Of a stretch of DNA of 64,000 bases, positions 1 to 64,000 are shown piece after piece. The notes beneath the pieces were generated by a model. It was not told the DNA's origin and made no database searches. It was given only the letters and a program-made list of their open reading frames with translations. The stretch is from Bacteroidota bacterium (lineage in GTDB: Bacteria; Bacteroidota; Bacteroidia; Chitinophagales; Chitinophagaceae), in contig CANJPH010000001.1 in assembly GCA_947476145.1 (NCBI GenBank), forward strand, positions 97,362 through 161,361. Reading direction: 5' to 3'. Every line of letters begins with the position of its first letter. The first letter of the stretch is position 1. The position numbers and the translations under genes are program-made.

Positions 1-810
1 TACTATTTCAGGAAATAATTCAATGAGCTTATCATATAATTGATCGGCTAAACTTTTAGTAGCTGCAAAAATTAAAACCTTAGTCATGGTCTCATCAGAA
101 GACAATAATAATTCTAATAAATTCACTTTGGTATTAAAATTGGGAACTTCATAGCCTGTTTGAATAATATTCTCAAGTGGCGTTCCTGTTGGTGCAGCTT
201 CTACTCTTTCTGGAGCAGTAAAATAATCATCCATTAATTTTTCTACTTCCTCGGTAATGGTTGCAGAAAATAATAGGTTCTGTCTTTTTTGTGGAAGTAA
301 TTCTAAGATATTGGTGATTTGTTTTCTGAAACCTAAATTCAACATTTCATCCATCTCATCTATTACCAACTTTTTAATTGTCTTGGTTTTAATGGAACCA
401 TTCATGATTAAATCAAATAATCGCCCAGGAGTCGCTACAATTAAATCAGCGCCTTGCTCCACTTCAATGGCTTGTGTATTTATATTCACTCCACCAAATA
501 CGCCCACTGAAGTTACATTCATGTACTTGGTTAGTTTTTTAGCTGCTTCCACTACTTGAACAACCAATTCTCTGGTGGGCACTAAGATTAATATTTGAGG
601 GGCTTTATTTTTATCAAACTTCCACTGTCTTAAACAGGGTAATAAATAAGCAAAAGTTTTACCTGTTCCAGTTTGCGCAATACCGCAAACGTCCCTACCC
701 GACATCACAATAGGGAAAACCCTATGTTGTATAGTAGTGGGTTGCTTGTATTTTAAATCCTCCAAAGCATTAATCAAAGAGGTATTTAGGTTTAGGTCGG
801 TAAAATTCAT
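1..810 (-). CDS. DEAD/DEAH-box RNA helicase, truncated by window edge
   Basis: Reverse-strand reading MNFTDLNLNTSLINALEDLKYKQPTTIQHRVFPIVMSGRDVCGIAQTGTGKTFAYLLP...VIDEMDEML...FSATI; Q-motif, Walker A AQTGTGKT, DEMD box, SAT motif. Confidence 0.93.
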   Translation of the reverse strand, partial: MNFTDLNLNTSLINALEDLKYKQPTTIQHRVFPIVMSGRDVCGIAQTGTGKTFAYLLPCLRQWKFDKNKAPQILILVPTRELVVQVVEAAKKLTKYMNVTSVGVFGGVNINTQAIEVEQGADLIVATPGRLFDLIMNGSIKTKTIKKLVIDEMDEMLNLGFRKQITNILELLPQKRQNLLFSATITEEVEKLMDDYFTAPERVEAAPTGTPLENIIQTGYEVPNFNTKVNLLELLLSSDETMTKVLIFAATKSLADQLYDKLIELFPEIV

Positions 811-897
811 AAGGCAAAGTTAAAGTATTAGTTACAGAACCACTCATATGTATACAATTATTTATATTTGAAAAGCATCATATTATTATTAATAAAA

Positions 898-1605
898 TTG
901 AAAGCATTGAAAAGTAAATATTGGAAATTAATAAGCATTGGCTTTATTTTAGTTTTAGTATTGATTTTGTTTTTTTATAAGAACTATTTTAATTCACTTG
1001 TCCCATTTATAAGTTCAAATTATAAAATTAGAGGTATTGATATTTCTCACCACAATCAAGTATATGATTGGGATTTAGTGAAATCTAAAAATACATTTTG
1101 TATTATGAAAGCCACTGAAGGAAATAAAATGAATGACCCAAAATTTAATAACAGTTGGAAAATTGCAAAAAATATTAATTTAACAAGAGGCGCTTATCAT
1201 TTCTTTAAATCTAATTCCTCGGCTGAATTACAATTCGAAAATTATAGAAATAGCGTTAAACTAACCACAAATGATATGCCCCCTATTTTAGATGTGGAAG
1301 ACGATAATATTGATATGGATCAGGTAAATAAATGGTTATCACTTGCTGAAAATTATTATGGAGTTAAGCCTATAATTTATGCTTCCAATAATTATTACGT
1401 AAGATATATGCAAGGAAAAGTGAATAATTATCCGGTGTGGTTATACTTTAATACAAGGTATAAATTAAGACCAAAATTTGAATCTAATGAGGTTTTATTC
1501 TTACAATATAGTCAACATGGAAAAGTAAATGGAATTAATGGAGATGTTGACCTAGACTTATTTTTAGGGGATAAAGAAAGTTTTAATAAGTTACTAATTA
1601 AATAA
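898..1605 (+). CDS. GH25-family lysozyme, membrane-anchored; start codon uncertain (track start 868; TTG at 898 or 907 possible)
   Basis: GIDISHHNQVYDWDLVK...CIMKATEGNKMNDPKF...GAYHFF...DVEDD typical of GH25; N-terminal TM segment. Confidence 0.85.
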   Translation: MKALKSKYWKLISIGFILVLVLILFFYKNYFNSLVPFISSNYKIRGIDISHHNQVYDWDLVKSKNTFCIMKATEGNKMNDPKFNNSWKIAKNINLTRGAYHFFKSNSSAELQFENYRNSVKLTTNDMPPILDVEDDNIDMDQVNKWLSLAENYYGVKPIIYASNNYYVRYMQGKVNNYPVWLYFNTRYKLRPKFESNEVLFLQYSQHGKVNGINGDVDLDLFLGDKESFNKLLIK

Positions 1606-1612
1606 TAAATAT

Positions 1613-1646
1613 AAAAAAGAAGGTGTTATTTACCACCTTCTTTTTT
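1613..1646. terminator. Bidirectional intrinsic terminator between convergent genes
   Basis: AAAAAAGAAGGTG-loop-CACCTTCTTTTTT perfect inverted repeat. Confidence 0.85.
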
Positions 1647-1655
1647 ATAGGAAAC

Positions 1656-3278
1656 TTACTTCTTTTCCAAAGTAGGATAATGAATTCCTAATTGCTCTAA
1701 ATACGTAGTATATTTTTCCGGTTGATAATAAAATGGTTTCATTTTATCTCTGTATTTATCCATTGTTTCTTTGTTTAAATAAATAGGTGCCGGATCGGAT
1801 GCAGAAATAAATGGTTTATACTTTGTATCCTTAGTTTGCACATTTACAAAATAATCTTTTGCATCTGCTACAATTTTAGGATTTGTAAATATATCTACAA
1901 GCGTTAATGCTGTTGCTTTTGCGCCAGCCAAACTTCCTTTATGCGCAATAGGTGTTGCCATAGCAATGGCGTCGCCCCAATGGTGCCCTTTAGTACCTTT
2001 AATGTTTGCTGGGTATCTCAACACAATGGTTGGTAAATTCCAAGAAATATCAGCTATGTCATCAGAACCCCCACCCCATGAAAAGGGAACTGAACCTTCT
2101 AGGGTATCTATTCTTTTATTCATTCCTTTAATCGGATTTCCTTTCATGTCTTTTTCTGGTGCTTCTAATAATTTTTGAACCGCAATGGCCAATTGTTCAT
2201 CATCATCTGTCCATTTTGGCATACCCACTTTTTGTATATTTTTATACATTGCCTGAGCAAGCGGTTTGTTAAAATGTCCTGGCCAAGCAGTTCCTAATAT
2301 TTTACTTGTTACTTTAGTATCTGTCATCATCGCAGCGCCATTGGCTATTCTAATTCCTGCTTGATAATTTTTATAGATATCATCGTAGGTGCGTTCTCTA
2401 AAAAAATACCAAACACTTGCAACAGATGGCACCACATTAGGTTGATCTCCACCATCTTTTATCACATAATGAGAACGTTGCGTAGGCTTTAAATGTTCTC
2501 TTTTATAATTCCAACCTACATTCATTAATTCAACAGCATCTAATGCACTTTTACCTCTCCAAGGAGCTCCAGCAGCATGTGCAGCTTCTCCTGAAAATTC
2601 AAATTGTACACTTAAATTTCCATTACCTCCATTGTCACCATAATCCGAAGTAAAGTCACTACTTACATGCGTGAAAATACAAGCATCAATATTTTTAAAA
2701 TAACCATCTCTTACATACCAAGCTTTACTGGCAACCAATTCTTCTGCTACACCGGGCCATATTACTAATGTTCCAGGAATTTTATTTTCCTCCATGATTT
2801 GCTTGGCAGCGATGGCTGCATAAATAATAACAGACTGTCCAGAATTGTGTCCTTCACCATGTCCTGGAGCACCATCTACAATTGGCGATTTATATGCAGT
2901 GCCAGGCATTTGAGATGCTTTGGGAATGCAATCTATATCACTTCCTAATGCAATTACGGGACTACCATTGCCCCACTTAGCCATCCATGCAGTTGGGATA
3001 CCTGAAATATTTCTTTCAATGGTAAACCCATTTTTTTCTAAAATGTCTGTCAAGTATTTGGATGTTTCAATTTCTTGAAAACCTAGTTCACCAAAACTAA
3101 ATACCATATCCACCATCTCTTGAATATTTTTAGCTTTAGATTCTACAATTTGTAAGGCTTTCGATTTCATCTTCTCAATTTTTTCAGCTTCTGCTTTGTT
3201 TTGAGCATATGAAACGGTAATGAATAGACTAGCAAAAATTACTAGTATTGGTTTGAAAAATTGGCTACGCATTGGCAT
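1656..3278 (-). CDS. Secreted M20-family amidohydrolase (AbgB-like); ORF track extends to 3320
   Basis: Signal peptide MPMRSQFFKPILVIFASLFITVSYAQ; GHNSGQS, GEAAHAAGAPWRGKSALDAVELM motifs of M20 peptidases. Confidence 0.85.
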   Translation of the reverse strand: MPMRSQFFKPILVIFASLFITVSYAQNKAEAEKIEKMKSKALQIVESKAKNIQEMVDMVFSFGELGFQEIETSKYLTDILEKNGFTIERNISGIPTAWMAKWGNGSPVIALGSDIDCIPKASQMPGTAYKSPIVDGAPGHGEGHNSGQSVIIYAAIAAKQIMEENKIPGTLVIWPGVAEELVASKAWYVRDGYFKNIDACIFTHVSSDFTSDYGDNGGNGNLSVQFEFSGEAAHAAGAPWRGKSALDAVELMNVGWNYKREHLKPTQRSHYVIKDGGDQPNVVPSVASVWYFFRERTYDDIYKNYQAGIRIANGAAMMTDTKVTSKILGTAWPGHFNKPLAQAMYKNIQKVGMPKWTDDDEQLAIAVQKLLEAPEKDMKGNPIKGMNKRIDTLEGSVPFSWGGGSDDIADISWNLPTIVLRYPANIKGTKGHHWGDAIAMATPIAHKGSLAGAKATALTLVDIFTNPKIVADAKDYFVNVQTKDTKYKPFISASDPAPIYLNKETMDKYRDKMKPFYYQPEKYTTYLEQLGIHYPTLEKK

Positions 3279-3340
3279 ATTTGAATAATTAGGATTTAAA
3301 TTTAAGGAATAAATGAACATGAGATTAGGGGTATTTAGCT

Positions 3341-3446
3341 CACTTCAGTCGCTTAATCCTTTTCGACCCTCAAGGAAAAGCATGCCACCAAACGCCCCCC
3401 AGACGTCTAGGCTTCCGGACTGCGGTAAGACCTGAAATGACCGTTT
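3341..3446. ncRNA. Candidate structured RNA (SRP-like, leader/attenuator, or unknown); strand unresolved
   Basis: GC-rich island in AT-rich intergenic DNA; CACTTCAG..CTGAAATG and CTTA..TAAG closing arms, internal CTTTTC/GAAAAG hairpin, T-run GTTTTT after the 3' arm on + strand. Confidence 0.4.
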
Positions 3447-3532
3447 TTAATACAAAATCACGGTTTTTGGGCTGTAAATATGGTACCAAATCGAAAAAAA
3501 CGAGGTATATTGCACTAAATATTATTGACTTA

Positions 3533-4798
3533 ATGACAACTTTAATCAAGCAGGTCAAAATTGCCGATGTTTATTCGCCTTTTAATGGCAAAATCAAAGA
3601 TATTCTCTTAGACAATCACAAAATCGTTTCTATTACCGACAACTGCTCTGAAAATGCAGACCAAATTATTGATGGTAAGGATAGTTTTGTATGTCCAGGT
3701 TTTGTGGATCCTTTCGTACATTTTTGTGATCCAGGCATGGAAAATAGAGAAACTTTAAGTTCGGGTGCGAATGCAGCAATCCAAGGTGGATTTACAACTG
3801 TTTTCACAGTTCCCAATACCCAGCCAACAGTAGATACTAAATCTCAGGTTACTTATATTAAACAACATAGCCAGGATTTACCCATACATATTTTACCCAT
3901 TGGTGCCATCTCAAAAAAAATAGAAGGAAAGGATTTAGCCGAAATGATTGACATGCACACTAACGGCGCCGTAGCATTCAGTGATGGCCTCTACCCTGTT
4001 CAATCTACCTTATTGTTTTTAAAAGCCTTACAATATGTAAAAGCCTTTGACGGTGTAGCCATACAAATGCCTATAGATAAAAGTTTAGGAAGCTTAGGCT
4101 TAATGAACGAAGGAATTGTATCTACACAATTGGGATTGCCTGGTATTCCAGCAATCGCAGAGGAACTAATTATTGCAAGAGATATTGAATTATTAAGATA
4201 CACGCAATCCAAACTGCATATTACGAGTGTGAGCACTGCCAAAGGAATGGCTTTAATCGCAGCTGCAAAACAAGAAGGATTGCAAATAACTTGTAGCGTA
4301 ACACCTTACCATTTATTTTTTACAGAAGATGATTTGAGCAACTACGATACTTTGTTAAAAGTATTCCCACCATTAAGAACTAAAAATGACCAAGCTGCTT
4401 TATTAAAAGCGATAGAGGATGGTACCGTGGATTGCATTAGCGCTCATCATATTCCTCAGGATTGGGATGGCAAAACAATAGAATTTGAAAATGCAAAAGC
4501 GGGTATCGCAAGTATTGAAACAACATTTGCAACGGTTCAACATATGTTACCAAAATTAGCAATTGAAAAAATGGCAGCAATATTCTCTAGCAATGCAAGA
4601 CGCATATTTAATTTGCCCAATGCAAGTATTCAAGAAGGCGGGGATGCAGAATTAACAATATGCTCTCAGTCGAAAACAACTTGCATGAATGTGAAGGAAT
4701 CAAAAAGCAAGTCGGCAAATTCACCATTCTGGGGTATCACTTTAAACGGAAAAATTATTGCTACCTATGCAAAAGGCAAAGCAAATATCAACGCATAA
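3533..4798 (+). CDS. pyrC: Dihydroorotase
   Basis: DPFVHFCDPGMENRETLSSGANAAIQGGFTTVFTVPNTQP; amidohydrolase family; ATG at 3533 preferred over track start 3437. Confidence 0.88.
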   Translation: MTTLIKQVKIADVYSPFNGKIKDILLDNHKIVSITDNCSENADQIIDGKDSFVCPGFVDPFVHFCDPGMENRETLSSGANAAIQGGFTTVFTVPNTQPTVDTKSQVTYIKQHSQDLPIHILPIGAISKKIEGKDLAEMIDMHTNGAVAFSDGLYPVQSTLLFLKALQYVKAFDGVAIQMPIDKSLGSLGLMNEGIVSTQLGLPGIPAIAEELIIARDIELLRYTQSKLHITSVSTAKGMALIAAAKQEGLQITCSVTPYHLFFTEDDLSNYDTLLKVFPPLRTKNDQAALLKAIEDGTVDCISAHHIPQDWDGKTIEFENAKAGIASIETTFATVQHMLPKLAIEKMAAIFSSNARRIFNLPNASIQEGGDAELTICSQSKTTCMNVKESKSKSANSPFWGITLNGKIIATYAKGKANINA

Positions 4799-4819
4799 TC
4801 ATAAATCCAAAACAAAATC

Positions 4820-5335
4820 ATGGAAGAGCAAGTTACAAGTCACATTATAAAGGGGTTAGTATTAGGTATTATTTCTGTTTTTATTTCAGTAGTTGTTCAT
4901 ACATTTAATTTGTACGAAAACCCATATGTTAGTTTAGTTACATATGGAGTTTTCATGATTGGAATTATTTATAGCACTATTTTATTTGCAAATCAAAATG
5001 GAAACAAAGTCGGATTTGGAAACATCTTTGCACATGGATTCAAAACTTCAGCAGTTGTTATTGTAATTACAGTATTTTATACGGTATTAGCAGTAAAATT
5101 AATCTTTCCAGAAATTATAGATATCACTTTAAATATTAGTAGAAAAAGAATAGAGACTAGTCCAAATGTCCCAAAGGATGCCGTACAAAAAAATTTAGAT
5201 TTCATGAGAGAATACTTTCTTCCATTTGCAATTGGAATGACAGTTATAATTTTAGGTTTTTTTGGACTCATCTCTTCACTAATTGGAGCAGCTGTTGCAA
5301 AAAAGAAAACAAACCCTTTTGAAAATCAGTCATAA
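4820..5335 (+). CDS. DUF4199-like membrane protein
   Basis: Small protein with several TM helices, characteristic Bacteroidota DUF4199 pattern. Confidence 0.65.
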   Translation: MEEQVTSHIIKGLVLGIISVFISVVVHTFNLYENPYVSLVTYGVFMIGIIYSTILFANQNGNKVGFGNIFAHGFKTSAVVIVITVFYTVLAVKLIFPEIIDITLNISRKRIETSPNVPKDAVQKNLDFMREYFLPFAIGMTVIILGFFGLISSLIGAAVAKKKTNPFENQS

Positions 5336-5356
5336 TCATCTAGACTAAAAAACATC

Positions 5357-6298
5357 ATGCAAATATCCGTTATCATACCATTATTGAACGAAGCAGATTC
5401 TTTGCCAGAATTAATGCAATGGATTGATCGTGTGATGCAGGATCATAAATATTCCTATGAAGTAATTATGGTGGATGATGGAAGTAATGATGAAAGCTGG
5501 TCTGTGATCGAAAAATTAAGAATTCAATACCCTGCCCTTAAAGGAATTCGTTTTCAACGTAATTATGGAAAATCTGCTGCATTAAACGAAGGTTTCAAAG
5601 CTGCTCAAGGCGACATTGTTGTAACCATGGATGCCGATTTACAAGACTCCCCCGACGAGATTCCTGAGTTTTACAATATGATAACCAACGAAGGCTACCA
5701 TTTAGTGAGTGGCTGGAAAAAGAAACGTTACGATAATACGTTTACGAAAAATATTCCTTCTAAAATTTATAATGCCGTTGCAAGAAGAAGTTCGGGTATA
5801 AAATTACATGACTTTAATTGCGGTATTAAAGCCTATCAATTAAAGGTGGTAAAGAGTATTGAAGTGTTCGGTGAAATGCACCGATATATTCCTATCCTAG
5901 CGAAATGGGCTGGTTTTAAAAAAATAGGAGAAAAAGTAGTGGTACATCAGGCAAGAAAATACGGGACTACAAAATTTGGATGGGAAAGATTCGTAAATGG
6001 ATTTTTAGATTTGATGACCATACAATTCTTATCCAAATTTGGTAAGAAGCCAATGCAATTTTTTGGTTTAATAGGCACTTTATTTTTCTTTATTGGTTTT
6101 ATATCAGTTGGCTATATTACCATTTCAAAATTTATGCACCCAGAAACTAGTATTACCAATAAACCTGCGTTTTACATCGCGCTTACTTCTATGGTCATTG
6201 GAGTTCAATTATTTTTAGCTGGTTTTATTGCAGAATTAGTCAACCGTAATGCAGCCGAAAGAAATACTTATTTAATCTCTGATAAAACAGGATGGTAA
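5357..6298 (+). CDS. Glycosyltransferase family 2, polyprenyl-phosphate type with C-terminal TM helices
   Basis: SVIIPLLNEADSLPEL...VDDGSNDESW...MDADLQDSPDEIPEF; two C-terminal TMs. Confidence 0.92.
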   Translation: MQISVIIPLLNEADSLPELMQWIDRVMQDHKYSYEVIMVDDGSNDESWSVIEKLRIQYPALKGIRFQRNYGKSAALNEGFKAAQGDIVVTMDADLQDSPDEIPEFYNMITNEGYHLVSGWKKKRYDNTFTKNIPSKIYNAVARRSSGIKLHDFNCGIKAYQLKVVKSIEVFGEMHRYIPILAKWAGFKKIGEKVVVHQARKYGTTKFGWERFVNGFLDLMTIQFLSKFGKKPMQFFGLIGTLFFFIGFISVGYITISKFMHPETSITNKPAFYIALTSMVIGVQLFLAGFIAELVNRNAAERNTYLISDKTGW

Positions 6299-7422
6299 GC
6301 GCATTGGTTATAATAGGCCCAGGCTGGCCTTTAAGAGGTGGCCTATCTGCTTTTGACGAACAATTAGCAAGAACTTTTAATGAGAAACAACTTCAAGCAA
6401 GGATTGAAACCTTTTCTTTGCAATATCCTTCTTTTTTATTTCCAGGTACTTCTCAGTATACCAATGAACCTGCTCCAAAGGATGTAAACATTCATGAAGG
6501 CATTAATTCTATCAATCCATTTAATTGGATGAAAGTGGGTCTTCAATTAAAAAGAGAGCGACCAGATTTAATTATCGTTAGATATTGGATTCCATTTTTA
6601 GCACCTTGCTTGGGAATGATATGTCGCATTGCTAAATCTAATAAACACACCAAGGTCATTGCCATCGTAGATAATATGGTTCCTCATGAAAAAAGAATGG
6701 GCGACAAAATGCTTACACGGTATTTTGCCAAATCGGTGGACGGCTTTGTAACCATGAGTAATAAGGTTACCAATGATGTAAGATATTTTAGTAGCAAACC
6801 CATTGTATTTTCTCCGCATCCCATTTTTAATCATTTTGGAGAAGCTATCTCTAAAGAAGCTGCAAGAAAAGTATTAGGTATAGGGCAGGATGAAAAAATT
6901 ATTTTATTTTTTGGTTATATAAGACCCTATAAAGGATTGGATATGTTGTTAACCGCTATGGCAAATAATATAATTAAACATGCAAATATTAAATTAATGA
7001 TTGTAGGTGAATTTTACGAGGATGCACAACCCTATCTTGATTTAATAAAAAAATTAGCATTAGAAGAACAAGTCATAATACAAGCTAATTTTGTAGCAGA
7101 TAATGAAGTTAAAAACTATGTATGTGCAGCCGACTTTATTATCCAACCCTACAAAAATGCTACTCAAAGTGGTGTCACGCCGCTCGCCTACTATTTTGAA
7201 AAACCAATGTTGGTGACCAACGTAGGGGCTTTGGCCGATTCGGTTCCCAATGGCAAAGTGGGTGAAGTGGTGGAACCCAATGCAGATGCTATTGCAAAAG
7301 GGATTGAGACACTCTATAATAATGGAGCAGCTTATTATGCAGACAACATTAAAGAAGAAAAGAAAAAATACAGTTGGTCACAAATGGCCGATAATTTTAT
7401 ATTATTACACCAGAAACTATAA
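6292..7422 (+). CDS. Glycosyltransferase family 4/GT1-type
   Basis: GPGWPLRGGLSAFDEQLA; FFGYIRPYKGLDMLL; PYKNATQSGVTPLAYYFEKPMLVTNVGAL. Confidence 0.9.
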   Translation: MVSALVIIGPGWPLRGGLSAFDEQLARTFNEKQLQARIETFSLQYPSFLFPGTSQYTNEPAPKDVNIHEGINSINPFNWMKVGLQLKRERPDLIIVRYWIPFLAPCLGMICRIAKSNKHTKVIAIVDNMVPHEKRMGDKMLTRYFAKSVDGFVTMSNKVTNDVRYFSSKPIVFSPHPIFNHFGEAISKEAARKVLGIGQDEKIILFFGYIRPYKGLDMLLTAMANNIIKHANIKLMIVGEFYEDAQPYLDLIKKLALEEQVIIQANFVADNEVKNYVCAADFIIQPYKNATQSGVTPLAYYFEKPMLVTNVGALADSVPNGKVGEVVEPNADAIAKGIETLYNNGAAYYADNIKEEKKKYSWSQMADNFILLHQKL

Positions 7423-7442
7423 TATTTTAATACATTTATACC

Positions 7443-8024
7443 ATGTCAATACAAGCCATCACCGATATTATTAAATCGTCCATTGATGTTAAGCAACAAT
7501 TACTTGCCGACGAATCTTTGGTTCACCAAATTCAAACCGTAACGGATGTAATTACTAAAGCATTTCAAAATGGCAATGCCGTTTATTTTGCAGGCAACGG
7601 AGGAAGTGCTGCAGATGCACAACATTTAGCTGCAGAATTTTCGGGACGTTTTTATAAGGATCGCAAAGCATTGCCTTCGGATGCATTGCATTGCAATAGC
7701 TCTTATTTAACAGCCGTAGCAAATGATTATAGCTATGATGTTATTTATGCACGTTTACTAGAAGGATTGGCAAAGCCAGGGGATGTTTTAGTGGGTATTA
7801 GTACCTCCGGTAATTCTGGCAATATTGTAAAAGCATTTGAGATGGCTAAAACCATTGGAGTAACGACTATTGGATTTACAGGACAAAAAGGAGGCAAAAT
7901 GAAAGACTTAGGGGACTACCTTATTAATGTTCCTTCAAATACTACTCCTAGAATACAAGAATCACATATTTTAGTGGGCCATATTATTTGCGAATTAGTG
8001 GAGATTAATATTTTTGGTAAGTAG
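7443..8024 (+). CDS. gmhA: D-sedoheptulose-7-phosphate isomerase (SIS domain)
   Basis: FAGNGGSAADAQHLAAEFSGRFYKDRKALP, GISTSGNSGNIVKA. Confidence 0.92.
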   Translation: MSIQAITDIIKSSIDVKQQLLADESLVHQIQTVTDVITKAFQNGNAVYFAGNGGSAADAQHLAAEFSGRFYKDRKALPSDALHCNSSYLTAVANDYSYDVIYARLLEGLAKPGDVLVGISTSGNSGNIVKAFEMAKTIGVTTIGFTGQKGGKMKDLGDYLINVPSNTTPRIQESHILVGHIICELVEINIFGK

Positions 8025-8027
8025 AGC

Positions 8028-8579
8028 ATGTCATTTCAATTATCAAATATCAATCCCCAATGGACTTTATTTTTAGATAGAGATGGCGTAATCAATGTCG
8101 AAAAGAATCAGGACTATATCAGGAATTGGAATGAGTTTCAATTTTATGAAGAAAGTTTATTAGCACTCCCCATTCTAGCTAAAAAGTTTGAGACTATTGT
8201 CATTACAACCAATCAAAAAGGAATTGGGAAAGGGCTTATGACGCACGAGGATATCAGCCATATCCATACCAATATGATGAATGCCATTCGAAATGTAGGT
8301 GGCCGCATTGATCAAATTTATTACTGTGCCGATGTAGACAGCCTTTCACCCAATAGAAAACCACAAACAGGAATGGCTTTACAGGCAAAAGCACAATTCC
8401 CGCATATCAACTTTCAAGAATCCATCATGGTTGGAAATAGATCAAGTGATATGCATTTTGGGAGAAACGCAGGCATGCATACTGTATTTTTAGCCACTAC
8501 ACATCCCGAGACGGCTTTTCCAGATGAAACCATTGATTATCGTTTTGATAATTTATTGGCATTTGCAAATGCTTTGTAA
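8028..8579 (+). CDS. gmhB: HAD-IIIA phosphatase, D-glycero-D-manno-heptose 1,7-bisphosphate phosphatase type
   Basis: LFLDRDGVINVEKNQDYIRNW; TTNQKGIGKGLM; MVGNRSSDMHFGRNAG. Confidence 0.85.
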   Translation: MSFQLSNINPQWTLFLDRDGVINVEKNQDYIRNWNEFQFYEESLLALPILAKKFETIVITTNQKGIGKGLMTHEDISHIHTNMMNAIRNVGGRIDQIYYCADVDSLSPNRKPQTGMALQAKAQFPHINFQESIMVGNRSSDMHFGRNAGMHTVFLATTHPETAFPDETIDYRFDNLLAFANAL

Positions 8580-8602
8580 ACAAAAAATTTTTAAATTTAA
8601 AG

Positions 8603-9418
8603 ATGGTAAAGCAACTTCTATTAATGAGTGTACTATTTTTTAGCGGAAACGATTTAATAGCACAAGTTAAAGTGGATAGTACTGGAGTTACTATTCAGCA
8701 ATACGCTACATTAATGCAAGAGAACGATACATTAGCAATTAGAATACAACAAGATAGTTTGCTCACTCTAAAATTATGGGAGTCACTGTCAAGTCCTTAT
8801 TCCTTTGAATATCATTTTGATTCCTTACAATCTGTTCGTCAAATCAGCTCACCTGATGGTCGTTTTAAATTATTTACCTGGCAGCTAGCATTAAACAATG
8901 AGCATTATGTTCAGAGAGGAATTATTCAATATAAAAACATGGATGGCACCATTCAACTACAAAAGCTCTATGACATTGCAGATGAAATAGAAGATGCCAA
9001 TAGCTTTGAAGGAAATGCTAAACAGTGGATAGGTGCTGTATATTATGAGCTCATTCAAAATGAGTTCCAGGGAAAAAAATATTATACATTATTAGGCTTT
9101 GATGCTTATGATAAAAGTATTACTCAAAAAATGATTGAAGTATTACATTTTGAAAACGAACAACCCATTTTTGGTGGTGATTTTTTTATTTATCCCCCAG
9201 ACGAAACCTATCCTGAAGCACCCAGTAAAAGATTTATTTACAGCTATAAAAAAGGCAGTAATGCAATCATACGGTATGACAGCGATAGCAAAGCCATTGT
9301 TCTATCCGAATTGGCAAGTACACAAAATAATTTAAAAGAAAAAAGTACACTTGTTCCCACTGGAGACGAAGTGTACTTTATATGGAAAAATGGGAAATGG
9401 ATAATGCCTAATAAATAG
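8603..9418 (+). CDS. Secreted hypothetical protein
   Basis: Signal peptide MVKQLLLMSVLFFSGNDLIAQ; no recognised domain. Confidence 0.7.
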   Translation: MVKQLLLMSVLFFSGNDLIAQVKVDSTGVTIQQYATLMQENDTLAIRIQQDSLLTLKLWESLSSPYSFEYHFDSLQSVRQISSPDGRFKLFTWQLALNNEHYVQRGIIQYKNMDGTIQLQKLYDIADEIEDANSFEGNAKQWIGAVYYELIQNEFQGKKYYTLLGFDAYDKSITQKMIEVLHFENEQPIFGGDFFIYPPDETYPEAPSKRFIYSYKKGSNAIIRYDSDSKAIVLSELASTQNNLKEKSTLVPTGDEVYFIWKNGKWIMPNK

Positions 9419-9433
9419 GCAACCCACCATTTT

Positions 9434-11218
9434 TTAATCTAATTTTAATACGGCTAAAAATGCTTCCTGTGGAATTTCTACATTCCCTATTTGACGCATT
9501 CTCTTTTTACCTTCTTTCTGCTTTTCTAATAACTTACGTTTACGACTAATATCGCCACCATAACATTTTGCAGTAACGTCCTTACGCATCGCAGAGATAT
9601 TTTCACGAGCTACCACTTTCGCCCCAATGGCCGCTTGAATAGCAATTTGAAATTGTTGTTTGGTTAATAACTCTTTTAATTTCTCGCAAAGTTTACGACC
9701 AAAATCTGCTGATTTTCCTCTGTGAATTAAGGCGCTCAAAGCATCCACTTTTTCATTATTTAATAAGATATCCATTTTTACAATATCTGCTTCTCTGAAT
9801 CCTATTTGCGTATAGTCGAAAGATGCATACCCTCTGGTACCACTCTTTAATTTATCATAGAAATCAAATACAATCTCGGTTAATGGCATTTCAAAAATTA
9901 ACTCCACACGAGTAGGCGTTAAATAACTTTGGTTAATTAACATTCCACGTTTTCCTAAACATAATGTGATAATGTTTCCAATATAATCCGGAGTAGTAAT
10001 AATTTGTGCTCTAATAAAAGGCTCTTCGATATAATCCACCTTCACTGGATCCGGCATTTCTGCAGGATTGTTTACAATAATTTTTTCTTTCCTAGTTGTA
10101 TAGGCTATAAAACTTACGTTAGGTACCGTAGTAATCACCGTTTGGTTAAACTCACGCTCTAAACGCTCTTGAATTATTTCCATATGCAATAAACCAAGGA
10201 ATCCGCAACGGAATCCAAAACCCAATGCTTGTGAAGTTTCTAATTCAAAAGTTAACGAAGCATCATTTAATTGCAGCTTTTCCATACAATCACGCAATTC
10301 CTCAAATTCGTCTGTGTTCACCGGATAAATACCCGCAAATACCATGGGCTTCACCTCCTCAAAACCATGAATCATTTCTCCTGGATTATTGGCAAGGGTA
10401 ATGGTGTCTCCTACTTTTACTTCTTTAGCGTTTTTGATACCTGTAATAATATATCCTACATCACCTGCTCTTACTTCTTCCTTTGGCGTCATGGCTAATT
10501 TTAACACACCAACCTCATCGGCATTATAATCTTTACCGGATGCTACAAAACGAATTTTATCATTCTTTTTTAACACTCCATTCATAATACGATAGTATAC
10601 AATAATCCCTCTAAAATTATTAAATACACTATCAAAAATTAAGGCTTGTAGTGGGGCTTGTGGGTCACCAATAGGCCCAGGGATTCTTTCACAAACTGCT
10701 TGTAAAATTTCTTCTATACCAATTCCACTTCTTCCGCTCGCTAATAATATATCTTCCTGTTTGCAACCAATTAAATCAATAATCTGATCGGTTACTTCTG
10801 GAATTTTTGCACCATCCATATCAATCTTATTAATTACCGGGATAATCTCTAAATTGTTATCTAATGCTAAGTATAAGTTTGAAATTGTTTGGGCTTGTAT
10901 ACCTTGTGATGCATCCACTAATAAAAGCGCCCCTTCACAAGCGGCTAATGCACGGCTTACTTCATAACTAAAGTCAACGTGACCTGGTGTATCAATTAAG
11001 TTTAAGGTATAGGTTTCCCCTTTATGAATATAATTAATTTGAATCGCATGACTCTTAATGGTAATTCCTTTTTCACGCTCTAAATCCATATCATCTAATA
11101 CCTGATTCATCATTTCACGTTCTGTAATGGTCTTGGTATGTTCCAGTAAACGGTCTGCCAAGGTACTTTTACCGTGATCGATGTGTGCGATGATACAAAA
11201 ATTTCTAATGTTCTTCAT
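9434..11218 (-). CDS. lepA: Elongation factor 4
   Basis: [28 protein letters not shown], near full-length LepA. Confidence 0.98.
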
Positions 11219-11242
11219 ATAGTGAAACTAGTCTTTTAAAAC

Positions 11243-12004
11243 TTATTTAAGTGCGTTTATAATAGCCGAAAATTCGGTAGCGATTAAGGAAGCGCCCCCT
11301 ACTAATCCACCATCCACATCGGGCTGTGAAAAAATTTCTTTTGCATTAGATGCTTTTACACTACCACCATATAAAATTGAAATTTGATCTGCAATTTCTT
11401 GGCCATATTTGTCAGCAAATACCGAACGGATATAAGCATGTATTTCTTGCGCTTGCTCACTGCTTGCTGTTTTACCAGTACCAATCGCCCAAATAGGCTC
11501 ATAGGCAATTACCACTTTCGTGATTTGTTCTGCTGATAAATGAAATAAGGAATTTTTTAATTGCGTTTCAACAAAACTATTTTGAGTACCTGCCTCTCTA
11601 ATGTCTAAAGGTTCCCCACAACAAAATATAGGCGTACTTCCTGCCGCTAAAACAGCATCCGTTTTTTCTGCTAAAAAACCATCCGACTCCCCAAAATATT
11701 CACGACGCTCAGAGTGTCCTATTACAATATGCTTTACACCAACCGATGCAAACATAGGAGCAGAAATCTCACCTGTATATGCACCATTTGATTTTGGATA
11801 ACAATTTTGAGCCGCTATATAATAGTTGTTTTTACCAGTTAACTTTTGAGTAGCTAGTGGTATATAAATTGCAGGTACCGCAAAAATGGCTTCTTGGTGA
11901 GCAGATAAATTATGTTCGGTAACTAATAACTGATCAAATAAAGTGGCTGCTTCTGAAACACTCAAATTCATCTTCCAATTGGCCGCTGCAATTTGTTTTC
12001 TCAT
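11243..12004 (-). CDS. tpiA: Triosephosphate isomerase
   Basis: MRKQIAAANWKMN; VIGHSERREYFGE; AYEPIWAIGTGKTAS; track start 12049 overlaps the promoter box, so ATG at 12004 preferred. Confidence 0.96.
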   Translation of the reverse strand: MRKQIAAANWKMNLSVSEAATLFDQLLVTEHNLSAHQEAIFAVPAIYIPLATQKLTGKNNYYIAAQNCYPKSNGAYTGEISAPMFASVGVKHIVIGHSERREYFGESDGFLAEKTDAVLAAGSTPIFCCGEPLDIREAGTQNSFVETQLKNSLFHLSAEQITKVVIAYEPIWAIGTGKTASSEQAQEIHAYIRSVFADKYGQEIADQISILYGGSVKASNAKEIFSQPDVDGGLVGGASLIATEFSAIINALK

Positions 12005-12046
12005 ATTGTAAATAGTTGTAATGTAAATTGGGGTTAATTTGCCGTG

Positions 12047-12054
12047 CAAAGGTA
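12047..12054 (-). promoter_or_regulatory. Bacteroidota -7 element (TACCTTTG) for tpiA
   Basis: CAAAGGTA on + strand = TAnnTTTG on - strand, ~40 nt upstream of ATG. Confidence 0.55.
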
Positions 12055-12093
12055 ATTAAAAATTAACTGAAAGAGACTATAAACAAAGGGGGT

Positions 12094-13257
12094 TTAGGCA
12101 CTTAAATGGTGCAAATGCAACAAAATCTGTTGCTCTTCTTCAGATATAGTTGACCCTTTTAATTTTTTCCAATTTTGGAGATCCTCAAACACTTTCTCAA
12201 ACTGATAACCCGGCAAAACGCCCCAGGTAAAATTGGGTAAATTTTTAGGTAGTAACCCATTGCCAAATATATTGGCACTAACTCCTATATAAGAACCCGT
12301 ATTGATACTAGACTGAATGGCAAAACGACTATAGTCACCAACCAACATGCCCATTTTCTGACCAATGGTGTCCCAAATTTGCTTGGCTTCATTCCACATT
12401 TGTATTGGGCCAGCGGTATTTTTGATATTGCTATTACAGGTCCCCGCGCCCAAATTGCACCAATAACCTATAATACTATCCCCTAAATATCCTTCATGCC
12501 CTTTATTGGAATACCCCATTAAAATAGAGTTCTTAATTTCACCTCCAGCAATACAAGCAGGGCCAATAGTAGTACTACCATAGATACTTGTATTCATCTT
12601 TACCACTCCTTTTTGCCCTAATACAAAAGGTCCTCTAATGCTCGCTCCTTCCATTACAACTGCTTCTTTACCAATATAAATAGGCCCTTCAGTTGCATTT
12701 AAATTACAACATAAAACAGTGGCTCCTTCTTCTATAAAAATTTGATCGGCTTGAATGACCCTATTGCTCGAATGAATCGCAATAGATTTTCTGTTTTCCT
12801 TGATCCATTCGTAGTCTCTTTTAATAAAGTTTGCATGTAATTGCAATAAATGAATAGGGTCATTTATAAATTGAGCACTTGGATAATTGATTGGTTTATA
12901 GATAGCCAATAATATATCGGCTAGGTTTCGCTCCTTTGAACAAGTTGCTATCCATTTACCGGAAGCACTGACTAATTTTTCGCCTTCTTTTAGCTGATCA
13001 ATTTGTTTTACTAAATCAGGAGTTGGGATACAGGTTACATTTATAAAAAATAAACTTTCATCCGTTTTCAAAACTGGCTGATCGGCATGTAAGATTTGTA
13101 AATAATTGACCGTAAAAACACCCATTTCTTCCTTCACATATTGTTCCCATCTTTCCTTAAAAGTGAAAATGCCTACTCTACATGCTGCCAGGGATCTGGT
13201 TAACGTAAAGGGATAAAAATTTTCTCTATCTGGGATGTCTACTAAAAGGTAACGCAT
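12094..13257 (-). CDS. GlmU-family/putative sugar-nucleotidyltransferase with left-handed beta-helix
   Basis: GPIYIGKEAVVMEGASIRGPFVLGQKGVVKMNTSIYGSTTIGPACIAGGEIKNSILMGYSNKGHEGYLGDSIIG hexapeptide repeats. Confidence 0.85.
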   Translation of the reverse strand: MRYLLVDIPDRENFYPFTLTRSLAACRVGIFTFKERWEQYVKEEMGVFTVNYLQILHADQPVLKTDESLFFINVTCIPTPDLVKQIDQLKEGEKLVSASGKWIATCSKERNLADILLAIYKPINYPSAQFINDPIHLLQLHANFIKRDYEWIKENRKSIAIHSSNRVIQADQIFIEEGATVLCCNLNATEGPIYIGKEAVVMEGASIRGPFVLGQKGVVKMNTSIYGSTTIGPACIAGGEIKNSILMGYSNKGHEGYLGDSIIGYWCNLGAGTCNSNIKNTAGPIQMWNEAKQIWDTIGQKMGMLVGDYSRFAIQSSINTGSYIGVSANIFGNGLLPKNLPNFTWGVLPGYQFEKVFEDLQNWKKLKGSTISEEEQQILLHLHHLSA

Positions 13258-13335
13258 GGTAGCAATTTATGGTGCAAATTTAATGTAATCTAGTATTCCC
13301 CTTACTCATTTCCTAACAGATGTTTATTAATTGCT

Positions 13336-13343
13336 TATTTTTG
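13336..13343 (+). promoter_or_regulatory. -7 promoter element TATTTTTG for pruA
   Basis: Match to TAnnTTTG 18 nt upstream of ATG. Confidence 0.5.
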
Positions 13344-13361
13344 TAGTCTAATACATTTACT

Positions 13362-14993
13362 ATGCAATTTGGAACTTTTAACTACCCTAGTCCTGCCAAT
13401 GAACCCGTTTTAAATTACGCACCAGGTTCGCCCGAAAAATTAGCTTTAAAAAAAGCATTGGCTAGCTTAAAGAAAAAGACAATCGACATCCCAATGTATA
13501 TAAATGGAAAAGCGGTTAGGACAGGTAAAAAAATAAGTATCCGCCCACCACACGAAATCAAACATGTACTTGGACATTTTCATATGGGGAACAAGGGACA
13601 TGTTGAACAAGCCATTCAAACTGCTTTAAAAGTAAGAACAGAATGGTCTAATATGAATTGGGAAACAAGAGCACATATATTTTTAAAAGCGGCCGATTTA
13701 TTAGCGACTAAATATCGTTTTGAAATGAATGCAGCAACCATGCTTGGACAAAGTAAAAATGCATACCAAGCGGAAATTGATGCAGCCTGTGAGTTAATTG
13801 ATTTCTTGAGATTTAACGTTCATTTTTTAAGTGAAATATATAAACAACAACCCGTGTCGGCTCCTGGTATTCATAACCGTATGGAGTGGAGAGGTTTGGA
13901 AGGATTTGTGTTAGCAGTAACGCCCTTTAACTTTACAGCCATTGGCGCTAATTTGCCAAGTTCAGCTGCCATGTGCGGCAATGTGGTAGTTTGGAAACCA
14001 TCTGATGCACAAATTTATTCTGCACAATTATTTATGCGTATTTTAAAAGAAGCAGGATTGCCAGATGGGGTTATTAATATGGTATATGTAGATGGTCCTG
14101 TATTAGGCAATGTTTGTTTTAAACATCCCGATTTTGCTGGCGTACACTTTACCGGATCAACAGGTGTGTTTAATAATATGTGGAAACAAATTGGAGAAAA
14201 TATTGGAAATTATAAAACCTATCCAAGAATTGTGGGTGAAACGGGTGGAAAGGATTTTGTGATGGTACATCCATCTGCCGATGTAGATACCGTAGTTGCT
14301 GCGTTAGCGAGAGGTGCGTTTGAATACCAAGGACAAAAATGTTCAGCTGCATCAAGAGCTTATATACCAAGTAATATTGCTGCTGCCGTAAAAGAAAAAT
14401 TAGTAAAAGCAGTACAGTCCATGAAAGTGGGAACGGTGGAAGATTTTTCTAATTTTGTAAATGCAGTAATCAGTGAAAAATCATTTGATCAAATTGCTAG
14501 CTATATTAACAAAGCAAAAAAAGATAAAAAAGCAAAGATTTTAGTTGGTGGAAATTTCAGTAAAAAGTTGGGCTATTTTGTGGAACCCACCGTCATTGAA
14601 ACATCGGATCCCAAATACCTTACCATGTGTGAGGAAATCTTTGGTCCAGTATTAACGATCTATACTTACCCAGCAGCCAAATTTGAAAAAACATTAGAAT
14701 TAGTAAACAGTACTTCAAAATATGCCTTAACGGGTTCTATCATCTCACAAGACCGTGCGGCTATTGAACTAGCTACCGAAAAGCTACGTCATGCGGCCGG
14801 TAATTTCTATATTAACGATAAACCATCAGGTGCCGTGGTAGGTCAACAACCTTTTGGAGGTGCCAGGGCTTCAGGAACCAACGATAAGGCAGGAAGTATG
14901 CTTAATTTATACCGTTGGTTAAGCGCCAGAACCATAAAGGAGACCTTTAACCCCCCAACTGACTATAAATACCCATTTTTAAACGAAGCATAA
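13362..14993 (+). CDS. pruA: L-glutamate gamma-semialdehyde dehydrogenase (delta-1-pyrroline-5-carboxylate dehydrogenase)
   Basis: Aldehyde dehydrogenase superfamily; VTPFNFTAIGANLPS, GETGGKDFVMVHP, YQGQKCSAASRAYIP. Confidence 0.95.
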   Translation: MQFGTFNYPSPANEPVLNYAPGSPEKLALKKALASLKKKTIDIPMYINGKAVRTGKKISIRPPHEIKHVLGHFHMGNKGHVEQAIQTALKVRTEWSNMNWETRAHIFLKAADLLATKYRFEMNAATMLGQSKNAYQAEIDAACELIDFLRFNVHFLSEIYKQQPVSAPGIHNRMEWRGLEGFVLAVTPFNFTAIGANLPSSAAMCGNVVVWKPSDAQIYSAQLFMRILKEAGLPDGVINMVYVDGPVLGNVCFKHPDFAGVHFTGSTGVFNNMWKQIGENIGNYKTYPRIVGETGGKDFVMVHPSADVDTVVAALARGAFEYQGQKCSAASRAYIPSNIAAAVKEKLVKAVQSMKVGTVEDFSNFVNAVISEKSFDQIASYINKAKKDKKAKILVGGNFSKKLGYFVEPTVIETSDPKYLTMCEEIFGPVLTIYTYPAAKFEKTLELVNSTSKYALTGSIISQDRAAIELATEKLRHAAGNFYINDKPSGAVVGQQPFGGARASGTNDKAGSMLNLYRWLSARTIKETFNPPTDYKYPFLNEA

Positions 14994-15027
14994 GCCTGTT
15001 TTTCGTCCATTTTTAATGTGAAAACAG

Positions 15028-15035
15028 TATATTTG
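15028..15035 (+). promoter_or_regulatory. -7 promoter element TATATTTG for pdhA
   Basis: Match to TAnnTTTG 19 nt upstream of the GTG start. Confidence 0.5.
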
Positions 15036-15054
15036 CGCTCAAAAATAAAGGACT

Positions 15055-16050
15055 GTGGCCCAAAATTTTTCTAAAGAAACCTACCTGTATTGGTATGAAT
15101 TGATGCAACTAATACGTCAATTTGAATCCAAATCGGAGGAAATGTATAAAATGGCTGGTAAAATCCGAGGATTTTTCCACGTTTACAATGGTCAAGAAGC
15201 CATTGCTGCGGGATGTATGACTGCAACCAATCATGAAGATCCATTCATCACAGGATACCGAGACCACGGTTTAGCGCTTGCAAAAGGGATGAGCCCAAAT
15301 GCTGCGATGGCCGAATTATATGGCAAAGCAACGGGATGTTCTAAAGGAAAAGGTGGAAGCATGCACTTATTTGATAAAGCCAATTATTTTTTTGGGGGTC
15401 ATGGAATTGTAGGTGCTCAAATTGGAACAGGTGCTGGATTAGCATTTGCTGAACAATATCGTGATTCTAAAAATGTGGTACTGTGTTTCTTTGGAGACGG
15501 TGCAGCGCGCCAAGGAATGTTGCATGAAGTTTTTAACTTAGCCATGTTGTGGAAGTTACCAGTTGTTTTTATTTGTGAGAATAATAATTACGCAATGGGT
15601 ACTTCAATTGAAAGAACCAGTAATGTAGTTGATATTTATAAATTAGCGGATGGTTATGAAATGCCAGCTGATAAAATTGATGGTATGACAGCGGAAGCAG
15701 TCCACGAAGGTGTTGCCAGAGCAGTGAAGCGTGCACGTGAAGGAGATGGTCCTACCCTTTTAGAAATGAAAACCTATCGTTACAGAGGTCATTCAGTTTC
15801 CGATCCTCAAAAATATAGATCAAAGGATGAGGTAGAAGAATATAAAAATCAGGACCCGATTACCAAGGTTGCACATACTATTTTAACGAATAAATATGCA
15901 ACAGAAGCAGAATTAAAAGCAATAGACGATAAGATTTCGGCGATTGTGGATGGTTCAGTGAAATTTGCGGAAGATAGCCCATGGCCAGATGACAGCGAGG
16001 TTTTGAAAGATGTATACATTGATCAATCCTACCCTTTCATCGTAGACTAA
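15055..16050 (+). CDS. pdhA: Pyruvate dehydrogenase E1 component subunit alpha (GTG start)
   Basis: GFFHVYNGQEAIAAG, GSMHLFDKANYFFGGHGIVGAQIG, GDGAARQGMLHEVFNLA. Confidence 0.95.
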   Translation: MAQNFSKETYLYWYELMQLIRQFESKSEEMYKMAGKIRGFFHVYNGQEAIAAGCMTATNHEDPFITGYRDHGLALAKGMSPNAAMAELYGKATGCSKGKGGSMHLFDKANYFFGGHGIVGAQIGTGAGLAFAEQYRDSKNVVLCFFGDGAARQGMLHEVFNLAMLWKLPVVFICENNNYAMGTSIERTSNVVDIYKLADGYEMPADKIDGMTAEAVHEGVARAVKRAREGDGPTLLEMKTYRYRGHSVSDPQKYRSKDEVEEYKNQDPITKVAHTILTNKYATEAELKAIDDKISAIVDGSVKFAEDSPWPDDSEVLKDVYIDQSYPFIVD

Positions 16051-16081
16051 ACATTAAAAAAGAAATATACAATACAATATC

Positions 16082-16738
16082 ATGAGTGAAATTAATCAAC
16101 AAGAACAGAACCATTCCGAGCATTTCGTAAAGAAGAATCAAAAGCAAATAACTGCATTCTTAGTAATTTTGGTATTAACGCTAGGTGGTTACTTTGGATA
16201 TATGGAGCTGTATCAAAAACCACGTGAAGTAAAAGCAGCAGATGCTATGTTTGCAGCTGAAAATTATTTTTTCCAAGATTCTTCCAAATTGGTTTTAAAT
16301 GGAGATGGAACAAGTAAAGGTGTTTTATATATTATCAAAACATACAGTGGTACAAAAGCTGCTAATCTTGCAAAGTTTTATGCAGGGGTTAGCTACTTTA
16401 AACTTGGAGATTTAAACAAATCTGTAGAGTATTTAAAAGACTTTTCATCTGATGCTAAACAAATCCAATCTATTGCTTACGGAACCTTAGGAGATGCTTA
16501 TGCTGATTTAAAAAAGAATACAGAAGCCTTAGATTATTATAAAAAAGCAGGTGCTAATTTCCCAGAAGACGAAATCATTTCTTCTGAATACTTATTCCGT
16601 GCAGCTCAATTACAAGAAGTTTTAGGTAAAACAGACGACGCAGTAGCTATCTATAAAGATATCAAAGCTAAATACCCTAAAACTGAAATTGGATTAAATG
16701 TAGATAAATTCATATTTAAATTGAAAGTGCAACCTTAA
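16082..16738 (+). CDS. Membrane-anchored tetratricopeptide repeat protein
   Basis: One N-terminal TM followed by TPR-like repeats (AKFYAGVSYFKLGDLNKSVEYLKDF). Confidence 0.8.
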   Translation: MSEINQQEQNHSEHFVKKNQKQITAFLVILVLTLGGYFGYMELYQKPREVKAADAMFAAENYFFQDSSKLVLNGDGTSKGVLYIIKTYSGTKAANLAKFYAGVSYFKLGDLNKSVEYLKDFSSDAKQIQSIAYGTLGDAYADLKKNTEALDYYKKAGANFPEDEIISSEYLFRAAQLQEVLGKTDDAVAIYKDIKAKYPKTEIGLNVDKFIFKLKVQP

Positions 16739-16758
16739 TTCCTTTCAAAAGCCATATT

Positions 16759-16797
16759 AAAAAAGCATTCTCCACATATTGTTGAGAATGCTTTTTT
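16759..16797 (+). terminator. Intrinsic terminator
   Basis: AAAAAAGCATTCTC..GAGAATGCTTTTTT perfect hairpin. Confidence 0.88.
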
Positions 16798-16826
16798 GTT
16801 TCTGCTTGTTATTTATATACAATTCG

Positions 16827-16834
16827 TATTTTTG
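16827..16834 (+). promoter_or_regulatory. -7 promoter element TATTTTTG immediately 5' of lutA-like ATG
   Basis: TAnnTTTG match, CTTG 18 nt upstream. Confidence 0.55.
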
Positions 16835-16837
16835 ACT

Positions 16838-17557
16838 ATGACCGTTCAACTTTTTATCCCTTGTTTTATTGACCAGCTTTATCCAGAAGTGGCATTTAAT
16901 ACCATTAAGGTATTGCAAAAAGCAGGTTGTACCGTTAAATATAACGAACAACAAACCTGCTGTGGTCAACCCGCATTTAATGCAGGATTTTGGGGTGAAT
17001 CAAAGGATGTGTGTACCAAGTTTGTACAAGATTTTGATGGCGTAGATTATATAGTAAGTCCTAGTGCAAGTTGTACTGGTTTTGTAAGAAATAATTTTGG
17101 AAAGATTTTTGAAAACAACGCTTTTCAAAGTCCTGCTAAAAAAGTAGCCACTCAAATGTTTGAGCTTTCTGAATTCCTAACTAAAATTTTAAATGTCACT
17201 GACTTAGGAGCCGAATTTAATGCCAAAGTAACTTACCATGATAGTTGTGCAGCATTAAGAGAATGTAAAATTAAAGATGCGCCAAGAACATTATTGTCTA
17301 AAGTTCAGGGATTAGAAATAGTGGAGATGAAAGATACAGATGCTTGTTGTGGTTTTGGAGGCAGCTTTGCAGTAAAATTTGATACCATTAGTATTGCCAT
17401 GGCCGATCAAAAAATAGACAACGCTATTGCTACAGATGCCGAATACATTGTTAGTACAGATACCAGTTGTTTAATGCATTTAGACGGCAGAATTAATTTT
17501 AATGGACAAGCAATTAAAGTAATTCATTTAGCGGATATCTTAGCAAGTGGTTATTAG
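16838..17557 (+). CDS. lutA: LutA/YkgE-type (Fe-S)-binding protein with two CCG domains
   Basis: MTVQLFIPCFIDQLYP; CCGQPAFNAG; YHDSCAALRE; CCGFGGSFAVK. Confidence 0.88.
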   Translation: MTVQLFIPCFIDQLYPEVAFNTIKVLQKAGCTVKYNEQQTCCGQPAFNAGFWGESKDVCTKFVQDFDGVDYIVSPSASCTGFVRNNFGKIFENNAFQSPAKKVATQMFELSEFLTKILNVTDLGAEFNAKVTYHDSCAALRECKIKDAPRTLLSKVQGLEIVEMKDTDACCGFGGSFAVKFDTISIAMADQKIDNAIATDAEYIVSTDTSCLMHLDGRINFNGQAIKVIHLADILASGY

Positions 17558-17587
17558 TAATTTTCTACACCTTCAAAAAAATATTTT

Positions 17588-17998
17588 ATGGCTTACTGGT
17601 TAATCAAATCTGAACCTTTTAAATATTCTTGGGATCAATTTGTAAAAGACAAAAAAACATTTTGGGACGGCGTTCGGAATTATGGAGCAAGAAATAATTT
17701 ACGTTCCATGAAAAAAGGGGACTTAGCTTTTTGGTATCATAGTAATGAAGGAATGGAAATAGTGGGTATTGCTAAAGTGGTGAAAGAAGCATACCAGGAT
17801 CCTACCACCGAAGAAACTGCATGGTTAGCTGTAGATTTTGCACCCTTTCAAAAATTAAAGCACCCCGTTAAATTAGGGGACGTAAAAGCCAATACCAACC
17901 TTTCTGATATGGCGCTGGTAAGACTAGGTCGATTATCTGTTCAACCTGTTACAGATAAGGAATGGAAAGAAGTAATGAAAATGAGCGAAGGTTTATAA
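17588..17998 (+). CDS. EVE domain-containing protein
   Basis: MAYWLIKSEPFKYSWDQFVKDKKTFWDGVRNYGARNNLRSMKKGDLAFWYHS. Confidence 0.94.
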   Translation: MAYWLIKSEPFKYSWDQFVKDKKTFWDGVRNYGARNNLRSMKKGDLAFWYHSNEGMEIVGIAKVVKEAYQDPTTEETAWLAVDFAPFQKLKHPVKLGDVKANTNLSDMALVRLGRLSVQPVTDKEWKEVMKMSEGL

Positions 17999-18015
17999 AG
18001 TCTCTACCCTACTAT

Positions 18016-19248
18016 TTATTTGAAAAATATATAGCCAATGAATATGGCTATGATGACTCCAATAATATCTGCAAAGATCCCTGCCCATAATGCGTATCTA
18101 ATTTTTTTAATCCCCACACTTCCAAAATACAAAGCAATAATATAAAAAGTAGTATCTGCAGATCCTTGAAAGATGGATGCTAGTTTTCCCACAAAGGAAT
18201 CGGCACCCTGTGTTTGAAATATATCCAACATCATTCCTCTGGCCCCACTTCCACTTAATGGCTTCATGATAGCCACTGGCAATGCACCTATAAATTCAGT
18301 ATTTACTCCTGTTAATTGTATGATATAGGTTAACCCATTGAGTATATATCCCATTGCACCACTATCTCTAAATACACGAATGGCAACCAACATGGCAACT
18401 AAATAGGGTATAATTTTTACAATCACATCAAACCCTTGTTTGGCACCTTCTATAAAGGCATCAAAAACTGAAACTTTTTTATAGGCTCCTCCTATTATAA
18501 TGAGTACGATAATTAATAAAAGTAAACCATTGCCAAAAACTTTAGAGACTACTTCTTTATTTTGAGGGCTTAGCATGTTCACTGCCAATAATACGCCAGC
18601 CATTAAACCCATTAAACCCAACAACCAACTAATAAGTACTTTATCCCATTTTAGTTTTTGATAAAAACCTACCATTAAGATACTTGCTAAAGTGGTGCCA
18701 ATGGTAGCCAACACACAAGGTATAAAAATTCCTGCAGCGTCATGTGAACCTGCTGCTAGGCGATAGGAAATAATAGTTAAAGGAATAATCGTTAACCCAC
18801 TGGTATGCAAAACCAAAAACATAATTTGTGCATTCGTTGCTTTTTCTTTATCTGGATTTAATGTTTGTAAACTTTCCATGGCCTTTAATCCAAATGGCGT
18901 TGCTGCATTATCTAATCCTAACATATTGGCGCTAAAATTCATAACCATATGCCCCATGGATGGATGATTCGCGGGCACTTCTGGAAATAGTCTACTTAAA
19001 AATGGGTTCATCCATTTGGCAAGCTTTTGAATAGCACCTGCTTTTTCGGCAATATTCATTAATCCTAAGAAAAATACCATTGTCCCCGTTAAAGGTAATG
19101 CCACATCCATTACAGATGATTTGGCTGAGTCAAATATCCCATCTGCTAGTAGTTTAAATATACTGGTATCTCCTAAGAAAATGAGTTTACACAACGCAAT
19201 AACAAAGGCAATCAAGAAAAAAGCGATCCAAATGATATTTAAAGCCAT
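18016..19248 (-). CDS. Nucleoside-recognition (Gate) domain membrane protein, SpmA/SpmB fusion type
   Basis: ANMLGLDNAATPFGLKAMESLQ and ALPVAIMKPLSGSGARGMMLDI. Confidence 0.88.
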   Translation of the reverse strand: MALNIIWIAFFLIAFVIALCKLIFLGDTSIFKLLADGIFDSAKSSVMDVALPLTGTMVFFLGLMNIAEKAGAIQKLAKWMNPFLSRLFPEVPANHPSMGHMVMNFSANMLGLDNAATPFGLKAMESLQTLNPDKEKATNAQIMFLVLHTSGLTIIPLTIISYRLAAGSHDAAGIFIPCVLATIGTTLASILMVGFYQKLKWDKVLISWLLGLMGLMAGVLLAVNMLSPQNKEVVSKVFGNGLLLLIIVLIIIGGAYKKVSVFDAFIEGAKQGFDVIVKIIPYLVAMLVAIRVFRDSGAMGYILNGLTYIIQLTGVNTEFIGALPVAIMKPLSGSGARGMMLDIFQTQGADSFVGKLASIFQGSADTTFYIIALYFGSVGIKKIRYALWAGIFADIIGVIIAIFIGYIFFK

Positions 19249-19298
19249 ATTATATATTGTTTATAGGTCTAATATAGCCCATTTTGCGATTAGAATTG

Positions 19299-19306
19299 TA
19301 TTTTTG
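19299..19306 (+). promoter_or_regulatory. -7 promoter element TATTTTTG for ychF
   Basis: TAnnTTTG match 21 nt upstream of ATG. Confidence 0.5.
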
Positions 19307-19327
19307 CGGACTTAAAACAACCAAAAT

Positions 19328-20425
19328 ATGGCTTTACAGGCAGGAATTGTGGGATTACCAAATGTGGGAAAATCAACCTTATTTAATGCAGTAAGTAATA
19401 GTGCAAAAGCACAAGCAAGTAACTACCGTTTTTGTACGATCGAACCCAATGTAGGATTGGTAGATGTACCTGATCATAGAATGCAACAGTTAGCAGATCT
19501 CATTAATCCACAAAGAATCGTACCCACTCAATTAGAAATTGTTGATATTGCTGGCTTAGTAAAAGGGGCAAGTAAAGGGGAAGGTTTAGGAAATAAGTTT
19601 TTAGCGAATATCCGAGAAGTAAGTGCCATTATACATGTGATTCGCTGCTTTGAAGACGAAAATGTATTAAGAGAAGAAGGCGTTATTAATCCAATAGGAG
19701 ACAAAGAAATTATTGAAACAGAATTACAGCTAAAGGATTTAGATAGTGTAGAGAAAAAAATACAGCGTAGCGAAAAAATGGCTAAAACCGATCCTAAAGC
19801 AAAAGTAGAATTGGAAGTATTACAAAAATGTAAGGCACATTTAGAGCAAGGTAAAAGTATTCGTTCCTTAGGATTAGACAAAGAAGAAAAAATAGCCATT
19901 GCAGATATCTTTTTATTAACTGAAAAGCCAGTGATGTATGTTGCCAATGTGGATGAAAAATCAATGCATACTGGAAATGTATATTCCGAGAAATTAGTAG
20001 TTATGGCGAAAGAAGAAGGTGCTCAGGTTATTGTAATGTGTAATAATATTGAAGCTCAGATTACGGAACTAGAAGATCCCGATGACAAAGCTTTATTTAT
20101 GGAAGAGTATCAAATGAAAGAACCCGCATTAAACCGTTTAATTCAGTCTGCTTATAAACTATTAGCGCTTGAAACTTATTTTACTGCCGGTGTACAAGAA
20201 GTAAGAGCATGGACAATTGGAAATGGCTGGAAAGCACCACAAGCTGCTAGTGTCATACATACCGATTTTGAAAAAGGGTTCATTAAAGCGGAAGTCATTG
20301 CATTTGATGATTTTATTAAATTCAAAAGTGAAGCTGCTTGTAGAGATAACGGGAAATTAAGAATTGAAGGGAAAGAGTATATCGTAAAAGACGGAGATGT
20401 AATGCATTTTAGATTTAACGTTTAA
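19328..20425 (+). CDS. ychF: Redox-regulated ATPase YchF
   Basis: MALQAGIVGLPNVGKSTLFNAVSN...NYRFCTIEPNVGLVDVPD. Confidence 0.98.
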   Translation: MALQAGIVGLPNVGKSTLFNAVSNSAKAQASNYRFCTIEPNVGLVDVPDHRMQQLADLINPQRIVPTQLEIVDIAGLVKGASKGEGLGNKFLANIREVSAIIHVIRCFEDENVLREEGVINPIGDKEIIETELQLKDLDSVEKKIQRSEKMAKTDPKAKVELEVLQKCKAHLEQGKSIRSLGLDKEEKIAIADIFLLTEKPVMYVANVDEKSMHTGNVYSEKLVVMAKEEGAQVIVMCNNIEAQITELEDPDDKALFMEEYQMKEPALNRLIQSAYKLLALETYFTAGVQEVRAWTIGNGWKAPQAASVIHTDFEKGFIKAEVIAFDDFIKFKSEAACRDNGKLRIEGKEYIVKDGDVMHFRFNV

Positions 20426-20434
20426 TATTCATTT

Positions 20435-21265
20435 ATGTATCGTATGAAGTACCTTTTAATAATTGGTGTCACTATACTTTTCATTGCCTGCAATACAGGA
20501 AATAATTCGCAGGAAGGGGTCGATGAAACTAATCTTATTTTAGCGCCATCAGCGTTAACCTTCCAAGTGATTAAAACACATCTACACGATACTTCAGCTT
20601 ATACCGAAGGATTTGAATGGAATGGGGATACCCTAATTGAAAGTACAGGTAATTATAAGCAGAGTAAACTTAGATTACTAGATTCCAATATGAAGGAACT
20701 TAGAACCCCTATAAAATTAAATGACGAATATTTTGGAGAGGGCACTACCCTATTTAAAGGAAAAATATACCAACTCACCTATAAGGAACATAAAGTTTTT
20801 GTGTACGATGCAAAAACCTTAAATAAAGTAAATGAGCTATATTTTCCATTTGAAGAAGCCTGGGGTATGACACATAATGATACCGCCATTATTGTTACTA
20901 CTGGTGGTAGTAACTTGTATTATTTAGATCCAGCAACATTTAAGACCCTAAAAACCGTTGGAGTATATGACCATAATGGATATGTAGCTAATGTGAATGA
21001 ATTAGAATACGTGAATGGTAAATTATTTGCCAATGTATATTTAACGGACAAGATTTTACAAATAGATCCTGTAACTGGAAATGTATTAGCAGTAGCCGAC
21101 TTGACAAATATACTAGCTCAGGTAGGCATTCAAAATGATCCCAAAAAAATAGATGCAGGCAATGTTTTAAATGGAATTGCCTATCATAAACAAAAGGGTA
21201 CTTTCTTTATCACGGGTAAAATGTGGCCTGTAACCATTGAGCTCAAATTGAATGGGATAAAATAA
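20435..21265 (+). CDS. Glutaminyl-peptide cyclotransferase, lipoprotein
   Basis: Lipobox-like FIAC; AYTEGFEWNGDTLIESTGNYKQSKLR, ELEYVNGKLFANVYLTDKILQIDPVTG. Confidence 0.9.
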   Translation: MYRMKYLLIIGVTILFIACNTGNNSQEGVDETNLILAPSALTFQVIKTHLHDTSAYTEGFEWNGDTLIESTGNYKQSKLRLLDSNMKELRTPIKLNDEYFGEGTTLFKGKIYQLTYKEHKVFVYDAKTLNKVNELYFPFEEAWGMTHNDTAIIVTTGGSNLYYLDPATFKTLKTVGVYDHNGYVANVNELEYVNGKLFANVYLTDKILQIDPVTGNVLAVADLTNILAQVGIQNDPKKIDAGNVLNGIAYHKQKGTFFITGKMWPVTIELKLNGIK

Positions 21266-21274
21266 TAAGTGTAA

Positions 21275-22192
21275 TTATATTGCTGAATCTAGTATCTTAA
21301 TCTCGTATATAATGGAACTTGCTCTTTTAGCATTTTTTAAAGCTATTAAATTAGAGATGCATCCAATAAAAAAAGCACGTACAATTCCAATATATCCTGC
21401 ATTTTTATATTTTTCACTTAACAAACTCACATAGAAACTATCAAACCACATGGGTTTGTATTCGAGCACTTTCATATTATGTAGCGCACATAATGTATCC
21501 ATTGAAGAAGGAGAAAAATGATATAAGTGCCTTGGTAGGTCATAGGCTGCCCAATAACTATTATAAAATTGAGCATCATAGCTTGTATGATTAGGAACTG
21601 CAATAATTAATCGACCGTTTACTTTTAATAAAGATCTGAAAGCATTCATATAAGCTGATAAATCATGAACGTGCTCCAATACATGCCATAAAGTAATTAC
21701 TTCAAAACTATGCTTTGGAAGATTGTACAATTCATCAACTGGTAATAAGGATAAATTATAATTATCCAATGCTCTTTTCCTACTTCCTTCATCAGGCTCT
21801 AGTGCAGTAACTTTCCAACCTTTCTTTTGCATGGCACTCGCAAATGCACCTGTACCTGCTCCTACTTCTAAAATATGTCCTTTATGACCCGTAAACAAAG
21901 ACTGTACCCAGTTTGTTTTTTGTAATAGAGTGCGGGTTTTAACCTTATGATATAATTTATTCATCCACCCTTCTTTTACATCGGTATGAGAAATATAATC
22001 AGGAAAATTATAGTAAGGTACAATGTCAATTTTAGAAGGTGTTGGAAACGTAAATAATAAACTACATTTTTTACAAATCAGCATATCAAATGACTCCTTA
22101 GTTAAGGAATAGTCTTTGGCTTGCAAGCTCAAAGCTGTATTATCATTTTTACAAACAGGACAAGGTGTATAAGACTGTTGTTGAAATGACAT
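21275..22192 (-). CDS. Class I SAM-dependent methyltransferase with N-terminal zinc-ribbon-like Cys motif
   Basis: CPVCKND...CKKCSLLFTFP; ILEVGAGTGAFASAMQKKG; VITLWHVLEHVHD. Confidence 0.92.
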   Translation of the reverse strand: MSFQQQSYTPCPVCKNDNTALSLQAKDYSLTKESFDMLICKKCSLLFTFPTPSKIDIVPYYNFPDYISHTDVKEGWMNKLYHKVKTRTLLQKTNWVQSLFTGHKGHILEVGAGTGAFASAMQKKGWKVTALEPDEGSRKRALDNYNLSLLPVDELYNLPKHSFEVITLWHVLEHVHDLSAYMNAFRSLLKVNGRLIIAVPNHTSYDAQFYNSYWAAYDLPRHLYHFSPSSMDTLCALHNMKVLEYKPMWFDSFYVSLLSEKYKNAGYIGIVRAFFIGCISNLIALKNAKRASSIIYEIKILDSAI

Positions 22193-22199
22193 ACTTTAA

Positions 22200-22691
22200 T
22201 TATAATGGTTTTAATAATATAAGTGCAGCGGCAATAAGTATTAAACCAATTGTCCAAACCCACCAATAATCCCTATTTTTATTAGCTTGCTCATATTTAC
22301 TTTCAAACAAAGGTGCCATGTCCATTGCTAAGTCCTTATAATATAAATCGGCATTGTATAAATTATTCCAAGAAATTAGGTTTTCATTTTTATGTAAAGT
22401 ACCTAGGTTCCCAAAATTTAAACTCGTGATTTTTTGTTCTTTAAATTGTTGGATGAAAGCATCAAATTGAAGATTGGCTTGTTCTATAGAAATATTAAGT
22501 TCGTCAGCTAGAAAATTATAGAATTGTTTAGATGGAGTAACTTCTGTAATTTCTAGTTCTATAAATTCCTTTGGTGCTACAAATTTATTGAGTTCCCAAT
22601 AGGAAGCTTGTTTACTCCACTTTAAAATACCAATAGTAGGCAAATCAAGATGACCGTATTTAATAAAATATTGTACTAATGTATGAATCAT
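22200..22691 (-). CDS. HU/CCDC81-like domain protein with a single C-terminal TM helix (putative)
   Basis: VQYFIKYGHLDLPTIGILKWSKQ start pattern and LNFGNLGTLHKNE; C-terminal WWVWTIGLILIAAALILLKPL. Confidence 0.5.
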   Translation of the reverse strand: MIHTLVQYFIKYGHLDLPTIGILKWSKQASYWELNKFVAPKEFIELEITEVTPSKQFYNFLADELNISIEQANLQFDAFIQQFKEQKITSLNFGNLGTLHKNENLISWNNLYNADLYYKDLAMDMAPLFESKYEQANKNRDYWWVWTIGLILIAAALILLKPL

Positions 22692-22696
22692 AAATA

Positions 22697-24511
22697 TTAC
22701 TTAAACGAATATACAACACCTGCTATTAATTGTACGCCTAAAGATGGGTAATTTGACCATCTTTGATAAGGCTTATCTAATAAATTATCGCCTTTTACCC
22801 AGGCCGTAAAACGAGGTGTTAACTTATAGGACATAGACGCGTTCAAAACAAGTGCATTGTCTGCATCATAAGGTATCGCTAATTCATTAAATAATGTAGC
22901 TCCAGTAAAATATTGTACAGTACCGTTCAATTGAAAATCATGACTGGGAGACCAAGAGATTTTAGAATTTACCTCTAAAGGTAAAATACCCCATGGTTTC
23001 GCATTTTGTTGCAATGAATTAAACTGAATATATTTTAGATTATTGGTAACTAATAAATGATCACTGAACTGATATCTTAGATTAGCATCAAACTGAATAG
23101 TACTTGCTTTGTTTTCGAATATGCTATTGTAATAAAGACCATTATTTAAAAGATTAGTATTGGTTTTTTTATTAAATAATAACAGATTGGTATAGTCATT
23201 AATCGAGAATTCAAACCCATAACTTAATCTTTTACCATTGCTTATATTTAATGCAACAGATTTACGATCTTGCGTTGTAATTTCTAATTGATTGGGAACA
23301 GCTATCCATGGATTTTGACCGACTAAATCAGTATAAGCATTATTGACTATAAAGGCATGCCAACCAGCAGTTAAAATAAAGTTAGTATCTTTTAAGATTT
23401 TCTTAAAAGCAATATCTGGATAAATGTGAAATTGGCTATTTATTAAAACAGGACTCACCCCTAATTTGAAAACACTATTAAATTTATTGAATTCCAAATT
23501 GGGATCCAACCTCAGGACATATTTTGAATTACTATTACCATTTCTAATTGAAAGTTGATTTATGGAATAGGTTAAATCAAAATTTAAACGTGTACTACTT
23601 CTAAAATCAACAGCAAAAGGGCTATTGATACTAACAAAGTTATTGGTAGCCCCTTCAATCCCTTCAAATCGCTCATACAACAAATTGGGAGCATAATAAA
23701 TGCTTCCTATGGTCTCTTTTTTGGTTTTAATCCAATTTAAAGAAGCTCCTGTAAGAAAACTATTTTGTTTAAAATTTGCGAATGGCAACATAGAGGAATC
23801 TGGAACAAGACCGAATCTATACCTACCAAATTGTTGGTAATATATTTTTGATAATAAATGTCCTTTATCAGGAAGTACATAATCTCCTAAATAGCTTATC
23901 CCCAAACTACGGGTAGACTGTAAATGGTGATCTCCTTTAATGGATTCATTATTGATATTAAAACTATGCGTATTATTGTATTTATCTATAAAATAATTAT
24001 CTAGCTCTATTAAATGATGGAAGTAATTACCATATCCAAATCTTAGGGTTGTATTATTTTGCAATAAAGCCACTGAATCCATTTTAAAAGATCTTGGCAC
24101 TAATGGTATTGGACGATATTGAAAACTCAAATTTTGACTCGGCACCTGATAGTCTAATCGAACCGAGCCTGTATCATTTCTTTCACTAGCAGTTACAAAA
24201 TCTATCTTCGCTATGTTTTTTAATTGTGGCTTAAAGGCAGATAATATAGTTACCACTTTTTCGGGTAAGGAATCTATATTAGTAGTTTCCCGAGTGCTAT
24301 ATTGAACTTCTAATTTAGTGTCAGGAGCCGTCTTAGGAGTTTTTACTACTTTAACAGTATTGCTTTTCTTTGATTTTGATTTCTTTTTAGCCGCTTTTTT
24401 CTTGGTCGTAGTTTGTTTTGCCTTCTTACTTTTCTTTTGCGCATTGGCTGGAGCATAAAAAAGTACAAAAGCCATTAAGAAAAATAATATATAGGTGCAA
24501 TGTTTTTTCAT
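22697..24511 (-). CDS. TonB-dependent receptor-like outer-membrane beta-barrel with Lys-rich N-terminal segment
   Basis: Signal peptide, KKSKKAKQTTTKKKAAKKKSKSKK tract, alternating beta-strand pattern, terminal GVQLIAGVVYSFK. Confidence 0.8.
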   Translation of the reverse strand: MKKHCTYILFFLMAFVLFYAPANAQKKSKKAKQTTTKKKAAKKKSKSKKSNTVKVVKTPKTAPDTKLEVQYSTRETTNIDSLPEKVVTILSAFKPQLKNIAKIDFVTASERNDTGSVRLDYQVPSQNLSFQYRPIPLVPRSFKMDSVALLQNNTTLRFGYGNYFHHLIELDNYFIDKYNNTHSFNINNESIKGDHHLQSTRSLGISYLGDYVLPDKGHLLSKIYYQQFGRYRFGLVPDSSMLPFANFKQNSFLTGASLNWIKTKKETIGSIYYAPNLLYERFEGIEGATNNFVSINSPFAVDFRSSTRLNFDLTYSINQLSIRNGNSNSKYVLRLDPNLEFNKFNSVFKLGVSPVLINSQFHIYPDIAFKKILKDTNFILTAGWHAFIVNNAYTDLVGQNPWIAVPNQLEITTQDRKSVALNISNGKRLSYGFEFSINDYTNLLLFNKKTNTNLLNNGLYYNSIFENKASTIQFDANLRYQFSDHLLVTNNLKYIQFNSLQQNAKPWGILPLEVNSKISWSPSHDFQLNGTVQYFTGATLFNELAIPYDADNALVLNASMSYKLTPRFTAWVKGDNLLDKPYQRWSNYPSLGVQLIAGVVYSFK

Positions 24512-24522
24512 AGTCAGGATTT

Positions 24523-27500
24523 CTAATTATTTGTAGATTCAACCAGTAATTTTAATTTATTTGCAGCTTCTAATTTCAGTTCTTCTATACTTGCATTTTC
24601 AGCAACACTCTTATAGGTTGCTATCGCATTAAAATTATCTTTTTGGGCAATATAAATATCCCCAAGTAATACATAGGACTTGGTCACCCAATATTCATAT
24701 GCGGATTGTTTTTTAATTATATCAAATGCAGTTTTTTCAGCTAAGGACAATTTTTGCTGGTCTAAATATAACTTAGCCAACAAATAATGTGCCTCTGCAG
24801 TAATTAAAGTTGAATTTGATTTTATTACCTTATTTAAAATTTGGGTAGCCGTTGCAGAATCTTTATTAATTAATGCCTGATGATATAATGCCATATTCGC
24901 AATTACAATATCGTCCGGTGCTGAACTCTTATCCTGTAAAATTTGGCTAGCTATCATTGCACATTCCTGCCACTTTTCATTTTTATACTCACATCTTAAT
25001 AAACCCTTAAGGGCTTCATTTTTATTTTCTTGCTGGGTAGCTATGGAAGCCAATACCCTAAAATATTTTTCTGCTAAAGCATAATCCTTTACATTAAAAT
25101 AATTTAATCTAGCAGCTAATAAGGATGCTCTTTCGGCATATTTATTAGGGGCTTGATTAGCAACATTACCAAAATATTGAGCTGCCGAATCAAATTGTTG
25201 CTGTGCATATTCAATTTCTGCAATAATATTATTGGCCTCCAATTGATTATTTCCCATAGGAAACGATACTAAATACTTTTTAAGTCCTTGTGAAGCTTCT
25301 GAAAATTTCTTTTGTTCATATTTTAATATAGAAGCCTTAAACGTTAAAGAATCTTGTTCATTAATAGCCAATGGCTTACCATAATCATTCATGAATTTTA
25401 CAAACAATTCGGGCGTCTGGTCTTCTATGTAAATATTTCTAATAAATTCTACTGCATTTTCACTTTCAACCGAATTGGGGTAAGTACTATATAGGTCTCT
25501 GAAATTTTGTAAGGCTACCTCGTTTTTATTTAAATTAAAATAAACAATGCCTAGTTTGTAATAGGCTTGTGGGTAATAACTACTTGCTCTTTTGTCTATT
25601 AATACTTTACTCAATGGTTCAATTGCAGCATCAAAATTCTCCTGATTTGTATAGGTATCAGATAATTCCATGAAGGCATCATTCATATAGGCCGACTTTG
25701 GATTTTGTGACACATAATCTTTTAAAATTTTAATTTTCTCATTCGCCTTACCCATACCACCTACAATAATGGCTTTTTGTAAAGTCGCATAATCCACTGT
25801 AGCCCATTCCCATTCAATCACATTCTGATAAATTTCCAAGGCGGCTTTGTATTGCTTTGTCATCATTTGGCAATCCCCTAATCTTAAGTAAGCATCTTGT
25901 TGATACGCTTCAATCATATTGCTATGATTGTACTTTGATACAAAAGAAAAATGAGACAAGGCTTTTTGGAAATTTGCCTTTTTTAAATAACAATACCCTA
26001 ATGTATACTTCGCATGTCTTTGGGAAACTTCACCCACTTCGATTGGATCTAATAAAAAGCGTTCTAAAGTTTCTATGGCCATATCTATTCTACCTAATTT
26101 GTAAGAAAGTTCCCCTAGCCAAAATTGTGCATAAGGAACTATTTTTGTATTGTAAGGCGTATTTAATAATTGATTTAGCAGTGGATATGCTTTCTCAATT
26201 TGACCATCGTTAATGTACAAAGTAGCTCTACCATATAAAACACCAGGATACAATTTTAATAAATCGGTAGAAGGATTTTGAACGGATTCAAAAGCTTCTA
26301 AGGCTTGTATATAATTATTACTATAAGCAAGTGCTGTAATCCACAAAGTTTTTGCTTCCTCTTTATATATTGAATTAGGATAAGTAGACATAAACTTATC
26401 TAGTGTGAAAATGGCATTGCTATACTCCTTTAACTCAGTACAAAGTTTTCCATAATTAAATAATGAAATTTCTTTTTGAGAAAGGTTTTGGCTTTTTGAA
26501 GAACAAATTAGAAAGGCATTTTTAGCTCCATTTTTATCATTGACCTTTAAATAGGAAGTTGCTAATAAATACATACTGTTTTGTCCTAATGAATCTTCTA
26601 CACTCGCAAGTTCTTTAAACCCTGGTATTGCTTTTTCCCAATTTTGAGATTGAAAATAGCAAAATGACAATTGATATAAATCCTGAGGGTCTACCTTTTT
26701 TTGAACTGACACATAATTTGATAAATAGGGCAAAGCCTTTTCGTATTGTTTTTTCTCAAATAATAAATGCCCCATTAATTGCTTTAACTTAAGCTCATAA
26801 AACTGTCCATTCACTTTTAAAGCAGCTTCGCAGGTTTGCATCGACTTTTCATAATCTCCTAAAAAATAATATAACTGACTTATATAAAACGGAGTCAATT
26901 TAGCGTAGGCTTCATTTTGAGCAGCAATCTGAAAATAACCCAATGCGGCTGTAAATTCCTTTTTCTCTAGCGCAATAAATCCTGCATAATAATTGGCGTC
27001 GGTATAATTTGGATTATTTTTAACCTGTCTAACTGAATTCAACAAACTAGTTGCCTTACCCCAGTTACCCGCTTTGAAATATAAATAGCCTTCTAAATAT
27101 TTCATTAAAACAATGTCCTCGTTGTCTATATCGTCTAGGCTAACTTTCGCAAAGCACTTAAAGGCTTCTTCATCCATCTGATGCTTAAAATAATATTTAC
27201 CCAAAGAAAAGGAAAGCTTAGATTGATAAATTCGATTCGTGCATGTTGTTAGCCATTTTTTTGCATCTAATTCGGCATTTGATCTATCTACTAATAAGGA
27301 TAATGAATGGAAATAAAAGCCGATATCTTCCTGATTTTTATGAAATGAATAAGCGGACTGTATATGCTGAAATGCCAATACAGTATCCCCTAACTTTAGG
27401 GCATTGATCCCTTTTTCAAAAGACGGATCTTGTAATGTATTGGATACCCCATTTTGACCGTTAACCTGTATATTTAAACTACATGTTAAAAGAAAAGTGG

Positions 27501-27531
27501 CAAATGAAATGATAACTGTTTTTTTGAACAT
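24523..27531 (-). CDS. Large tetratricopeptide repeat protein
   Basis: Many TPR units (YYAGFIALEKKEFTAALGYFQIAAQ, KLGIVYFNLNKNEVALQNFRDLYSTYPNS). Confidence 0.92.
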   Translation of the reverse strand: MFKKTVIISFATFLLTCSLNIQVNGQNGVSNTLQDPSFEKGINALKLGDTVLAFQHIQSAYSFHKNQEDIGFYFHSLSLLVDRSNAELDAKKWLTTCTNRIYQSKLSFSLGKYYFKHQMDEEAFKCFAKVSLDDIDNEDIVLMKYLEGYLYFKAGNWGKATSLLNSVRQVKNNPNYTDANYYAGFIALEKKEFTAALGYFQIAAQNEAYAKLTPFYISQLYYFLGDYEKSMQTCEAALKVNGQFYELKLKQLMGHLLFEKKQYEKALPYLSNYVSVQKKVDPQDLYQLSFCYFQSQNWEKAIPGFKELASVEDSLGQNSMYLLATSYLKVNDKNGAKNAFLICSSKSQNLSQKEISLFNYGKLCTELKEYSNAIFTLDKFMSTYPNSIYKEEAKTLWITALAYSNNYIQALEAFESVQNPSTDLLKLYPGVLYGRATLYINDGQIEKAYPLLNQLLNTPYNTKIVPYAQFWLGELSYKLGRIDMAIETLERFLLDPIEVGEVSQRHAKYTLGYCYLKKANFQKALSHFSFVSKYNHSNMIEAYQQDAYLRLGDCQMMTKQYKAALEIYQNVIEWEWATVDYATLQKAIIVGGMGKANEKIKILKDYVSQNPKSAYMNDAFMELSDTYTNQENFDAAIEPLSKVLIDKRASSYYPQAYYKLGIVYFNLNKNEVALQNFRDLYSTYPNSVESENAVEFIRNIYIEDQTPELFVKFMNDYGKPLAINEQDSLTFKASILKYEQKKFSEASQGLKKYLVSFPMGNNQLEANNIIAEIEYAQQQFDSAAQYFGNVANQAPNKYAERASLLAARLNYFNVKDYALAEKYFRVLASIATQQENKNEALKGLLRCEYKNEKWQECAMIASQILQDKSSAPDDIVIANMALYHQALINKDSATATQILNKVIKSNSTLITAEAHYLLAKLYLDQQKLSLAEKTAFDIIKKQSAYEYWVTKSYVLLGDIYIAQKDNFNAIATYKSVAENASIEELKLEAANKLKLLVESTNN

Positions 27532-27622
27532 AAATCCTGTGTTTAATAATACCCTAAAATTAAGCCCTCCTTATAGAACGTATTGTTAAATAGACTTATT
27601 GTGGAAAAACAGATTGATTGCG

Positions 27623-27630
27623 TAAATTTG
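27623..27630 (+). promoter_or_regulatory. -7 promoter element TAAATTTG for thioesterase/cinA operon
   Basis: TAnnTTTG match with ATTG 21 nt upstream. Confidence 0.55.
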
Positions 27631-27658
27631 TCAACAATTACAATAAATACAATATTAC

Positions 27659-28069
27659 ATGTACGAACACAATACCACCCTAAGAGTGAGATATGCAGAA
27701 GCTGACCCAATGAATGTAGTTTACTACGGCAATTATGCTCAATATTTTGAAGTAGGCAGAGTGGAGGGCCTTAGGGCACTTGGAATTAGCTATAAATCCA
27801 TGGAAGAAATGGGTTTTATGCTGCCGGTAGTGGAATTAAATATAAAATACCTAAGATCTGCCTATTACGACGATTTAATCACCATAAAAACCATGATTAA
27901 ACAATTGCCAGTGGATCATAGAATTCAATTTGACCAAGAGATTTATAATGAAGCTGGAAAGTTGCTTACCATTGGAACGGTTAAATTATATTTTATGGAT
28001 CAAACCCTTACCAAACGAGTTTCTATGCCTCCATTTTTATCTGAAAAACTAAGCCCCTATTTTAGTTAA
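27659..28069 (+). CDS. Acyl-CoA thioesterase, YbgC/4-hydroxybenzoyl-CoA thioesterase family
   Basis: LRVRYAEADPMNVVYYGNYAQYFEVGRVE. Confidence 0.93.
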   Translation: MYEHNTTLRVRYAEADPMNVVYYGNYAQYFEVGRVEGLRALGISYKSMEEMGFMLPVVELNIKYLRSAYYDDLITIKTMIKQLPVDHRIQFDQEIYNEAGKLLTIGTVKLYFMDQTLTKRVSMPPFLSEKLSPYFS

Positions 28070-28114
28070 AACGCCTTAATTTGATTTACTTTGCACCGAA
28101 TTAATAATCATTAA

Positions 28115-29371
28115 ATGCAATTCATTAAAGCGTCAATTATAACCATTGGAGATGAATTACTCATTGGTCAAGTAATTGATACCAACAGTGCCTATATTGC
28201 GCAATCGCTCAATAAAATTGGAGTCACTGTAAGCAACCGAATCGCAGTTGGAGACGATAAAGACGCTATTTTAGATGCTTTAGAAAATACTTCAAAACAT
28301 AGTAATGTAGTGATCATTACTGGTGGGTTAGGCCCCACTGCAGATGATATCACTAAGCCTTTATTAAATGAATATTTTGGAGGTAAAATGGTGATACATC
28401 AGCCTTCATTAGAACATATCACAGATATATTTGTAAATAAATATCAACGTCCCTTAATCGAAAGAAATATTAAGCAAGCAGAAGTTCCAGATGTTTGCGA
28501 AGTATTATTTAATGAAAACGGTACGGCGCCTGGTATGCTATTTGAAAAAGCAGGTGTGCTTTATTTTTCTTTGCCTGGAGTGCCACACGAAATGAAGGGA
28601 TTAGTGGACAAATATGTGATTCCAAGAATTAAACAATCTTTCAAAACACCCAGCATTGTTCATCGGACTTTACTCACGGCTGGCATTGGTGAATCCTTCC
28701 TTGCAGAAATAATCGCCGATTTTGAAAACGCTTTGCCAAGTCATATCAAATTAGCCTATTTACCCAATTTTGGCATGGTTCGACTTAGACTCACTGGGAC
28801 AAGTGACAATGAAAATGAATTGATTTCCAATATAGAAGCAGCTTTTGCTGAATTAAAAGTAAAAGTACAAGCATACTTAGTGACAGATAAAGACGAACCC
28901 ATGGAAGTGGTGGTGGGAGGTTTATTAAAATCTAAGAATCAAACGGTGGCCACAGCTGAAAGTTGTACTGGAGGCTTTATTGGTCACTTATTATCAAAGC
29001 ATGCAGGTTCCTCTCAATTTTACACCGGAGGCATTATTAGCTATGATAATAGAATTAAAACGGAATACTTGGACGTTTCCACCGAAATCTTACATACCGT
29101 AGGGGCAGTAAGTAAAGAAGCCGTAGAACAAATGGCTGTAGCAGTGAGGGCAAAGATGAATACTGATTACGGTGTTTCGGTGAGTGGGATCATGGGTCCA
29201 TCGGGCAAAACCGACGAAAAACCACTTGGAATGGTGTGGATTGGGGTGGCTAGCAAGGAAAAAGTGCATTCTAAGGTTTTATATCTACGCTTTGACCGTT
29301 CTAGAAATATAGAAGTAACTGCCACACAGGCCATAAATTTACTTAGGTTGTTAATTATCAATAAGATTTAG
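28115..29371 (+). CDS. cinA: CinA family protein (competence/damage-inducible, NMN amidohydrolase domain)
   Basis: ASIITIGDELLIGQVIDTNSAYIAQSLNKIG; TAESCTGGFIGHLLSK. Confidence 0.96.
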   Translation: MQFIKASIITIGDELLIGQVIDTNSAYIAQSLNKIGVTVSNRIAVGDDKDAILDALENTSKHSNVVIITGGLGPTADDITKPLLNEYFGGKMVIHQPSLEHITDIFVNKYQRPLIERNIKQAEVPDVCEVLFNENGTAPGMLFEKAGVLYFSLPGVPHEMKGLVDKYVIPRIKQSFKTPSIVHRTLLTAGIGESFLAEIIADFENALPSHIKLAYLPNFGMVRLRLTGTSDNENELISNIEAAFAELKVKVQAYLVTDKDEPMEVVVGGLLKSKNQTVATAESCTGGFIGHLLSKHAGSSQFYTGGIISYDNRIKTEYLDVSTEILHTVGAVSKEAVEQMAVAVRAKMNTDYGVSVSGIMGPSGKTDEKPLGMVWIGVASKEKVHSKVLYLRFDRSRNIEVTATQAINLLRLLIINKI

Positions 29372-29374
29372 TCT

Positions 29375-29382
29375 TATTTTTG
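29375..29382 (+). promoter_or_regulatory. -7 promoter element TATTTTTG for E2 gene
   Basis: TAnnTTTG match 15 nt upstream of ATG at 29398; argues against the track start at 29380. Confidence 0.5.
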
Positions 29383-29397
29383 CTTAAATTCTCTCCT

Positions 29398-30816
29398 ATG
29401 CCGCTTGTTGACTTGGTGATGCCCAAATTGGGTGAAAGTATAATGGAAGCGACCATATTAAAATGGTACAAGCAAGTAGGTGATTCTATACAGCTTGATG
29501 AAACATTACTAGACATTGCCACCGATAAAGTGGATAGCGAAGTTCCTTCCACTGTAGCAGGTGTCATTAAAGAAATTTTATTTGAAGTAAATGCAGTGGT
29601 TCCCATTGGATCCGTTATTGCTAGAATTGAATCTCAAAATACTGCAGCTTTAGAAGCATCTGCCGTTTTAGAAAATAAAGTGGAAGAAGAAGTGGTTCCT
29701 TTTACCCCTAGCGACACAATGCATTCTATTGTTACACCACAGGCACTTTCAGAAAATAATACACCAGATACGATTATTGGTGAGCCTAAATTTTATTCTC
29801 CACTTGTATTAAGTATCGCACAAAGCGAAGGCATTGGTTTAAATGAATTACAATTTATCAATGGAACAGGCAATGAAGGAAGGGTAACAAAAAAAGATAT
29901 ACTTAATTATGTTGCTGCTAAAAAAGCAGGCGTCGTTGCTCAAACCATCCCTATTGTAAATGCAACCATGATTGGCACCGATGCCTCTTCTGCTATTAGC
30001 AAGCCATTAGATGCAATTTTAAAAGAACATACTACTTTTTCAACGCAATCCATAAATGCAAAATTTGCAAGCCCAGAAGATGTAGTCCTATCTGGTAACA
30101 CCGAGTTAAAGGAAATGGATAGAATGAGGAAGTTGATTGCGAAGCATATGGTGGATAGTGTTCAAACCAGCCCACATGTAACTTCTTTTGTAGAAGTAGA
30201 TGTTACCAATATGGTTGTTTGGAGAGAAAAAGTGAAATTATTATTTGAGAAAAGAGAAGGTACAAAGTTAACATATACCCCTATGTTCTTGGAAGTGATT
30301 GCAACTAGCCTTGAACAATTTCCTGTCATCAATGCTAGTTTACAAGGGGATCAGATTGTTTATAAAAAAGATATTAATATTGGAATGGCTACTGCCCTAC
30401 CCACTGGCAACTTAATTGTCCCTGTAATTAAAGGTGCGAACCAATTAAGTATCGTAGGCATTACTAAAGCAGTTAATAATTTAGCCAACGCTGCAAGAAA
30501 TAATCAACTAAAACCAACGGATACAAAGGATGGTACATTTACGGTAACCAATGTGGGTACATTTGGCAGCATCATGGGTACGCCCATAATCAATCAACCA
30601 CAGGTTGCCATTTTAGCATTAGGTGCCATTAAAAAACGTCCTGTTGTTATTGAAACTCCTGCTGGTGATGCTATTGGCATCAGACATATGATGTACTTAT
30701 CCATGAGCTATGACCATAGAATTGTTGACGGTGCTATTGGTACACAATTTTTAGCAGCAGTCGCAAAAGCATGTGAAAGCTGGGATGTGAACAGACAATG
30801 GTTTCAATACGTTTAG
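29398..30816 (+). CDS. 2-oxo acid dehydrogenase E2 component (dihydrolipoamide acyltransferase)
   Basis: VMPKLGESIMEATI...DIATDKVDSEVPS lipoyl domain; SLSYDHRIVDGAIGTQFL-like catalytic motif (MSYDHRIVDGAIG). Confidence 0.94.
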   Translation: MPLVDLVMPKLGESIMEATILKWYKQVGDSIQLDETLLDIATDKVDSEVPSTVAGVIKEILFEVNAVVPIGSVIARIESQNTAALEASAVLENKVEEEVVPFTPSDTMHSIVTPQALSENNTPDTIIGEPKFYSPLVLSIAQSEGIGLNELQFINGTGNEGRVTKKDILNYVAAKKAGVVAQTIPIVNATMIGTDASSAISKPLDAILKEHTTFSTQSINAKFASPEDVVLSGNTELKEMDRMRKLIAKHMVDSVQTSPHVTSFVEVDVTNMVVWREKVKLLFEKREGTKLTYTPMFLEVIATSLEQFPVINASLQGDQIVYKKDINIGMATALPTGNLIVPVIKGANQLSIVGITKAVNNLANAARNNQLKPTDTKDGTFTVTNVGTFGSIMGTPIINQPQVAILALGAIKKRPVVIETPAGDAIGIRHMMYLSMSYDHRIVDGAIGTQFLAAVAKACESWDVNRQWFQYV

Positions 30817-33542
30817 TGTAATCCCCAATCTCTACCTTTCATAATCGCTGGCACACCATTACTCATCCAAGTTGGCATGGGCTCCCCTTTAAGATAATGA
30901 TCAAAGAATTGTTGTTCTCTAATTTGAATATCTTTTCTATTTTTTCGCTCTACTAGATTATGGGCCTCATTGTTGTAAACCAACAGCCATATTTTTTTAT
31001 TTAATCTGCGCATCGCTGTAAAATATTCAATCCCCTGATACCAAGGCACCGCATCGTCTGCATCATTATTCATAATCACCAAAGGCGTGGTTACTTTAGG
31101 CAATGAAAACAAAGGAGAATTTTGAATATATAAATCCGGGCGCTCCCATAAGGTAGCACCTAAGCGACTTTGCGTTTTCTCATATTGAAATTGTCTCACA
31201 ATTCCCGGCCCCCATCTAATACCACCATAGGCACTAATCATATTCACCACAGGAGCTCCAGCCCAAGCAGCCGCATATAAATTGGTTTTAGTAATCAAGT
31301 AGGCAATCTGATACCCACCCCAGCTTTGGCCTTGTAAACCTATTTTAGTACTATCTATAAATCCTTTTTTAACCATCGCTCTTGTTCCGCTTAAAATATA
31401 ATCATACGCACCTTGTCCAGGATATCCTTTTTGATACCAAATATCAGGCACAAAAACAAGGTAACCTCTACTTACAAAAAACGGAATATTCAAACGTGAA
31501 GGCGTTGGAGATGGAGCTAAATAATTATGTAAGGTTTGATTATTTCTTTCATAGAAATACACAATCATAGGATATTTCTTTTTAGGATCAAAATCCTCAG
31601 GGTAGTACATTATCCCTTCCGCTTTTTTACCCGTATATGCTTTCCAACTCACTAATTCAGTGGTTAACCAATTAAAATCTTTTTGTTGTTCATTGATTTG
31701 TGTAATGGCTTTAGGATTTTGAACATTCGTTGTCAATTGATAAGCATATAAATTAGGGGAGGTCTTTTCATCTTCTTGCATCACCACAAAATCGGTTGCA
31801 TTTTTTGCTTTCTCAATAGTGGTAAAATGCATTGGTAGTTTATTCAATACTTTAAATTGAAAATTCTCCATGGTAAGGGAAGCCAGGGACTCAGACTTAT
31901 CTATTTCGCTAAACCCTTTAATTAACAAAGTGTCGTTCATTGAAATCGTTTTTTGATCCAGGTCTGTTGGAACAAAACGGTAACTTGTTTTACTAGCACG
32001 ACCATTAGTAAGTAGCTTAGAAGGATTCATACCCTTTGCATCCACTAACCATAAATCATAACGATCATATGCAATAAAGGAATCATTGTTATTTAACCAT
32101 TTTGCAATACCATAAGCATTAGGATCATCGGGAACATCATTATCCTCATCATACAATGGGAACTTAATATCTTTCGCTATAATCGTCTTTTTTTGGGTTT
32201 TGCTATCGTAAGCATAATATTTTTTTAAGGGCTCATCATAAAAAACCAAACGACTTCCATCATACGAACTTGATATCAGGCTACCCTTCCAACCTTTATG
32301 CACTAAACTACGTTGCCCATTATGATTATTAATTTGATAAATGTCTCTTAAGCTGTACCCCTGCCATTGAGAAGCAATTTCATAGGTAGAATCTTGAATG
32401 GCATAACTAATAGCACCATCTCCTTCCAGTGTATTAATAATGTTTCGGTCTCTAATTTTACCTAGATAAACCATGTTACCATCACTCAAATTATACAAAA
32501 CTGGTTCAGTTGCTTTTAAATCTGCTTCTAAATTCTTTACTTGTACTGTTTGCAAAGCGGGATCATTATAATGCCATATGTCTAAACCTGCTCTTTCAAA
32601 ATCTGGAAGACTGGTATCTTTCACAGGGAGAATAGGTTGAATTCCAAATTCTAAAATATTCCCCGATTTACTAAATTTTAATTTCTTATCTCCGCCAATA
32701 GTATACTGAGCAGGAAGAGAAGGATTCATTCTAGTTACCATTCTTTTAGCAGAATCATCGCCTGCTTTATAAATGGCTAAATCGTAATTTTTTTGCAATG
32801 CTTTATCCGTACTATCTTTTTCAATTAAATAGGCAAGGGTTTTACCGTTCTCATCCCAACTAAGTCCAGTAGCGGTATAAAAGTTGGAGCTAATTGTCAT
32901 TGGTACCGTATCTACTAAATTGGCCAAAAGTATTTTATTGCCAGAAGCTTTAGTTTTTACCTGATTCATGGCCAATCCTAAGCCCAATGGATGCATTAAA
33001 TATTGTGAAATATTCAAAAAGGTTTTAGTTTTTTTCGAGTTTAGATCCATCCAAACCAATTCACTACCGTCTTTATTAATATCGCCTTTCTTGTCTTTTA
33101 AATAAACCAATTGATCATTGCCCTTAGCTGGTATTTGAAATGATTTAACAGCAGCTATCTTTTCCATTGAACCATTCAAAAGATTTAGGATCACCAAGCT
33201 ATCTTTAGGCATTTCATCAGGTTTCTTTTTGTCTATTTTTGCTTTTCTAGTTTCTTGGAAAAGTGGTTTTATTTTAGCAATTAAGAAACGGCCATCTTCA
33301 GTAAACAGCGCTTGAGCACCTCTTTGGATTTTTATATCGGTATTATTATTGCGATTATTAATCACCAATACTGCATCCCCTTCTTGTGGTGTAATGACAT
33401 AACTTATAAACCTGCCTTGTGGTTGATAAACTACTTCTCTAATACTTTGCCAAGCATCATACACGGAATGATCCAACACTTTCTTCTGTCCAAAAGAAAC
33501 TAAAGAAATAAACAAACCTAGTAAACTAAATATTCTTTTCAT
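30813..33542 (-). CDS. S9-family peptidase (prolyl oligopeptidase type)
   Basis: Signal peptide MKRIFSLLGLFISLVSFGQ; GLQGQSWGGYQIAYL serine motif; NEAHN. Confidence 0.9.
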   Translation of the reverse strand: MKRIFSLLGLFISLVSFGQKKVLDHSVYDAWQSIREVVYQPQGRFISYVITPQEGDAVLVINNRNNNTDIKIQRGAQALFTEDGRFLIAKIKPLFQETRKAKIDKKKPDEMPKDSLVILNLLNGSMEKIAAVKSFQIPAKGNDQLVYLKDKKGDINKDGSELVWMDLNSKKTKTFLNISQYLMHPLGLGLAMNQVKTKASGNKILLANLVDTVPMTISSNFYTATGLSWDENGKTLAYLIEKDSTDKALQKNYDLAIYKAGDDSAKRMVTRMNPSLPAQYTIGGDKKLKFSKSGNILEFGIQPILPVKDTSLPDFERAGLDIWHYNDPALQTVQVKNLEADLKATEPVLYNLSDGNMVYLGKIRDRNIINTLEGDGAISYAIQDSTYEIASQWQGYSLRDIYQINNHNGQRSLVHKGWKGSLISSSYDGSRLVFYDEPLKKYYAYDSKTQKKTIIAKDIKFPLYDEDNDVPDDPNAYGIAKWLNNNDSFIAYDRYDLWLVDAKGMNPSKLLTNGRASKTSYRFVPTDLDQKTISMNDTLLIKGFSEIDKSESLASLTMENFQFKVLNKLPMHFTTIEKAKNATDFVVMQEDEKTSPNLYAYQLTTNVQNPKAITQINEQQKDFNWLTTELVSWKAYTGKKAEGIMYYPEDFDPKKKYPMIVYFYERNNQTLHNYLAPSPTPSRLNIPFFVSRGYLVFVPDIWYQKGYPGQGAYDYILSGTRAMVKKGFIDSTKIGLQGQSWGGYQIAYLITKTNLYAAAWAGAPVVNMISAYGGIRWGPGIVRQFQYEKTQSRLGATLWERPDLYIQNSPLFSLPKVTTPLVIMNNDADDAVPWYQGIEYFTAMRRLNKKIWLLVYNNEAHNLVERKNRKDIQIREQQFFDHYLKGEPMPTWMSNGVPAIMKGRDWGLH

Positions 33543-33580
33543 ATTATAATAATTATTAATAAAACTCAACTTTTTATTTG

Positions 33581-33588
33581 TATTTTTG
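33581..33588 (+). promoter_or_regulatory. -7 promoter element TATTTTTG for TonB-dependent receptor
   Basis: TAnnTTTG match 29 nt upstream of ATG. Confidence 0.5.
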
Positions 33589-33617
33589 TTATGTAATATA
33601 TAAAATTTGTCGATTGT

Positions 33618-36068
33618 ATGAGGATATTTTACATCATAGGTATAGCCATTCTTATACCATTTTTAGGACATGCACAAACCAAAGGAAATTTAGCGGGTGA
33701 GGTTCTTGACAAAAATACCCAAAAGCCATTATTTGGCGCCAATATTCAAATCGTAAATACCAAGTATGTTACAGTGAGTGACAGCTTAGGAAAATTTGCC
33801 TTTAAAGGGATCCCTACTGGCCAATACCAACTTGTGATTAGTTATGTAGGAAGTATTCCTTACAACTTATTTAATGTGATTGTAGGTTCCGGAAATATTA
33901 GTTATATCACTGCTGAATTACTCCCTCTTGCAACCACATTAAAAGAGGTAGTGGTAGGCAATGTAAAGAAGTCGGTACGCGCAGCCACCTTAGAAACACC
34001 TTTGAGTATTCAAAAACTAACTTCTGAAGAAATTAAATCAAGCCCTGGAAGTAATTTTGATATTTCCAAAGTGGTACAAACCTTACCTGGTGTTACAGGA
34101 TCTGCCACCACAGGTGCTGGTTTTAGAAATGATATCATTGTTCGTGGTGGTGCACCCAATGAAAATGTATTTTATTTAGATGGCATTGAAATCCCTGTGA
34201 TCAATCACTTTAGCACACAAGGTAGTGCAGGTGGGCCTCAAGGTATTTTAAATGTATCCTTTATAGACGAAGTAAAACTGTCCTCCTCTGCATTTGATGC
34301 AAAATATGACAACGCCCTATCTTCCGTATTCGAATTCAAGCAAAAAAAAGGGAATAGCGAGAAAGTACAAGGCAACTTCCGTTTAGGTGCAACCGAAGTA
34401 GCTAGTACTTTAGAAGGCCCACTATCCAAAAGTGGTAAAACAACTTTTTTATTGTCTGCCAGAAGAAGTTATTTACAATTCTTATTCAAAGTATTGGATT
34501 TACCCATTAGACCCAATTTTTGGGATTTTCAATATAAAATTTCACATCAAATAGACAATAAAACAACGCTCACTTTTTTAGGGATCGGGGCCATTGATAA
34601 GTTTTATTATGTAGCACCTCAAAATTCAACGCCTGAAAAAAGATATGCATTAAACATTGCCCCATCTATTAATCAATGGAGTTATACAGTAGGCGCTTCT
34701 TTGAAAAAATTAGTAAACAAGGGATATTGGAATATAAGCATTAGCCGTTCTCACTTAAACAATATCAATGAAAAATACGAGGATAATCTAAATCCTATAA
34801 AAGGTGAAAAAACTTTTGATTATACCTCAAATGATATTTCAAATTCCATCCGTTTTGACATCACAAAAAACTTCTTAGGGATTAAATGGACTACGGGTGC
34901 CAATTTGCAGTCCATTGAATACGATAACTCCACTTATCAGGTCTTACCAAGTCCTTATATTGATAGTGCACTATTGCCCACTTATTTGCCCGCCCCAAAC
35001 ATTTATAAATATGCTACCAATTTAAGCTACAGAAAGTATGGCGCCTTTTTTCAAATGGGTAAAAGGGCATTTAATAACCGTTTAGGTATTAGTGCAGGTA
35101 TAAGAACAGATGGTAATGGTTTTAATACAGCTGGAAGAGAATTTTATCATCGTCTATCTCCTAGAATCGGTTTTAGTTATGTGTTAACAGATAAAATAAA
35201 TTTAAACGCTTCTGTTGGAAGATATTATAAGCTAGCCCCTAACACTGCTTTAGGATTTAAAAACTTGAATGGAAATTATGTGAATAAAGAAGCTGAATAT
35301 ATTGGCGCGAATCATTATGTTGCAGGAATTGAATATTTGCCTAGCGAAGCAACAAGATTTACTGCCGAAGTTTTTTATAAAAAATATTTTAATGTGCCAA
35401 TTAGTATTCAAAAAGGCTTGAGCTTGTCTAATTTAGGTGCCGATTTTAATATTCTAGGGAATGAACCTATTTTAAGTAATGGGCAAGGTCGCAGTTATGG
35501 ATATGAACTATTTGCACAACAAAAATTGACAGATCGCTTTTTTGGTGTTGCTAGCTATAGTTTTTTTAGAAGTTCCTACACAGATATTAAGGGAACCTTT
35601 ATCAAAAGTTCCTGGGAAAATATCCATGTGTTAAGTTTAACAGGTGGTTATAAATTTAATAAGAATTGGGAATTAGGTATAAAATATAGATTTCAAGGGG
35701 GGACTCCTTATACTCCTTATAATAACGACGCAAGTAGAATTAATTTCTTAACACAAGGCTTGGGCGTTTTAGATTATAGTAAAATAAATACCTTAAGACT
35801 TCCAAACTATCATTCTAGTGATTTAAGAATTGATAAAAAATATAATTATAAGAAAACAACTTTTGACTTTTTCTTAGACATCACCAATTGGTATGGCAGT
35901 AAAAGCGTATCACCAAGTGTTTATACGTTTGAGTCCAACCCAGATGGAAGTTTCAAAACCACCGATGGAAAGCCTATTCAAAAAAATGGTGCCAATGGAA
36001 TTCCTACTTTAACAAATAGTAATAGAGTGTTTGTTACTCCTACATTTGGTTTTATTTGGGAGTTTTAA
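33618..36068 (+). CDS. TonB-dependent receptor with N-terminal carboxypeptidase-regulatory-like domain
   Basis: LAGEVLDKNTQKPLFGANIQIVNTKYVTVSDSLGKFAFKGIPTGQYQL; plug FRNDIIVRGGAPNENVFYLDGIEIPVINHFSTQG. Confidence 0.96.
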   Translation: MRIFYIIGIAILIPFLGHAQTKGNLAGEVLDKNTQKPLFGANIQIVNTKYVTVSDSLGKFAFKGIPTGQYQLVISYVGSIPYNLFNVIVGSGNISYITAELLPLATTLKEVVVGNVKKSVRAATLETPLSIQKLTSEEIKSSPGSNFDISKVVQTLPGVTGSATTGAGFRNDIIVRGGAPNENVFYLDGIEIPVINHFSTQGSAGGPQGILNVSFIDEVKLSSSAFDAKYDNALSSVFEFKQKKGNSEKVQGNFRLGATEVASTLEGPLSKSGKTTFLLSARRSYLQFLFKVLDLPIRPNFWDFQYKISHQIDNKTTLTFLGIGAIDKFYYVAPQNSTPEKRYALNIAPSINQWSYTVGASLKKLVNKGYWNISISRSHLNNINEKYEDNLNPIKGEKTFDYTSNDISNSIRFDITKNFLGIKWTTGANLQSIEYDNSTYQVLPSPYIDSALLPTYLPAPNIYKYATNLSYRKYGAFFQMGKRAFNNRLGISAGIRTDGNGFNTAGREFYHRLSPRIGFSYVLTDKINLNASVGRYYKLAPNTALGFKNLNGNYVNKEAEYIGANHYVAGIEYLPSEATRFTAEVFYKKYFNVPISIQKGLSLSNLGADFNILGNEPILSNGQGRSYGYELFAQQKLTDRFFGVASYSFFRSSYTDIKGTFIKSSWENIHVLSLTGGYKFNKNWELGIKYRFQGGTPYTPYNNDASRINFLTQGLGVLDYSKINTLRLPNYHSSDLRIDKKYNYKKTTFDFFLDITNWYGSKSVSPSVYTFESNPDGSFKTTDGKPIQKNGANGIPTLTNSNRVFVTPTFGFIWEF

Positions 36069-36930
36069 TAACTCTGTACATTTGAATGAACACAGACATC
36101 GCTATCAAGAAAAAGCCAGCATAGAAGCTGACGCCTAATAGTTTGTGCTCTTGAAATACGAGAAAAGAAATGAGTATACCATAAACGGGCTCTAAATTCA
36201 GTGTCACATTCATGGTAAAAGCACTGATATTTTTTAAAGAAGATAGCATTAGATAGTTTGACCAAACGGTACAAACCAAAGCCAAAATCATTAACCAACC
36301 CCAATCCATTTTTGTAGGTAATGGAATTGCTGATTTTGTAAACCAACTTACTAGCATTACGGTGATTACTAAAAAAACAAACCCTCCAAGCATTTGAAAT
36401 GTTTGTATGGTCTGAGGATGATTATTTTCGGTTAACTTCTTATTAAACTGAGTAAATAATGCAGCAATAAATGAAGAACACAGCCCTACTGCAATTCCTT
36501 TTCTGTATTGTATATCAAATTGAAAAATTAAGAGTATTCCCAATAAACTTATCAGCGCAATCATTAAATCCTGCCATTGTATTTTATGTTTAGTAAAAAA
36601 TGGGTCTAATAATACTGTAAATAGCGCTACACTTGAAAGGCAAATCAGCCCAATAGAAACATTGGAAAGTTTAATACTTGTGTAAAACAACACCCAGTGT
36701 AAAGAAATCAAAACACCCACCCCAATCATCTGCCACTTTGTTTTTGAGGAGATGGAGATTTTATTTTTGATGAAAGTATACATTAACATTGTAACAATGG
36801 AGGTAATCCCCATTCGATACATGACAAGATTTAATCCATTTAATTGAATTAAATTACCAAGAGGGCCAGTTAACCCTGCTAAAAAAACAAATAGATGTAG
36901 TTGAGATAATGATTTCCTAAAACTATCCAC
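36052..36930 (-). CDS. EamA/DMT family transporter
   Basis: About ten TM helices, GPLGNLIQLNGLNLVMYRMGIT, NVTLNLEPVYGILISFLVFQE. Confidence 0.88.
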   Translation of the reverse strand: MDSFRKSLSQLHLFVFLAGLTGPLGNLIQLNGLNLVMYRMGITSIVTMLMYTFIKNKISISSKTKWQMIGVGVLISLHWVLFYTSIKLSNVSIGLICLSSVALFTVLLDPFFTKHKIQWQDLMIALISLLGILLIFQFDIQYRKGIAVGLCSSFIAALFTQFNKKLTENNHPQTIQTFQMLGGFVFLVITVMLVSWFTKSAIPLPTKMDWGWLMILALVCTVWSNYLMLSSLKNISAFTMNVTLNLEPVYGILISFLVFQEHKLLGVSFYAGFFLIAMSVFIQMYRVIKTPK

Positions 36931-37663
36931 GCTTTATATATTTAACATAGCGTCCCGTAATAAACAACCATTGCATATTTAATACTCCCTTAACGGCTTC
37001 CTTAATAATTCCTTTTGACATTTTACTTACGCCATTTTTTCTATCCACAAACCTAATGGGCAATTCTTTAATTTTGAAGCCTAATTTCCAACTCGCGAAT
37101 TTCATTTCAATTTGAAATGCGTAACCTATAAACTTAATATTGTCAAAGTTAATACTGTCTAAAACTTTTCGCTTATAACAAACAAAACCAGCAGTTGGAT
37201 CCTTTACTGACATCCCCGTAATAATTCTAGTATAAGCCGATCCTCCCTGTGAATAAATTTTTCTATCCAAGGGCCAATTGTCTGTAGACCCTCCTTTTAC
37301 ATATCTGCTTCCCACTGCTACATCTGCTCCCGCGTCACAAACAGCACATAAACGGTCTAAATCATTTGGATTGTGTGAGAAATCAGCATCCATTTCAATG
37401 ATATAATCATAGCCATTGGAAAGTGCCCATTTGAAGCCATGAATATAAGCAGTGCCCAAGCCCAATTTACCTGATCTACATTCTATAAATACACGTCCAG
37501 GATTTATTTCAATAATACTCCTTACAATATCTGCTGTACCATCAGGTGAACCATCATCAATAACTAGTATATGATACCCCGTTTCAAAAGACAAAACAGC
37601 ATCAATAATGGATGCGATGTTCTCTTTTTCATTGTAAGTGGGTATTAAGACTATTTTTTTCAC
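36923..37663 (-). CDS. Polyprenol monophosphomannose synthase/GT2
   Basis: VLIPTYNEKENIASII...VIDDGSPDGTADIV...EMDADFSHNPNDL. Confidence 0.94.
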   Translation of the reverse strand: MKKIVLIPTYNEKENIASIIDAVLSFETGYHILVIDDGSPDGTADIVRSIIEINPGRVFIECRSGKLGLGTAYIHGFKWALSNGYDYIIEMDADFSHNPNDLDRLCAVCDAGADVAVGSRYVKGGSTDNWPLDRKIYSQGGSAYTRIITGMSVKDPTAGFVCYKRKVLDSINFDNIKFIGYAFQIEMKFASWKLGFKIKELPIRFVDRKNGVSKMSKGIIKEAVKGVLNMQWLFITGRYVKYIKRG

Positions 37664-37726
37664 TTCTATAATTTGGGGGTGGACTATATATTAAAAGTAC
37701 AAAATTGTACTTGAAGTTTATATATA

Positions 37727-38494
37727 TTATTTATTTAATATAGATTGATTCAATATTTCAGTCAATTTTTGTTTAGTATGGAGTGGGAAATCACCTTTCA
37801 TCATCCAATCATAGTATTGAGGCTCATCCTTTAAGACCTGAATGACCGATTTTCCTTTGTGCTTACCAAAGTTAAAAACAACTACTCCATTATCATAAAC
37901 CAGCCTACGCGCAAAATCTATAATTTCATCCTCCCCTGTAAATTTTACAATAGAGGTTACCGTATTACCAATTTGCGGATATCTTTCAATTTGAGCTTCT
38001 AAAATTTCCCAGGTAGCCGTTGCATCTGCTTCGGCAGTATGTGCATCTTCTAAGGTTTTGTGACAATAAAATTGGTAGGCTGCACTTAATGTTCTTTGTT
38101 CCATCATATGAAACACTTTTTGTACGTCTAATAATTTTCTGCGCTCCATGTCTGCACTAATTCCTGCTCTTAAAAATTCCTCGTTCAACATAGGTACATC
38201 AAAACGATTACTATTGTACCCACCAATATCTGAACCTTCTATAAATTGCTTAATCTCATTGGCCATGATTTTAAAACTAGGTGCCTCTTTTACCATCTCA
38301 TCCGTAATGCCATGAATATCGGAACTTGCTTTGGGAATGGGCATTTCAGGATTTACCAATCTTCGCTTCACTTGCTTGGTACCATCTGTTCCTATTTTCA
38401 CAATAGCAATTTCTACAATTCTGTCTGTACTTACATTGATTCCTGTCGTCTCTAAGTCAATAAAGCAAATGGGTCTTTCTAATGATAATGGCAT
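37727..38494 (-). CDS. 3'-5' exonuclease, DnaQ-like
   Basis: FIDLETTGINVSTDRIVEIAIVKI; HGITDEMVKEAPSF; HTAEADATATWEIL. Confidence 0.93.
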   Translation of the reverse strand: MPLSLERPICFIDLETTGINVSTDRIVEIAIVKIGTDGTKQVKRRLVNPEMPIPKASSDIHGITDEMVKEAPSFKIMANEIKQFIEGSDIGGYNSNRFDVPMLNEEFLRAGISADMERRKLLDVQKVFHMMEQRTLSAAYQFYCHKTLEDAHTAEADATATWEILEAQIERYPQIGNTVTSIVKFTGEDEIIDFARRLVYDNGVVVFNFGKHKGKSVIQVLKDEPQYYDWMMKGDFPLHTKQKLTEILNQSILNK

Positions 38495-38564
38495 AAAATA
38501 TATTATTGACCGAAGTTAAACATAATTGACTAATTTTATAGCTCATTTTTTTATAATAAAGCAT

Positions 38565-38897
38565 ATGAACTGGATAACACTGAATGCAGTTGAGCAACTA
38601 GAATTAATCAAAGAAGCCTCATTTGCAAAACCTCAAGTCATTTTCAAACATAGTACAACCTGTAGTATTTCAAATATGGCATTTGCAAGATTTGAACGTT
38701 CAGCAGCACCAGATACCATTGACTTTTATTATTTGGACCTTTTAAATTTTAGAGCCATTTCGAATTCTATTGCTGAAAAATTTCAAGTTCATCATGAATC
38801 ACCACAGGTTATATTGATAAAAAATGGAGCATGCACTTATGACGAGAGCCATTACGGTATTATGATGGACGAGCTCATTGATCAAGCTGGCGTTTAA
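38565..38897 (+). CDS. ytxJ: Bacillithiol system redox-active protein YtxJ (monothiol thioredoxin-like)
   Basis: PQVIFKHSTTCSISNMAFARFERS; SPQVILIKNGACTYDESHYGI. Confidence 0.85.
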   Translation: MNWITLNAVEQLELIKEASFAKPQVIFKHSTTCSISNMAFARFERSAAPDTIDFYYLDLLNFRAISNSIAEKFQVHHESPQVILIKNGACTYDESHYGIMMDELIDQAGV

Positions 38898-38929
38898 AGG
38901 GAAAACACATAAAATAAGCAGTACTTATA

Positions 38930-40111
38930 TTAGCACTTTTCTACAATCAAAGCACTCGCTCCACCACCACCATTACAAATAGCTGCAGCTCCATACTTTC
39001 CATTATTTTGTTGTAAAACATTGATAAGTGTTACTACAATTCTTGCGCCACTACAACCCAAGGGATGTCCTAAAGAAACAGCACCCCCATTTACATTTAT
39101 TTTACTTGCATCTAATTTCAATAATTGTGTATTTACAATACCAACAACAGAAAATGCTTCATTGAATTCAAAGAAATCAATTTGTGCAGATTGTAAATTA
39201 GCTTTTGCTAACACTTTAGGAATAGCCAGCGCTGGCGAAGTGGTAAACCATTTTGGATCCTGCTCTGCGTCAGCATAGCTAACAATTTTAGCGAGGGGCT
39301 TCAATCCCAATTCCTTTAATTTCTCTCCACTCATTAAAATTAAAGCAGCTGCACCATCATTCATGGTACTTGCATTTGCAGCAGTGACGGTTCCTTCTTT
39401 ACTAAAAGCAGGATTTAATTGTGCCACTTTATCAAACTTAACGTTAAAGGGTTCTTCGTCTCTTGAAATAACAATGGGGTCTCCTTTGCGTTGAGGTATT
39501 ACAACAGGTACAATTTCATTTTCAAACAATCCTTTTTCAATTGCTGCTTGTGATTTTTGATAACTACTAATCGCAAATGCATCTTGATCGGCTCTTGAGA
39601 TATCATTTTCCTTTGCACACAGATCTGCAAAATTACCCATCGCTACTTGATCATATACATCCACTAACCCATCCTTTGATAAACCATCCTGCATACTGAT
39701 ATCGCCATATTTATTACCCCATCTTTGTGTGGTATTATAAAATGGAACATTGCTCATACTTTCCATACCACCTGCTATCACAATATCCGCATCTCCCAAT
39801 AATATATTTTGTGTAGCCATCGCAATGGCTTTCATACCACTTGCACATACTTTATTTACTGTTGTTGCAATTACTTTGTCCGGAAGACCAGCCCCTTTGC
39901 TAGCTTGTCTTGCAGGTGCTTGACCTAGGCCTGCTTGTATAACTGAACCCATTATTACCTCATCTACTAGGGTAGGATTTAATTTTATTTTATCCATTGC
40001 ACCTTGAATGGCAATGGCACCTAATGTGGTGGCAGCAACTGATTTTAAGCAGCCTCCAAAAGATCCAATGGGTGTTCTCACGGCTGCTACAATAAATACT
40101 TCCTTTGACAT
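38930..40111 (-). CDS. Acetyl-CoA C-acyltransferase (thiolase)
   Basis: VAAVRTPIGSFGGCLKSV; VNKVCASGMKAI; GGAVSLGHPLGCSGARI. Confidence 0.97.
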   Translation of the reverse strand: MSKEVFIVAAVRTPIGSFGGCLKSVAATTLGAIAIQGAMDKIKLNPTLVDEVIMGSVIQAGLGQAPARQASKGAGLPDKVIATTVNKVCASGMKAIAMATQNILLGDADIVIAGGMESMSNVPFYNTTQRWGNKYGDISMQDGLSKDGLVDVYDQVAMGNFADLCAKENDISRADQDAFAISSYQKSQAAIEKGLFENEIVPVVIPQRKGDPIVISRDEEPFNVKFDKVAQLNPAFSKEGTVTAANASTMNDGAAALILMSGEKLKELGLKPLAKIVSYADAEQDPKWFTTSPALAIPKVLAKANLQSAQIDFFEFNEAFSVVGIVNTQLLKLDASKINVNGGAVSLGHPLGCSGARIVVTLINVLQQNNGKYGAAAICNGGGGASALIVEKC

Positions 40112-40154
40112 AATATAAAATTTACAATTGTGAATTTATGAATTGTATACTTAT

Positions 40155-41045
40155 TTAAGCATGATCCGGATCAGTTACAATTTCGTTTGTCGATTCATTC
40201 GGAGCTACTTCTGCTAAACGAATACCGCCATCCTCAATGGTAATTAACTTAGACTTGTATAATATACCCACGTTCATCTTAAATGCTTTCTTACTCATAG
40301 CAAAAAATGCATAAATATCATCTGGACTAGACTTGTCATGATAAGGTAAGAAACCCTTGTGCATTTTTAATAATTTAACAATGGTTTGTTGATCACCATC
40401 TAATTTTTCTACCCCTTGCTTTCCAATGCCTATGTCTAATTTATTATCTTCTCTAATTTTTTTAACAAAGGCTTCCTCAATAAATTGTCCAATATGCAAA
40501 TGTGTAAATACTTCATTTTTATATACCAAACCCTGATGCACCCCGTTTACAATGACCACATAACCAATTTCAGATTCACGGTATACCTGTACTTTCACTT
40601 TCTCCCCTTCTTTAACCGTTAAAAATTCATTTCCAATTTGATTGTCAATTTTTTCCGTAGCAGCAACCCTTCCTGTTTGTTTATCTATATACAATTTCAC
40701 TAAATATTTTCCACCCAAACGCATGGTAGAAAGTTGTTGTGATGCAGGAACAAATACATCTTTCATTAAACCCCAATCCATGAAAGCACCTTGACGTGTA
40801 ACTTCCACTACTTTTAAAGCAGCAATATCCCCAACTAGAGCAAAGGGTTCCTGAGTAGTAGCAATTAATCGATTGTCAGAATCGTGGTATACAAATACAC
40901 TAATCGTGTCGCCCACTTGTAAGCCAGAGGGTACAAAACGCTTTGGCAATAAAATACCTTCGGCTCCATCGTCCATATAAAAACCAAAGTCTACCTTTCG
41001 GTCTACGCGCATCAGATTAAATTGACCTACATTAATGGTTGACAT
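40155..41045 (-). CDS. S1-like RNA-binding protein, CvfB family
   Basis: VGQFNLMRVDRKVDFGFYMDDGAEGILLPKRFV; winged-helix-like C-terminus. Confidence 0.9.
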   Translation of the reverse strand: MSTINVGQFNLMRVDRKVDFGFYMDDGAEGILLPKRFVPSGLQVGDTISVFVYHDSDNRLIATTQEPFALVGDIAALKVVEVTRQGAFMDWGLMKDVFVPASQQLSTMRLGGKYLVKLYIDKQTGRVAATEKIDNQIGNEFLTVKEGEKVKVQVYRESEIGYVVIVNGVHQGLVYKNEVFTHLHIGQFIEEAFVKKIREDNKLDIGIGKQGVEKLDGDQQTIVKLLKMHKGFLPYHDKSSPDDIYAFFAMSKKAFKMNVGILYKSKLITIEDGGIRLAEVAPNESTNEIVTDPDHA

Positions 41046-41081
41046 GTTGTTTGGTTTATCGTTACTTCCTCTTTTATAAAA

Positions 41082-43604
41082 TTAGAACAATTCTGGCTGT
41101 TCATCGTTAGGATCTTTAATCACTACCTTGGTTTCCCACCCCATTTCAATAGACTTATTAAAGTCGGTCAATTTGGTTCCCACGGCTTTCCAGCCCATAA
41201 TATCAACAATCTTACTTACTTTAAATTTAGCCTTTCTAATTTGAGCTCCTTTACCCGTATTTACAACAAGAATAGGTTCAATACTTGTAGATACGGCTAG
41301 TAAATAGTTTCCATCTCCTTCTTTAATACACAAGAAAGGTGACCTTAAAGTAGTGGTTTCAATTTTAAAGCGTTTGATATTAAACTGTAATTTATCCTTA
41401 TCTAAATAAACAGCCGTAACCACTTTATCAGGATTAAATTTCTCAATGAACAATACTTTCTCTGGATCAAAACGTTGAGACTGTTCTGTATCCGTTACTT
41501 CATAATATCCATCCTTGGTAAATACCAATAGTTTCTCATCTTCAAAAGTGCCTAAGTAAATGCCCTTCTCTTCGCTATTTAAACGACCAAATTTATCGTC
41601 AAACCAAAGTTTACGGCCAACCAATGTGCTTTTGCCTGCATCTTTTAATCGAACCGCTTTTACAGGATATTTAGTTACCTGATTACCCACACTGCTTCGG
41701 CCTTTCACTTCTAAAGATTCAAAATAGAAATCAAATTCCTTAATACGAGCACTGCAGTTAGGACTCAAAATTATTTTGACAGACTCTGCTTCCCCATTTG
41801 CATTAATTGACAAATAATGTACTTTAGATTTTTCAACACTCTTAGCCAATGGATAATCTTTATCACGTGTGATACCTGTTACATTAAAACGCTTTGCATA
41901 ACTAATTCCACTTGCACCGTCTACATACACCATATTATAAGTAGTTCGTTCGTCATTCTTTTGGAATACCGCTGCATGTATAATGTCCTTGCCGATAAAT
42001 ACTTTATCGGATACTTTCACTACTTTCATAATACCAGATTTGGTAAAAGCAATGATGTCGTCGTAGTCCGTACAATCGCAAAGGAACTCATCCTTTTTTA
42101 AACCAGTGCCAATAAACCCTTCGGCTTTATTAATGTATAGTTTTGTATTGGCAATGGCCACTTGTTTCACTTGAATGGTGTCAAACTCTTTAAGTTCTGT
42201 TTTGCGTTCCTTGCCTTTGCCGTATTTCTTTTGCAAACCTTCATAATAGCTTACCGCATAATCCACCATGTTATCTAAGTAATTTTTAGTTTCCTTAATG
42301 CTCGCTTCAATATCTTTAATTTGTTGAATCAGGTCTTCGATATCTAATTTATAAATACGTCTAACCGGCTTATCTGTTAATTTCAACAAGTCCTCACGTT
42401 CAATAGGCTTTTTAAATTTCTTTTTAAATGGATCAAAGGCTTTATCAATAGCGTCAATCACTTTATCCCAATTCAAATGCTTTTTCTCTAACTCTTGATA
42501 AATTTTTTCTTCAAAGAATATTTTTTCAAGGCTTGTAAAATGCCATTTATTTTCTAATTCTTTTAATTGAATTTCCAACTCTGCTTTTAATAACCCTTTA
42601 GTATGTTCTACAGAATGCTTCAATAAATCACTCGCCCCTAAAAACTGAGGGCGATTGTCAACAATAACGCAAGCATTAGGTGAAAGACTAATTTCACAAT
42701 CTGTAAACGCGTATAAAGCATCTATAGTGATATCAGGAGAAATGCCTGTAGCTAAATCAATTTGAATCTCTACCTCTGCCGCCGTTACATCTGTTACTTT
42801 CTTAATTTTAATTTTACCTTGATCATTGGCCTTGGTAATACTCTCCATTAATTGAGTAGTAGTTACACTATATGGAACGTCTTTAATTAATAAAGTCTTT
42901 TTATCCAACTCTTCAATGTGCGCGCGCACCCTTACTTTACCTCCACGTTTACCATCGCTATAATTGGAAGCATCAATCATACCACCTGTTTGAAAATCAG
43001 GTAACAATTCAAATTTACGACCTCTTAAATGTTTAATGCAGGCTTCCAATAACTCATTAAAATTATGTGGTAGTATTTTGGTAGATAAACCTACCGCAAT
43101 TCCATCCGCACCCTGTGCTAATAATAATGGGAACTTCATTGGTAAAGTCACTGGCTCATTTTTACGGCCATCATAACTTAAAGCCCACTCCGTTGTCTTG
43201 GCATTAAAAGCTACTTCTAGTGCGAACTTACTTAAACGCGCCTCAATATACCTGGATGCCGCTGCGGAATCTCCTGTCCTTACATCACCCCAGTTACCCT
43301 GAGTTTCCACCAGTAAATTCTTTTGTCCAATATTCACCAAGGCATCGCCAATACTTGCATCACCATGAGGATGATACTGCATACTTTGTCCGATTATATT
43401 AGCTACTTTGTTGAATCTTCCATCATCCATTTCTTTCATGGCATGTAAGATTCTTCTTTGTACTGGTTTTAATCCGTCTTCAATAGCAGGTACCGCTCTT
43501 TCTAAAATTACATAGGATGCATAATCCAAGAACCAGTTTTTATACTGACCTTGTACACCCGATTCGTTCTCCGTGACCCTGCTTAAATTTTTCTCTTTTG
43601 CCAT
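41082..43604 (-). CDS. parC: DNA topoisomerase IV/gyrase subunit A
   Basis: DYASYVILERAVPAIEDGLKPVQRRILHAM; GRFNKVANIIGQSMQYHPHGDASIGDALV. Confidence 0.95.
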   Translation of the reverse strand: MAKEKNLSRVTENESGVQGQYKNWFLDYASYVILERAVPAIEDGLKPVQRRILHAMKEMDDGRFNKVANIIGQSMQYHPHGDASIGDALVNIGQKNLLVETQGNWGDVRTGDSAAASRYIEARLSKFALEVAFNAKTTEWALSYDGRKNEPVTLPMKFPLLLAQGADGIAVGLSTKILPHNFNELLEACIKHLRGRKFELLPDFQTGGMIDASNYSDGKRGGKVRVRAHIEELDKKTLLIKDVPYSVTTTQLMESITKANDQGKIKIKKVTDVTAAEVEIQIDLATGISPDITIDALYAFTDCEISLSPNACVIVDNRPQFLGASDLLKHSVEHTKGLLKAELEIQLKELENKWHFTSLEKIFFEEKIYQELEKKHLNWDKVIDAIDKAFDPFKKKFKKPIEREDLLKLTDKPVRRIYKLDIEDLIQQIKDIEASIKETKNYLDNMVDYAVSYYEGLQKKYGKGKERKTELKEFDTIQVKQVAIANTKLYINKAEGFIGTGLKKDEFLCDCTDYDDIIAFTKSGIMKVVKVSDKVFIGKDIIHAAVFQKNDERTTYNMVYVDGASGISYAKRFNVTGITRDKDYPLAKSVEKSKVHYLSINANGEAESVKIILSPNCSARIKEFDFYFESLEVKGRSSVGNQVTKYPVKAVRLKDAGKSTLVGRKLWFDDKFGRLNSEEKGIYLGTFEDEKLLVFTKDGYYEVTDTEQSQRFDPEKVLFIEKFNPDKVVTAVYLDKDKLQFNIKRFKIETTTLRSPFLCIKEGDGNYLLAVSTSIEPILVVNTGKGAQIRKAKFKVSKIVDIMGWKAVGTKLTDFNKSIEMGWETKVVIKDPNDEQPELF

Positions 43605-43643
43605 AACAATACTTAATTAACCTTCCATTTTTTTCAGGTTCAA

Positions 43644-44012
43644 TTAGAGTCGGTAAGTGTCTTCACTACCGTCTACTAAACTATTTAATTCAACAAAAAC
43701 AATATCCGTAATTGCCGTTAATTCATGCCAAACATTGGCTTGGATTAAAACCCTTGTAGGTGCAACCAATTCCACTGTTTCCTCTTGGTTTGTTTTTAAA
43801 TCCTTCCAATGCAAGTTTGCCGAGCCTTGCATTAAAAGCATGTCTTCGGGGTTCTTCCCTGGCGAATTGCCTTTGTGATAATGACTGCCACTCACCGATC
43901 CAGCATTTCGATATACCAATAAAAATTCTCCCGTTCTATCTGTACTAAAATAATGAAGTGCCCCACGCTCATCAACTGCTTTCACGTCTATTGGACTAAC
44001 GGTTACACTCAT
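43644..44012 (-). CDS. Cupin-fold protein
   Basis: GSHYHKGNSPGKNPEDMLLMQGSANLHWKDL...PTRVLIQANVWHEL. Confidence 0.75.
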   Translation of the reverse strand: MSVTVSPIDVKAVDERGALHYFSTDRTGEFLLVYRNAGSVSGSHYHKGNSPGKNPEDMLLMQGSANLHWKDLKTNQEETVELVAPTRVLIQANVWHELTAITDIVFVELNSLVDGSEDTYRL

Positions 44013-44053
44013 TATATTTATTTTACAAATTATTTATACTTTTCCTATTACGA

Positions 44054-44893
44054 CTATTCCGTTTCTGCATCCACAACGGTACTATTGCCTCCTGGCATTT
44101 GTACCACCATATCCTTCCAACCTTTTACCCAATCTCCTACAAATATAATTTTACCCGCTTCTTCCAATGCTTTCAAACGATAAACAATAAATGCGTCACC
44201 TAATTTTACTTTTAACTTGGCCATTATATTGGATAAAGCGCTTGGTAATTTTTGAGCATTCTTAGTTAATAAGGATAAAATTTCTTTATCATAACAACCT
44301 ATGTTCATGCTCACTAATTTTTTACCCCCTTCTAAAAAACGAATGCCTTCATTCTCTTGACATAATTTTTTCCATTCATCCGGATCCAATTCAAACTCAC
44401 TCAACGTAATAGGTCTTGCTAATTTCTTAGCTTTTAAAAATTCCTTAGGTTGAATTTGACTTAAATAAGTGGGGTAAAATAATTGCCCTTTTTCATTTAA
44501 AAAAGGTAAATTATTTAAATACAATACCTGTATACGTCCTTGGTATTCTTTAAATTGACTCATCAACCAATAGTAGCCAGACACATCATGTGCATTTTGA
44601 CCCATCCAAATCCACAATACTTCATTTTCATCGTGGTTTAATGCATTTATTAAATGGTCTATTGTTAAACTATCCTCTACAAGATCCGGCTGATCAGTAT
44701 AGGGCGAAAACTCCAATACATTTTGCCACCAATCACGACGAGCTTGATAACCATCCGTTTCATAAATATCAAACAAAGGGCCTACCGCATAATCGTCTTT
44801 AATTTCGATTACTTTACCCGATAAGGTCTCGTCCAATTCAATGGCAGCTTCTATGGCAGCAATATCTGCTGTGTTAAATACTAAGTGTATCAT
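44054..44893 (-). CDS. DUF1835 domain-containing protein
   Basis: [60 protein letters not shown]. Confidence 0.82.
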
Positions 44894-46778
44894 GCGATTT
44901 ATCTAATTCAACTTTTAAATTATTGATAATGAAGTCTTGTCTTTCAGGTGAATTTTTACCCATATAATATTCCAACAAATGTTGAATATGATCTCCCTGT
45001 TCTAAAATAACTGGTGCCAATTTAATATCAGCATTAATAAACTTTCCAAACTCTTCGGGACTAATCTCACCTAAGCCTTTAAATCGGGTAATCTCGGGTT
45101 TGCTTCCCAATTCATTGATTGCTTTTTGCTTTTCATTTTCGTCATAGCAATAAATGGTTTTTTGTTTATTACGCACACGAAATAAAGGTGTTTCTAAAAC
45201 AAAAACGTGACCTCGTTTAACAAGATCAGGAAAAAATTGCAAAAAGAAGGTAAGCATTAATAAACGTATGTGCATTCCATCCACATCGGCATCCGTTGCA
45301 ATGACCACATTATTATAACGAAGCCCATCTAATCCTTCCTCAATATTTAAGGCGTGTTGTAATAAATTAAACTCCTCATTTTCATAAACTACCTTCTTTG
45401 TTAAGCCAAATGCATTTAAGGGCTTACCTCTTAAACTAAATACCGCTTGCGTATCTACGTTACGAGATTTTGTGATACTACCACTTGCGGAGTCACCCTC
45501 GGTAATAAATAAAGTACTTGCTTGTTGCGTTGCAATAAACATTTCTTTATTCTTAGCAGGCAAATCGTCATTTAAGTGTACACGACAATCTCTTAATTTT
45601 TTATTGTGTAAATTGGCTTTTTTAGCACGCTCATTGGCAAGCTTTTTGATACCAGCCAGCTCTTTTCTCTCTCTTTCGTTTTGTTCAATACGTCTTTTAA
45701 GTGCGTCTGCCACTCCCGCATTTCGATGTAAGAAATTGTCTAATTCCTTTGCTAGGAATTCAGTGATAAAGTTCTTCATGCTTGGTCCACCCTCTGCCAC
45801 ATTTTGAGAACCTAATTTGGTTTTGGTTTGACTCTCAAAAACAGGTTCTTGCACACGCACCGAAACAGCCGCTACAATACTGGTTCTAATATCAGAAGCC
45901 TCATAATCTTTCTTGTAAAAATCACGAATTACTTTCACATAGGCTTCTCTAAATGCTTGTTGATGGGTACCTCCTTGCGTGGTGAACTGTCCATTCACAA
46001 AAGAAAAAATATCTTCTCCGTAATCATTGTTATGTGAAATAGCAACTTCAATATCCTCTCCACTTAAATGGATGATAGGATATCTTAATTCGTCCGGGTT
46101 GGTTTTACGTTCTAATAAATCTAGCAATCCATTTTTACTAACAAACTTTTTATCATTGAAATGAATCACTAAGCCAGCATTTAAATAGCAATAGTTCCAA
46201 AGTTGGCTTTCAATATATTCATAAATAAAATGATAATTTTTAAACACGGATGAATCGGGAGTAAACACCACCAAAGTACCATTCTGCTCCGTAGTTTTCG
46301 CTTCCTTGGTTTCGTTTATTAATTGTCCTTTTTGAAATGTTGCGGAACGAAACTTCCCTTCTCTAAATGCAGTGACCATAAAATCCTCACTCAAGGCATT
46401 CACGGCCTTCGTACCCACACCATTTAATCCCACCGATTTTTGAAAGGCTTTGCTGTCATATTTTGCACCGGTATTTATCTTGCTCACTACATCCACAATT
46501 TTCCCCAATGGAATGCCACGACCATAGTCACGGATGGTAACTGTTTTATCTTGAATAGAAATTTCAACCTGCTTACCATATCCCATGGTATGTTCGTCGA
46601 TACAGTTATCTATTACTTCTTTAATTAATACATAAATGCCATCATCAGGCGCGGTTCCATCACCCAATTTACCAATGTACATTCCTGGACGTAAACGAAT
46701 ATGCTCCTTCCAATCTAATGACCTAATGGAGTCTTCGTTATATTCTGCCCCAATCTTTGCTTCTGCCATAATTATCAA
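44874..46778 (-). CDS. parE: DNA topoisomerase IV subunit B
   Basis: [60 protein letters not shown]. Confidence 0.95.
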
Positions 46779-46812
46779 TACTTTATGGGCTTATTAAGCC
46801 CTCGTCTTGCTG

Positions 46813-46820
46813 CAAATCTA
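46813..46820 (-). promoter_or_regulatory. -7 promoter element TAGATTTG for parE operon
   Basis: CAAATCTA on + strand; TAnnTTTG on - strand. Confidence 0.45.
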
Positions 46821-46903
46821 ATGCGCGAACTAAGTTTTGCAATCTAAAAATTTACAAAAATGGGCAAATGTGAATAAAAAGATTAAAGCATTATCTTTAT
46901 CCC

Positions 46904-47431
46904 ATCAAAAAAGAAGCAACATATCCCATTGTAGACCTTGAATTTATCAAGAACAAGGCCATTGAATTAGCATCAGAAAACCTCAAATTCCAGGATTTTT
47001 TAAGGAATTTGGACAGTTTAAGCCTTGATAAAGCCGTTTTTGACCTTTCAGAAGCCATTTCTCCAAAAATTGAATGTACCCAATGTGGTAATTGCTGCAA
47101 AAGCCTCATGGTGAATATAGATGAAGAAGAAGCCAATAACTTATCCGCTCATTTAGGGCAAACCAGGGCCCAATTTGATGAAAACTACCTAGACAAGGGA
47201 GAATCGGGCCGTATGGTGGTAAACGCCATTCCCTGCCATTTTTTAGTGGGTAATAGTTGCAGTGTATACGAACACCGTTTTGCAGGTTGCAAGGAATTCC
47301 CTGCTTTTCATGTACCCGATTTTAATAAAAGATTGTTTACTACCTACATGCATTACGATCGATGCCCCATTATTTTTAATGTACTAGAAACCTTAAAAAT
47401 AGATACTGGGTTCAAGCAACCTACTACCTAA
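46904..47431 (+). CDS. YkgJ-family cysteine cluster protein; 5' end uncertain (no ATG/GTG/TTG before 47009)
   Basis: ECTQCGNCCKSLMVNIDEEEAN; NAIPCHFLVGNSCSVYEHRFAGCKEFPAFH; open, coding-like frame extends upstream of the TTG at 47009. Confidence 0.75.
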   Translation: MKKEATYPIVDLEFIKNKAIELASENLKFQDFLRNLDSLSLDKAVFDLSEAISPKIECTQCGNCCKSLMVNIDEEEANNLSAHLGQTRAQFDENYLDKGESGRMVVNAIPCHFLVGNSCSVYEHRFAGCKEFPAFHVPDFNKRLFTTYMHYDRCPIIFNVLETLKIDTGFKQPTT

Positions 47432-47456
47432 TTTAGGATACTTAATTTTTGAATAC

Positions 47457-48626
47457 ATGACTTTGCAATTTGGGATAGATATTATTTTACAAAATGAACC
47501 TCATTGGAAAAAGGATCGTATTGGTATGTTAACCAATGATGCTGCAAAAACAAATAAAGGAATCGTAAGCAGATTGGCATTAAAAGAAGCTGGCTTTAAT
47601 TTGATTAAAATATTTTCTCCTGAACATGGTATAAAAGTAACTGGCGCTGATGGTGCGTTTATGAATGATGGCTTGGATGAAATTACAGAACTCCCCATTA
47701 TTAGTCTATACGGAGAAAAATTTATGCCTTCCCAAAATGATCTTGCGAATATTGACGTTTTATTATTTGATGTCCCCGATGCAGGCACTCGATTTTATAC
47801 TTATTTATGGTCCATGACTTATTGGATAGAAGCAGCCGCTAAATACCAGAAACAAATAATAATATTAGATAGACCCAATCCTTTAGGAGGAAGTATTTCC
47901 ATGTCTGAAGGCCCTATGTTAGATGATACCTTAACTAGTTTTATTGGCCGTTTTAATATTCCCATTAAACATCAATGTACATTCGGAGAATTAGCAATGT
48001 ACTTTAATGCTGTACAAGGCTGGAACGCAAATATCAAGATTATAAAATGTGATGGATGGAATAGAGAAAAAATGTTTTACGATTGGAATCTACAATGGGT
48101 AAGCCCTTCACCCGCTTTGCAAAATATAGAAGCCAGTATCTTATATCCAGGACTTTGTTTTTTCGAAGCCACCAATCTATCTGTGGGCCGTGGCACTAAA
48201 TATGCATTTGAATGGATTGGCGCAAAGTGGATTAATATCCCAGCTATGACAATGGCTTGTCAAACCATTTTAAGAGAAGATATTAAAATTGAACCCGTAT
48301 CATTACCAATTACTATCAATGGAATGTCAACGGAAACCAATGGCATCCGTGTAAAAGTAATAGAACCACAATACTATGATGCTGTTTTAAACGGTTTACT
48401 ATTATTAAAAATAATAAAAGATATACACCCAAAATATTTTAAATGGATGCCTTATCCAACCACAGCAAACCCTAGTGGAGAAAATCATTTATCATTATTA
48501 TTAGGGGTCCCCAATGCTGAAGGTATTTTTGATTTACCCTTGCAACAATGGTTACAAAAAATGGGGGTGTTATTGAGGGTAGATGAATGGCGAACGCTCA
48601 TTGAACCTCACTTGATTTACAAATAG
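47457..48626 (+). CDS. DUF1343/NamZ-type exo-beta-N-acetylmuramidase-like protein, no obvious signal peptide
   Basis: GIDIILQNEPHWKKDRIGMLTNDAAK; IFSPEHGIKVTGADG; FDVPDAGTRFYTYLWSM; LDRPNPLGG. Confidence 0.92.
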   Translation: MTLQFGIDIILQNEPHWKKDRIGMLTNDAAKTNKGIVSRLALKEAGFNLIKIFSPEHGIKVTGADGAFMNDGLDEITELPIISLYGEKFMPSQNDLANIDVLLFDVPDAGTRFYTYLWSMTYWIEAAAKYQKQIIILDRPNPLGGSISMSEGPMLDDTLTSFIGRFNIPIKHQCTFGELAMYFNAVQGWNANIKIIKCDGWNREKMFYDWNLQWVSPSPALQNIEASILYPGLCFFEATNLSVGRGTKYAFEWIGAKWINIPAMTMACQTILREDIKIEPVSLPITINGMSTETNGIRVKVIEPQYYDAVLNGLLLLKIIKDIHPKYFKWMPYPTTANPSGENHLSLLLGVPNAEGIFDLPLQQWLQKMGVLLRVDEWRTLIEPHLIYK

Positions 48627-48647
48627 AAATTTAGCATCCGCTATTAA

Positions 48648-49841
48648 TCAGGATATAGGTGCATCAACTGCCTTATCCGTTCTCTTCGTGCCTGCATACA
48701 ATTCGTACTCTAATAATCTACAATCGATTGTTGCATTAAAAAATTCTATACGTCTACTTGGCTTCAACCGAATTTTTTTTGCCAATTCCAAATTGCCAGT
48801 AAAAATATATCCTGTCATCCCTTTACACTTGTTTTTCATATAATCCCCTATGCGCGCATAAGTGGCCTCAAGTTCCAGTTCCTCCCCTAGCCTTTCTCCG
48901 TATTCTGGATTTATTAAAACAATGGCACCTTCTTCTGGCTCCGGCATTTCAGTTGCTTCAAAATCACATACCTGAAAATCAATTAAGTCTTCGACGCCTG
49001 CAACAGAAGCGTTTATTTTAGCAATTTTAATGGCGTCTTTGCTAATGTCAGAAGCGATAATGACCAAATTAGGTAAATGCCTTACCTGCTCTTCGATCAC
49101 AATCTTTTCTTTTTCATATACCGCTTTGTCATATCCAATCAAATGCATAAATGCATAATTGTTTCTTAATAAACCTGGCACTCTTTTCGTCGCAATTAAC
49201 GCCGCTTCAATAGCCAAGGTTCCCGAACCACACATAGGGTTTACAAAAGCACCAAATTTATTCCACTTCGTTGATAATATGGTAGCTGCCGCCAAAGCTT
49301 CTAACATTGGGGCTTTCCCTGGTAATTTTCGATAACCATGTCTTGCTAATGAATCGCCTGAGGTATCCAAGAAAATTTCTGCTTCATCGTTTTTCCAAAA
49401 CAAATAGACTACTGCTCCCGATAATTCAGAACCAGTGGATGGACGCTTACCACTTACCTCACGCATTCTATCCACAACGGCATCTTTCACACGTAGGTTC
49501 GCAAATAAATTCGTTGAGATGGTATCATTGAAAACATTACTAATCACAGAAAAATACCCATCCGGTCTAATCATTGTTTCCCAAGGAATAGTAACTAAAT
49601 TTTTATGTAGCTCATCGGGGTCATTGCAGATAAATGATTTCAATGAATACATCACCTGACTTGCACAACGCAGGTTAAGGTTTAATCGTATACAATCATT
49701 GACGGTACCGGTTAATTCTACCCCCGTTTGAAAAACCCTATCCACATCAAAACCTAAACCAATCACTTCGGCCCTTAAAGCTGGAGCTAACCATTTATTA
49801 CAGGTGATGATAATTTTATTTTGGGTAGTAAATACTTGCAT
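48648..49841 (-). CDS. THUMP-domain class I SAM RNA methyltransferase (RlmL/YpsC family)
   Basis: KGRPSTGSELSG/GKRPSTGSELSGAVVYLF; FVNPMCGSGTLAIEAALIA; VLINPEYGERLGEE. Confidence 0.94.
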   Translation of the reverse strand: MQVFTTQNKIIITCNKWLAPALRAEVIGLGFDVDRVFQTGVELTGTVNDCIRLNLNLRCASQVMYSLKSFICNDPDELHKNLVTIPWETMIRPDGYFSVISNVFNDTISTNLFANLRVKDAVVDRMREVSGKRPSTGSELSGAVVYLFWKNDEAEIFLDTSGDSLARHGYRKLPGKAPMLEALAAATILSTKWNKFGAFVNPMCGSGTLAIEAALIATKRVPGLLRNNYAFMHLIGYDKAVYEKEKIVIEEQVRHLPNLVIIASDISKDAIKIAKINASVAGVEDLIDFQVCDFEATEMPEPEEGAIVLINPEYGERLGEELELEATYARIGDYMKNKCKGMTGYIFTGNLELAKKIRLKPSRRIEFFNATIDCRLLEYELYAGTKRTDKAVDAPIS

Positions 49842-49845
49842 TGGA

Positions 49846-49853
49846 CAAAATTA
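49846..49853 (-). promoter_or_regulatory. -7 promoter element TAATTTTG, 4 nt from the ATG of the THUMP methyltransferase
   Basis: CAAAATTA on + strand; TAnnTTTG on - strand. Confidence 0.5.
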
Positions 49854-49923
49854 GTTCAAAAATGACGAAAGGCCTTGAAGCAAAAATCCCCAACAATCTG
49901 TTTGATGTGTTGAGGATTCTTTG

Positions 49924-49998
49924 TGGGAGCACACGGGTTCGAACCGCGGACCCTCTCGGTGTAAACGAGATGCTCTAAACCAACTGAGCTATGCTCCC
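49924..49998 (-). tRNA. tRNA-Val(TAC)
   Basis: GGGAGCATAGCTCAGTTGGTTTAGAGCATCTCGTTTACACCGAGAGGGTCCGCGGTTCGAACCCGTGTGCTCCCA; cloverleaf, loop TTTACAC gives anticodon TAC. Confidence 0.97.
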
Positions 49999-50017
49999 TA
50001 TTCCCTTTTGAGGAGTG

Positions 50018-50049
50018 CAAAAATATGGGGTAATTATTAAAATCCCAAA
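50018..50049 (-). promoter_or_regulatory. tRNA-Val promoter: TTTG-N20-TATTTTTG
   Basis: CAAAAATA at 50018-50025 and CAAA at 50046-50049 on + strand. Confidence 0.7.
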
Positions 50050-50060
50050 AAAAATGGTAT

Positions 50061-50357
50061 TTAATTTAACTGAACCGCTGGTAGCCTTGTAGATTGGCTA
50101 TCATACAAGAATAATTCAACAACTTCAAAGGTCCAAAATTTAGCTAAAGGGGATTTTTCAAGGATCTCTTTTACCTCTTTTTTTGAATTGGCATTGATCG
50201 TAATCCAAGAACTTTGTGTTTCCATACTAACCGCATAGCTATCTATCACCCCTTTATTTAACAAGTAATTGATATAAGTGCGATGAGGAGGTACCAAGGA
50301 CATAAATTCCTCATCCATATCAAAAGATATAATTGCTTGATATTTTTTCATCATGAT
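50061..50357 (-). CDS. YCII/muconolactone-isomerase-like small protein
   Basis: MMKKYQAIISFDMDEEFMSLVPPHRTYINYLLNKGVIDSYAVSMETQSSWITINANSKKEV. Confidence 0.65.
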   Translation of the reverse strand: MMMKKYQAIISFDMDEEFMSLVPPHRTYINYLLNKGVIDSYAVSMETQSSWITINANSKKEVKEILEKSPLAKFWTFEVVELFLYDSQSTRLPAVQLN

Positions 50358-50449
50358 GTAATTTAAGCTTTGTATCACAAAACAAAAAGCCAAACTTGTA
50401 AAATTTCGGTTTTGGTAAACTAAATATTTTACTTGGTTTAGGAAAATGA

Positions 50450-51499
50450 CTATTCAAAACTAAGATACCCAATTCTTCCTCCCGATCCTGAAAAGAAAGC
50501 AGCCTTTCTATTAGGTTGATGCTGAACCACATGGAAACTTTCAGTTGAAATTTTTTCCCAATATTTCCCTCTATTTTTAGAAATATCTACCCCGCTTGTG
50601 CCACAGGCGATAATCAAGTTGTTGTTTAAAAATACCAATGAAGACTTATAACCATTTAAATTATTTACTTTTTTATCCACCTTCCAGAAGTATACACTTT
50701 TACTCAAATGTTTTTCGGTGGTATTGGGATATTTATACCGATCTAGTTTTACAAAATTATTATTCATTTCACCTGGCAATGAAAAATCACCACCTGCAAT
50801 GATTAGATGATTTTGATTTGGAGATATAGCAATACTATTTGCTCCTGTTGATTTTGATCCTTGTATAATGGGGATGTCCATTGCAAAACCATCCATCCAT
50901 AATCTACTCTTTATTCCACCTGATATAAAATAATTGCTTTGGTAGTCATACACAAAATTTGAATTACTTGAAGCAAAGAAAGCTTCCCCCTCTAGTACTT
51001 TTGATTTCCAAAAACTTGCATTTACTTTATTCCAATGGGCCCCTCTGTCCTCTGTATTTAGTAAAAATATAGTATCATTAATTGGATCCCCAATCACCGT
51101 GCCCACTTTGTCATCTTTAAATGTAACTGCATCTAAAAACATACTAGTATCTGCATTTTCATACACCTTCTCCCAACTTAATCCTCCATCCAAAGTTTTT
51201 AAAATAACTGCAGGTGCTGCAACCGCAACAATCAGTACTTCTTTATCATCCCATGCATGAATGGCTCTAAAATCGCGCGTCTCATATCCTTTTACTTGCA
51301 TCCATTCAAAACTTTCACCCCCGTCTAGCGATTTCACTACACTACCCTTACTTCCACTTGCCCATAAAACTTTTTCAGAGGGCAGGGACATTCCTCTTAT
51401 GCTTACTCCTTTCTTTTCCGTTAAAATTTTAATGGCATCTTGAGCGTTTAATTGCAGATTCAGGAAAAGTAAAACCAAAACAATTTTTATAATACGCAT
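50450..51499 (-). CDS. Secreted YCF48/BNR-repeat beta-propeller protein
   Basis: Signal peptide; GVSIRGMSLPSEKVLWASGSKGSVVKSLDGGESFEWM; LKTLDGGLSWEKVYEN. Confidence 0.85.
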   Translation of the reverse strand: MRIIKIVLVLLFLNLQLNAQDAIKILTEKKGVSIRGMSLPSEKVLWASGSKGSVVKSLDGGESFEWMQVKGYETRDFRAIHAWDDKEVLIVAVAAPAVILKTLDGGLSWEKVYENADTSMFLDAVTFKDDKVGTVIGDPINDTIFLLNTEDRGAHWNKVNASFWKSKVLEGEAFFASSNSNFVYDYQSNYFISGGIKSRLWMDGFAMDIPIIQGSKSTGANSIAISPNQNHLIIAGGDFSLPGEMNNNFVKLDRYKYPNTTEKHLSKSVYFWKVDKKVNNLNGYKSSLVFLNNNLIIACGTSGVDISKNRGKYWEKISTESFHVVQHQPNRKAAFFSGSGGRIGYLSFE

Positions 51500-51533
51500 A
51501 GTTTAATTCATTTTTGCAATCTAAAGATACAAC

Positions 51534-52259
51534 ATGATACCTTATTGGATGAGTAGAACACAATTAATGTTAGGTGACGCGCCCATGGAACAATTAATGA
51601 CCAAAAACGTATTGGTTATAGGACTAGGTGGTGTTGGCGCTATTTGTGCAGAAATGATTGTTAGAGCAGGGGTTGGTAAAATAACCATTGTAGATAATGA
51701 CCGAGTAGACGCTAGCAATATAAATAGACAAATTCAAGCACTACATTCCACCGTGGACATGTCTAAAGCAAAGGTACTATCTGCTCGTTTATTGGATATT
51801 AACCCCAACCTGCAATTAACGGCTCATGAAATGTATATTAAAGAAGAAATAACCACGAATTTATTGGAGTCAGCGCCTTGGGATTATGTGGTGGATTGTA
51901 TAGACACTTTATCAAGTAAAGTATTTTTAATTTCGCAATGCTTGGATATGAAATTACCTATTGTAAGTTCAATGGGTGCAGGTGGAAAACTAGACCCCTC
52001 TCAAATTATGGTAACCGATATTTCAAAAACCTATGTTTGCAATTTAGCGAGGTATGTTCGTAAGCGATTACAAAGCTTAGGAGTGAAAAAAGGCTTAAAA
52101 GTAGTTTTTAGCCCTGAAAAAGCCGATCAGGATAAAATCATTGTTACAGAAAAAGCCTTCCCCAAAAAATCAATAATTGGCACATTAAGTTATATGCCTG
52201 CTATGTTTGGCTGTACCGTGGCTAGTGTAGTTATTAGGGACTTGATGGCAACTGATTGA
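51534..52259 (+). CDS. tcdA: tRNA threonylcarbamoyladenosine dehydratase (ThiF/E1-like)
   Basis: RTQLMLGDAPMEQLMTKNVLVIGLGGVGAICAEMIVRAGVGKITIVDNDRVDASNINRQ. Confidence 0.94.
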   Translation: MIPYWMSRTQLMLGDAPMEQLMTKNVLVIGLGGVGAICAEMIVRAGVGKITIVDNDRVDASNINRQIQALHSTVDMSKAKVLSARLLDINPNLQLTAHEMYIKEEITTNLLESAPWDYVVDCIDTLSSKVFLISQCLDMKLPIVSSMGAGGKLDPSQIMVTDISKTYVCNLARYVRKRLQSLGVKKGLKVVFSPEKADQDKIIVTEKAFPKKSIIGTLSYMPAMFGCTVASVVIRDLMATD

Positions 52260-52276
52260 TTTATACCCTAATTTTC

Positions 52277-52307
52277 TTTGAATTAAGCTTATTTTATCCT
52301 TATTTTG
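52277..52307 (+). promoter_or_regulatory. tRNA-Arg promoter: TTTG-N19-TTATTTTG
   Basis: -33 TTTG at 52277-52280; -7 box one mismatch from TAnnTTTG at 52300-52307. Confidence 0.6.
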
Positions 52308-52328
52308 CACCTCCAAATAGACGATTTA

Positions 52329-52402
52329 GGTTCGGTAGCTCAGCTGGATAGAGCGTCATCCTTCTAAGATGAGGGCCATTGGTTCGAATCCAATCCGAAT
52401 CA
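52329..52402 (+). tRNA. tRNA-Arg(TCT)
   Basis: GGTTCGGTAGCTCAGCTGGATAGAGCGTCATCCTTCTAAGATGAGGGCCATTGGTTCGAATCCAATCCGAATCA; loop CTTCTAA gives anticodon TCT. Confidence 0.97.
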
Positions 52403-52403
52403 C

Positions 52404-52434
52404 AAAGCCTGTCACGAAAGTGACAGGCTTTTTT
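52404..52434 (+). terminator. Strong intrinsic terminator of tRNA-Arg
   Basis: AAAGCCTGTCAC-GAAA-GTGACAGGCTTT, 12-bp perfect stem with GNRA tetraloop, then T-run. Confidence 0.92.
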
Positions 52435-52489
52435 AATACGAAGCCGCGAAACAAGCTCGCTTGATTGAGCGGATGAGTATTAAAAAAGC
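52427..52489. repeat. 13-bp perfect inverted repeat, 37-nt interior with nested short hairpins
   Basis: GCTTTTTTAATAC (52427-52439) / GTATTAAAAAAGC (52477-52489). Confidence 0.85.
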
Positions 52490-52490
52490 A

Positions 52491-52513
52491 AACTAAACGC
52501 GTAGCGTTTAGTT
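52491..52513. repeat. 10-bp perfect hairpin, 3-nt loop
   Basis: AACTAAACGC-GTA-GCGTTTAGTT. Confidence 0.9.
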
Positions 52514-52529
52514 AAAAGGCTTTGGGTAA

Positions 52530-52584
52530 GCTTCCAAAAAGATGCCGGCGAAGTAAAACGAAGCCGGCAATCCATTTTGGAAGC
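52530..52584. repeat. Nested inverted repeats: 10-bp outer arms and 7-bp inner arms
   Basis: GCTTCCAAAA..TTTTGGAAGC; inner TGCCGGC (52543-52549)..GCCGGCA (52563-52569). Confidence 0.9.
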
Positions 52585-52586
52585 AC

Positions 52587-52750
52587 AGGATCACCGAGCA
52601 AAGTGAGGTAATCCTGAAAGCTTGAGCTCCAAGGATCACCGAGCAAAGCGAGGTAATCCTGTAAACTTGAGCTCCATGGATCACCGAGCGAAGCGAGGTA
52701 ATCCTGAAAGCTTAAGCTCCAAGGATCACCGAGCAAAGCGAGGTAATCCT
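52587..52750. repeat. Four 29-nt hairpin units at an exact 45-bp period (starts 52587, 52632, 52677, 52722)
   Basis: (A/T)GGATCACCGAGC(A/G)AAG(T/C)GAGGTAATCCT with 16-nt spacer G(A/T)AA(G/A)CTT(G/A)AGCTCCA. Confidence 0.95.
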
Positions 52751-52777
52751 TTAGTAAAAATGAATTAATTTAGCCAC

Positions 52778-53770
52778 ATGTACTTCCTGCAATTCATAGG
52801 CTCTATTTCGAAACTAATATATATAGCACTCACCCAGCTTAAGAAAACTGAAAGTTGGGGAAAGCAATATTTACAGCAACTAGAAAAAACATATGAAGGC
52901 GAATTTGAACCTTCATTAATTGCCAAGGTTGCCAAATACCAGAGTATCCAATTACACTTTGTTGCAAACACATTTTCGAGTCTCTTTAACAGAAAAAATA
53001 ACAAACCAGAGATACAAAGAAATATTCAATATTTTTTAATGACGGTTTTGTACGATGAACTAACCGACGATCAAAAAATGGATGAAAAAAGAATTTATGA
53101 AATATCTTACCATCCAGCACAGGTGAATCCCGAGAATTTTAAAGAGAGGGTTTTACTTGCAATGCATCTTGCATTAATTTCACAAGTACCAGATGAAAAT
53201 GCATATTGGAAAACCGTGAAACAAGTTCATTTAGCCCAAAAGGATTCTGCAAAACAATTTAATGCCCAAACCACCTTGGAGGAGATCATTGATATCACCA
53301 AACGTAAAGGCGGGCATAGTTTAGTAATGTGCAGGCACTACTTAATTGACCCTCCAAATCAACAGATTGATGATTGTTGGTATCACTTAGGTGGCCTAAT
53401 ACAAATGACCAATGACTTGTATGATACTTTTATAGACACCAAAGAAGGCATTTATACATTCGCTAACTCACAACAGCAAATTGAAAATATTGGAATGGCT
53501 TATGCAGCTCAAAAAAAATTATTTAAAGCAAGTATTGCAAAATTACCAGTTTCAAATTCCATTAAACAACGCTTCGCGATTAAGACATCTATCATACCTG
53601 CCTTTGGAGACATTGCAATGAACCAATTAAAGGGAATAGCATTAAATTCATCGACTTTACCTAATTTTAATGAAATTCCTAGAAAGTCTTTAATCATTGA
53701 TATGGAGCTGGTCTCCAATAAATATAGGCTTATAAAATACGCTTATAAAAATGGTAAACTATGGATGTAA
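52778..53770 (+). CDS. Putative class I isoprenoid/terpene-synthase-fold protein
   Basis: Asp-rich YDELTDDQ and second motif LGGLIQMTNDLYDTFIDTKEGIYT, resembling squalene/phytoene-synthase and large-terpene-synthase metal-binding motifs. Confidence 0.65.
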   Translation: MYFLQFIGSISKLIYIALTQLKKTESWGKQYLQQLEKTYEGEFEPSLIAKVAKYQSIQLHFVANTFSSLFNRKNNKPEIQRNIQYFLMTVLYDELTDDQKMDEKRIYEISYHPAQVNPENFKERVLLAMHLALISQVPDENAYWKTVKQVHLAQKDSAKQFNAQTTLEEIIDITKRKGGHSLVMCRHYLIDPPNQQIDDCWYHLGGLIQMTNDLYDTFIDTKEGIYTFANSQQQIENIGMAYAAQKKLFKASIAKLPVSNSIKQRFAIKTSIIPAFGDIAMNQLKGIALNSSTLPNFNEIPRKSLIIDMELVSNKYRLIKYAYKNGKLWM

Positions 53771-54432
53771 AAATTGAAGCGAGTTGGAAAAAAGAATTGG
53801 CAGGCTTATTTGATAAGCCCTATTTCTCCAAGATTACAGCACATCTTAAAACCGAGAAAGCACTTAAGAATACAATTTATCCTAAAGGTTCCCTTATATT
53901 TAATGCGTTTGATCAAACCCCTTTTGATAAGGTATCGGTAGTAATTTTAGGTCAAGACCCATATCATAATCCAGGACAAGCAATGGGATTAAGTTTTTCG
54001 GTACCAGATGGTGTAAAACCACCACCCTCACTTGTTAATATATACAAGGAATTAAATAAAGATATTGGCATGCCCATACCCACTACAGGCAACTTAACAA
54101 AATGGGCGCAGCAGGGTGTATTATTATTAAATGCCGCACTCACCGTTAGGGCCAATGAGCCAGCAAGTCATAGTAAAATTGGTTGGATGGAATTTACAGA
54201 TGAGGTCATTAAAATAATTTCAAACCAAAAAAAAGAAGTTGTTTTTATTTTATGGGGTAACTTTGCTCAACAGAAACAAATATTAATTGACGCTACAAAA
54301 CATAAAATATTAAAGGCAGCGCATCCATCTCCCCTTAGTGCGCATAATGGATTTTTTGGATGCAAGCATTTTAGTAGTGCCAACCAATATTTAACTGAAA
54401 AAAAAAGAAACCCAATTGATTGGATGCCATAA
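53761..54432 (+). CDS. ung: Uracil-DNA glycosylase
   Basis: VVILGQDPYHNPGQAMGLSFSVPDGVKPPPSLVNIYKEL; HPSPLSAHNGFFGCKHFS. Confidence 0.98.
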   Translation: MDVKIEASWKKELAGLFDKPYFSKITAHLKTEKALKNTIYPKGSLIFNAFDQTPFDKVSVVILGQDPYHNPGQAMGLSFSVPDGVKPPPSLVNIYKELNKDIGMPIPTTGNLTKWAQQGVLLLNAALTVRANEPASHSKIGWMEFTDEVIKIISNQKKEVVFILWGNFAQQKQILIDATKHKILKAAHPSPLSAHNGFFGCKHFSSANQYLTEKKRNPIDWMP

Positions 54433-54449
54433 AGGAAAATAAAATTTTT

Positions 54450-55187
54450 ATGAAATTACTAAAGAGTATCATTGGAAGATTTTTGGCATTCTGGGCATTA
54501 TTCATGTTTGCCGCTTCCATGTTTGTTTATATGTGGTTTTATCTTTACTGCTTGATTTTGCGCGAGCCCAATAAAACTAGATGGCACCGTAGAATGTCTC
54601 AGTTATGGATGGGTACTTTTATGATTTTGTCTGGTATTCGATTTTCGGTAAGAGGTAAACATCATTTTGACGGGTTAGAAAACGCCATTGTTGTATGCAA
54701 TCATAATAGCATGTTGGACATTCCTGTGAGCTTCCCTTTTTTACCAAGAGCCAATAAAACCATCGCAAAGAAATCTTTATCTAAAGTGCCCATTTTTGGC
54801 TGGATCTATTCAATTGGAACCGTGTTGGTGGACAGAAATGATAGCAGAAGTCGTCAAGCAAGTTTTGATAAAATGAAATACGTTTTAAACCATGAATTGG
54901 ATATGCTTATTTATCCAGAAGGGACTAGAAATAAAACAAGTGCTCCATTAAAATCATTTTACGATGGGGCTTTTAAATTATCCATAGAAACTCAAAAGCC
55001 AATTGTACCCGTAGTTTTATTAAACACGAAAAAAATGCTGCCTGCTAAACCGGTTATGTATTTTAAACCGGGGAAAATTACCATGAATATTCTGCCAGCC
55101 GTTTACCCACATGGGCATTCCATTGATTCACTGAAGAAAGCAGTTTATGATATCATGGCTAACTATTATCTTGAAAACGAAAAGTAG
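54450..55187 (+). CDS. plsC: 1-acyl-sn-glycerol-3-phosphate acyltransferase
   Basis: VVCNHNSMLDIPV; YPEGTRNKTSAPLKSFYDGAFKLSI. Confidence 0.93.
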   Translation: MKLLKSIIGRFLAFWALFMFAASMFVYMWFYLYCLILREPNKTRWHRRMSQLWMGTFMILSGIRFSVRGKHHFDGLENAIVVCNHNSMLDIPVSFPFLPRANKTIAKKSLSKVPIFGWIYSIGTVLVDRNDSRSRQASFDKMKYVLNHELDMLIYPEGTRNKTSAPLKSFYDGAFKLSIETQKPIVPVVLLNTKKMLPAKPVMYFKPGKITMNILPAVYPHGHSIDSLKKAVYDIMANYYLENEK

Positions 55188-55197
55188 CAATAATAAA

Positions 55198-57909
55198 TTA
55201 GTAAGAAGAGGAAGAGAAGGTTCTACTTCTATTAATTTTCAAGTCTCTTAATATACCAGACTTTGGATTCACCGTAATACTAAAGGATTTATACATACCA
55301 ATAGGTGTTACATTAATGGCTAGCTGCCAACAGTGCATTTCTCTTGTAATGAACATACTTAACTGTTGGATACTTGCCTTTTCAACATCTACATAGCCAG
55401 TACCACCTATCTTCCATTTTGGAGTTAAACTAAAATCACCGTTAAAGTTAAGTGAATTATAAGTTTGTGTTTTGTATCCTGAATAATCAGGCTTTAATAC
55501 CCTAGAAAAATTAAATGAATAAGAAACAGTCAAAGTCCATGGAATATCAAAATCCGTAAACTCAGCAGGATTTGCTTTTACATATTGTAATTGTCTTTGT
55601 TGTTCCTCGGGCGTCATAAATGGATCCAATGGGATTTCTTTTTTCTTGGATGCTGCTTCATTTTTTGACTTACTCTTAAATGAAGTAGAAAAAGAAATAC
55701 CACCGTTGGTGATGTTGCCAAATTTAAACTTTGTAGGGTCTATGTCCAACCTATTTACTCTATAACCTTGCTTATCGGTAGCATAAGGATCTACTGTAAA
55801 AGAAGAACTAATATTGATTGTATTGAATAACAATGTTCTTGCATAGAAATTAAAGTTGCCCAGTGCGAAACTATCTGCTAACAAATTATAATTTGAATTA
55901 AAGCCAAATCCTTCCAATAACTTAACCTTTTTAAAAGCATTCTCGGAGGTATCTCCTTTTTCCTTATCTCTCACTTTCATCTCTAATAAGTTATCAATAC
56001 CAAATCCTAAACCTCCATAATTCCCTTCCGAATAGGCACCGCCCATTCCAATACCATCAAACTTTGAGAAGCGATATTTTCTACCCGAAGAATCTACTTG
56101 TGCGGTGTAATGGTAAGAGGATGCCAAATCTGGAGTATAATTAAAACTTATAGAAGGTCTAATTTCATGACGAATCGCTTCCACATAATTGCCCTTTACT
56201 TTATAAGTACCAAAAATTCTAGTAGAGGTTCCTAAGCCAAAAGTGATATTCGCAGCGTTATAAAATCCTCTAGATATAGTCGTATCTACCTTTTTTAGCT
56301 TATCATTCCATTGCATCCTATTGGATTGACCAAACCATTTATCTTCAAAACCAATAGACGGGGAAATAGTAATTGGGCCAAGACTTGGCAGCGATAATGA
56401 AATAGGAATACTATGCGTGGCGCCCCATTGCATGGTATCTAAAAGTCGGTTGATATTAATGGAAGAATCGTAAAAATTTATTTGATTTTGAAAGGATCCA
56501 TTATATCCTATACCAATTTTTTCATACCATTTACCCGCTCCCACTTGATCCTGTTTTTGAAATGGATAAATCGTTAATGCATTAAAGTTAATATTAGGTA
56601 AACTTAAATTTACAGTTCGTTGATTTGTATTTTGACTATGATTTATATTGACAGACAAATTGTACAAATTATTCCATGACTTAGTATAAGAAATGGAAGA
56701 GCTTAATCTGTTTTGATAGTTTTGATAAGGATTGTTTAATAAATAGGAATTGTATTTGGAACTACCAAAATTTACGTTTGCTGAAAAACTAGTGCCTGGC
56801 AATGCTCTGTTATCCATTTGGTGCGACCAGTTTAACATAAAAGTTCTACCACCGGTAAATTCATCGGCAATAGATGTATTTCTATTTAATATTTTAGTGT
56901 TTTGAAATGCTAAATTAAAATTACCCAAATACTTATAACGCATAATATACTTCGTATTTAAATTCATACTCCATCCTCCATACGAATAAATATTAGCTCT
57001 TACAGTGGCATCCACATTGTCACTCAGAATTTTATAATAACCTAAGCCTTCTAATCCCAATCCAAAGTCCTCACTGGTATTAAATGCTGGAGCCATTAAT
57101 CCCGAATGTCTTCCTCGGGTTAACGGGAATAATGCAAATGGAATTTGTATAGGAATAGGTACACCTTCAAACTCTGGATAAATAGGTCCGGACATGCCCA
57201 TTTTATCCGTGATAATTTTTAATTTCTTAGTAACAAAAGCAAAATGTGGTTCATCCAAATTACAAGTTGTGAATTTTGCTTTCCAAGCAAAGGCCTCATC
57301 CTTGCTAATTTTTTTCATGATATTGGCATTTACAAAAATTTCTCCTTGTTGGAAATTTGTATTTTTCGTCAACCCCTTACCAGATTTCATATTGAACAAA
57401 ATGGTATCATTTAAGGATACCATCTCACCTTCTTTAAACTTAGGATTACTTAATGGATTACCCGAAGTATCTTTTGCCCCAAATGCCCTAATATTTTGTG
57501 ACTGCTGATCAAAAATAATATTCGCAGCATCTAATTGTGAACTTTTATACACTGTTCGCGCATTCCCATAAAGGAAGAACTCCTTGGTTTTAATAATCAT
57601 CACTCCAGAATCAGAAGCATTGTAGTCAACCGCTGCATCCATGCTGTCCTTGGACATCCTCAATGACCTAACGGATTTAACACTGTCTTGAAACTGAGTG
57701 GTATCCGATTTGACAACAATGGTGTCTTTTCTTTTTATCGTAGAATCCTTAGTAATAGTGACATTAGTACTGGTTTTTTGGCGCTGGGATTTAAATAACT
57801 GAGCTTTTACCAAGGAAGTTGGTAAAACTATTGTTAATAATAGTAAAATCCCCATATTTACAATATAGGGGCTGCTTTTTACGTTAAATTTGTATCCTGA
57901 ATGTATCAC
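55198..57909 (-). CDS. lptD: LptD-like LPS-assembly outer membrane protein (true start may be Met at 57855)
   Basis: OstA-like N-terminus (YGNARTVYKSSQLDAANIIFDQQSQNIRAFG), PIQIPFALFPLTRGRHSGLMAPAFN, long beta-barrel. Confidence 0.85.
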   Translation of the reverse strand: MIHSGYKFNVKSSPYIVNMGILLLLTIVLPTSLVKAQLFKSQRQKTSTNVTITKDSTIKRKDTIVVKSDTTQFQDSVKSVRSLRMSKDSMDAAVDYNASDSGVMIIKTKEFFLYGNARTVYKSSQLDAANIIFDQQSQNIRAFGAKDTSGNPLSNPKFKEGEMVSLNDTILFNMKSGKGLTKNTNFQQGEIFVNANIMKKISKDEAFAWKAKFTTCNLDEPHFAFVTKKLKIITDKMGMSGPIYPEFEGVPIPIQIPFALFPLTRGRHSGLMAPAFNTSEDFGLGLEGLGYYKILSDNVDATVRANIYSYGGWSMNLNTKYIMRYKYLGNFNLAFQNTKILNRNTSIADEFTGGRTFMLNWSHQMDNRALPGTSFSANVNFGSSKYNSYLLNNPYQNYQNRLSSSISYTKSWNNLYNLSVNINHSQNTNQRTVNLSLPNINFNALTIYPFQKQDQVGAGKWYEKIGIGYNGSFQNQINFYDSSININRLLDTMQWGATHSIPISLSLPSLGPITISPSIGFEDKWFGQSNRMQWNDKLKKVDTTISRGFYNAANITFGLGTSTRIFGTYKVKGNYVEAIRHEIRPSISFNYTPDLASSYHYTAQVDSSGRKYRFSKFDGIGMGGAYSEGNYGGLGFGIDNLLEMKVRDKEKGDTSENAFKKVKLLEGFGFNSNYNLLADSFALGNFNFYARTLLFNTINISSSFTVDPYATDKQGYRVNRLDIDPTKFKFGNITNGGISFSTSFKSKSKNEAASKKKEIPLDPFMTPEEQQRQLQYVKANPAEFTDFDIPWTLTVSYSFNFSRVLKPDYSGYKTQTYNSLNFNGDFSLTPKWKIGGTGYVDVEKASIQQLSMFITREMHCWQLAINVTPIGMYKSFSITVNPKSGILRDLKINRSRTFSSSSY

Positions 57910-57949
57910 TGGTGCAAAAATAAACTAAAACAGCATTAAGGAACTGATT

Positions 57950-58885
57950 ATGAAGCAAAATAGACTGATTTTAGCATTTACTTTAGGCATTTTTGCCTTT
58001 TTAACTATATCTACGAATAATGTGAGTGCCCAAGGGCAAGCTAAACCCCTAAAACGGATCATAATTGACCCTGGTCATGGTGGGACGGATTCAGGAGCAG
58101 GAGGAGAATTCTCTACAGAGGCAGCTATTTCATTAGAAATTTCCCTGAAATTAGCCGATTATATCAAAAGTAATTTGCCCGAGATGGAGGTGATTTTAAC
58201 GCGTAAAACAGATATTTATAACTCTGTTGTTGAAAAAGCTAATATAGCGAATGCTGCAAAAGGCGATTTATTTATATGCATACATACCAATTCTGCCGAT
58301 CCAAGCCGAAAACAAGAGATCATTGGTTATACTACCAAAACCAAGTACGTTAAAAAGAATGGGAAGAAGAGAAAGGTGACTGTTAAAGTACCAAAATACA
58401 AAGTAACCTATACGCCAAGTCAGGCAAAGGGAACGGAAACTTTTATCTACAATATTGACAAATCCGGCCAACGTAAAGAAATGGCAAATGATGCCGTTGA
58501 CGAAGTAGTAGAAAAATTGGACTCTGTGTCCGAAAGACAAATCAAAGAAATAAATGAATCCGACCCTACAAGATCCATGATGGCGAGCCTTGTAACACAG
58601 CAATATTTTCAACGTGCGGCAAGCTTAGCCTTAACCATTGAGGAGGAATTTAAAAACGCGGGTCGCTTGAGTAGAGAAGCAAAACAGAGAGCGAAAGGTA
58701 TTTGGGTATTGGCTGCTGTTCAAATGCCTGCCGTTTTAGTGGAAACTGGCTTTATTTCAAATCCCGAGGATGAGAAATATTTAAATAGCGAAGAAGGGCA
58801 AAATCAGATCTGTGAGGTAATCACGAAGTCCCTTATAAGGTACAAGAACTCATTGGAACACCAGAAAAAGAGCAATGCCAATTAG
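57950..58885 (+). CDS. N-acetylmuramoyl-L-alanine amidase (Amidase_3)
   Basis: RIIIDPGHGGTDSGAGGEFSTEA; FICIHTNSADPS; VLVETGFISNPEDEKYL. Confidence 0.95.
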   Translation: MKQNRLILAFTLGIFAFLTISTNNVSAQGQAKPLKRIIIDPGHGGTDSGAGGEFSTEAAISLEISLKLADYIKSNLPEMEVILTRKTDIYNSVVEKANIANAAKGDLFICIHTNSADPSRKQEIIGYTTKTKYVKKNGKKRKVTVKVPKYKVTYTPSQAKGTETFIYNIDKSGQRKEMANDAVDEVVEKLDSVSERQIKEINESDPTRSMMASLVTQQYFQRAASLALTIEEEFKNAGRLSREAKQRAKGIWVLAAVQMPAVLVETGFISNPEDEKYLNSEEGQNQICEVITKSLIRYKNSLEHQKKSNAN

Positions 58886-58899
58886 CCAATATTTTTTGG

Positions 58900-58907
58900 T
58901 AATTTTG
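58900..58907 (+). promoter_or_regulatory. -7 promoter element TAATTTTG for MCE gene
   Basis: TAnnTTTG match 22 nt upstream of ATG. Confidence 0.45.
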
Positions 58908-58929
58908 TTTTAGCATATAAACTCTAAAT

Positions 58930-59934
58930 ATGAAGGTATCGAACGAAACTAAAGTGGGCGCATTAACTATTATTGCGATTACTTTAATTATTCTCGGATT
59001 TAACTTTTTAAGAGGCAAGACCATATTTAAGTCGGGCAATTTTATCTATGCAAAATATGCAGATACAAAAGGATTGATTATTTCTAATCCCGTATTTGTA
59101 AACGGCTTTCAAGTGGGGACTGTTTTTGATATTGAAAATCAAACAGCTGACCTTTCTCAAATTGTGGTTTCTATTAAATTAAACAATACTTATAAAATTC
59201 CAGCCAACTCAGTAGCAACGATTCAAGACAACCCTTTAGGTACCAATAGTATTGCCATCGTATTGGGAGATGCAAAAACATTTTTGAAAGCAGAGGATAC
59301 CATTAAAACTGCTCCAGCTGCAAGTTTACTCGGCGACTTGATGAATACCCTTTCTCCACTAGGTGAACAAACTAAAAAAACAATTTCAGATTTAGAAAAA
59401 GTATTAGTGAATATCAACAAGGTGTTAGATGATCAGAATAAAGCAAATTTTGCTCAAATTTTAACCAATTTAAGTAGCGCTACCGAAAATTTAAATAAAT
59501 CGCTAGTGTCGGTTGAGTCCATGCTTCAAAGCCAATCGGGTTCAATTGCTCAAACTGCAAATAATGTAAACAGTTTTACTAAAAACTTAAGTGATAATAA
59601 TAAAAAGATAAATGACATTATTAATAACTTGGATACCACAACTAGACAGTTAAAAGATGCTGATTTATCTAAAACAATAAAAGATATCCAAGGAGTAGTG
59701 CAAGAGCTTACACAAACCTTGCATAATTTAAATAATGGTGACGGATCTGCTGCTAAGTTGTTGAACGATCCTGAAATTTACAAACAATTACAAAGCACTA
59801 TAAAAAGTATTAATACACTGGTTGACGATGTGAAAATTCATCCAAAAAGATATATATCCATTTCTGTTTTTGGGAAAAAAGACAAAACAACTCCTTTAAT
59901 TAAGCCAATAGCTGACACGACTACTAATGAATAA
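58930..59934 (+). CDS. MCE/MlaD family lipid-transport protein
   Basis: ETKVGALTIIAITLIILGFNFLRGKTIFKSGNFIYAKYADTKGLIISNPVFVNGFQVGTV. Confidence 0.93.
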   Translation: MKVSNETKVGALTIIAITLIILGFNFLRGKTIFKSGNFIYAKYADTKGLIISNPVFVNGFQVGTVFDIENQTADLSQIVVSIKLNNTYKIPANSVATIQDNPLGTNSIAIVLGDAKTFLKAEDTIKTAPAASLLGDLMNTLSPLGEQTKKTISDLEKVLVNINKVLDDQNKANFAQILTNLSSATENLNKSLVSVESMLQSQSGSIAQTANNVNSFTKNLSDNNKKINDIINNLDTTTRQLKDADLSKTIKDIQGVVQELTQTLHNLNNGDGSAAKLLNDPEIYKQLQSTIKSINTLVDDVKIHPKRYISISVFGKKDKTTPLIKPIADTTTNE

Positions 59935-61534
59935 GATTGGCTATATTTTAATATTATGCCTATTTGTTGTTGTCAAAACAAATGCACAATATAAGTTTGG
60001 AGGTACCAATGCAGTTGGCTTAGATAGTAATGCCAAATTAATTGAATTTTTATCGGCAGAAACTTACAATGTAAAGAAGATGGACAGCATGGATTTTTTA
60101 ATCCTTGTTGGACATGTAAATATTAAACAGGGTAAGACTTTATTATACGGGGACAGTATTATTTTAAACACAACATTAAATACCCTAGAAGGGTTTGGAA
60201 ATATTCATATTAATGATGCCGACAGCGTGCACACTTATGCCGACTACTTAAAATACAACGGGAATACCAAAAAAGCAATTCTACGAAAAAAGGTAAAATT
60301 AACGGACGGAAGAGGAATTCTAACCACCGACTCCTTAGACTACGATGTTTCTGTAAAAATTGGCAGTTTTTTAAGAGGCGCCAAACTAGTTAGAAACAGC
60401 ACCACTTTAACCAGTGTAGAGGGTTTTTATTATGGTGTAACCAGAGATGTTATTTTCAGAAAGAAAGTGGATTTAAGAGATCCCGAAAGCCATATTGTTA
60501 CCGATACTTTGGAATATAATACATATTCACAGTTAACAAATTTCATTAGCCCTACTAAAATAATTACAAAAACAAGAACGATTCGAACAAGCAATGGCAA
60601 TTATAACCTAGGAACAAGAAAGGGTTATTTGTATGACAGGTCCTCGATAGATGATAGTACGTATCGTTTTATCGCGGACGAAATGGCCATTGATGATTCA
60701 TTGGGTTTAGGTGAGTATAGAGGGAATGCCATTTATAGATCTAAAGACAGCACTAGTTTTGACTTAATGGCAAATAATATAAAGACCAATCGAAAAAAAG
60801 ATATTTTGTTGGCGACAGAATTGCCTACGCTTTTAATTAAGCAAAAGGAAGATACCATGTATGTCACTGCAGATACTTTTTACGCTGCAAGAATTGACGA
60901 CCATCCTCGAAAAATGAACAAAGCGAGAGATAGTGTGGGTGTTTTAAAAGACACTAGTTTGAATAAATATATTGAGGCATTTCATCATGTTAAAGTTTAT
61001 TCCGATTCATTGCAGGCTAGTTGTGATAGTTTGTATTATGCTTTGAGTGATTCCACAATACGTTTATTAAGTAACCCCATTATTTGGTCTAATAATAATC
61101 AAATAACAGGGGATACTATTTACATGTTTTTAAACAATCGAAAACCTGAACAATTATTGGTTTTTGAAAACGCATTTGCTATTAACAGAGTGGATACGAC
61201 AAAATATTATAATCAATTAAAGGGTACTAAGCTAACCGCATGGTTTGAAGACGGTGCACTGGTTAAAATGAAAACAAAAGGAGGTGCCGAAAATATTTAC
61301 TTTGCGCTTGATGAAGAAAAAAAGTTTGTAGGCATCAATTATTCTACCGCTCAGTCTATTGAAGTTAATTTTGAAAATAACGAGGTTTCAAAAGTGGTAT
61401 TTATCAACCAACTCAATGGAAAAATGTCGCCATTAGGGCAAACTCAAAAAGAGGCATTGCAACTTAAAGGATTTAAATGGCTCGAAGATTTAAGGCCAAA
61501 GAATAAGTACGAGATACTTTCGCCGAAGAAATAG
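59927..61534 (+). CDS. OstA/LptA-like periplasmic protein
   Basis: KQGKTLLYGDSIILNTTLNTLEGFGNIHINDADSVHTYADYLKYNGNTKKAILRKKVKLTDGRGILTTDSLDYD. Confidence 0.85.
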   Translation: MNKIGYILILCLFVVVKTNAQYKFGGTNAVGLDSNAKLIEFLSAETYNVKKMDSMDFLILVGHVNIKQGKTLLYGDSIILNTTLNTLEGFGNIHINDADSVHTYADYLKYNGNTKKAILRKKVKLTDGRGILTTDSLDYDVSVKIGSFLRGAKLVRNSTTLTSVEGFYYGVTRDVIFRKKVDLRDPESHIVTDTLEYNTYSQLTNFISPTKIITKTRTIRTSNGNYNLGTRKGYLYDRSSIDDSTYRFIADEMAIDDSLGLGEYRGNAIYRSKDSTSFDLMANNIKTNRKKDILLATELPTLLIKQKEDTMYVTADTFYAARIDDHPRKMNKARDSVGVLKDTSLNKYIEAFHHVKVYSDSLQASCDSLYYALSDSTIRLLSNPIIWSNNNQITGDTIYMFLNNRKPEQLLVFENAFAINRVDTTKYYNQLKGTKLTAWFEDGALVKMKTKGGAENIYFALDEEKKFVGINYSTAQSIEVNFENNEVSKVVFINQLNGKMSPLGQTQKEALQLKGFKWLEDLRPKNKYEILSPKK

Positions 61535-61540
61535 TATTAT

Positions 61541-62627
61541 TTATTTTTCTTCTTCCGACATTAAGTAGGCTTTAATAAACCCATCTATTTCTCCATCCAT
61601 CACTGGGCCCACATTTCCAACTTCGTAATCGGTTCTGTGATCTTTGATCATTTTATAAGGATGGAAAACATAGGAACGTATTTGACTTCCCCACTCTATT
61701 TTTTTCTTAGTTGAATTGGTCGCATCTAAAGCTTCTTGTTTTTTACGCATGGCTGATTCATACAATCTACTCTTTAACATCTTCATCGCAATTTCTCTGT
61801 TCTCTCCCTGGGTTCTAGATTGTTGGCACTCCACAATAATTCCTGATGGAATATGTTTTAAACGAACGGCAGTTTCTACTTTATTTACGTTTTGTCCTCC
61901 CTTGCCACCACTTCGGTAAAACTCCCATTCAATGTCGGCAGGGCTTACCGTTATTTCAATACTATCATCAATTAATGGATATACATATACAGATGCAAAA
62001 CTAGTATGTCTTCTTGCATTGCTATCAAAAGGAGAAATTCTGACTAAACGATGTACACCCGATTCTGCTTTTAAAAATCCGTATGCAAAAGGCCCATCAA
62101 ATTGAATGGTGGCCGATTTTATTCCCGCGCCGTCTCCTTCTTGATAATCTAGTGAAGTAACGGTCCAACCTTGCTTGTCCCCATACATACTGTACATTCT
62201 AAGCAGCATTTCAGCCCAATCCTGGCTCTCTGTCCCGCCTGCCCCTGGATTGATTTGCAAAATAGCAGGAAGTTCGTCCTCGGGCTTATTCAATGTGCTC
62301 TTAAACTCGGCATCTTCAATTAATAAAACCCCTTTATCAAAAGCCTCTTTGGTTTCTTGCTCTGTTGCATCCCCTCCTTTCCAAAACTCAAATAAAATGG
62401 CAAAATCTTCCACACTAGATTCCACATCTTGAAAAAGATGAATCCAATATTCATTCAGCTTAATTTCTTTCATGATACCCGTAGCACGCTTGTTGTCATC
62501 CCAAAAACCGGGTGACAAAGACATTTGTTTGTCTTGATCTACTTTTTGTATACGATTGTCAACGTCAAAGAAACCTCCTTAGGACAGTTACCTGGTCCTT
62601 CATGCGCTTAATTTGTTCTATCGTCAT
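61541..62627 (-). CDS. prfB: Peptide chain release factor 2, with programmed +1 frameshift at 62565-62567
   Basis: Frame 0 [23 protein letters not shown]; +1 frame [24 protein letters not shown]...; [24 protein letters not shown]; slip site AGGAGGTTTCTTTGAC. Confidence 0.97.
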
Positions 62628-62650
62628 GATCAGTTTTTAATTTTAAAAAG

Positions 62651-62993
62651 TACTACAAGCCTCGTAAGCCGGATTCTGTTTCTAAACTATCATTTATCTA
62701 GCCTCATCATTACTGATGAAGTCTTGCTGCCTACCCTGGAACTTGAACGAGTCGTTCTCAAGCGTTCCTTTACGTGGCATTACAGCACCCAAGGTTTACC
62801 CTATAATACAATTACTTGTCTTATTCGTGAGCTCTTACCTCACGTTTTCACCTTTTCCTCTTGCGAGGTAGTTATTTTCTGTGGCACTTTCTCTGCCCCC
62901 TTGCGAGGACGCCGGCTATTCACCGGTGGGTTACCCTATGCTGTCCGGACTTTCCTTGGTAATTGCTTACCACGATAGCTCGGGTTTGTAGTA
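62651..62993 (-). ncRNA. rnpB: RNase P RNA (bacterial class A)
   Basis: GGAAAGTCCGGACAGCATAGGGTAACCC...GTGCCACAGAAAATAACTACC...GAAACAGAATCCGGCTTACGAGGCTTGTAGTA; P1 TACTACAA/TTGTAGTA closure. Confidence 0.96.
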
Positions 62994-62996
62994 ATG

Positions 62997-63004
62997 CAAA
63001 GGTA
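62997..63004 (-). promoter_or_regulatory. -7 promoter element TACCTTTG for rnpB
   Basis: CAAAGGTA on + strand; TAnnTTTG on - strand, ending 3 nt before the predicted mature 5' end. Confidence 0.65.
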
Positions 63005-63008
63005 CGGC

Positions 63009-64000
63009 TTAGTATTCAAAAAACACTTCCGTAGCACCATAACCGTAAAAATCGGAATATTGATTGATGAAACTTTTAACCTTGGGCTTTACTTTTAATA
63101 AATCATGAATCTCTTGCTTGAGCTTACCCTTGCCTACACCATGAATAATAATCATGGATGGCAGCTGATTGAATGTAGCCAGATCAAACCATTTTTCAAA
63201 TTCTTCTAATTGAAAATGCAAAATTTCGGCGTTGCTTAAATGACTGTGACTGTCCATTATTTTTTCAATATGCAGGTCAATGACTGAACGGGCTTTTTGG
63301 ATATTTTGTTTGATTCTAGAAGCATCATATACCTTATACCCTGCATTTCTTAAAATATCAATCGCTACATGATTGTCTTCTTCTTTATCGGGATAGGTTT
63401 CAAATAATGGATAGCTGATATTCGCTTTATCATCCTCTTTTAAGATTTCAATTTTTTGGAAAAATTGCCTAGGTTTTATTTTAACATTGGCTTCAAAATG
63501 ATCTGCTTTCTTTTTATGCGGCTCCGTTAAGGAAAAATCTACACTAAAACTTGGACTATCATTTACTTCGGCAAAAGAGATATCATGAATATAAAAATCA
63601 GTGAATGGGGCAATAGTAGATTCTATAGAAAAATTACTTACTCCGCCAAAAGCTTGATCATAAATGAAATGATAGCTAACCCTATTTCTATTAGAAAGAT
63701 AAATTTTTAAATTGTCTACTACCTCATCATTAAAATCATCCAAACTAAATTTAGGAATAATATTTAACCAAACTCCTTCCTCTTCCTTACTATCATTTTT
63801 TTGCACTTTCTCTTTAGGAATCTGGTCTAGATAAATTTTTTGTGGCGCTGATTTTTGTGGGAATAGTTTCTTCTCTGTAAACCGTTTAAAATAAGGGAAA
63901 TCAATTTGATCCATATAGGCAGGGAACTTCACCCCACGTACTTCAATCATTACCATTTTATCATCCATGATTTCAATGATACGTCCTTCCTCGTTACTCA
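63009..64000 (-). CDS. DUF2027/Smr (MutS2-like) domain protein, probably truncated at window edge
   Basis: VMIEVRGVKFPAYMDQIDFPYFKRF; VIDLHIEKIM...MIIIHGVGKGKLKQEIHDLL; frame stays open (..SNEEGRIIEI) to the end of the window. Confidence 0.9.
   Translation of the reverse strand, partial: SNEEGRIIEIMDDKMVMIEVRGVKFPAYMDQIDFPYFKRFTEKKLFPQKSAPQKIYLDQIPKEKVQKNDSKEEEGVWLNIIPKFSLDDFNDEVVDNLKIYLSNRNRVSYHFIYDQAFGGVSNFSIESTIAPFTDFYIHDISFAEVNDSPSFSVDFSLTEPHKKKADHFEANVKIKPRQFFQKIEILKEDDKANISYPLFETYPDKEEDNHVAIDILRNAGYKVYDASRIKQNIQKARSVIDLHIEKIMDSHSHLSNAEILHFQLEEFEKWFDLATFNQLPSMIIIHGVGKGKLKQEIHDLLKVKPKVKSFINQYSDFYGYGATEVFFEY

Follow-up and report, generated by a model that had tools for sequence, protein, structure and literature searches.

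The window analyzed here, the whole 64,000-nt stretch presented above, contains on its forward strand a gene for tRNA-Arg(TCT) whose 3' end from the T-loop onward, AATCCAATCCGAATCA, occupies 52387-52402, followed immediately by a series of predicted structures (Table 1). These are continuous from 52403 to 52750—a 122-nt body folding as a four-way junction in the order CAAAGCCT (5' arm of P1), H1, H2, H3, and AGGCTTTG (3' arm of P1), then a GGTAA linker, a 55-nt hairpin, and finally four 29-nt hairpins in tandem—and the folding z-score of 52404-52760 is -12.9. No other family in Rfam accounts for this segment, since only tRNA and RNase P reach the gathering threshold in the window and nothing else does in related loci, matches to RtT RNA (RF00391) or other families being loose and far below cut-offs.

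Table 1. Features of the element behind tRNA-Arg(TCT), in window coordinates.
Feature	Position	Strand	Basis or remark
tRNA-Arg(TCT), host of the element	52329..52402	+	ARAGORN, Rfam RF00005, sequence
Element body, closed four-way junction flush with the tRNA	52403..52524	+	Match to model R1 (145.9 bits), covariation
P1	52403-52410 paired with 52517-52524	+	
H1	52411-52424	+	With the P1 5' arm and the T-run also forms a terminator-like hairpin
H2, long hairpin	52427-52489	+	
H3	52491-52513	+	
Conserved linker start GGTAA (GGTAAG with the next base)	52525..52529	+	Identical bases after P1 in most loci
First tail hairpin, long form GCTTCC.. ..GGAAGC, with GCCGGC stem and AATCC (52569-52573)	52530..52584	+	z = -6.3 as DNA
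Array hairpin copy 1, G.T wobble variant	52587..52615	+	Repeat finder, TRF, sequence
Array hairpin copy 2	52632..52660	+	Repeat finder, TRF, sequence
Array hairpin copy 3, GCGAAGC tip	52677..52705	+	Repeat finder, TRF, sequence
Array hairpin copy 4	52722..52750	+	Repeat finder, TRF, sequence
Three 16-nt spacers of the GAAAGCTTGAGCTCCA type (52616-52631, 52661-52676, 52706-52721)	52616..52721 (region)	+	Sequence

The array at 52587-52750 was the subject of the original prediction, which described it accurately. Four copies at an exact 45-bp period were recovered both by TRF (period 45, 3.6 copies, 91% matches, score 286) and by a repeat finder (copy starts spaced by 45, 45, and 45), and the tandem G.A stem, the GCAAAGC and GCGAAGC tips, the wobble-compatible C-to-T change in copy 1, and the minus-strand open reading frame with a 15-aa repeat (52512-52736) are all present. 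Apart from one marginal TRF match, it is the sole array in the window. All of its hairpins terminate in GGTAATCC, and their stem contains a C.A mismatch (AGGATcACC/GGTaATCCT) at which a sister genome carries a T that yields a perfect 9-bp stem. A single 29-nt unit is weakly stable alone (about -3.7 kcal/mol as DNA, z about -1.8); the strong structures at this locus are the upstream 55-nt hairpin and the four-way junction, not single array units. The spacers resemble GGTAAGCTTGAGGAAC, the linker in the tails at other tRNA-Arg(TCT) genes (compared with L082), and the same tail position and hairpin type recur behind many tRNA-Arg(TCT) genes. Further copies of the 45-bp unit across the genome, which the original prediction had envisaged, did not materialize: the best other match in the genome, on contig 6, reaches only 85% over 33 bp, and exact array cores number just the four known ones in the approximately 1.5 Mb read of the 2.06-Mb genome. 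The sister genome (L171) has the first tail hairpin, and at the array site, on contig CAIOYQ010000120.1 with flanks that are 94% and 89% identical, there is just a single hairpin, AGGATTACCGAGCGAAGCGAGGTAATCCT, without any spacer unit. Having four copies is therefore specific to this lineage, and the number may well be neutral in itself. The array is the locally multiplied distal end of a larger structured element, rather than an isolated REP. As a separate observation, a similar hairpin, GGATGGCCGAGCAAAGCGAGGACAATCC, occurs twice at a 57-bp period elsewhere in the same genome (C6:4497-4586, L010), near a gene for a 559-aa tyrosine recombinase and with no detected tRNA adjacent.

The anatomy of this larger element is conserved in outline and variable in detail. 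At 52403-52434, CAAAGCCTGTCACGAAAGTGACAGGCTTTTTT forms a G+C-rich hairpin followed by a T run, as in an intrinsic terminator, which accounts for H1 only. The loops of H1 are mostly GAAA or GCAA and those of H3 mostly C-GNA-G or C-AAA-G. GNA triloops form stable DNA mini-hairpins; these loop types are compatible with either RNA or DNA and do not decide between them. Across loci, tails hold one to several tandem hairpin copies whose sequence varies with the tRNA. Among individual trailers, some (L042, L053, and L057) have an insertion of approximately 85 nt in H2 that holds a further hairpin of the GAGCGAAGCGAG type, and a collapsed one behind tRNA-Ser(GGA) in a relative (G034, L299), with GGCTTTG directly after H1, is consistent with a deletion between two GGCTTT repeats.

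The body is anchored at tRNA genes, in line with the relevance that the original prediction had given to the neighboring tRNA, and it is widespread. A BLAST search found it behind other tRNAs in relatives, and in the window's own genome, where the census covered approximately 1.5 Mb of 2.06 Mb, it stands behind the Arg-TCT, Leu-TAA, Ser-GGA, Leu-GAG, Lys-TTT, Arg-ACG, and Cys tRNA genes (a contig end truncates the Leu-TAA gene, whose identity was taken from relatives). An apparent further body at a tRNA-Ser(TGA) gene of the same genome (L394, 13945), with a terminator hairpin and an AAGCTTGCTT tip, was missed by model R1; per-genome counts are therefore lower bounds. R1, which was built from the genus Sediminibacterium, detected the element in 64 of 81 genomes of that genus and in 12 genera out of 79 others in the family. 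Model R2, built from the family, detected it in 79 of 247 genomes and 55 of 136 genera of a class sample; beyond the class, seven genomes of the phylum gave a match. The E-values of these covariance searches are rough, and position beside a tRNA provides support that does not depend on them: of the 29 best class loci, 27 begin -1 to 10 nt past a same-strand tRNA, and 20 of 24 loci from the phylum search lie at most 30 nt from a tRNA, while the remainder come after a tRNA 3'-end copy or a tRNA-like end. The start is almost always within approximately 12 nt of the 3' end of a same-strand tRNA. Not all tRNAs are used, only some of them: in one near-complete genome, about 6 of 33 carry the element directly, and an island has displaced one more copy. 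When 84,980 species were scanned with a strict pattern, the Sediminibacterium version turned up only in Sediminibacterium-like or unnamed Bacteroidetes/Chitinophagaceae MAGs and in two contigs binned as Comamonas, which are probably mis-binned.

Two side observations concern what precedes the body. At several sites (L179 3019 and 4593, L223, L245, L252, L187, and L265), GAGGCTA replaces the full tRNA 3' end; a short reverse-strand reading frame (..VASIGASLEEF..) enters H1 in trailers of this type, some of which lie 1.6-3.5 kb from a tRNA-Glu trailer. Elsewhere, an insert bearing motifs like those of group I introns seems to interrupt tRNA-Leu(TAA) (L244, ~1351-1490, and C5:1-127 of the window's own genome); a group I intron looked likely by eye and found no support in Rfam.

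The fold of the body is maintained by compensatory change. A plain MAFFT alignment of 13 copies, made without reference to a structure, has changes on both sides at 25 of 45 pairs. Alignments fitted to the model are biased towards it, and give 43 of 45 such pairs both for 90 distinct copies and for 15 copies from other genera (the latter including all eight P1 pairs); controls are far lower, since paired cells make up 97.2% of the 90-copy alignment versus 75.3% after shuffling and 39-49% after sliding. G.U cells greatly outnumber A.C cells (109 versus 13, and 30 versus 6 in the family set), and selection therefore appears to act on the sense strand, as single-stranded RNA or DNA; a double-stranded cruciform is disfavored by the same excess. 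Selection on structure, which the original prediction had proposed for the array, thus holds for the larger element, which that prediction had missed and of which the array is the tail. A lineage-specific tandem duplication, which had been named as the outcome that would speak against such selection, is indeed what the array itself represents, whereas the larger element has both covariation and homologues.

Another finding is that the tail carries a copy of the 3' end of the very tRNA behind which the element stands. In other genera, 15-19 nt of the tRNA, from the T-loop to the discriminator, are repeated after the tail hairpin (GGATCA..TAATCC), and tRNA-integrating elements are characterized by just such a direct repeat of the tRNA 3' end, placed distally. 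The copy lies 166-171 bp downstream of the original in six loci, and 197 and 216 bp downstream in two more. Across 18 tRNA types, tails match the cognate 3' end better than those of other types (p = 5e-5). In a separate comparison, matches of at least 9 nt were found in 38% of cases for the cognate and in 2.8% for other tRNAs. Moreover, whole units occur in tandem at approximately 170-178 bp, each opening with a tRNA 3'-end copy. In Sediminibacterium, the copy has decayed to approximately 5 nt, and in the window only AATCC is left, 182 bp from 52387; the array hairpins would on this reading be multiplied, decayed versions of the distal junction that carries the copy. A resemblance of the tail linker to the tRNA D-arm was also considered and rejected, being weak and inconsistent (p 0.001; 0.002 and 0.07) with several tRNA regions tried; the 3'-end copy is the robust signal.

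The explanation that we favor, and to which we give about an even chance, is that the array is the amplified distal end of a miniature, probably non-autonomous element that would target tRNA 3' ends. A complete unit, most clearly visible in other genera, consists of the tRNA 3' end from the T-loop, the four-way-junction body, a brief linker, and a hairpin forming the tail, with a 3' arm that enters a copy of the 3' end of the same tRNA. Each unit would be, or descend from, such an element, which would enter the tRNA gene at the T-loop, keep that gene intact by bringing its own copy of the tRNA 3' end, and supply a terminator-like hairpin (H1). It might be recognized in a folded single-stranded form and mobilized by an enzyme encoded elsewhere, perhaps a GIY-YIG nuclease or a tyrosine recombinase, and in this lineage the tail hairpin would have passed from one to four copies by ordinary tandem duplication. 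Several observations weigh against mobility. Tandem duplication alone could produce repeated units, the tRNA copy in Sediminibacterium is reduced to those approximately 5 nt, and GIY-YIG genes are seen at just three loci. Furthermore, the same tRNAs retain the body throughout the genus, as would also be expected if it served the host; H1 makes a good terminator in almost all copies; and neither an empty/filled pair nor movement of a unit was seen among the loci compared.

A possible but rather doubtful alternative is that the segment is a structured trailer RNA: the tRNA transcript would partly read through, RNase Z would cut after the discriminator, and the blunt-P1 four-way junction would be freed as a stable noncoding RNA resembling rtT, with the tail hairpins stabilizing its 3' end. 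The strong covariation, the G.U excess on the sense strand, the GNRA loops of H1, and a P1 that in Sediminibacterium is flush with the RNase Z cut site all agree with it. However, H1 and its T-run should stop most transcripts before the remainder is made, P1 in other genera starts up to approximately 12 nt or more past the tRNA, and neither the cognate 3'-end copies in the tails nor the tandem units are explained.

It is unlikely that the segment is simply a composite transcription terminator or insulator behind highly expressed tRNAs, in which the hairpins, including the array, would block read-through in both directions. The hairpin-plus-T-run arrangement of H1 is present in the window and in nearly all copies, and tails do sit between the tRNA and the next gene. 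Nevertheless, ordinary terminators that are not flush with the gene follow most tRNAs of the same genome, the tail hairpins lack a T run, compensatory changes preserve P1 closure even at some loci with weakened terminator-arm pairing such as L243, and the tRNA 3'-end copies and the genes found between units are left without an explanation.

Less probable still is that the 45-bp repeat is slippage noise beside a tRNA, a meaningless tandem duplication. The contrast between four copies here and one in the sister genome is what it would produce, but the duplicated piece is a conserved module that stands behind tRNAs in many genera. Complementarity between the two arms of a tail hairpin is 94%, versus 65% after swapping arms between hairpins—in a partial set, as the regular expression caught part of the hairpins and counted some twice, with and without their first G—and the median folding z of tails is -1.7 versus +0.1 in downstream controls. 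Finally, we reject as very improbable the notion of a REP sequence or BIME mobilized by a RAYT transposase, which the original prediction had named as one possible direction: short imperfect palindromes in a small intergenic tandem array do recall such systems, but the RAYT domain Y1_Tnp (PF01797), for which we searched, is absent from the window's own genome and from every strong carrier tested and is present only in six large genomes of the genus with no or one weak element match, the array unit has no near-exact copy elsewhere, and the elements, which have a far more complex fold, are confined to tRNA 3' ends rather than dispersed at unrelated sites.

The other direction of the original prediction, toward a MITE-like or structural element, has fared better. 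Like MITEs, the units are short, gene-free, bounded by inverted ends (P1), and presumably non-autonomous. They differ in having one orientation and one kind of site, and in a flanking repeat that is a tRNA-specific copy instead of a fixed-length target duplication; no target-site duplication of fixed length was seen and no transposon with matching ends was identified.

Genes found between units or tRNA copies bear on how the favored, mobile element might work. In relatives, the ends of cassettes at tRNA-Met are conserved across many genomes, the repeated block consisting of the tRNA 3' half, body, and tail; these cassettes carry, among other genes, a multicopper oxidase set and nos genes, with no integrase or recombinase seen inside. 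In one such cassette array (L180; G009:C21:84001-104000, with sites at 796-923, 14317-14448, and 18560-18691), a 4.1-kb copper-oxidase cassette and a 13.4-kb stretch of nos genes are each flanked by this block, and the cassette end sequences are common to about a dozen other sites. A histidine kinase and a response regulator lie between units or tRNA copies in other genera. Three unrelated genomes have small GIY-YIG nuclease reading frames between tRNA copies or units (L390 785-1048; L391 10566-10826; L316 1124-1426 and 1692-1949), with PF01541 confirmed for those of L390 and L391, which hints that they are a candidate mobilizing enzyme or autonomous partner; none of this type was found in approximately 1.5 Mb of the window's own genome. 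The window's own tRNA-Arg(TCT) site is without cargo, while in a relative (L178, G034:C6:166389-176037) an island of approximately 9.4 kb with a tyrosine recombinase sits in the 3' end of the same tRNA and parts it from its trailer. As for a phage vehicle, no trailer or cassette end was found in IMG/VR. Short tyrosine recombinases of approximately 194 aa, limited to the catalytic part, were also noted (L082/L109, 62-649; C50:4249-4740 of the window's own genome), one of which sits in an island beside a displaced tRNA-Arg trailer. We offer only tentatively the wider proposal that these are miniature elements spread across the phylum Bacteroidota, which would home as folded single strands to the tRNA T-loop, restore the tRNA, stack as cassette-like units that gain genes (nos, copper oxidase), and be mobilized in trans by the small GIY-YIG nuclease of autonomous members.

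This family of elements across Bacteroidota is apparently undescribed, as a limited literature search, which excluded most subscription papers and all preprints, found no description of it. In Escherichia coli, the 178-bp tandem repeats of tyrT, associated with rtT RNA (RF00391), are units directly behind a tRNA, each with a tRNA 3'-end copy. Our units are similar in length, arrangement, and content; the E. coli repeats are found at one tRNA only, whereas here many tRNA types and a whole phylum are involved, and a covarying four-way junction with a tail hairpin has to our knowledge not been described for tyrT, to whose RNA family there is no Rfam match here. Tycheposons are cargo-carrying elements that sit at a tRNA gene and bring a tyrosine recombinase. 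In these and other tRNA-integrating islands, the tycheposons as described in a secondary source (PMC10872708), the 3' part of a tRNA is repeated at the element ends and cargo cassettes accumulate at a few tRNA genes. The tRNA-Met cassettes of relatives fit this pattern, although neither an integrase nor a recombinase was seen inside them. The unit itself differs in measuring approximately 170-180 bp, holding no genes, and having a body with a conserved fold. The tyrT repeats and tycheposon-like islands are the closest in architecture; the folded body, the spread over tRNA types, and the taxonomic breadth belong to neither. A further possible analogy is with integrons, whose attC sites are recombined by IntI as folded single strands, form cassette arrays, and carry R and L boxes (GTTRRRY). 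The tail-hairpin core is instead GGAW..ARTCC or GGATCA..TAATCC, and no GTTRRRY-type boxes were seen by eye in the tails. Lastly, the GIY-YIG reading frames at three loci recall GIY-YIG homing elements, from which our units differ in that most have no reading frame; cleavage or homing here would be hypothetical.

About a third of the sampled Bacteroidia genomes thus have a strongly covarying fold immediately after tRNA genes, for which Rfam has no entry. If it acts as an RNA, it would represent a large unnamed class of tRNA-linked RNA. If it moves, it would amount to a minimal tRNA-targeting element of a new kind, and the accumulation of islands at tRNA genes of freshwater Bacteroidota would become easier to understand.
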